DNA of 32,528 nucleotides from assembly GCA_009698615.1 (NCBI GenBank), contig WLPU01000017.1:1-32528 (forward strand), given 5' to 3'. Position numbers and translations under genes: made by a program. Source of the stretch: Actinomycetota bacterium (GTDB lineage Bacteria > Actinomycetota > Actinomycetes > Nanopelagicales > Nanopelagicaceae). Below the pieces are notes generated by a model. It had not been told where the DNA came from, ran no database searches, and saw nothing but the letters and a program-made list of their open reading frames with translations. Of the stretch, positions 1 to 32,528 are shown piece after piece. Every line of letters starts with the position of its first letter. Position 1 is the stretch's first letter.

Positions 1-23
1 CACTTAACTGTGCCTGTTGCCAT
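1..23 (-). CDS. Cold-shock protein (CspA family), first 7 codons only
   Basis: Read on the minus strand, the first bases give ATG and then codons for MATGTVK, the characteristic opening of small CspA-type cold-shock proteins (the family usually continues WFN). These are single-domain RNA/ssDNA-binding OB-fold proteins of about 65-70 residues that act as RNA chaperones in the cytoplasm. A purine-rich GAAGGA ribosome-binding site lies about 11 bases upstream of the ATG on the minus strand. The rest of the gene is outside the window, so identity rests on seven residues plus the SD; I am fairly but not fully sure. Confidence 0.7.
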
Positions 24-49
24 GTTTTTACTTTTCCTTCGATATGTGG

Positions 50-74
50 GGTGAATGAGAAATCCTCGTTCACC
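50..74 (-). promoter_or_regulatory. Hairpin in csp 5' leader
   Basis: Positions 50-59 and 65-74 form a 10-bp inverted repeat around a 5-base loop. On the plus strand the single non-Watson-Crick position is a G-U wobble; on the minus strand, where the csp leader would be transcribed, it is a C-A mismatch. It lies just upstream of the csp SD. Cold-shock genes often have structured leaders, so a regulatory role is plausible but unproven. No U-run follows it on either strand, so it does not look like an intrinsic terminator. Confidence 0.35.
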
Positions 75-210
75 AGTCATCCTCTTGCGCCAGCGATACC
101 GAGCAAAGCTTTAGGCCATGAAACGGGTACTGATTAAGCGTCCGACTAGTGAAAAGGGTACTAGGTCAGGGGCGTATTGCCTAAAAGTAATTTTGGTGCA
201 AAAATTAGCC

Positions 211-226
211 ATTACATCCTTGTAAT
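211..226. repeat. Perfect 6-4-6 palindrome (operator-like)
   Basis: ATTACA, the spacer TCCT, and TGTAAT form a perfect dyad of 16 bases in the divergent csp/DUF3145 spacer. Size and symmetry suit a dimeric repressor or activator site, but I recognise no specific regulator. As RNA it would be a weak AT-rich hairpin. Confidence 0.35.
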
Positions 227-252
227 TCGAGTTAATCGAGTGCGTAGAGGGA

Positions 253-283
253 CGTTGATGGGCCGGGGAAGGTCAGATCAACG
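253..283 (+). promoter_or_regulatory. Structured 5' leader hairpin of the DUF3145 gene
   Basis: CGTTGAT (253-259) pairs perfectly with ATCAACG (277-283). Inside it, GGCC (261-264) pairs with GGTC (271-274) with one G-U, leaving a GGGGAA hexaloop and a small internal loop. The 11-bp two-part stem ends 25 bases before the SD. It could be a cis-regulatory RNA or protein-binding leader; no known riboswitch class is evident. Confidence 0.4.
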
Positions 284-319
284 CTCACGACCGATAACAC
301 GTAGTTACAAGGAGAAGGT

Positions 320-832
320 ATGGACCGCTTTAACGCACCCTTAGGTAAAGGGCCAATTACCCTGTCGCGGGGATCATTGGTTATTCATTCTGCGCCGAGT
401 TCGCTGATGCGACATGTTGAATGGGCAGTTCAAAATCTTTTAGGTGCATCAATAACACTCGAATGGATTGCACAACCTCTATTAGCCGGAACTTACCGCG
501 CAATTGTCCAGTGGCGCGATTGTGAAGGTCTTGGCGCACAACTTGCAAGTGCACTTCGCGGCTGGCATTACTTGCGCTTTGAAATTCGTGAAGAAAGTGT
601 GTACGAAAGCGTTCTCTATCGTTTTACTCCAACTCTTGGAATTCACCGAGCCGTATTGGATGGCGCCGGCTCTGTCATGGTGACCGAAAATCAAATTACT
701 AGCGCTCTAGTAATGAATGAGGACGCGCTCCGGCTTAGTTTAGAAAGTACGATCGGCAGCGCTTGGGATTTAGAACTTGAGCAATTTAGGCAAGTGGAGC
801 TCGATGATTTACCTCACAGCGAAGCGATCTAA
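320..832 (+). CDS. DUF3145 family protein
   Basis: The 170-residue product matches the actinobacterial DUF3145 family. It has the N-terminal signature VIHSAPSSLMRHVEWAV (about residues 21-37) and the tryptophan-rich middle typical of the family (EWIAQP, GLGAQLASALRGWHYLRFE, near residues 48-88). The function is unknown. The sequence shows no membrane segment, signal peptide or obvious catalytic motif, so a cytoplasmic protein is likely. The start is fixed by an SD (AAGGAG, 5-base spacing) and by family length. From memory, DUF3145 genes often sit near the fab cluster in actinobacteria, as here, which hints at a lipid-related role; that is inference only. Confidence 0.85.
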   Translation: MDRFNAPLGKGPITLSRGSLVIHSAPSSLMRHVEWAVQNLLGASITLEWIAQPLLAGTYRAIVQWRDCEGLGAQLASALRGWHYLRFEIREESVYESVLYRFTPTLGIHRAVLDGAGSVMVTENQITSALVMNEDALRLSLESTIGSAWDLELEQFRQVELDDLPHSEAI

Positions 833-883
833 AACTTTACTTTGATCTGAAAAGAATGCACTAGATATTTAATTGAGAGATAG

Positions 884-889
884 TAGGAT
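884..889 (+). promoter_or_regulatory. -10 element TAGGAT, leaderless start of SIMPL gene
   Basis: TAGGAT fits the actinobacterial TANNNT -10 consensus and ends 6 bases before the ATG at 896. This places the transcription start at or next to the A of the start codon. There is no SD between the two. No clear -35 is seen. Confidence 0.5.
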
Positions 890-895
890 AAATAC

Positions 896-1657
896 ATGAG
901 CCAACTCAACGAAAGTCCGATCATCACAATTGAGCGCCGTAAGGCTGTCACAATCATCATCTCTGCAATTATCGTCGCCATCGCACTCGGTGGCGGTTTA
1001 ACGAAAGTTGGCTCAGGTTTTGCGGCGCGAAGTGCAAATGGAATTACAGTCACGGGTTCTGCCAAAGTATCCGCTGTTGCAGATAATGTTGTGTGGACGC
1101 TCACCGTCCAAGCCTCGACTCCTAAAGTTGCAGAGGCAATCACTAAAGTGGGCGCAGATGTCGGTGCACTTTCTCAATACCTAACACAAGGCGGCATTCC
1201 AGCAGACGCCCTTACCCTTGGTCCTGTCTCGACCTATGCCAGTGCTGAATATATAAATGGCAATGCGACAGGTCGGATTCTTTCTCATAACGCCTCCCGC
1301 GATGTTGTAGTGCGCTCAAAAGATGTCCAACTCATTTCCAAACTGAGCCAAGGAATTGGAACGCTTCTACAAACTGGCATTAACCTCAATACGGGTGGAC
1401 CTCAATATTATGTTTCAACTTTGCCCACACTTCGTCCACAATTATTAGAAGCAGCCATGAAGGATGCGCAAGTACGTGCGGTTGCGCTGACTAAAGCTGT
1501 TGGGGGCACTATCGGCGCAGTGGTGAGTGTGACAACTGGCCCATTCCAAGTGACAACACCTGATTCGACGATGACCGATAGTGGTGGGGCATATGACACG
1601 ACCACTATCAATAAAACTGTGACGGCAACTGTTTCGGTGACTTTTAAAACGAAGTAG
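896..1657 (+). CDS. SIMPL-domain (DUF541) protein, membrane-anchored
   Basis: This 253-residue protein has a short cytoplasmic N-terminus, one hydrophobic segment (about residues 19-38) and then a SIMPL/DUF541 domain. The domain opens with ITVTGSAKVSAVADNVVWTLTVQ and ends with a beta-rich repeat, TVTATVSVTFKTK. SIMPL proteins are periplasmic or outer-surface proteins of poorly defined role, some linked to oxidative stress, so the domain is probably outside the membrane. The gene likely has its own leaderless promoter (884-889). It ends 3 bases from the stop of the convergent accD. The family assignment is solid; the function is unknown. Confidence 0.82.
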   Translation: MSQLNESPIITIERRKAVTIIISAIIVAIALGGGLTKVGSGFAARSANGITVTGSAKVSAVADNVVWTLTVQASTPKVAEAITKVGADVGALSQYLTQGGIPADALTLGPVSTYASAEYINGNATGRILSHNASRDVVVRSKDVQLISKLSQGIGTLLQTGINLNTGGPQYYVSTLPTLRPQLLEAAMKDAQVRAVALTKAVGGTIGAVVSVTTGPFQVTTPDSTMTDSGGAYDTTTINKTVTATVSVTFKTK

Positions 1658-1660
1658 TTA

Positions 1661-3073
1661 CTACAGCGGGATATTGCCGTGGCTACCACGGCGATGTGGG
1701 GCACTTGCAAGTACTTGCGCTAAGGCAGCGCGCGTCTTTGAGGGATGGATTATTTCATCGACTGCGCCAACTTCAATTGCACGCTCCACACCTCCAGAGA
1801 CCTTTTCATGTTCTGCTGCAAGTTCTAGCTCCATAGATTCGCGCTGATCTTGCGATAAATCAGCAAGTAATCGTCGGTGCAATACTCGCACTGCTGCCAC
1901 TGCGCCCATCACAGAAACTTCTGCACTAGGCCATGCAAAAACGCGGGTGGCACCGAGTGATTTCGAATTCATAGCAACGTATGCCCCACCATAAGCGCGG
2001 CGAGTAATTAAAGTAACTCGTGGAACAACTGCCTCACCAAATGCATGAAGCAATTTGGCACCGCGTCTGACGGCACCTTCCCACTCTTGGCCAGCACCGG
2101 GCAGAAATCCAGGAACATCGGCAATCACGATCAACGGAATACCAAAGGCGTCGCACGTGCGCACAAATCGTGCCGCCTTTTCGGCAGCAGCTGAATCGAG
2201 AACTCCACCCAGGTGTTGAGGATTGTTTGCAACAACACCGACGGTTCGACCGCCCAAGCGTCCGATGCTGGTGACCATGTTTTCAGCCCACATCGGTAGG
2301 AGTTCCAAACTCTCACCATCTTTATCTAATATTGCCTCAATCAGCGGGTGAACTTCATAGGCCCGCTTTTGCGAATCTGGAACAAATTGCAATAGATCAA
2401 TGTCGGGCAAGTCTGTTTTCATATGCCCTTGATTTGCAAAAAGAGAAGTTAAATCGCGAATTTCGCTAAAGGCCTGATCTTCGGTGTGGGCGATGACGTG
2501 TGCAACGCCGCTATTTTTTCTATGCGCATCAGGTCCACCTAATGTTGCGATATCAACTTTTTCGCCAGTGACACTTTTAACCACATCAGGGCCTGTCACA
2601 AAAATACGACCCTCAGGTGCAAGGACAACTACATCTGTAAGGGCGGGACCGTATGCGCCACCACCAGCAGTGGGACCAAGGACGAGGGAGAGTTGGGGGA
2701 TTTTTCCACTTGCCGTAATCATGGATTGAAAAACTTCACCAAATGCATGAAGCGATGAGACTCCATCACGCAATCGGGCACCACCTGAGTGCCAAATGCC
2801 GATGATAGGAAGTTGCTCGGCCATTGCCGTGCGATAAGCAGCGACAATTACGTGTGAACCATCCTCGCCGAGTGCCCCACCTTGAATGGTGGCATCGGAT
2901 GCGAAGATCACGACCCGATTTCCGGCAACGCGAGCAGTGGCGGCCAACATTCCAGATTTATCTTGCGGAGTAATTAGTTTTACGCTGGTGGGATCGGCTA
3001 AACGCTCAATGCGTACCTTGGGATCGCGTTCGTTGGCTGAATTATTTGGTCCTTGTGAATCCGCGTGTGCCAT
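1661..3073 (-). CDS. accD: Acyl-CoA carboxylase carboxyltransferase (AccD6-like)
   Basis: This is the carboxyltransferase subunit that moves the carboxyl group from carboxybiotin to acetyl- or propionyl-CoA, giving malonyl-CoA or methylmalonyl-CoA for lipid synthesis. The 470-residue chain holds both crotonase-like halves. The N-terminal half has the glycine-rich GPTAGGGAYGPALTD and the C-terminal half has PGFLPGAGQEWEG, RRAYGGAYVAMNSKSLGA and the family-typical HGNIPL tail. It is the single-chain form rather than separate AccA and AccD. Its length and its place last in a fab operon resemble mycobacterial AccD6. An AAGG SD lies about 7 bases before the ATG, and the gene follows fabF by 9 bases. 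The biotin subunit is not in this window. Acetyl- versus propionyl-CoA preference cannot be settled by eye. Confidence 0.9.
   Translation of the reverse strand: MAHADSQGPNNSANERDPKVRIERLADPTSVKLITPQDKSGMLAATARVAGNRVVIFASDATIQGGALGEDGSHVIVAAYRTAMAEQLPIIGIWHSGGARLRDGVSSLHAFGEVFQSMITASGKIPQLSLVLGPTAGGGAYGPALTDVVVLAPEGRIFVTGPDVVKSVTGEKVDIATLGGPDAHRKNSGVAHVIAHTEDQAFSEIRDLTSLFANQGHMKTDLPDIDLLQFVPDSQKRAYEVHPLIEAILDKDGESLELLPMWAENMVTSIGRLGGRTVGVVANNPQHLGGVLDSAAAEKAARFVRTCDAFGIPLIVIADVPGFLPGAGQEWEGAVRRGAKLLHAFGEAVVPRVTLITRRAYGGAYVAMNSKSLGATRVFAWPSAEVSVMGAVAAVRVLHRRLLADLSQDQRESMELELAAEHEKVSGGVERAIEVGAVDEIIHPSKTRAALAQVLASAPHRRGSHGNIPL
1673..1695. terminator. Hairpin between convergent SIMPL and accD genes
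   Basis: GCCGTGG (1676-1682) and CCACGGC (1686-1692) form a perfect 7-bp stem around CTA, and flanking bases extend it to about 10 bp. It starts 16 bases after the SIMPL stop and lies in the last codons of accD. No T-run follows on the plus strand, so it is at best a non-canonical transcription barrier. Confidence 0.3.
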
Positions 3074-3082
3074 TGCCGAGCC

Positions 3083-4318
3083 TTAGTACGAGCGGAAAGC
3101 TAGAACCACGTTGTGACCGCCAAAGCCAAAGGAATCATTGAGCGCTGCAATGTCGCCAGATGGCAAGGCGCGAGGCTTATCTCGCACGACATCGATTGTT
3201 ACAGCGGGATCAAGGTTATGAATATTGATTGTTGGGGGAGCAAGGCGATCTTGCAATGCTTTGACAATAAAGACAGATTCGATTGCACCAGCGCCACCAA
3301 GCAAATGTCCAGTCATGGATTTAGTAGCAGAAACTGCAACATGGTCAGCATCACTGCCGAGGGCTAAACGCAGGGCGTTTGCTTCGGCGACATCACCGGC
3401 TGGAGTAGATGTTGCATGAGCATTTAAGTGCACGATATCGCGAGTAGTAAGTCCCGCATCTTGGAGGGCAAATGCGATTGCTTGACGAACTCCACTGCCA
3501 TCGGGGTTTGGTGCTGCAATGTGATAACCATCGGAGGTAAGGCCTTGTCCACAAATTTCTGCATAAATCTTTGCCCCACGCGCTGTGGCATGTTCTAACT
3601 CTTCTAGAACTAAAATTCCTCCACCTTCGCCTAATACAAATCCATCACGATCGCTGTCATATGGGCGTGAGGCACCTGCTGGATCATCCAAGCGAGTAGA
3701 GAGTGCTTTCATTGCGGCGAAGGCTGCCATGGGAAGTGCATGGACTGCAGCTTCGACACCGCCAGTAACGATGACATCGGCGCGATTTTTACGAATCATC
3801 TCCATGGCATAACCAATTGCTTCAGCACCTGATGCGCATGCACTCACTGGCGTGTGCACTCCGGCGCGCGCTTTAAGCTCGAGTCCAACATTTGCAGCAG
3901 GTCCGTTCGGCATCAACATCGGTACAGTGTGCGGGCTAACAAAGCGCGCACCTTTCTCTTTCAAGATGTCGTATTGCTCAAGCAGTGTTGTCACCCCGCC
4001 AATTCCTGATGCAACAACAACGCCGAGCCGTTCAAGATCCACATCAGGTGAGCCTGCATCTGCCCATGCTTCCCGAGCAGCGATTAGCGCAAATTGTTCG
4101 GATCGATCCAAGCGGCGCATCTCAACGCGCTCCATGACTTCGCTGGGATCAACTAGAACGCGTGCTGCAATGTTGACAGGAATCGTTGATGCCCATTCTT
4201 CCTGCAATGTACGCACACCACTGGTGCCAGCAAGCAGAGCACTCCAAGAAGTTGCAACAGTGCCACCAATGGGCGTTGTTACACCAAGGCCCGTAACTAC
4301 AACACGGCGTTGCGACAT
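3083..4318 (-). CDS. fabF: Beta-ketoacyl-ACP synthase II
   Basis: FabF condenses malonyl-ACP with a growing acyl-ACP in type II fatty acid synthesis. The 411-residue protein has the complete thiolase-fold active site: nucleophile Cys161 (VSACASG), His301 (NAHATSTPAGD), Lys333 and His338 (SATKSMTGHLLGG), and the GFGGHN loop near 398-403. Length is normal for the family. It lies 21 bases after acpP, with a GAAGAAA purine stretch before the ATG, and is co-transcribed with fabD, fabH and acpP. In mycobacteria this position holds the KasA/KasB enzymes; here there is one copy only. Confidence 0.95.
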   Translation of the reverse strand: MSQRRVVVTGLGVTTPIGGTVATSWSALLAGTSGVRTLQEEWASTIPVNIAARVLVDPSEVMERVEMRRLDRSEQFALIAAREAWADAGSPDVDLERLGVVVASGIGGVTTLLEQYDILKEKGARFVSPHTVPMLMPNGPAANVGLELKARAGVHTPVSACASGAEAIGYAMEMIRKNRADVIVTGGVEAAVHALPMAAFAAMKALSTRLDDPAGASRPYDSDRDGFVLGEGGGILVLEELEHATARGAKIYAEICGQGLTSDGYHIAAPNPDGSGVRQAIAFALQDAGLTTRDIVHLNAHATSTPAGDVAEANALRLALGSDADHVAVSATKSMTGHLLGGAGAIESVFIVKALQDRLAPPTINIHNLDPAVTIDVVRDKPRALPSGDIAALNDSFGFGGHNVVLAFRSY

Positions 4319-4339
4319 TATTTTCTTCGTAAGGAAATG

Positions 4340-4588
4340 TTAGGCAGAGGCCTTGACGATGAAGTTAACAGCATCGCCCACAGTGGCAAGTTCTGAAACT
4401 TGATCATCAGGAATCTTGACGCCGAAGCGCTCTTCTGCGGCAACAACAACTTCAACCATGCTCAAGGAATCAACATCAAGGTCATTTGTGAAGTTCTTGT
4501 TCATTTCGATCGATGCAGCAGGAATCCCTGCGACCTCTTCAACGATCTCCTTGATGCCTGCGAGTACTGCTTCTTGTGTCAGTGCCAT
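4340..4588 (-). CDS. acpP: Acyl carrier protein
   Basis: This small acidic protein of 82 residues carries acyl intermediates on a phosphopantetheine arm. The attachment motif DVDSLSMVEVV places the modified serine at Ser41, and the flanking helices are rich in Glu and Asp as expected. It lies between fabH and fabF, with 38 bases to the fabH stop and an AAAGG SD about 10 bases before the ATG. It is the shared partner of every enzyme in this operon. Confidence 0.95.
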   Translation of the reverse strand: MALTQEAVLAGIKEIVEEVAGIPAASIEMNKNFTNDLDVDSLSMVEVVVAAEERFGVKIPDDQVSELATVGDAVNFIVKASA

Positions 4589-4626
4589 TATGTAGTGCCT
4601 TTCTTTACGGGGTTGAGTTGTGAGAG

Positions 4627-5640
4627 TTAGGACTTACTTGCTACGGGTGGCAGTTGAACTACCTGACCGGCATAGACCAATCCTGCGCCATAACCGATGA
4701 GTAGGGCTAATCCGCCGTGTAATTCGGGGTGTGTTTCTAGTAATGCGGCCATCGCAAGCGGGACTGAGGCCGCCGAAGTATTGCCTGAGGTGCGAATATC
4801 TTGGGCAATGATTACCTTCTCAGGAAGGCCAATCTCCTTGGCCATCGTTTCAATGATTCGTGAATTTGCTTGATGAGGGATAAATGCATCGAGTTGTTCT
4901 GGTTTTACACCAGCAGCTTCAAGTGCTCGTATCGCCGCCTTACTTACTGAATACACCGCCCAGCGAAATACCGCTTGGCCTTGCTGTGCGATGTTCGGCC
5001 ATTTAATTCCTTGAGCATCATTTCGAAATTCATTCCACGAGGGCTCCATCACAATTGCCTCGCGTGAATCCGCATCAGATCCCCAGACGGTTGGGCCAAT
5101 TTGCGGGGTCTCGGAGGCGCCAATGATGACCGCACCAGCACCATCTGCAAAAATAAATGCGGTCGCACGATCATCAGGATCGGTAAAGTCAGTCAACTTT
5201 TCAACGCCAACGACTAAAACTTTTTTCGATGTACCGCTTTTAACAAAGTCACTTGCCATTCCGACTCCGTAACAAAATCCAGCGCATGCGGCATTGATAT
5301 CAAAGGCAGCAGCCTTTGGATTTCCCAGTCGTGCGGTGAGTGCGGTTGCTGCGCTTGGCGCTTGGAAAGGATAAGTAATGGTTGCAACGATGACTGTGTC
5401 GATATCAGCAATAGTTAAGTTGGCCCGAGAGAGCGCTTGCTCGCAGGCAGCTTGGGCCATATCAATAACACCTTCATCCTTTGCTGCAAAGCGACGAGAC
5501 TCGATACCTGTGCGCTGTTGGATCCATTCATCGGTTGAATCAATGCGATCAACGATCTCTGAGTTTGGTACAACTCGTGAAGGTTGATATCCGCCAACAC
5601 TCACGATGCGGCTATGTGTTGGAGCATTGGCATGAATCAT
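4627..5640 (-). CDS. fabH: Beta-ketoacyl-ACP synthase III
   Basis: FabH starts fatty acid synthesis by condensing an acyl-CoA with malonyl-ACP; in actinobacteria the primers often include branched-chain CoAs. The 337-residue protein shows the Cys-His-Asn triad: Cys119 in AACAGF, His256 in IPHQAN and Asn287 in SGNTSAAS. The start codon overlaps the fabD stop by one base (TAATG), so translation is probably coupled. N-terminal SRVVPNSEI and the DSTDEWIQQRTGI segment are standard for the family. Confidence 0.95.
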   Translation of the reverse strand: MIHANAPTHSRIVSVGGYQPSRVVPNSEIVDRIDSTDEWIQQRTGIESRRFAAKDEGVIDMAQAACEQALSRANLTIADIDTVIVATITYPFQAPSAATALTARLGNPKAAAFDINAACAGFCYGVGMASDFVKSGTSKKVLVVGVEKLTDFTDPDDRATAFIFADGAGAVIIGASETPQIGPTVWGSDADSREAIVMEPSWNEFRNDAQGIKWPNIAQQGQAVFRWAVYSVSKAAIRALEAAGVKPEQLDAFIPHQANSRIIETMAKEIGLPEKVIIAQDIRTSGNTSAASVPLAMAALLETHPELHGGLALLIGYGAGLVYAGQVVQLPPVASKS

Positions 5641-6566
5641 TAGGCTGTCATCTTCCCACTATGGCGCGCAATTAAATCTCGTGCGGCCTCAAGATCGGCA
5701 GGTGTTTTTAGAGAAAGAGTTTCAACTCCGGGAAGCGCCCGCTTAATGAGTCCAACAAGAGTGCCGGCAGGTGGAACTTCCAGCACTGCGGTGACCCCAA
5801 GGTCGGCCATTGCCTTCATGCATAAATCCCAACGCACTGGATTAGCAACTTGATTCACGATGCGCTCTAACCCATCTCGTCCCTCTTTAACTATCGCACC
5901 ATCTTTATTAGAAAGTAATGTGATCGCTGGGGGGTTGACGGTCATCGTTGATGCGAAATTGGATAGATGGCTCAGAGCCGGTTGCATGTAATGAGTATGG
6001 AAAGCACCCGTTACTTCAAGAGCGCGCACTCGGGCACCGGCTGGTGGATTGTCACCTAATTGGGCTAAGGCGATGAGATCTCCGGCGGCGACTATTTGGC
6101 CTGCTCCGTTGTCATTGGCCGGAATAAGACCCAAAGATGTAATGGCAGCTAATACTTGATCGCGCACGCCACCTAGGACTGCAGACATTCCGGTTTCTGA
6201 TTGAGAGGCGGCAACTGCCATGACAAGGCCGCGCTCGCGAACAAGTGCCATTGCATCGCTGTAAGAAAACATTCCCCCGATTGCACTCGCTGTTATTTCT
6301 CCAACAGAGTGACCGGCAGCAACATCAAATCGGGCATCAGTCCCCAATGCGGTCGCAGCCAATAAACCAGCCGCCACTATGAGGGGTTGAGCATTAGCAG
6401 TATTTCGAATCTCATGAGCATTTGCCGTTGTGCCCAGGTGTACGAGGTCCAGGCCAATGTTTTCAGACCAGGAAGCCAGTAGCCCTTTGAGCGATGCATC
6501 TTCAAGCCACGATCCCAAAAATCCAGGGGATTGCGAGCCTTGACCTGGAGATAGGAGTGCGAGCAC
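5640..6566 (-). CDS. fabD: Malonyl-CoA:ACP transacylase
   Basis: FabD loads malonyl groups from CoA onto ACP. The 308-residue protein has PGQGSQ at the N-terminus, the nucleophile Ser87 in GHSVGE, Arg112 in RERG, and the catalytic His190 in GAFHT. It is first in the minus-strand operon. The only possible start is a GTG at 6566, because an in-frame stop lies 9 bases further up. There is no SD before it; instead a TAAAAT -10 ends 6 bases upstream, which points to a leaderless GTG-initiated message. Confidence 0.93.
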   Translation of the reverse strand: MLALLSPGQGSQSPGFLGSWLEDASLKGLLASWSENIGLDLVHLGTTANAHEIRNTANAQPLIVAAGLLAATALGTDARFDVAAGHSVGEITASAIGGMFSYSDAMALVRERGLVMAVAASQSETGMSAVLGGVRDQVLAAITSLGLIPANDNGAGQIVAAGDLIALAQLGDNPPAGARVRALEVTGAFHTHYMQPALSHLSNFASTMTVNPPAITLLSNKDGAIVKEGRDGLERIVNQVANPVRWDLCMKAMADLGVTAVLEVPPAGTLVGLIKRALPGVETLSLKTPADLEAARDLIARHSGKMTA

Positions 6567-6572
6567 GAGGAG

Positions 6573-6578
6573 ATTTTA
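6573..6578 (-). promoter_or_regulatory. -10 element TAAAAT for the fab operon (leaderless fabD)
   Basis: On the minus strand TAAAAT (TANNNT) is followed by 6 bases and then the fabD GTG. This is the spacing expected when transcription starts at the start codon. It sits in a 49-base divergent gap shared with etfB. No clear -35 is seen. Confidence 0.5.
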
Positions 6579-6603
6579 TGTCTACTTCATGTGTACGCCC
6601 TAG

Positions 6604-6609
6604 TAACAT
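6604..6609 (+). promoter_or_regulatory. -10 element TAACAT for etfBA (leaderless etfB)
   Basis: TAACAT fits TANNNT and ends 6 bases before the etfB ATG at 6616, with no SD between. It is 25 bases from the opposing fabD -10 (6573-6578), so RNA polymerase bound at one promoter should block the other. Confidence 0.5.
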
Positions 6610-6615
6610 CGCACC

Positions 6616-7386
6616 ATGAAGATTGCAGTGTGCGTAAAACAAGTCCCAGACTCATGGGCAGAAAAGAAAATGATTAGCGGATTGCTTGATCGAGAAAATG
6701 TCGATGCAGTACTTAATGACCTCGATGAGTATGCGGTAGAGGAAGCACTTCGAATTGTTGAAGCACATGGAGAAGGCCACACCGTCACCATAATTTCCAT
6801 GGGACCAGAACGCGCAACTGAGGCAGTGCGTAAAGCGCTTTCTATGGGCGCAGATAATGCGATTGTGATCAGTGATCCTGCCCTAGTTGGCGCAGATGCA
6901 TTGATGACTTCAAAAGTGTTAGCAACCACAATTGCGTCCGGTGGTTTCGATATTGTCCTGTGCGGTACAGAGTCGACAGATGCTCGCATGAGCGTGGTGC
7001 CAGCAATGCTTGCTCAGAGATTGGGCTGGGCCCAACTCACTTTTGCAGGCTCGGTCGTCGTCGATCCCGCGTCATCAGCGATACAAATAACACGAGTGAC
7101 TGATGCGGGCCTTGACACAATGAAAGCCCAATTTCCTGCAGTCATCAGTGTGATCGAAAAGATTAACGAACCACGCTATCCATCGTTCAAAGGCATTATG
7201 GCCGCGAAGAAGAAGACTATTGAAATGCGACCACTTGCAACTGTTGGCGTTGATGCCGTGCCTTCATGGAGCGCCGTGAATGACTCAACTCCACGCCCTG
7301 CTCGCGCGGCCGGAATAAAATTAGTTGACGGTGGTAGCGGCGGGAATGCACTTGTAGATTTTCTAGCAGATAAGAAAATTATATGA
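6616..7386 (+). CDS. etfB: Electron transfer flavoprotein, beta subunit
   Basis: The ETF heterodimer takes electrons from acyl-CoA and other flavin dehydrogenases and passes them to the quinone pool; the beta chain binds AMP or nucleotide. The 256-residue protein begins MKIAVCVKQVPD, has NDLDEYAVEEALRI and MGADNAIVISDP, and ends its core with PRYPSFKGIMAAKKK, all usual for EtfB. It overlaps etfA by the ATGA arrangement. The dehydrogenase partner is not in this window. The start has no SD and is probably leaderless. Confidence 0.95.
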   Translation: MKIAVCVKQVPDSWAEKKMISGLLDRENVDAVLNDLDEYAVEEALRIVEAHGEGHTVTIISMGPERATEAVRKALSMGADNAIVISDPALVGADALMTSKVLATTIASGGFDIVLCGTESTDARMSVVPAMLAQRLGWAQLTFAGSVVVDPASSAIQITRVTDAGLDTMKAQFPAVISVIEKINEPRYPSFKGIMAAKKKTIEMRPLATVGVDAVPSWSAVNDSTPRPARAAGIKLVDGGSGGNALVDFLADKKII

Positions 7387-8336
7387 GCGAAGTATTGATA
7401 CTTGCAGAGTATTCGCAAGGAATAGTTGCAAAGACTACAACCGAACTCATTACAGGTGGCGCTCGCGCAGGCCAAGTGACAGTGGTTGTTTTATCCGACG
7501 TTGGTGGTGGCGAAGATCTCGCAAAACAAATTACACAAGGCCCCGCGACCTCAGTCCTTGTAGTTGAAAGTAATGACTTCGCTCAGTACGGAGTTGCGGC
7601 GGCAGCTGAGGCCATCTCGAATATTGTTGCCGAACGTAAACCCGCTGCTCTTCTCATTGGATCGAGCGCTTTCGGCAAGGAAGTGGCTGGACGAGTCGCA
7701 GTGGCAACAGATTCGGGGATCATTACCGATGCGGTAGATGTAAGTGCACAATTAGTAGCAACCCAACTAGTTTTCGGTGGATCAACAACTGTGCATTCTC
7801 ACGTTAGTCACGGAACAGCAATAATCACCGTACGACCAAATTCAATTACGGCCGATGTAAATCCTTCTTCACCTGCAATGTCCAAAATTACTTTTGACGC
7901 TAGCGCGCAGGCGAAATTAGCCGAAGTTGTGTCAAGTGAGCCATTTGTCAAAGGTGGTCGCCCAGAATTAACGGAGGCGAATATTGTCGTCTCTGGTGGA
8001 CGCGGGACAAATGGAGATTTTGTCGCAGTAGAGACATTCGCAGATGTACTCGGTGCGGCAGTGGGAGCATCGCGAGCAGCAACTGATGCGGGTTGGTATC
8101 CGCACGCACTGCAAGTGGGACAAACTGGTAAAACTGTAAGCCCACAGTTGTACGTGGCCTGCGGTATTTCTGGAGCGATTCAACATCGAGCAGGAATGCA
8201 AACAAGCAAGATGATCATCGTCGTCAATAAAGATCCGGACGCACCCATATTTGAGATTGCCGATTTTGGCGTGGTGGGCGATCTCTTCGCTGTGCTGCCG
8301 CAAGCAAGTGATGGGGTCCGCGCTCGTAAGTCCTAG
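7383..8336 (+). CDS. etfA: Electron transfer flavoprotein, alpha subunit
   Basis: The alpha chain of ETF carries the FAD. The 317-residue protein has a variable N-terminal domain and the conserved C-terminal FAD domain: SGGRG (residues 204-208), GQTGKTVSPQLY (246-257), CGISGAIQH (260-268) and NKDPDAPIFEIADFGVVGDL (282-301). It begins inside the etfB stop (ATGA), so the two chains are translationally coupled. The stop codon is part of a likely -10 (TAGACT) for the next gene. Confidence 0.95.
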   Translation: MSEVLILAEYSQGIVAKTTTELITGGARAGQVTVVVLSDVGGGEDLAKQITQGPATSVLVVESNDFAQYGVAAAAEAISNIVAERKPAALLIGSSAFGKEVAGRVAVATDSGIITDAVDVSAQLVATQLVFGGSTTVHSHVSHGTAIITVRPNSITADVNPSSPAMSKITFDASAQAKLAEVVSSEPFVKGGRPELTEANIVVSGGRGTNGDFVAVETFADVLGAAVGASRAATDAGWYPHALQVGQTGKTVSPQLYVACGISGAIQHRAGMQTSKMIIVVNKDPDAPIFEIADFGVVGDLFAVLPQASDGVRARKS

Positions 8337-8339
8337 ACT
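8334..8339 (+). promoter_or_regulatory. -10 element TAGACT overlapping the etfA stop
   Basis: TAGACT fits TANNNT, begins with the etfA stop codon and ends 7 bases before the desulfurase ATG at 8347. A leaderless internal promoter would let this gene and the sulfur/ligase genes after it run independently of etfBA. Confidence 0.4.
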
Positions 8340-8346
8340 GAGCGCT

Positions 8347-9485
8347 ATGTCTGTATACCTCGACCACGCCGCCACGACTCCGATGGTCGATGCTGCAATT
8401 GTTGCTATGACCAAACAGCTTGGAAAATTGGGCAATCCTTCAAGTTTGCATACACCAGGTCGATCGGCGCGGAAAGATATTGAACAAGCCAGAGAAGTGC
8501 TGGCTAGAGTCGTGGATTGCGCTCCTAGTGAAATAATTTTTACCGCCTCAGGGACCGAAGCAAATAACACTGCGCTTAAGGGTCTTTTTTGGAAGTCCCG
8601 TGCTGAGGGCAAGAATGTTGTTGTTATCTCTGCAGTCGAGCATCATGCAATTATCGATCCAGCTGCTTGGCTTGGCGAGCACGAGGGCGCTGAAGTTATC
8701 GAGATCCAAGTAAATAAAAATGGAGTAATTGATCTTAAGCAATTGGGAGATTTGATCAAGACCCGCGGCGATGAAATTGCCTTCATTTCCATCATGCATG
8801 CAAATAATGAGACAGGTGTAATCCAACCAATCGCGCAAGTTACCGCTCTTGCGCGCGAAGGCTCTATTCCTGTTCACTGCGATGCAGTACAAAGTTTTGG
8901 CAAAGTCTCTTTGAGTTTTGCAGGCCTTGGACTAAGCGCTCTAACATTGAGTGCTCACAAAATTGGTGGGCCACTCGGCATTGGCGTTTTGGTCTTTCAA
9001 CGCGGAGTAGAAATTCCTGCTCTCTTGCATGGGGGCGGACAAGAACGCGAAATCCGCAGCGGTACGCTTAATGCGCCAGCGATAGTTGCATTTGCTGCTG
9101 CGGCCCAACAAGCAATACCTAGTAGTCAGATTGCTTCACTTCGAGATTTGTTGATTGCAGGAATTAAACAGGCGATTCCCGATGCCTATATAAATGGTGA
9201 AGGCGAAAAACTACCTGGAATCGTAAATGCGACTTTTCCGGGGACCGAGAGTGACACGTTGCTATTGCTTCTAGATGCGCAAGGGATTGCAGCCTCGACA
9301 GGTTCTGCATGTAGCGCAGGGGTGCAGCGTCCAAGCCATGTTCTTTTAGCGATGGGGCATTCTGATAAGAGCGCACGATCGAGTTTACGTTTTTCACTAG
9401 GAACGCAGACAACTCGCGAAGAGATCGAAGAAACTCTTAACGTTTTGCCACAAGTTATTGAGCGCGCAAGAGCGGCAAATTTGCG

Positions 9486-9489
<4 letters not shown>
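8347..9489 (+). CDS. Cysteine desulfurase (IscS/NifS family)
   Basis: This PLP enzyme removes sulfur from cysteine and passes persulfide sulfur to acceptors. The 380-residue protein has YLDHAATTP at the start, an EVEHH-like VEHHAI at about 98-102, the PLP lysine Lys205 in SAHKIGGPLG, and the mobile-loop nucleophile Cys322 in STGSACSAG. I chose ATG 8347 because the upstream extension runs back inside etfA in another frame and the family begins at VYLDHAAT. It overlaps mnmA by ATGA, which suggests that its sulfur is used for tRNA thiolation. It may also serve Fe-S assembly; no suf or isc genes are nearby. Confidence 0.93.
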
Positions 9490-13126
<3,637 letters not shown>

Positions 13127-13140
<14 letters not shown>

Positions 13141-13501
13141 AGCGGTTATCGCTAGCACGCACGTTGCAGCACTTGCGGTACTTGAAAAATTAGGAACCGA
13201 CCTTGTGGCAATAGATCTTTCTGATCAGTTGGTACTGTCAGAAGTTTTCTTAATTGCTACGGGTCAAAATTCACCACAGGTCAGTGCAATTGCTGACGAG
13301 GTGGAGCGCAAGATGGCGCAAACCGGACAAAAGCCGATTCGACGTGAAAATGGTGCCGAGTGGATTTTGATTGACTACAGCGACCTTGTAGTTCATATAC
13401 AGAGCGCAGATTTGCGCCGGTATTACATGCTGGATCGATTGTGGAATGACTGCCCATCAATTCCCCTGAACATCTTGAAAACAAGCGCAGCCGATGCCTA
13501 A
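13127..13501 (+). CDS. rsfS: Ribosome silencing factor
   Basis: RsfS (Iojap/DUF143 family) binds L14 on the large subunit and blocks 30S joining, saving translation under nutrient limitation. The 124-residue product shows the family pattern: LGTDLVAIDLSDQ, the FLIATGQNSPQVSAIADEVE segment and the YSDLVVHIQSADLRRYYMLDRLWND core. It overlaps nadD (14 bases) and the next gene (8 bases), so all three are tightly coupled. Confidence 0.93.
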
Positions 13502-14156
13502 AAATAATCGTATTCTGCTCTGGCGACATGGTCAGACTGATTGGAATATCAATAATCGATTCCAAGGCCATTCAGATATTCCTTTGAATGATGTTGGGAT
13601 CTATCAAGCGCAAAGAGCCGCTCAACTTCTTGCTGGCATGAAGCCAACTGGGATTATTTCCAGCGATCTACAGCGGGCCAAAGCTACTGCGCAGGCGTTG
13701 GCGGATTTGGTTCGCCTACCAGTTGCAATTGATCCGAACTTGCGTGAAACAAATGGCGGACATTGGGAAGGTAGGACGGGAGAGGAAAATCGGGCTGAGG
13801 ATTTTCAGAATTTTGTTCGATGGATTGATGGAGACGATAGCCCTGCCGGCACTATTGGTGAGCGCCGTACCGAAGTTGCAGCGAGGGCAGTGGCAGCGAT
13901 CGAACGCGCACTTTCACAAGGTGGGGATGGGCAATTGTTAGTAGTGACTACTCATGGCGGAACCTCACGTTGCGTTCTCGGACATTTGTTGCAGTTACCA
14001 CAGTCACACTGGGGCGTCCTTGGTGGACTTTCCAATGCTGCGTGGTCGATTCTGCAATCAACTTCACGTGGTTGGCATCTTGTCGAACACAATGCAGGTT
14101 CTATTCCGGAGCCTATTTACGGTGAAGAAAGTGGCGCTGAGCCAAACCTGCGATAA
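13494..14156 (+). CDS. Histidine phosphatase (phosphoglycerate-mutase family; GpgP-like)
   Basis: The 220-residue protein is a branch-1 histidine phosphatase. The RHG signature is at residues 11-13 (catalytic His12), with Arg61 in SSDLQRA, Glu85 in RETNGG and His154 in TTHGGTSR. Its position directly after nadD-rsfS matches mycobacterial GpgP (Rv2419c), which removes phosphate from glucosyl-3-phosphoglycerate. That specific substrate is inference from synteny; a general phosphatase is equally consistent with the sequence. The stop codon overlaps a TAAGGT that may be the -10 of the following tRNA. Confidence 0.85.
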   Translation: MPKNNRILLWRHGQTDWNINNRFQGHSDIPLNDVGIYQAQRAAQLLAGMKPTGIISSDLQRAKATAQALADLVRLPVAIDPNLRETNGGHWEGRTGEENRAEDFQNFVRWIDGDDSPAGTIGERRTEVAARAVAAIERALSQGGDGQLLVVTTHGGTSRCVLGHLLQLPQSHWGVLGGLSNAAWSILQSTSRGWHLVEHNAGSIPEPIYGEESGAEPNLR

Positions 14157-14178
14157 GGTCAGCGTTCAAGAAATAAAT

Positions 14179-14251
14179 GGGGCTGTGGCGCAGCTGGTAG
14201 CGCACCTGCATGGCATGCAGGGGGTCAGGGGTTCAAGTCCCCTCAGCTCCA
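14179..14251 (+). tRNA. tRNA-Ala (anticodon GGC)
   Basis: The 73-base gene folds as a full cloverleaf. The acceptor stem GGGGCTG/CAGCTCC contains the G3-U70 pair that marks alanine tRNAs. The anticodon stem CCTGC/GCAGG encloses ATGGCAT with anticodon GGC, and the T-arm is AGGGG-TTCAAGT-CCCCT. The discriminator is A and CCA is not encoded. A possible -10 (TAAGGT, 14154-14159) lies 19 bases upstream. A protein gene starts 21 bases downstream with no terminator between. Confidence 0.96.
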
Positions 14252-14272
14252 CACGTAGATTGGAACGAAGAG

Positions 14273-15196
14273 ATGATTGAAATTCCTCGTGGGTGGAATG
14301 CCACAGATATTCCGCAATTATCAGGTAAGCGATTCCTTATTACTGGTGCAACAAGTGGAATCGGTAAAGAGGCTGCTCGACAACTGATTCGTGCAGGTGG
14401 AGATGTCATCATCACCGCTCGTACAGATGAGAAGGGTCAGGCAACTGTTGCAGAGCTTGGCAAGGGAAGAGTCACTTACGAAAAATTGGATCTCACCAGC
14501 CTTGCCTCGGTGCGCGAATTATCCGCGCGCATCACTCACGATATTGATGTTTTGATATTGAATGCTGGCGTCATGGCTACTCCTTTGGCAAAGACGCAGG
14601 ATGGATTTGAATTACAAATGGGAACCAACCATTTAGGGCATTTTGCTCTTGCTGGATTATTGCGAGCACGGGTTCGCGATCGCATTGTTAGCGTTGCAAG
14701 CCAGGCGCATCGAATGGGAAATTTCAATGATGGCTCTATAGCGACAATCCGAGAAAAAGCATTAGGGCAAGGTGCCTACAAACCTTGGGCGGCCTACGGC
14801 GCAAGCAAGTTAGCAAACCTGTTATTTATTAACGAGTTACATCGCAGGAGCACGGCGAACAATTGGAAAATAACTGGACTTGTTGTGCATCCTGGATGGT
14901 CTGCGACAAATCTTCAGACTGTTGGCCCTGCGATGCGCGGCGCTTTTCTTGAAGAGCGCGTATCTAGTGCGATGAATTCTCTCTTGGCTCAAAGCGCCAG
15001 TCGTGGAGCGCTTCCCACTCTCTGCGCGGCAACGTTTCCGGGGTTAGAAAGTTCTACGTATATCGGCCCTGATGGCCTCTTTGAAATGCGGGGCTTTCCT
15101 CGACTAACTCGCGCAATCTCTAGCGCCTACGACCCGTCGTTGGGTGCAAATTTGTGGAAAGTCAGCGAAGAACTCACTGGCGTAACCTGGCACTGA
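14273..15196 (+). CDS. Short-chain dehydrogenase/reductase (retinol-dehydrogenase-like)
   Basis: The 307-residue protein is a classical-type SDR oxidoreductase. It shows the NAD(P) motif TGATSGIG (24-31), TAR at 48-50 suggesting NADP use, NAG at 97-99, catalytic Ser143, Tyr175 and Lys179 (YGASK). The closest well-known relatives are the WW-domain oxidoreductase/retinol dehydrogenase-like SDRs. The substrate cannot be read from the sequence. I use ATG 14273, since the longer reading frame to 14210 runs into the tRNA. It is probably read through from the tRNA promoter or from a weak TAGATT at 14256-14261. Confidence 0.88.
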   Translation: MIEIPRGWNATDIPQLSGKRFLITGATSGIGKEAARQLIRAGGDVIITARTDEKGQATVAELGKGRVTYEKLDLTSLASVRELSARITHDIDVLILNAGVMATPLAKTQDGFELQMGTNHLGHFALAGLLRARVRDRIVSVASQAHRMGNFNDGSIATIREKALGQGAYKPWAAYGASKLANLLFINELHRRSTANNWKITGLVVHPGWSATNLQTVGPAMRGAFLEERVSSAMNSLLAQSASRGALPTLCAATFPGLESSTYIGPDGLFEMRGFPRLTRAISSAYDPSLGANLWKVSEELTGVTWH

Positions 15197-15226
15197 CTCG
15201 TGAGTAATCTTTCTCGATTCTTGGAC

Positions 15227-15232
15227 TAACCT
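15227..15232 (+). promoter_or_regulatory. -10 element TAACCT, leaderless leuS
   Basis: TAACCT (TANNNT) ends exactly 6 bases before the leuS ATG at 15239, and no SD is present. This suggests that leuS has its own leaderless message. The 42-base gap before leuS contains no other clear signal. Confidence 0.5.
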
Positions 15233-15238
15233 TGGACA

Positions 15239-17731
15239 ATGTCAACGGATAACACGCGCGATAACGTGCATGAGGGTTATGACGTTGCCTATGTACAAGA
15301 AAAATGGTTACCGGTTTGGGACCAATTAGCGCCTTTTAAATCCGGTAGACCAGATGATCCTCGCCCGAAAAAATATGTCCTGGATATGTTTCCTTATCCA
15401 TCTGGAGATTTACACATGGGCCACGCAGAGGCGTATGCCCTGGGCGATGTGATTGCACGCTACTGGGTACAAAAAGGTTTCAATGTCATGCACCCGATTG
15501 CTTGGGATGCATTTGGTCTTCCTGCAGAAAATGCTGCAATTAAACGCAATGAAGATCCGAAAATTTGGACGTATGAAAACATTTCAGTCCAGAAGGCCTC
15601 AATGCGTCGATATGCCTGCTCCTTCGATTGGGATCGCACTTTTAATACATGCGATCCCGAGTATTACCGCTGGAATCAATGGCTCTTTATCCAAATGTTT
15701 GAACGTGGCTTGGCTTATCGCAAAGCCTCAAAGGTCAATTGGTGCCCCTCCTGTCAGACAGTTCTTGCAAATGAGCAAGTAGTTGCAGGGCTTTGCGAGC
15801 GTTGCGACACCGCAGTAACCAAGAAAAAATTGACGCAGTGGTATTTCAAGATCACCGACTACGCCGATCGCTTACTCGATGACATGTCTGAGCTAGAAGG
15901 GCACTGGCCTGAGAAAGTTTTGACGATGCAACGCAACTGGATTGGTCGTTCAACCGGTGCGAACGTCCAGTTCCAGATTGAAGGGCGTACTGAGCCCGTC
16001 ACTATTTACACCACTAGGCCTGACACGTTGTACGGCGCAACATTCTTCGTTGTCGCTGCCGACAGTGATTTAGCCGCTGAGTTAGCAAAGGGCACAGCCA
16101 TCGAGAGTCAGTTCGCTGCTTACCTCGAAAAAATTAAGTCTGATAGCGATATAGATCGCTTAGCTACCGATCGTCCCAAGAGCGGAGTCTTCCTAGAACG
16201 CTATGCAGTAAATCCAGTAAATGGAGAAAAGTTGCCGATTTGGGCGAGTGATTATGTTCTTGCAGATTATGGAACCGGAGCAATCATGGCCGTTCCAGCA
16301 CACGATCAACGTGACTTAGATTTTGCGCGCGCCATGAAATTACCAGTGCGAGTTGTTGTCGATACAGGAGAAGAAGATCCAGGTGTTAGTGGCATCGCAA
16401 CTGCGGGCAACGGTGCCCTCATTAACTCTGGTCCCCTCAATGGAAAGCCAAAGGATGAGGCGATTGCATTTATCAACGCACAACTAGAGCGCGACGGTCT
16501 AGGCAAAGCCGCTCAAAATTATCGCCTGCGCGATTGGTTGATTTCACGTCAACGCTATTGGGGTACTCCAATTCCAATTATTCACTGCCCATCATGCGGG
16601 GATGTTGCTGCGCCCCTTGATAGCTTGCCTGTGAAATTGCCAGATGCAGCCGGGTTAGATCTCAAGCCAAAGGGAACCTCTCCACTTGGTGCTGCAACAC
16701 AGTGGCTTAACGTTGCATGTCCAAAATGTGGTGCGCCATCTCAGCGCGATACCGACACGATGGACACCTTCGTTGATTCTTCTTGGTATTTCCTTCGCTA
16801 TCCCAGCAATACCGATCATTCGCAAGCATTTAGTCGCGAATCTGTCGATACTTGGTTGCCCGTAGATCAATATGTTGGTGGAGTAACTCACGCAATTTTG
16901 CATCTGCTCTACAGCAGATTTTTCACAAAAGTTTTGTTTGACATGGATCTCCTGTCATTTAAGGAACCATTTACTCGCTTGCTCAACCAAGGAATGGTTG
17001 TCATGTCCGGCTCTGCCATGAGTAAGTCGCGCGGCAACCTTGTGCGGTTATCTGATGAACTCGCTAACCATGGCGTTGATGCGATTCGCCTTTCAATGGT
17101 TTTTTCTGGTCCACCAGAAGATGATGTCGATTGGTCTGATGTTTCACCCGCTGGCTCCGTTAAATTCCTAAATCGTGCATGGCGTTTATCCGGCGATATC
17201 ACGAGTGCCCCAGGCGTCGATTTCTCCAACGGAGATATTTCTTTGCGTAAGGCAACTCATAAAGCCTTACATGATGCTGGATTTGCCGTGGAGTCATTTC
17301 GTTTTAACGTCGCTGTTGCACGCGTAATGGAATTAGTTAATGCCGCACGTAAAGCGATTGATTCTGGTTGTGGCCCAGCCGATCCTGCGGCTCGCGAAGC
17401 GGTTGAAGCTATCGCGATCATGCTCTCACTTGTTGCACCATATACAGCAGAAGAAATGTGGGAGCGCTTGGGTCATAAACCTGCGATTGCACTCGCTGGT
17501 TGGCCAACGGTTGATGAGTCACTACTTGTTGCCGACTCCGTGGTCGCAGTCATCCAGATCAATGGAAAAATCAAAGAACGTTTAGAAGTTTCACCATCAA
17601 TTTCTGATGCGCAATTGGAAGCCCAAGCATTGACCCATCCGACCATCGCGAAAGAACTGGCCAGTGCGTCGATAACCAAGGTGATCACAAGAGCTCCCAA
17701 ACTTGTCAATATTGTTATCGCCAACTCCTAA
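15239..17731 (+). CDS. leuS: Leucyl-tRNA synthetase
   Basis: LeuS charges tRNA-Leu. The 830-residue class I synthetase has HMGH at 59-62 (HIGH motif), a cysteine-rich zinc-like module (CPSCQ and CERCD), the CP1 editing domain with TTRPDTLYG at 258-266, tryptophan-rich catalytic segments ([26 protein letters not shown]), and the KMSKS-type loop reading AMSKS at 593-597. The C-terminal anticodon-binding and tail domain (about 650-830) is complete. The first lysine of the KMSKS signature is replaced by alanine, which is unusual. The start is supported by the -10 spacing and by family length. Confidence 0.95.
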
Positions 17732-17752
17732 GTAGAAAAGAGGGCACCTTTG

Positions 17753-18955
17753 ATGACCTACAACGTTGAGCGAATTCGTGCAGATTTTCCTTCGCTGACA
17801 TCTGGGGTTGCTCACTTTGATGGACCTGGCGGCAGTCAAGTTCCTGCCTCTGTTGCACAAGCTGTTGCAGCAACTCTAATCTCTCCAATTTCCAATCGTG
17901 GGACGATTACTGAATCAGAACGCAATGCAGAAAAAACTGTTGTAGATTTTCGCAGCGCTGTTTCAGATCTGCTTAATTGCCAACCTAACGGTGTAATTTT
18001 TGGCCGAAGCTGGACACAGATTTCTTATGACCTCTCTCGTGCGATGGCCAAGGAATGGGCTGCTGGGGATGAGATTGTTGTTACTCGACTAGAGCATGAT
18101 TCTAATCTTCGCCCGTGGATTCAAGCAGCACAAGCAGTGGGTGCAACAGTGCGTTGGGCAGAAATTGATGTGACAACCGGAGAGCTACCTCTGGAAGCAG
18201 TTCGAAGCGTTATAAATAAGAAAACAAAACTAGTAACCGTAACTGGTGCTTCTAATATCTTGGGAACGCGCCCTGAAATCATTGAAATTGGAAAAGCAGC
18301 ACGTGCGGTTGGCGCGATTTTTGTCGTTGATGGTGTGCACCTAACCCCTCACGCACCGATTGATGTAAAGATGCTTGGCGCTGACATTTACGGATTCTCA
18401 TCCTACAAACTCCTTGGCCCTCACTGTGGAATCGCTGTGGGGGATCCAGCTTTGTTAGAGAAGATTCATAACGACAAACTTCTTCCTTCTACGATGGTTG
18501 TTCCCGAAAGATTTGAATTTGGCACTTTGCCCTATGAAATTTTGGCTGGCGTTACTGCGTCAATTGATTACGTGGCTGGAATGCTTGGAGTATCGGGTGG
18601 GACTCGTCGCGAGCGGATCGTGGCTTCCATGACTGCCCTTGAAGAATACGAAGCGAACTTGTTTGCCTACATGGAAACTGAAATTAAGAAGATTCCAGGC
18701 ATCAAAACTTATGGTCATGCAAAAAACCGCACCCCTACTTTGTATTTCAACTTGAACGGTGTTGAACCCATCGCCATGTATCACCATTTAGCGAAGTTAA
18801 AGGTGAATGCCCCAGCGAGCAATTTCTATTCGATCGAACCATCACGGGCTTTAGGCCTCGGTGATGCCGGAGCAGTTCGTGCTGGCTTGGCCCCGTATTC
18901 CACTCTGGGCGAAGTAGACCGGCTGATAGAGGGGATTAACAGCTTCACACTGTAA
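17753..18955 (+). CDS. Cysteine desulfurase-like PLP protein lacking the loop cysteine
   Basis: This aminotransferase class V protein of 400 residues belongs to the 'cysteine desulfurase-like' group. It has HFDGPGGSQVP near the start, an HD pair at 115-116, Asp193 in VVDGVHL and the PLP lysine Lys219 in SSYKLLGPH. The region where desulfurases carry the catalytic cysteine (around APASNFYSIEPSRALGL) has none; only Cys76 and Cys225 are present. A different C-S lyase or isomerase-type activity is therefore possible. Start: ATG 17753 sits 9 bases after an AGAGGG SD; a TTG three bases earlier is also possible. Confidence 0.82.
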   Translation: MTYNVERIRADFPSLTSGVAHFDGPGGSQVPASVAQAVAATLISPISNRGTITESERNAEKTVVDFRSAVSDLLNCQPNGVIFGRSWTQISYDLSRAMAKEWAAGDEIVVTRLEHDSNLRPWIQAAQAVGATVRWAEIDVTTGELPLEAVRSVINKKTKLVTVTGASNILGTRPEIIEIGKAARAVGAIFVVDGVHLTPHAPIDVKMLGADIYGFSSYKLLGPHCGIAVGDPALLEKIHNDKLLPSTMVVPERFEFGTLPYEILAGVTASIDYVAGMLGVSGGTRRERIVASMTALEEYEANLFAYMETEIKKIPGIKTYGHAKNRTPTLYFNLNGVEPIAMYHHLAKLKVNAPASNFYSIEPSRALGLGDAGAVRAGLAPYSTLGEVDRLIEGINSFTL

Positions 18956-18990
18956 ACAAGTGGTAGGCCAGAGCGCATCTGAAACAATTA

Positions 18991-19008
18991 GCACCCTTTC
19001 AATGGTGC
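18991..19008 (+). repeat. Small inverted repeat before comEA
   Basis: GCACC (18991-18995) and GGTGC (19004-19008) flank an 8-base loop and end one base before the comEA ATG. It takes the place where an SD would sit. A hexamer TTCAAT (18998-19003), one mismatch from TANNNT and 6 bases before the ATG, lies in the loop. Either the gene is leaderless or the hairpin masks the start; I cannot tell which. Confidence 0.25.
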
Positions 19009-19009
19009 C

Positions 19010-19621
19010 ATGAATGAAACTTTGAAGGACTTGCAAGACCGATTGACAGACTGGTTCGATAGCCTGCATTTTTCAAGAGTTCAAAAACGATCTTTGGTAA
19101 TAGTCGCACTGATTGTTTGCCTCATTTCTGGAGCGCTGGTGTTCCGCGGAAACTCACAAAGTGTTGCAATCGCACCGCCGGTTGCAATATCGGCCCCACA
19201 ACTTGTAACAGTAGATGTCGCTGGTGGAGTCAATAAGCCGGGGGTCTATTCGATAGCAACAAGCTCGCGGGTGATCGATGCAATAAATGCAGCAGGTGGT
19301 GCTAAAACTGGGGCAGATCTCAGCGATATCAATTTGGCTCGCATTGTTAAAGATGGCGAGCAGATATATGTAACGCCAGTTGCTGTCGGAAGTAAATCGG
19401 CGGCAACGAGTATGCCTGCCAAGAAGGTGGGTCCGATCAATATCAACAGGGCTTCGCTTCGCGAATTCGATTCCTTACCTGGAATTGGCCCGGTACTGGC
19501 AATGCGGATATTTACTTATCGAAAAGTTTATGGGCCATTCACATCGATTGAAGATCTTCAGAAGGTTTCTGGGATTGGAAGCGCGAAATTCGCAGAATTG
19601 AAGAGCAAAGTACGAGTTTAA
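19010..19621 (+). CDS. comEA: ComEA family DNA-uptake protein
   Basis: ComEA binds incoming double-stranded DNA at the outer face of the membrane during natural transformation. The 203-residue protein has a cytoplasmic N-terminus, one membrane segment (about 26-46), a SLBB-like domain starting VTVDVAGGVNKPGVYSI (about 66-125) and a C-terminal double helix-hairpin-helix domain with PGIGP and SGIGSAKFAEL, the DNA-binding part. Length and layout are those of Gram-positive and actinobacterial ComEA. It is followed directly by comEC, whose coding frame starts at or before its stop. Confidence 0.92.
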   Translation: MNETLKDLQDRLTDWFDSLHFSRVQKRSLVIVALIVCLISGALVFRGNSQSVAIAPPVAISAPQLVTVDVAGGVNKPGVYSIATSSRVIDAINAAGGAKTGADLSDINLARIVKDGEQIYVTPVAVGSKSAATSMPAKKVGPININRASLREFDSLPGIGPVLAMRIFTYRKVYGPFTSIEDLQKVSGIGSAKFAELKSKVRV

Positions 19622-19716
19622 AAGATTATCGAGCATTAGTTCTTGGTTCTGCAATCTGGATTGGCGCGCTGAGCCAAAGTTGGATTTCACCTTGGCGCGT
19701 CACTGCATTCTGTGCT

Positions 19717-21903
19717 TTGGGCACAATTCTTAGCGCTCAACGCCGTAAAGGTTTAGCAGTTGTAATCGCGTTAGCTCTTTTGCTCGGATCAGGTGTTATG
19801 TCGCTTCGACAGATGAGCATTGAAAATTCGGCAACACGAAAGTTTATGCAATCAAATTCTGTGATGGTATTGCAGGTAAATACAGATCCCACTTTGACCA
19901 AGCCGAAAGTATTTGGCTCCACCCTTGCCCCTGATACTTACTCTTTTCTCGCAACTGCTCTTGGTGTTGGCGAGATGAGTATTGAATATCACTTGCGCAT
20001 TCCGATAAGGGTTATTACTCAGGATCTACGTGCAAGCACATTGTTACCAGGTCAACTTTTTAGGGCCAAAGGAACCCTTCGCCCAAGCAAAGAAGGACGG
20101 GTCGCCGGAATGTTTCTTGTACGCGGCGCTATTGAGGTGAAGACCCAAAGTTCGCGTTGGGCGCGCACCCTGGGTTCCATTCGGTTGCATCTTCGTGAAA
20201 TCAGCCAAGGTGGAGATGGCGGCGCACTCATACCCGGCATGGTGCTGGGCGACACTTCGTTGCAAAGTACACAGTTTCGTACTGCTATGCGTCGTTCAGG
20301 CCTGACACATCTCACCGCAGTCAGCGGTGCCAATTTTGCGATCATTTCAATATTTGTTCTTTGGTGCATGCAGTGGTTTTTTCGAACACTTCGCTGGCGA
20401 ATTATCGTTACCTCTATTGCACTAGCTGGTTTTATCTGCTTGGTACGTCCTTCTCCATCGGTCTTACGAGCTGCGGCGATGGCCAGCGTTGTTCTCTTTG
20501 CACGCGCTGTTGGCAAACGAAGTGACGCCTTAGCTGCACTTGGCTTTGCAATCGCGGCAGTAGTCATTGGCGATCCTTGGCAGGCGCGTGATCCAGGCTT
20601 TGCTCTTTCGGTACTCGCAACCTCTGGGTTGTTATTGCTTGCACCACGAATTCGTAAGTGGCTTTCAAAGTTCATTCCACTTTCGATTGCAGGAGCACTG
20701 AGCGTGCCAATTGCTGCAGTAGTGCTCTGCTCTCCGATATTGGTAGCCCTGTCTGGATACCTCGGCCCTATGACGATTATCGCAAATCTACTTGCAGCAC
20801 CAGTAGTTGCTCCTATTACCGTTCTGGGCTTTATTGCGGCGTTATTTGCTCCAAATTTTCCATTAATCGCCCACCTGCTCGTCAGCCTTATTCGGATTCC
20901 GGCAGCCTGGATTGCACTCGTCGCACAGCGCTCTGCTCGTTTTCCAGTCGTGGAAATCTCTACAGGCCTTACTGGATTTTTAGTTGCGTTTATTTTTCTT
21001 GTTGTGACAGCGATTGTTTTTATGAAACGAAAGAAACTTGCGTTGGTTGCCTTAGCATTTCTACTGTTGATTTCGTGGTGGGCGAAGTGGCCAGGACAGC
21101 AGTGGCAGGTGGCAAATTGTGATGTGGGTCAAGGAGATTCCATGGTGATCAATCTTGGAAACCATCGCGCCATAGTTATTGATGCTGGCCCAGATCCAAC
21201 TTTGGAGGAGCGATGCCTTAATCAACTGGGTGTTCGAGAAATTCCGCTTCTCGTCCTGTCGCATTTTCATGCAGATCACGTTGAAGGCGTTGCTGGACTC
21301 ATCAATCATCGACGAGTTTCCCAAGTTTGGGTGAGCAGTAATAGTGAACCGGCGTTCGAAAGTGCACGTGTGCATCAGTGGCTTGTCGGCGTTTCTTGGG
21401 TGGTTGTCACTGCTGGTATGTCCATGAAGATCCAGAGTCAGCGAGGCGAAATATTCGCCAAAGTTCTCTGGCCAGATGCAGGGGATCACTCATTTGGTGA
21501 TCTACCAGGGGATGGATCGGCTATAAATAATTCAAGTATTGCATTGACAATAAGTTCCATAGATTTTTCCCTCTTTAGCGGAGGTGATCTAGAGCCACCC
21601 GCCCAAGCCGAGATTGCTAGCGCTTTGTCGCATGTAGATATCTATAAAGTCTGCCACCATGGTTCGGCCTATCAAGATGCAACCTTCATGTCGCATTTAT
21701 CGCCTTCTGTCTCAATCATCAGCGTTGGGACGGGTAATAGTTATGGTCATCCCGCAGCGCAAACGATCCGATCGCTGACTAGACTCGGCAGTGTTATTTA
21801 CCGAACCGACCGAAGCGGCGCCATTGCAGTGAGTGCGCGCAAGCATCGCTTACAAGTTCGCACAAGTGCTGGTGCATGGTGGCAGAAAGTGAGGCTGGGA
21901 TGA
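19717..21903 (+). CDS. comEC: ComEC/Rec2 DNA-uptake channel (true start upstream of the first TTG)
   Basis: ComEC forms the membrane channel for single-stranded DNA import. From the first standard start (TTG 19717) the chain is 728 residues: an N-terminal DUF4131/OB region, a Competence domain of several membrane helices (about 175-455) and a C-terminal metallo-beta-lactamase-like domain with LSHFHADHVEGV. The frame stays open back to 19552, and 19621-19716 encodes a hydrophobic stretch (RALVLGSAIWIGAL and onward) that looks like the usual first ComEC helix. That region contains no ATG, GTG or TTG; ATT codons at 19588 and 19597 and a CTG at 19669 are the only near-starts. The stop overlaps holA. 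Confidence 0.9.
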   Translation: MGTILSAQRRKGLAVVIALALLLGSGVMSLRQMSIENSATRKFMQSNSVMVLQVNTDPTLTKPKVFGSTLAPDTYSFLATALGVGEMSIEYHLRIPIRVITQDLRASTLLPGQLFRAKGTLRPSKEGRVAGMFLVRGAIEVKTQSSRWARTLGSIRLHLREISQGGDGGALIPGMVLGDTSLQSTQFRTAMRRSGLTHLTAVSGANFAIISIFVLWCMQWFFRTLRWRIIVTSIALAGFICLVRPSPSVLRAAAMASVVLFARAVGKRSDALAALGFAIAAVVIGDPWQARDPGFALSVLATSGLLLLAPRIRKWLSKFIPLSIAGALSVPIAAVVLCSPILVALSGYLGPMTIIANLLAAPVVAPITVLGFIAALFAPNFPLIAHLLVSLIRIPAAWIALVAQRSARFPVVEISTGLTGFLVAFIFLVVTAIVFMKRKKLALVALAFLLLISWWAKWPGQQWQVANCDVGQGDSMVINLGNHRAIVIDAGPDPTLEERCLNQLGVREIPLLVLSHFHADHVEGVAGLINHRRVSQVWVSSNSEPAFESARVHQWLVGVSWVVVTAGMSMKIQSQRGEIFAKVLWPDAGDHSFGDLPGDGSAINNSSIALTISSIDFSLFSGGDLEPPAQAEIASALSHVDIYKVCHHGSAYQDATFMSHLSPSVSIISVGTGNSYGHPAAQTIRSLTRLGSVIYRTDRSGAIAVSARKHRLQVRTSAGAWWQKVRLG

Positions 21904-22838
21904 GTATTTATCTCCTCTTGGGCTCTGAATCTGCGTTAGCTGATCGTGCACTTTCTAAGTTAGTAGCCTCGCTCAAGGAAGATAAAACAGAGATCACCAC
22001 TATTTTTGCAGCTGATGCAATCGTGGGGGACATTGCTGACGCGCTTGCTCCCTCTTTATTTTCTGAAAAGCGGGCGCTCATTATTCGCGACCTTCAAGAT
22101 TTGTTGATGGAGGTTCAAGACGAACTCACACGGTATTTAGATGACGTCGATCCCACAATGACTGTGATTTTCGTTCATAAGGGTGGAGTAAAAGGTAAAG
22201 CGCTTTTAGATAAAATTAAGAAGACCAAGGCTCAAATCATCGCTTGCGATCCGCTGAAGAAAGAGTCCGAAAAGCAAGAATTTGTCCGCAACTTTCTTTT
22301 GGACTTAGGCAGGAAAGCAACACCTGGTGGCGTGACCGCTCTGGTAAACGCGGTCGGTAATGACCTACGGGAACTCAGCGCTGCGTGTAGTCAGATTGCT
22401 GCCGATACAAAAGGCGTGATTGATGAGGCGATGATTGATAAATATCACCAAGGTCGGATTGAAACGACCGGTTTTGATGTGGCCGATGCTGCTCTTGATG
22501 GAAATGTTTCAAAGGCAATATTGGCGCTTCGAAATGCACTTGCCACAGGAACCGATCCAGTCATGATTACCAGTGCGATTGCATCTGGGATTAGGGCAAT
22601 TGCGAAAGTCTCTGGTGCAAGTAGAGGCGTCAAATCTTTCGAACTCGCAGGCACTTTAGGAATGGCGCCGTGGCAAATAGATAAAGCGCGCCGTCAATTA
22701 GCGGGGTGGACACCGCGCGGTATCAGCGATGCAGTAGGTGCAATCGCACAAGCCGATGCTGCGGTTAAAGGAGCAGCGGTGGATCCGATCTATGCCCTTG
22801 AGCGGGCAGTGATGGAAATTGCTCGGGCCAGGGCTTAA
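21900..22838 (+). CDS. holA: DNA polymerase III delta subunit
   Basis: HolA is the clamp-loader subunit that opens the beta sliding clamp. The 312-residue protein begins MSIYLLLGSESALADRALSKL, as the family does. It has VIFVHKGGVKGKALLDKI in the middle, and the C-terminal collar helices (DAALDGNVSKAILALRNALATG, MAPWQIDKARRQL) are recognisable. ATG 21900 overlaps the comEC stop (ATGA); an in-frame ATG 24 bases earlier is less likely. The comEC-holA-rpsT order is widely conserved in bacteria. Confidence 0.92.
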   Translation: MSIYLLLGSESALADRALSKLVASLKEDKTEITTIFAADAIVGDIADALAPSLFSEKRALIIRDLQDLLMEVQDELTRYLDDVDPTMTVIFVHKGGVKGKALLDKIKKTKAQIIACDPLKKESEKQEFVRNFLLDLGRKATPGGVTALVNAVGNDLRELSAACSQIAADTKGVIDEAMIDKYHQGRIETTGFDVADAALDGNVSKAILALRNALATGTDPVMITSAIASGIRAIAKVSGASRGVKSFELAGTLGMAPWQIDKARRQLAGWTPRGISDAVGAIAQADAAVKGAAVDPIYALERAVMEIARARA

Positions 22839-22839
22839 A

Positions 22840-22868
22840 GCGCTCACAAATCTGCTCAATTTGAGCGC
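22840..22868. repeat. Nested inverted repeats between holA and rpsT
   Basis: GCGCTCA (22840-22846) and TGAGCGC (22862-22868) form 7-base arms with a 15-base loop. Within this, GCTCAA-T-TTGAGC (22854-22866) is a perfect 13-base dyad that covers the proposed rpsT -35. The outer pair could end the comEA-holA transcript; the inner dyad looks more like a protein site. No T-run follows. Confidence 0.4.
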
Positions 22869-22890
22869 AAGTAGGTCTCGCTGGTAGCCT
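22861..22890 (+). promoter_or_regulatory. rpsT promoter (-35 TTGAGC, -10 TAGCCT)
   Basis: TTGAGC (22861-22866), an 18-base spacer and TAGCCT (22885-22890) form a good housekeeping-type promoter. Transcription would begin near 22897, giving a leader of about 60 bases before the rpsT GTG. This is one of the few genes here with a long leader. Confidence 0.55.
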
Positions 22891-22958
22891 TCACCCTCTT
22901 AGATCCACACTCATCAGAGTCGGACAATCACCAATGAATTAGGACAGGACAAGCGCAC

Positions 22959-23228
22959 GTGGCAAATATCAAGTCGCAGATCAAGCGGGTTAAGACCAAT
23001 GATAAAGCACGCCTTCGTAACAAGGCAGTGAGCTCTTCTATCAAGACCGCTGTTCGCAAGTTTCGCGATGCCGTTACTGCCGGTGATGCCAAAGTAATTA
23101 CAACCGAACTTCGTAGCGCATCACAAGCACTCGATGTCGCTGTTGCCAAAGGCGTCCTTCACAAGAATGCAGCTGCCAACAAGAAATCTTCAATGGCTAA
23201 ATCGGCTACCAAAGCCGGCGTTCGTTAA
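22959..23228 (+). CDS. rpsT: 30S ribosomal protein S20
   Basis: S20 binds 16S rRNA and helps assemble the small subunit. The 89-residue protein is lysine-rich and helical, beginning [22 protein letters not shown] and ending with the typical [14 protein letters not shown]. The start codon is GTG, preceded by an AGGACAGGA SD at 22941-22949. A minimal ATG-AAT-TAG reading frame lies just ahead of the SD. Weak start codons are known for rpsT in other bacteria and fit autogenous control, but that is inference here. Confidence 0.95.
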
Positions 23229-23237
23229 TTATCTCTT

Positions 23238-23243
23238 TACTCT
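23238..23243 (+). promoter_or_regulatory. Possible -10 element TACTCT for lepA
   Basis: TACTCT (TANNNT) lies 17 bases before the lepA ATG, leaving a leader of about 10 bases that includes a GAGG SD at 23249-23252. No -35 is evident. lepA might instead be read through from rpsT, since only 32 bases separate the two genes. Confidence 0.3.
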
Positions 23244-23260
23244 AAAGCGAGGCTAGGTTC

Positions 23261-25132
23261 ATGCCTGCAATTTCACTTGCTAAGGCGCCGCAACCAGCAT
23301 CTACTGATCCCGCGCAGATCCGTAACTTTGCCATCATTGCTCATATTGATCACGGTAAATCCACGCTTGCTGATCGCATGTTGGGCATCACCGAAGTTGT
23401 AGACCCTCGCAATATGCGCGCTCAATATCTCGACCGCATGGATATCGAACGCGAACGCGGAATCACAATTAAGTCTCAAGCGGTGCGATTGCCATGGCGC
23501 TCAGGAATTGATGGCAAGGAATACATCCTCAACATGATTGATACACCTGGCCACGTGGACTTCACCTATGAAGTTTCGCGCTCGCTGGCTGCAAGTGAGG
23601 GAGCAATTCTTTTAGTGGATTGCGCTCAAGGAATCGAAGCCCAAACTCTTGCAAATCTTTATCTTGCGATGGAAAACAATCTCAAGATTATTCCGGTGCT
23701 CAATAAAATAGATTTACCGGCCGCTCAGCCAGATAAGTTTGCGGCTGAATTGGCAAAACTCATTGGCTGCCAACCAGAAAATTGTCTTCGAGTCTCCGGT
23801 AAAACTGGCGACGGAGTCGCTGATCTTCTTGATCAAATCATTGAGCAAATACCTGCCCCGCAAGGTGATGCAAATGCGCCAGCTCGCGCGCTTATCTTTG
23901 ATTCTGTCTATGACGTCTACCGTGGAGTCGTTACATACGTGCGCGTCATTGATGGTCATTTATCTGCGCGAGATCAAATTCAGATGTTTTCAACTGGCGT
24001 GCGTCACGAAATGCTTGAAGTTGGCGTGATCTCTCCAGAACCGATGGCAAGCAAAGGTTTAGGGGTAGGTGAAGTTGGATACTTGATCACGGGCGTAAAA
24101 GATGTTCGGCAATCTCGAGTCGGAGATACCGTTACAAACTTCAATAACCCAACAAAGACAGCTTTAGCTGGATACAAAGACCCAAAGCCAATGGTTTTTT
24201 CTGGGCTATATCCGCTAGATGGCGCGGATTACCCGCTCCTTCGAGAGGCGCTGGATAAGTTGCAACTCAATGATGCTGCACTGGTTTATGAACCAGAGTC
24301 ATCGGCAGCCCTGGGATTTGGTTTTCGATGTGGATTTCTTGGATTACTTCACATGGAAATTGTCCGCGAGCGTCTTGAACGCGAAGCAAACTTAAGTCTT
24401 ATTTCGACTGCTCCCAACGTTGTCTATAACGTGAAATTAGATGATGGCAAGTCGATCGTCGTGACTAACCCCAGCGAATTTCCTGAAGGCAAAATCATGA
24501 GCGTTGAAGAACCAATTGTGCGCTCAACGATTTTGGCACCAAGTGAATTCATTGGTGTAATTATGGAACTTTGCCAACAACGTCGAGGAACTCTCCTTGG
24601 AATGGATTACCTATCTGAGGATCGCGTCGAGATCCGCTATACGTTGCCACTAGCTGAAATCGTTTTTGATTTCTTTGACAAATTGAAATCAAGCACACGT
24701 GGCTATGCATCTCTTGATTATGAATCAATTGGTGATGCCGAGGGCGAACTCGTTAAGGTAGACATCTTGCTCCAAGGCGAAGCGGTGGACGCATTTAGTG
24801 CCATCGTGCACAGGGATAAGGCCTATGCCTATGGCCTCATGATGACTGGCAAATTACGTGAACTCATTCCACGTCAACAGTTTGAAGTTCCAATTCAAGC
24901 AGCGATCGGCGCACGCATTATTGCTCGTGAAAATATTCGTGCAATCCGTAAAGACGTCTTGGCAAAATGTTATGGCGGAGATATCTCTCGAAAGCGCAAA
25001 CTCTTGGAAAAGCAAAAAGAAGGTAAGAAGCGCATGAAGATGGTCGGGCGCGTAGAAGTTCCGCAGGAAGCTTTCATCGCAGCTCTCGCTACTGATGCCG
25101 ATATCGAAAAGGCGAAAGCCGCTCGGAAGTAA
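23261..25132 (+). CDS. lepA: Elongation factor 4 (LepA)
   Basis: LepA is a translational GTPase that acts on stalled or misplaced ribosomes and in 30S biogenesis. The 623-residue protein carries AHIDHGKS (27-34), [13 protein letters not shown] (94-101), NKIDLP and SGKTG, then domain II, the EF-G-like III and V domains and the LepA-specific C-terminus ([20 protein letters not shown]). It is slightly longer than average because of a short N-terminal extension. hemW follows after 2 bases, as in many actinobacteria. Confidence 0.95.
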
Positions 25133-25134
25133 TT

Positions 25135-26277
25135 GTGGAGTCTCTCTCTTTTTATGTCCATATTCCATACTGTCTAAAGCGTTGCGGCTACTGTGACTTC
25201 AACACCTATACCCCCGCGGAATTGCGCGAAGGTGCCTCACTCGAAATGGTCTCCAATGATTATATAGATGCTGTTTTGCGAGAGATCAATGTCGCCCACC
25301 TACAAGCCCCCGGGTCTGTACCCACAATATTTTTCGGAGGCGGAACGCCTAGTTTGTTGCCTGCTAAAGATTTAGGGCGAGTGATCACGGCCATCAAAGA
25401 GCGTTGGGAACTTTCCGTCGATTGCGAAATAACGCTTGAAGCAAATCCAGATTCAGTCGATGATGCCAAACTCTCTGCCTTCCTGGAGGCTGGGTTCAAT
25501 CGAATCTCTTTTGGAATGCAATCTGCAGTTCCTCATGTGTTACAGGTTCTAGATCGGACTCATAACCCCGATAACGTTGCTCGCGCTGTAGTAGGTGCTA
25601 GGCGAGCTGGTTTTGAAAGCGTGAGTGTTGATCTAATTTATGGGACTCCGGGAGAAACTTTGGAGGATTGGCACACCTCTGCAAGCGCTGCAATAGGACT
25701 TGGAGTTGATCACTTAAGTGCTTATGCACTCATTGTCGAATCTGGTACCAAGCTTGCCGCAAAGATTGCTCGCGGAGAATTATCAATGCCCAATGATGAT
25801 TTGATGGCTGACATGTATTTGCTCGTTGATTCGTTGGCTGAATCATCTGGAATGTCTTGGTATGAGTTAAGTAATTGGGCAAAACCCGGTCACGAATCTC
25901 GCCACAACATTGCTTATTGGAAAACTTCAAATTGGTGGGGTCTTGGCCCTGGTGCACATTCACATCTCAATGGAGTTCGGTGGTGGAATGTAAAGCACCC
26001 CAGTGCTTACAAGAGCGCTCTTTTTAGCGGTCAGAGTTCGATACAAGATCAAGAACAACTGACATCGTTGCAAATGCGTGATGAGAAAATCATGCTTTCA
26101 ATCAGAATGAGAGAAGGAATAGAACTCTCGACGCTTTCATCCGAGCAGGTGGGACGCGTTAAGGGATATTGCCAAAGCGGTCACCTCAGTGAGAGAAAAT
26201 GGCAGGCGGGTAGCTTGCAATTGACTCCACAAGGACGCCTCATCGCCGATCGAATCGTGCGTGAATTAGTTGTGTAG
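25135..26277 (+). CDS. hemW: Radical SAM coproporphyrinogen oxidase-like heme chaperone
   Basis: The 380-residue protein has the radical SAM cluster motif Cys13-x3-Cys17-x2-Cys20 followed by the aromatic DFNTYT, then FGGGTPSLL, and GMQSAVPHVLQVLDR, SVDLIYGTPGET and WGLGPGAHSH. This matches HemW, which traffics heme, rather than the HemN enzyme, whose motif has an extra cysteine. The start is a GTG two bases after the lepA stop, so it is probably coupled. The older label coproporphyrinogen III dehydrogenase may appear for the same gene. Confidence 0.9.
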   Translation: MESLSFYVHIPYCLKRCGYCDFNTYTPAELREGASLEMVSNDYIDAVLREINVAHLQAPGSVPTIFFGGGTPSLLPAKDLGRVITAIKERWELSVDCEITLEANPDSVDDAKLSAFLEAGFNRISFGMQSAVPHVLQVLDRTHNPDNVARAVVGARRAGFESVSVDLIYGTPGETLEDWHTSASAAIGLGVDHLSAYALIVESGTKLAAKIARGELSMPNDDLMADMYLLVDSLAESSGMSWYELSNWAKPGHESRHNIAYWKTSNWWGLGPGAHSHLNGVRWWNVKHPSAYKSALFSGQSSIQDQEQLTSLQMRDEKIMLSIRMREGIELSTLSSEQVGRVKGYCQSGHLSERKWQAGSLQLTPQGRLIADRIVRELVV

Positions 26278-26283
26278 TAACCT
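26278..26283 (+). promoter_or_regulatory. Possible -10 element TAACCT before the DoxX-like gene
   Basis: TAACCT sits just after the hemW stop and ends 8 bases before the ATG at 26292. The spacing is slightly long for a leaderless start; no SD is seen. Confidence 0.3.
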
Positions 26284-26291
26284 CTAGTCCT

Positions 26292-26630
26292 ATGCATACA
26301 ACACATGTCGTCCTCGTCTCATTACTGGCTTTAATCTTTTTGATCTCCGGCCTTTCAAAAGCTAGCGGTAACCCTAAAGGTTTATCGGGCACTCGCGATG
26401 TCAATGTTCCTGATCAACTTGCCCGTTTCATTGGAGCATGGGAAGCGCTGGCTGCACTTGCGCTGGTGATAGGTCTACGTGCCACTTTCATCCAGTGGGG
26501 CGCACTCATCGTTTTATGGGTGACCATGGGTGGAGCGATCTATGCTCACTTTCGCGCAGAGAAAGTTAAAACTGCGGTGCCTGCTTTCATTCTCCTGACA
26601 CTTATTTCAATAGCACTCGTCACTATTTAG
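26292..26630 (+). CDS. DoxX-like small membrane protein
   Basis: The 112-residue protein is almost entirely hydrophobic, with about four membrane helices (roughly residues 5-20, 37-55, 60-78 and 92-110). The LSKASGN-type loop after helix 1 and the WEALAALALVIGL segment are like DoxX/DoxX-like proteins. The function is uncertain; family members have been tied to redox or thiosulfate metabolism in a few cases only. It lies between hemW and hrcA with very short gaps on both sides. Confidence 0.7.
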   Translation: MHTTHVVLVSLLALIFLISGLSKASGNPKGLSGTRDVNVPDQLARFIGAWEALAALALVIGLRATFIQWGALIVLWVTMGGAIYAHFRAEKVKTAVPAFILLTLISIALVTI

Positions 26631-26639
26631 GTACCTCGC

Positions 26640-27653
26640 ATGTCATCTCGCCGCCTTGAAATTCTTCGTGCAATTGTCGATGAGTACGTCGCAACGCAAG
26701 AACCCGTAGGATCTAAATCCATTGCAGATCGCCATGGCTTAGGCATTTCTCCAGCAACAATTCGCAACGAGATGGCCGTATTAGAAGAAGAGGGCCTGAT
26801 AACCCACCCGCATACAAGTGCTGGGCGCATTCCCACCGATCTTGGCTACAGAGTTTTTGTAGATAAGTTGGCAACAGTGAAGCCCCTCTCAGCTGCCGAG
26901 CGTCGTGCGATAGAAACTTTTCTCGAAGGCGCGTTAGATCTCGATGATGTGGTCATGCGAACAGTGCGATTGCTCGCCGATGTAACCAAGCAAGTTGCAG
27001 TTGTGCAGTACCCCTCGATTGTAAAATCCCGAGTGCGCCATGTGGAGCTGGTTTCACTCACGCCATCGCGCCTGATGGTCATCTTGATTACTGATGCTGG
27101 ACGAGTGGAACAACGGGTTTTGGAATTTGGCCATGATATTCCTGAAAACTTTCTAGCAAATCTGCGCACCCAACTCAATCAAACAACTGTGGGCCAACGT
27201 TTGACAGATGTGGAAGGCAAGTTGAGTACCTTGCTTGCAGGATTTAAGACAGGTGACCGACAAGATGTAGGAGTTATTATTTCTACAGTTGCAGAAATGT
27301 CGATGGAAAAACCCGAGGAGAAAGTTGTCTTGGCTGGAACCGCAAACTTGGCGCGCTTTCGCGAGGATTTCACTGCCCAAATTCATCCCATCCTTGAAGC
27401 GTTGGAAGAACAAGTTGTTTTATTGCGATTATTGGGAGATGTGAGCGACACCGTGCAGGTGCGTATTGGGCATGAGCAAAGCGAACAAAATCTGCGGCAA
27501 ACAAGTTTGGTGACCGTTGGGTACGGAAGTGACCTTAATCCCATGGGCGCACTGGGAGTTATAGGACCAACGCGCATGGATTACGCCGGATCTATTGCGG
27601 CGGTTTCAGCTGTGGCTCGTTATGTTGGACGCTATATGAATGAGAGCGTGTAG
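26640..27653 (+). CDS. hrcA: Heat-inducible transcription repressor
   Basis: HrcA represses chaperone genes by binding CIRCE operators. The 337-residue protein has an N-terminal winged helix (SSRRLEILRAIVDEYVATQEPVGSKSI, then SPATIRNEMAVLEEEGLI and HTSAGRIPTDLGYRVFVD), a GAF-like middle and the family C-terminus GALGVIGPTRMDYAGSI. Its stop overlaps the dnaJ GTG by one base. No full CIRCE (TTAGCACTC-N9-GAGTGCTAA) is seen upstream of this gene, so its targets are probably elsewhere, for example groES/groEL. Confidence 0.95.
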   Translation: MSSRRLEILRAIVDEYVATQEPVGSKSIADRHGLGISPATIRNEMAVLEEEGLITHPHTSAGRIPTDLGYRVFVDKLATVKPLSAAERRAIETFLEGALDLDDVVMRTVRLLADVTKQVAVVQYPSIVKSRVRHVELVSLTPSRLMVILITDAGRVEQRVLEFGHDIPENFLANLRTQLNQTTVGQRLTDVEGKLSTLLAGFKTGDRQDVGVIISTVAEMSMEKPEEKVVLAGTANLARFREDFTAQIHPILEALEEQVVLLRLLGDVSDTVQVRIGHEQSEQNLRQTSLVTVGYGSDLNPMGALGVIGPTRMDYAGSIAAVSAVARYVGRYMNESV

Positions 27654-28756
27654 TGGCTGATCATTACTCGACCTTGGGCGTAGAACGTGATGCGGACCAA
27701 GATGAAATCAAACGTGCGTATAGAAAATTAGCGCGCGAATTGCATCCGGATGTAAATCCTGATCCAGTCACGCAGGATCGCTTCAAGGAGATCACTGCTG
27801 CATACGAAGTATTGAGTGACCCACAAAAACGTCAAAATTATGACATGGGCGGAAGTTCAAATTTCGGACAAGGTGGCTTTGGTTTTGGTGACATCATGGA
27901 TGCATTCTTTGGCGGTGGCGGTGGCGCCAACCGCGGTCCTCGTCCGCGAGTTCGCGCTGGGCAAGATGCACTTATTCGAGTCGAAGTTGACCTCAATGAA
28001 GCATGTTTTGGAACAGAGCGAGAGATTAGCGTCGAAAGCGCTGTGCGATGTAGCAAGTGCGAAGGTAGCGGTTGTGCCAATGCCAGCAAACCAAAGGTCT
28101 GCGAAATTTGCAAAGGTCGGGGTGAGACCCAACAAGTAACGAGGTCATTTATTGGTCAAGTAATGACAAGTCGGCCATGTGCTAATTGCCAAGGTTTTGG
28201 AAGTGTTATTTCAGATCCATGTCGTGAGTGCGCTGGCGATGGTCGGGTGCGCTCTCGGCAAAATATTTCTGTAAAAATTCCGGCTGGTGTCGAAACTGGA
28301 AACCGCATTCAACTCAGTGGTCGTGGCGAAGTAGGTCCTGGTGGTGGCCCAGCTGGGGATCTTTATGTAGAGATTGTGCAAAAGGCTCATGAGTTCTTAG
28401 TACGAGATGGAAATACTTTGCATGTTGCCTTAACGATCACCATGGCAGCGGCTGCACTGGGAACAACTTTGACCGTTGAAACTCTTGATGGTCCAATTCC
28501 AGTGGCAGTAAAACCTGGAACACAAAGTGGTGCAACTGTGCCGATTAAACAAAAAGGCGTGACGCATTTGCGTGGGGGAGGACGTGGAGATCTGATTGTT
28601 CACATAGAAGTCCATACGCCCACAAAGCTCACAAGAGAGCAAGAAGTTTTATTAAAGAAGTTTGCACAACTTCGTGATGAGAAAGACGGGCATTCGCAAG
28701 TGCAAGGCCACGATGGTGGGTTTTTCACAAAATTCCGTGACGCATTCGGGCGCTGA
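27653..28756 (+). CDS. dnaJ: Chaperone DnaJ
   Basis: DnaJ delivers substrates to DnaK and stimulates its ATPase. The 367-residue protein has the J domain with His31-Pro32-Asp33, a Gly/Phe-rich linker (about 66-95), four zinc repeats (Cys133/136, 150/153, 176/179, 190/193) and the C-terminal substrate domains (HLRGGGRGD). It corresponds to the hrcA-linked DnaJ2 of actinobacteria; a second dnaJ with dnaK-grpE probably lies elsewhere. It starts with GTG within the hrcA stop (TAGTG) and overlaps rsmE by one base. Confidence 0.95.
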   Translation: MADHYSTLGVERDADQDEIKRAYRKLARELHPDVNPDPVTQDRFKEITAAYEVLSDPQKRQNYDMGGSSNFGQGGFGFGDIMDAFFGGGGGANRGPRPRVRAGQDALIRVEVDLNEACFGTEREISVESAVRCSKCEGSGCANASKPKVCEICKGRGETQQVTRSFIGQVMTSRPCANCQGFGSVISDPCRECAGDGRVRSRQNISVKIPAGVETGNRIQLSGRGEVGPGGGPAGDLYVEIVQKAHEFLVRDGNTLHVALTITMAAAALGTTLTVETLDGPIPVAVKPGTQSGATVPIKQKGVTHLRGGGRGDLIVHIEVHTPTKLTREQEVLLKKFAQLRDEKDGHSQVQGHDGGFFTKFRDAFGR

Positions 28757-29478
28757 TGTTGACTCTGTTCTTGGTATCTCGCGTTCCCACCCAGGTAGGA
28801 GAGAAATTCACTCTCGATGGGGATGAAGGCCATCACGCAGCAAAAGTTTTGCGTATCGGCGTGGGTGAGGAAGTACTGCTTGGCGACGGAAGAGGTTCCT
28901 GGGCGAAAGCAAGCGTTCTTGCTGCCGGAAAGAAATCTCTGGATCTCACAGTTTTAGAAAGTGGATTTCAGAAGGCATCACCTATAGCAATGAGTGTCGT
29001 TCAGGCGATTCCAAAGGGTGACCGCGCGAAGGAAGCAATCGAACTTCTTACTGAAGCAGGTGCCGATCGCATAATCCCATGGCAAGCAGCGCGTTCAATA
29101 GGTAAGGCTCAAGATGGGGTTGAAAAGTTTGAGAAGACTGCTCGTGAGGCAAGTAAACAATCGCGTAGATTGTGGATGCCAGAAGTGGCCAACGTTGCCT
29201 CCACTTCGAATGTCGTTGACGAAGTGCGCCTTGCTGATCTGGCAATAGTTTTTCATGAAAGTGCAACGCAGAAGATTTCAGATGTCTTGCAGAAATTCGA
29301 AAATATTTCTTCCGTACTTATAGTTATCGGACCAGAAGGTGGCCTCACTGACGATGAGATCAAACTCTTTAGCGGTGCAGGTGCATCGGTTGTGTTGATG
29401 GGCCGACCCGTTTTACGGTCGGCGCATGCTGGTATTGCTGCAATCGCAGCCGTCTGTACCGGATTGCGGATATGGTGA
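28756..29478 (+). CDS. rsmE: 16S rRNA (uracil-1498-N3)-methyltransferase
   Basis: RsmE methylates U1498 of 16S rRNA using SAM. The 240-residue SPOUT-class protein has an N-terminal PUA-like part (DGDEGHHAAKVLRIGVGEEVLLGDG), VVQAIPKGDRAKEAIELLTEAGADRIIPW, a knot region with VIGPEGGLTDDEI and LRSAHAGIAAIAAV at the end. The start overlaps the dnaJ stop by one base. The dnaJ-rsmE-HIT order is common in actinobacteria. Confidence 0.94.
   Translation: MLTLFLVSRVPTQVGEKFTLDGDEGHHAAKVLRIGVGEEVLLGDGRGSWAKASVLAAGKKSLDLTVLESGFQKASPIAMSVVQAIPKGDRAKEAIELLTEAGADRIIPWQAARSIGKAQDGVEKFEKTAREASKQSRRLWMPEVANVASTSNVVDEVRLADLAIVFHESATQKISDVLQKFENISSVLIVIGPEGGLTDDEIKLFSGAGASVVLMGRPVLRSAHAGIAAIAAVCTGLRIW
29471..29476 (+). 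promoter_or_regulatory. Possible -10 element TATGGT, leaderless HIT gene
   Basis: TATGGT (TANNNT) lies in the last codons of rsmE and ends 6 bases before the HIT ATG at 29483. There is no SD. The match is less typical than TAGGAT-type elements. Confidence 0.35.
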
Positions 29479-29482
29479 TCGT

Positions 29483-29830
29483 ATGGCGCTAGATCCCAAT
29501 TGCCTCTTCTGCAAAATCATTGACGGGGAAATTCCTGCTGACATCGTATTTCGAAATGAAAATGTTGTCGCCTTTCGAGACATTACCCCTCAGGCTCCTA
29601 CACATGTACTCATAGTTCCAACAGTCCACGTTGAGAACGCCGCTGCATTGGCGCAGATGTCGCCAGTGATTACGGCAGCGCTCTTTTCTGCGGCAGGAGA
29701 GATTGCCAAAACTGAAGGGCTCGATGGATACCGCAGCGTTTTCAATACTGGCGCTTCGGTAGGACAGAGCGTTTTCCACGCGCACCTACATTTATTAGGT
29801 GGACGTTCATTTACTTGGCCACCTGGATAG
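29483..29830 (+). CDS. HIT-family nucleotide hydrolase
   Basis: The 115-residue protein is an HINT-like histidine-triad protein that cleaves nucleoside phosphoramidates or related adenylates. It has CLFCKIIDGEIPADIVF at the N-terminus (zinc-type Cys7 and Cys10), HVLIVP at 41-46 and the triad His99-Ala-His101-Leu-His103 with the GGRSFTWPPG tail. ATG 29483 gives the usual short N-terminus; the longer frame to 29426 runs inside rsmE. Natural substrate is unknown. Confidence 0.92.
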   Translation: MALDPNCLFCKIIDGEIPADIVFRNENVVAFRDITPQAPTHVLIVPTVHVENAAALAQMSPVITAALFSAAGEIAKTEGLDGYRSVFNTGASVGQSVFHAHLHLLGGRSFTWPPG

Positions 29831-29842
29831 CCACATTTCGCC

Positions 29843-29848
29843 TAGGAT
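29843..29848 (+). promoter_or_regulatory. -10 element TAGGAT, leaderless phoH
   Basis: TAGGAT ends 7 bases before the ATG at 29856. The same hexamer precedes the SIMPL gene. It overlaps two other in-frame ATGs (29847 and 29850), and the -10 assignment argues for 29856 as the start. Part of it could instead serve as an SD. Confidence 0.45.
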
Positions 29849-29855
29849 GATGGCA

Positions 29856-30863
29856 ATGGATAGAACCGTATTCGTGATTCCCAACGCGATCCCTATGGTG
29901 GCTCTTTTGGGCCCTGGCGATGCGCATCTTCGTGTCATTGAAGAAGCATTTCCAACCTTAGCAATCAATGTACGCGGTAATGAAGTTTCATTTTCGGGAA
30001 ATCTTGAAGAGGGAATGCGCCTTGAAAGCTTGATTAACGAGCTGTTAGTTGTTATTCGTTCCGGACAATCGCTTTCGGTAGATTTGGTCTCACGTTCGAT
30101 TGAAATGCTCAAAAATGTTCCACAAGAGCACCCCGCTGAAGTTCTTTCGCTCAATATTGTCAGCAACCGTGGCCGAAGTATTCGACCCAAGACTGCGAAT
30201 CAAAAGCACTATGTCGATGCAATAGATGAAAACACCATAACTTTTGGAATTGGCCCAGCAGGAACCGGAAAAACCTACCTTGCAATGGCTAAAGCAGTTG
30301 CCGCCCTGCAAGCAAAGCGAGTACACCGAATAATCTTGACTCGCCCAGCGGTTGAAGCTGGTGAACACTTGGGATTTTTGCCTGGCACGTTATCCGAAAA
30401 AATCGATCCATACCTTCGTCCACTTTTCGATGCGCTCCATGACATGATCGATCAAGACTCCATTCCTCGTTTAATGCAGGCTGGCGTCATTGAAGTCGCC
30501 CCTTTGGCTTACATGCGTGGACGAACGCTTAATGATGCTTTTATCATTTTAGATGAAGCGCAAAATACTTCCGCTGAGCAGATGAAAATGTTTCTTACTC
30601 GTCTTGGCTTTGGATCCACGATGGTCATCACCGGAGATGTCACTCAAATTGATCTTCCCTCCGGTCAAAAGTCTGGGCTTAAAGTAATTCGCGAAATCCT
30701 TAGCGATATCGACGATATAGCTTTTGTTGAGCTCACTGCTCACGATGTTGTGCGACACTCGCTCGTTGGAGACATCGTTGAAGCTTATGGAAAGTTTGAT
30801 GAAGAACGCCAGGCACAGGCACTGGATGCACGCGCGCCTCGCCAATTGCGCCCTGGCAATTAA
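29856..30863 (+). CDS. PhoH-family ATPase
   Basis: The 335-residue protein is a PhoH-like P-loop ATPase, thought to act in RNA metabolism. It has an N-terminal KH-like part (VALLGPGDAHLRVIEEAFP), Walker A GPAGTGKT at 133-140, Walker B ILDEAQN with Asp233 and Glu234, and the PhoH signatures RPAVEAGEHLGFLPGTLSEK and ITGDVTQIDLP. It is followed by ybeY after 3 bases, a pairing that occurs widely and links it to RNA processing. Start chosen at 29856 (MDRTVFVIP); 29847 and 29850 are alternatives. Confidence 0.93.
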   Translation: MDRTVFVIPNAIPMVALLGPGDAHLRVIEEAFPTLAINVRGNEVSFSGNLEEGMRLESLINELLVVIRSGQSLSVDLVSRSIEMLKNVPQEHPAEVLSLNIVSNRGRSIRPKTANQKHYVDAIDENTITFGIGPAGTGKTYLAMAKAVAALQAKRVHRIILTRPAVEAGEHLGFLPGTLSEKIDPYLRPLFDALHDMIDQDSIPRLMQAGVIEVAPLAYMRGRTLNDAFIILDEAQNTSAEQMKMFLTRLGFGSTMVITGDVTQIDLPSGQKSGLKVIREILSDIDDIAFVELTAHDVVRHSLVGDIVEAYGKFDEERQAQALDARAPRQLRPGN

Positions 30864-30866
30864 TTT

Positions 30867-31301
30867 ATGCCAATAGAGATACTCAACCGCTCGACAACGG
30901 ACTGCGCTAGCGCCGACTTGAAATCGTTGCTCAAATTTTCTCTCAATCAACTTGGGTTACATTCCGATTGTGAATTGAACCTTATGTTGGTGGATGAAGC
31001 CGAAATGACTGACTTGCATATCAAATGGATGGATGAACCCGGTCCCACAGATGTTCTCTCGTTCCCGATGGATGAAATAAAACCTGGCTGGAAAGAAGAA
31101 GCAGTCCTAGGCGACATTGTTATTTGTCCAAGCATCGCCCAGGGACAAGCAGAGGCGGCAGGACACAGTTTTAGCCATGAACTTGCTATTTTAAGCGTGC
31201 ATGGGTTGCTTCACATTGTTGGCTACGACCACGCCATCAAGGAAGAAGAAATTGAAATGTTTGCTCTCCAAGAATCTCTTGTAGCGCGGTGGAATAAATG
31301 A
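30867..31301 (+). CDS. ybeY: rRNA maturation endoribonuclease
   Basis: YbeY is a zinc-dependent RNase acting in 16S rRNA 3' end maturation and ribosome quality control. The 144-residue protein has the metal motif HGLLHIVGYDH with His112, His116 and His122, and the LGDIVICPSIA and GPTDVLSFPMDE segments of the UPF0054 family. It lies 3 bases after phoH and overlaps the CNNM gene by ATGA. Confidence 0.94.
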   Translation: MPIEILNRSTTDCASADLKSLLKFSLNQLGLHSDCELNLMLVDEAEMTDLHIKWMDEPGPTDVLSFPMDEIKPGWKEEAVLGDIVICPSIAQGQAEAAGHSFSHELAILSVHGLLHIVGYDHAIKEEEIEMFALQESLVARWNK

Positions 31302-32528
31302 CGATTGTCTTTGTTGGACTAATCATAATTTTGCTCGCCTTTGCTGGGTTTCTGGCAGGTAGCGAATCGGCATTAAGTTCGATTTCGCGAGTTATGGTGG
31401 AGCAACTTGAGTCAAAGCCGGGTGGAGCCCTTCTTCGGCGAGTGAGTAATGACCCAGCTCGCTATCTCAACGTAGTTTTATTGGTGAGAAAAGCCTGCGA
31501 ACTCACCGCAACGGTCCTATTAGCAGTGATTATGTTAGAAAACTTCGACGGAGGTATCGCTCTGCTTCTAACGGTGATCATCATGGTTGTTGTTTCATAT
31601 GTCATCGTCGGAGTAGGGCCCCGCACATTGGGTAAGCAGCATCCTCACGTGTGGGCTAGAAGCGGGGCGGTTGTTGCCTTTATCTTGGCGAGCATCTTGG
31701 GCCCTATCACTGTTTTATTAATTGCAGTGGGAAATGCAATTACTCCAGGTAAAGGCTTTCGCCATGGCCCATTTTCAAATGAAGCCGAACTAAGAGATCT
31801 AATGGATCAAGCGCATGAACGTGGATTAGTTGAATCTGATGAGCACGAAATGATTCACTCAGTTTTTGAATTAGGAGACACCTTAGTGCGCGAACTTATG
31901 GTTCCTCGTACCGAGATGGTGTGGATTGAAAAAGACAAGAGCTTACGACAAGCGCTCTCCCTTGCTTTGCGCTCTGGCTTCTCTCGAGTGCCAGTAGTCG
32001 GAGAGGATGTCGATAACATCATTGGAATTGCGTACGTTAAAGATCTTGCCAAGCGCGCCTTGGATCATCACGAGGCAGAACAAACCGAGCGCGTCGAACA
32101 ACATATGCGCCCTGCAACATTTGTACCAGAGATGAAGATGGCTGCCGAACTTTTAAAAGATATGCAGCGTAATCAAATCCATTTAGCAATCGTTGTAGAT
32201 GAATATGGTGGGACCGCTGGCATCATTACCATTGAAGATATTCTTGAAGAGATCGTTGGCGAAATCGAAGACGAGTTCGATGACGGCGAAGAGCCTTTTA
32301 CATGGCTCAATGATGTCAAGGCTCGTGCCCAGGCTGGGATCCACGTTGAGGATCTAGCTCAAGAACTTGGAATAACAATTGTAGAAAGCGATTACCATGA
32401 TGTCGACAGTATTGGCGGCATGATGGCCAAGAAGTTAGGAAGAGTACCAATTCCTGGCAGCACAATTAGTTTGCATGGATGGAGCATTACTGCTGAACGT
32501 CCCATCGGACGACGACGCCGAATTAGCA
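31298..32528 (+). CDS. CNNM/CorC-type hemolysin-family membrane protein (3' end missing)
   Basis: The frame is open from ATG 31298 to the window end (410 codons). The N-terminal CNNM/DUF21 domain (about 1-150) has three to four membrane helices and the [12 protein letters not shown] motif. A CBS-domain pair follows (about 205-325, with [12 protein letters not shown] and [28 protein letters not shown]). A CorC_HlyC domain follows from about 340. Members take part in magnesium or cobalt efflux or tolerance. The position after ybeY and, in other actinobacteria, before era is conserved. The start lies in the ybeY stop (ATGA). Confidence 0.9.

Follow-up and report, generated by a model that had tools for sequence, protein, structure and literature searches.

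At what signal does translation of comEC begin in an actinobacterium of the Nanopelagicaceae (acI), an abundant freshwater group, if no standard start codon precedes the conserved N-terminal codons of the gene? The question is raised by a window of 32,528 nucleotides, the whole stretch of DNA analysed here (contig WLPU01000017.1), in which comEC adjoins comEA directly on its 3' side and lies in the -1 frame relative to comEA across the comEA stop (Table 1). Open from 19552, as a preliminary description of this DNA had reported, the comEC frame runs on to the TGA at 21901-21903, and its codons past the comEA stop read K-D-Y-R-A-L-V-L-G-S-A-I-W-I-G-A-L. The predicted product passed the cut-offs of PF03772 (Competence domain; 155.4 bits, cut-off 23) and TIGR00360, the ComEC N-terminal subfamily model (66 bits, cut-off 36.5), and failed that of the full-length equivalog TIGR00361 (157.5 bits, cut-off 190.05, E 3.9e-46); comEA scored below the cut-off of TIGR01259 (90.1 bits against 152.35) and at the cut-off of TIGR00426. 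At the far end of comEC, holA probably starts at the ATG of the overlap, with another in-frame ATG at 21876.

Table 1. Features of the comEA-comEC region, in coordinates of the window
Feature	Position	Strand	Remarks
comEA, SLBB and helix-hairpin-helix DNA-binding protein	19010..19621	+	stop TAA 19619-19621
ATT inside comEA	19588..19590	+	rejected as comEC start
ATT, unconserved	19597..19599	+	rejected as comEC start
TTAA overlap: comEA stop TAA and comEC-frame codon TTA	19618..19621	+	proposed restart site
comEC as proposed, overlap codon to TGA 21901-21903	19618..21903	+	PF03772, TIGR00360 and Lactamase_B matches; frame
Conserved comEC N-terminal codons KDYRAL..GSAIWIGAL..W, first hydrophobic helix	19621..19716	+	no upstream NTG
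CTG within helix, unconserved	19669..19671	+	rejected as comEC start
TTG, first standard start codon of comEC frame	19717..19719	+	mechanical start call, unconserved in relatives
ATG, +180 from overlap codon	19798..19800	+	possible start of shorter ComEC form; in 53/64 aligned relatives
ATGA: comEC stop TGA overlapping the probable start ATG of holA	21900..21903	+	ordinary type; local contrast

The junction in the family and its outgroups

The preliminary description had found no ATG, GTG or TTG ahead of the TTG at 19717, and had reasoned that a conserved lack of such a codon in close relatives would point to unusual initiation. The window bears out the former, and the relatives behave as the latter supposes. 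Among 127 distinct comEA-comEC junctions of the Nanopelagicaceae, 106 (101 clusters at >95% identity, in 12 of the 17 genera) carry a four-base NTAA or NTAG overlap (NTAR) and no NTG, scored from the last upstream stop of the comEC frame to +15 nt, a frequency well above chance; all 106 have comEC in the -1 frame. These figures come from a non-random sample, made of the best matches plus 40 stretches chosen from a list that gave a match for 240 of the 296 genomes of the family, with genus g8 left out; 35 of the 106 loci are GTDB contigs bearing no family code, which were placed inside the family by the tree. The ordinary NTGA overlap, with NTG as the start at the same place, was seen at 11 of the 127 junctions and at 9 of 15 outgroup junctions, where NTAR was never found (0/15). 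Ten family junctions follow neither pattern: in six of them the helix, if read from the NTAR codon, hits a stop after 22-23 codons, and one locus labelled NTAR on the tree (L092) was counted here because it has a closed -1 frame. That ComEA and ComEC are naturally fused in the outgroups was also considered and rejected, as every outgroup locus with a comEA match keeps the comEA stop (four loci had no comEA match in the stretch examined). A phage search with comEC returned no match, and a literature search for a comEC start anomaly or frameshift gave nothing on the comEA-comEC junction among the papers listed.

That the window carries an assembly or sequencing error, a possibility which the preliminary description had allowed for, is hardly credible in view of the 105 other distinct junctions in the same state, including four in records whose titles call them complete chromosomes or chromosome assemblies (L038, CP015605.1; L054, OX376642.1; L055, NZ_CP016769.1; L068, CP015604.1). 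The same junction in independent genomes excludes a local base error.

The overlap codon is UUA in the window and UUA, GUA, CUA or, rarely, AUA in relatives, the first base of the overlap being T in 33, G in 33, C in 32 and A in 8 of the 106 junctions; GTA occurs less often than would be expected from Val usage (2/53). This base shows no preference for A, the best pairing base for the initiator anticodon, an observation that in itself counts against restart. The distance from overlap to helix also varies, with NTA-DYR in 9 of 12 genus g2 loci, NTA-x-DYR in the window, NTA-ALF in 7 of 9 genus g7 loci, NTA-RSQLF in L287 and NTA-ASSHLF in L290. Because the number of codons between overlap and helix differs, what comEC coding is anchored to is the stop, not any one residue. 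NTGA and NTAR interchange at least four times on the tree, a minimum count since the tree was a quick one with long branches, and sister lineages have GTG at the same place in the junction. A single G-to-A change converts NTGA into NTAA, and as the same base serves both stop and start, TGA becomes TAA while NTG becomes NTA.

Coding frame and selection across the comEA stop

Estimates of pN/pS over all pairs were saturated, and a set of closer pairs (41 pairs, 38 loci) was therefore used instead. Over the last 19 comEA codons, pN/pS was 0.10 in the comEA frame against 3.37 in the comEC frame; over the first 20 codons past the overlap codon it was 0.09 in the comEC frame against 1.80 in the comEA frame, and over the next 29 codons it was 0.17 in the comEC frame. 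At the stop, purifying selection thus leaves the comEA frame for that of comEC, which means that the segment past the stop is translated, and the codons from 19621 to 19716 are, as had been proposed, a conserved ComEC N-terminus. The open comEC frame upstream of the stop is comEA coding sequence that evolves in the comEA frame. It is broken by comEC-frame stops within 21 codons in 17 of 56 relatives, and in 7 of the 106 junctions a TAA closes it six codons before the overlap, leaving only five codons between. The suspicion that the automatic start call is wrong was likewise well founded: codons under strong selection precede TTG 19717, whose column is not a conserved start, and relatives with a ComEC truly beginning at that residue, which would have favoured the call, did not emerge.

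It is quite unlikely that the main product is a shorter ComEC begun at the ATG at +180 (19798) or at another internal NTG, with the upstream segment translated rarely or in some other way. Of 64 aligned relatives, 53 have that ATG, and at four genus g7 loci (L023, L273, L274, L275) the main ORF occupies a different frame and has an ATG 29 nt beyond the overlap, so that the first helix may be missing from their ComEC. However, the low comEC-frame pN/pS past the overlap implies that the segment must be made in functional form, and in 25 of the 42 NTAR junctions that are unaligned at +180 the interval +165 to +234 contains no in-frame ATG.

Very unlikely, in turn, is a start at some near-cognate codon outside the overlap, be it one of those put forward in the preliminary description (ATT 19588, ATT 19597 or CTG 19669) or codon +1. 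Such a start would have precedent, as AUH starts occur in Nanopelagicaceae, and codon +1 is ATT at 22 of the 106 comEC junctions. No codon of this kind is conserved as a comEC start, though: codon +1, AAA in the window, varies among 22 different triplets across the 106 junctions; ATT 19597 is kept in just 12 and CTG 19669, inside the helix, in 16 of 64 aligned junctions. ATT 19588 is kept in 59 of 64 because it is comEA coding, and comEC-frame stops cut it off from comEC in 10 of 106.

Restart at the overlap

Two explanations turn on the comEA stop. In one, a programmed -1 frameshift near the stop, also raised in the preliminary description, would yield a ComEA-ComEC fusion and comEC would need no start of its own. 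The -1 frame of comEC at all 106 NTAR junctions is what such an event would require, and at six genus g2 junctions (L240, L246, L247, L249, L253, L254) TTT followed by A or G stands before the stop, where the P-site tRNA could slip. Against this, a simple comparison of the first two codon positions shows no slip compatibility between the last comEA codon and its -1 counterpart at 100 of 106 junctions, sites further upstream being judged by eye. Nor did RNAalifold detect a conserved fold in five spans of 50 diverse junctions (energy 0.00), and an RNA stimulator was rejected on that ground. With a GTG at the same place in sister lineages, and as few as five codons in which to slip where the upstream TAA occurs, we regard frameshifting as unlikely.

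The explanation that we favour, at a probability of about 0.72 and from comparison of sequences, is that ribosomes which terminate on comEA begin again at the overlap in spite of the lack of a recognisable start codon there; of the five options in the preliminary description, a restart coupled to the comEA stop is the one favoured by the data. NTG is lacking in most of the family junctions examined, the geometry is fixed, and the coding frame switches at the stop. Ribosomes that have just finished comEA would translate comEC by restarting in the -1 frame at the N-U-A-(A/G) overlap, although the overlap codon is no recognised start. The geometry matches the common NTGA stop/start overlap still used by outgroup actinobacteria. 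We infer that they would resume at the overlap codon or within one or two codons of it, that the restart would depend on comEA translation, and that it may well be inefficient, few ComEC molecules per cell probably being enough. Shine-Dalgarno-like 4-mers were found at none of the 106 NTAR junctions. Loss of IF3 or RRF was rejected as a cause, each gene being found in 10 of 10 genomes tested, as was an unusual initiator tRNA, for among the 41 tRNAs of one genome (G060) four have a CAU anticodon and one of these, an ordinary initiator, has the GGG/CCC stem. Nothing special was therefore found in the translation machinery.

The comEC gene may have company. A genome-scale control that set G060 against 940 kb of a second genome (G015), over 533 conserved ORF pairs rather than all genes and with 50 candidates sorted by eye, found no NTG for infC and comEC in either genome, nor for recX in one of them. 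For infC the candidate start is ATC, with an AAGGAG site in G015. In 8 of 11 genomes recX, which follows recA, shows the geometry seen at comEC, with a CTAA overlap and no NTG, and its codon +1 is ATT or ATC in all eight, which would also suit a near-cognate start. Tentatively, a natural and conserved codon-blind restart might operate after comEA and recA, with ribosomes that resume at the stop, now reading in the -1 frame, with no search for a start codon and possibly without fMet-tRNA, as the normal and only route to ComEC and RecX. If this were true, the stop codon itself would be the start signal.

Implications and comparison with known systems

Although its start codon has been lost, a membrane channel gene is here intact and strongly selected in 12 genera of a family of 17. 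ComEC N-termini are likely misannotated in Nanopelagicaceae, and RecX N-termini perhaps are too. The family also offers a natural test system for the debate on whether post-termination ribosomes scan, split or resume in place, with a useful contrast between lineages that are one base apart (GTGA and GTAA).

The excerpts of PMC10666635 and PMC12548453 that we draw on describe -4 overlaps as ATGA/GTGA or NTGA; the overlap rule given there, like gene finders, presupposes a start codon. The comEC case is a variant on this NTGA overlap in which the overlap codon is no start codon. It shares with termination-reinitiation at NTGA the overlap length, the -1 frame, the junction position (in the outgroups) and a downstream gene directly past the stop, and differs in its NTA codon (TTA in the window). 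Like infC with its AUU/AUC start, comEC has no NTG before a conserved N-terminus, but infC keeps an AUH codon and, in G015, AAGGAG, whereas comEC has no Shine-Dalgarno-like site, keeps no AUH at codon 0 or +1, and sits on an upstream stop. Programmed -1 frameshifting, too, gives a -1 frame product near a stop, yet comEC lacks the last-codon slip site at 100 of 106 junctions and the conserved fold, and has an NTG start position in sister lineages. Initiation at NUA has itself been described for an E. coli recJ GUA start mutant, at low efficiency (Haggerty and Lovett 1997, as cited in excerpts of PMC6200909 and PMC2268962); that, however, is one mutant gene, and the state of comEC is natural, common within a family and tied to the stop.

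A further parallel is codon-blind restart in RRF-deficient E. coli, in which ribosomes resume near the stop in any frame without a start codon (PMC9955659). At a UAAua junction, the share of ribosomes that read downstream in each frame was 0.3-1.5% while RRF was active, against 12-17% after its inactivation (PMC9955659), while an excerpt of PMC7538156 gives no reporter increase in any frame upon RRF depletion. AUAA in place of AUGA gave no coupled translation in E. coli (PMC9955659), a result that, by analogy, argues against efficient use of such an overlap. In E. coli, restart of this kind is a leak or a defect; for comEC it would be the way in which a conserved gene is normally expressed, with RRF present.

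The missing comEC start in the window and in the family

The window, contig 9 of an actinobacterial genome of 1.50 Mb, has comEC in the -1 frame relative to comEA. The preliminary description had seen no ATG, GTG or TTG in comEC before position 19717, and our reading of this -1 frame confirmed it.

Features in the window and comparison loci
Feature	Position	Strand	Description
comEA	19010-19621	+	SLBB and helix-hairpin-helix domains
comEA-comEC overlap	19618-19621		overlap codon TTA
comEC	directly after comEA	+	Competence and metallo-beta-lactamase domains
comEC-holA junction	21900-21903		probably an ordinary ATGA
holA	next after comEC	+	probable ATG start at the overlap with comEC
recX (L310, the window's own genome)	G000:C12:53529-53984	-	no NTG ahead of the conserved part; CTAA with the recA stop
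infC (genome G060)	666806-667403	+	ORF without NTG start
infC (genome G015)	contig C2	-	no NTG start

To sample relatives, we searched 60 genomes, including the window's own, for comEC (57 of 60 matched; 30 loci among the matches listed were used), repeated the search on 30 of the 60, of which 20 were from outgroup families (29 of 30 matched), and searched the whole family, where 240 of 296 genomes matched and 30 loci among the matches listed were used with 40 hand-chosen stretches; GTDB contigs contributed 45 comEC loci. Both genes were present in 156 loci, which yielded 142 distinct comEA-comEC junctions, 127 of them in Nanopelagicaceae. Three Nanopelagicaceae-like comEC loci (L031, L057 and L072) sit in MAG records whose titles, Streptomyces griseus or Bifidobacterium breve, look wrong.

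Comparing the junction across relatives, as had been proposed, revealed that the lack of an NTG start is kept in 106 of the 127 distinct family junctions, where comEC runs in the -1 frame across the comEA stop through an NTAA or NTAG overlap (hereafter NTAR; absence of NTG was scored between the nearest preceding comEC-frame stop and a point 15 nt beyond the overlap). These 106 junctions, with TAA (62) or TAG (44) as the comEA stop, form 101 clusters at >95% identity and span 12 of the 17 genera; 35 of them had no family code and were placed within the family by the ComEC tree. The stop is TGA in 11 family junctions, with GTG (10) or TTG (1) as the overlap codon, and 10 fit neither the NTAR nor the NTGA class. 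An ATG is found farther upstream and in a different frame in L030 and L284, and a start lies right behind the comEA stop in L271 (GTG) and L092 (TTG). Among 15 outgroup junctions, nine are NTGA and none is NTAR. The missing comEC start is real and widespread in Nanopelagicaceae.

In 41 pairs from 38 loci (75-97% identical), the last 19 comEA codons gave a comEA-frame pN/pS of 0.10 (bootstrap 0.05-0.16) versus 3.37 in the comEC frame, while over the first 20 codons past the overlap codon pN/pS was 0.09 (0.03-0.16) in the comEC frame versus 1.80 in the comEA frame; the following 29 codons gave 0.17 in the comEC frame. The comEC segment after the overlap is coding, and the coding frame switches from comEA to comEC at the comEA stop. 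No farther-upstream start can serve the entire family, because in 17 of 56 loci the comEC frame upstream of the overlap is closed by a stop no more than 21 codons away, and in 7 of the 106 NTAR junctions it has a TAA six codons ahead of the overlap codon.

Proposed restart and possible frameshifting at the comEA stop

What is constant across junctions is the four-base overlap and not the residue count before the first ComEC helix: 9 of 12 loci of genus g2 read NTA-DYR, the window reads NTA-x-DYR, 7 of 9 loci of genus g7 read NTA-ALF, L287 has NTA-RSQLF and L290 has NTA-ASSHLF. Judged from these sequences, the comEC start is tied to the comEA stop. The most probable account, already among the options of the preliminary description, is a stop-coupled restart without a start codon, in which ribosomes just done with comEA would restart at comEC; it would be a novel form of the NTGA overlap. 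The data speak against the alternative that a frameshift at the comEA stop yields the comEC reading: in 100 of the 106 NTAR junctions a slip from the last comEA codon to the -1 codon is not possible, no conserved fold was seen at the junction, and sister lineages place a GTG at exactly the same site. Such a slip is possible in six g2 loci (L240, L246, L247, L249, L253 and L254), where TTA or TTG, preceded by T, is the final comEA codon.

Neither the overlap codon nor the next codon (+1) is conserved among the 106 NTAR junctions: the first base of the overlap is T in 33, G in 33, C in 32 and A in 8, and 22 different triplets occur at codon +1. An AUA overlap codon is rare, though it would be expected to pair best with the initiator anticodon. 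In the 53 comEA genes ending in Val, GTA occurs in 2, less often than expected from Val codon usage (p = 0.0005 or 0.016, depending on which of two genomes supplies the usage), and the frequent GTG (23 of 53) may be inherited from GTGA, these statistics being only indicative since the loci are related. An SD-like 4-mer 4-18 nt upstream was found in 0 of the 106 NTAR junctions versus 4 of the 11 family NTGA junctions; among coupled genes of genome G060, it accompanies 17 of 74 NTGA and 12 of 39 TAATG/TGATG overlaps.

Downstream reading at E. coli UAAua junctions was 0.4, 0.3 and 1.5% in the three frames when RRF was active, and 17.2, 11.7 and 17.2% when it was inactivated (PMC9955659); start-codon-free reading therefore happens at a low rate, which might suffice for a channel required in few copies. 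Against restart, aUAA replacing AUGA gave no coupled translation in E. coli (PMC9955659), and RRF depletion led to no reporter rise in any frame (PMC7538156). IF3 and RRF genes are present in the genomes searched, and G060 carries an ordinary initiator tRNA. In published work, -4 overlaps are given as ATGA or GTGA, with start codons said to have a third-position G (PMC10666635), or the motif is named NTGA (PMC12548453). A recJ GUA start mutant is cited as the sole demonstrated case known to the authors (PMC6200909), the recJ paper appearing in PMC9845219 only as a citation; reinitiation is described from UAG or GUC with matching mutant initiator tRNAs in E. coli (PMC2268962), and at non-canonical starts following a stop in a eukaryotic system (PMC4648390). 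Our search of mainly open-access literature found no published account of the comEA-comEC junction.

Origin of the overlap, and loci with a stop soon after the helix

A single base common to the stop and start codons separates NTGA from NTAR, as a G-to-A substitution converts TGA to TAA and, at the same time, NTG to NTA. The ComEC tree (141 rows, with L092 wrongly labelled NTAR and placed among the NTAR rows) implies at least four changes between the two. NTGA is found there in the outgroups, genera g9 and g12, two g7 loci (L270 and L272) and L281 of g17, and these scattered positions suggest either loss and regain of NTGA or its repeated loss.

In the other six of the ten family junctions outside both classes, four of g7 (L023, L273, L274 and L275) and two of g15 (L250 and L259), the helix is read from an NTAR codon without NTG and meets a stop after 22-23 codons, the main comEC ORF being in a different frame, with an ATG at +29 in the four g7 loci. 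The helix is well preserved in all six despite the early stop. It may form a small peptide of its own, a frameshift may join it to ComEC, or ComEC may have lost it.

Genome-scale control, recX and infC

As a control, we compared 533 conserved ORF pairs between G060 and 940 kb of genome G015. In 50 pairs the alignment begins at least 5 codons ahead of the first NTG in both genomes; 47 of these, by eye and with no formal test, are ribosomal-RNA shadows or alignments that reach beyond a nearby normal start into the DNA before it, and the remaining three are infC, comEC and recX. One-sided misses looked ordinary by eye. Where a G060 gene ends in TAA or TAG and a -1-frame ORF crosses its stop, an NTG lies within 20 codons of the stop in 61 of 63 pairs, the two exceptions being comEA-comEC and recA-recX; in G015, comEA-comEC is the sole exception among 47 such pairs.

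In G060 the gene after recA (RecA and RecA_C domains) is recX, which has three RecX domains and lacks an NTG; in G015, recX has GTG and ATG codons. Our recX survey covered 12 rows from 11 distinct genomes (L301 and L302 are one genome). In 8 of the 11, the window's own together with L300, L301, L303, L305, L306, L308 and L311, recX crosses the recA TAA in the -1 frame, the overlap being CTAA, and lacks an NTG ahead of its conserved part; L304, L307 and L309 have an ordinary start. Because codon +1 is ATT or ATC in all eight, an AUH start there would be as likely as a restart at CTA. As for infC, its candidate start is an ATC, with AAGGAG upstream of it in G015, and it resembles the known AUU start of IF3.
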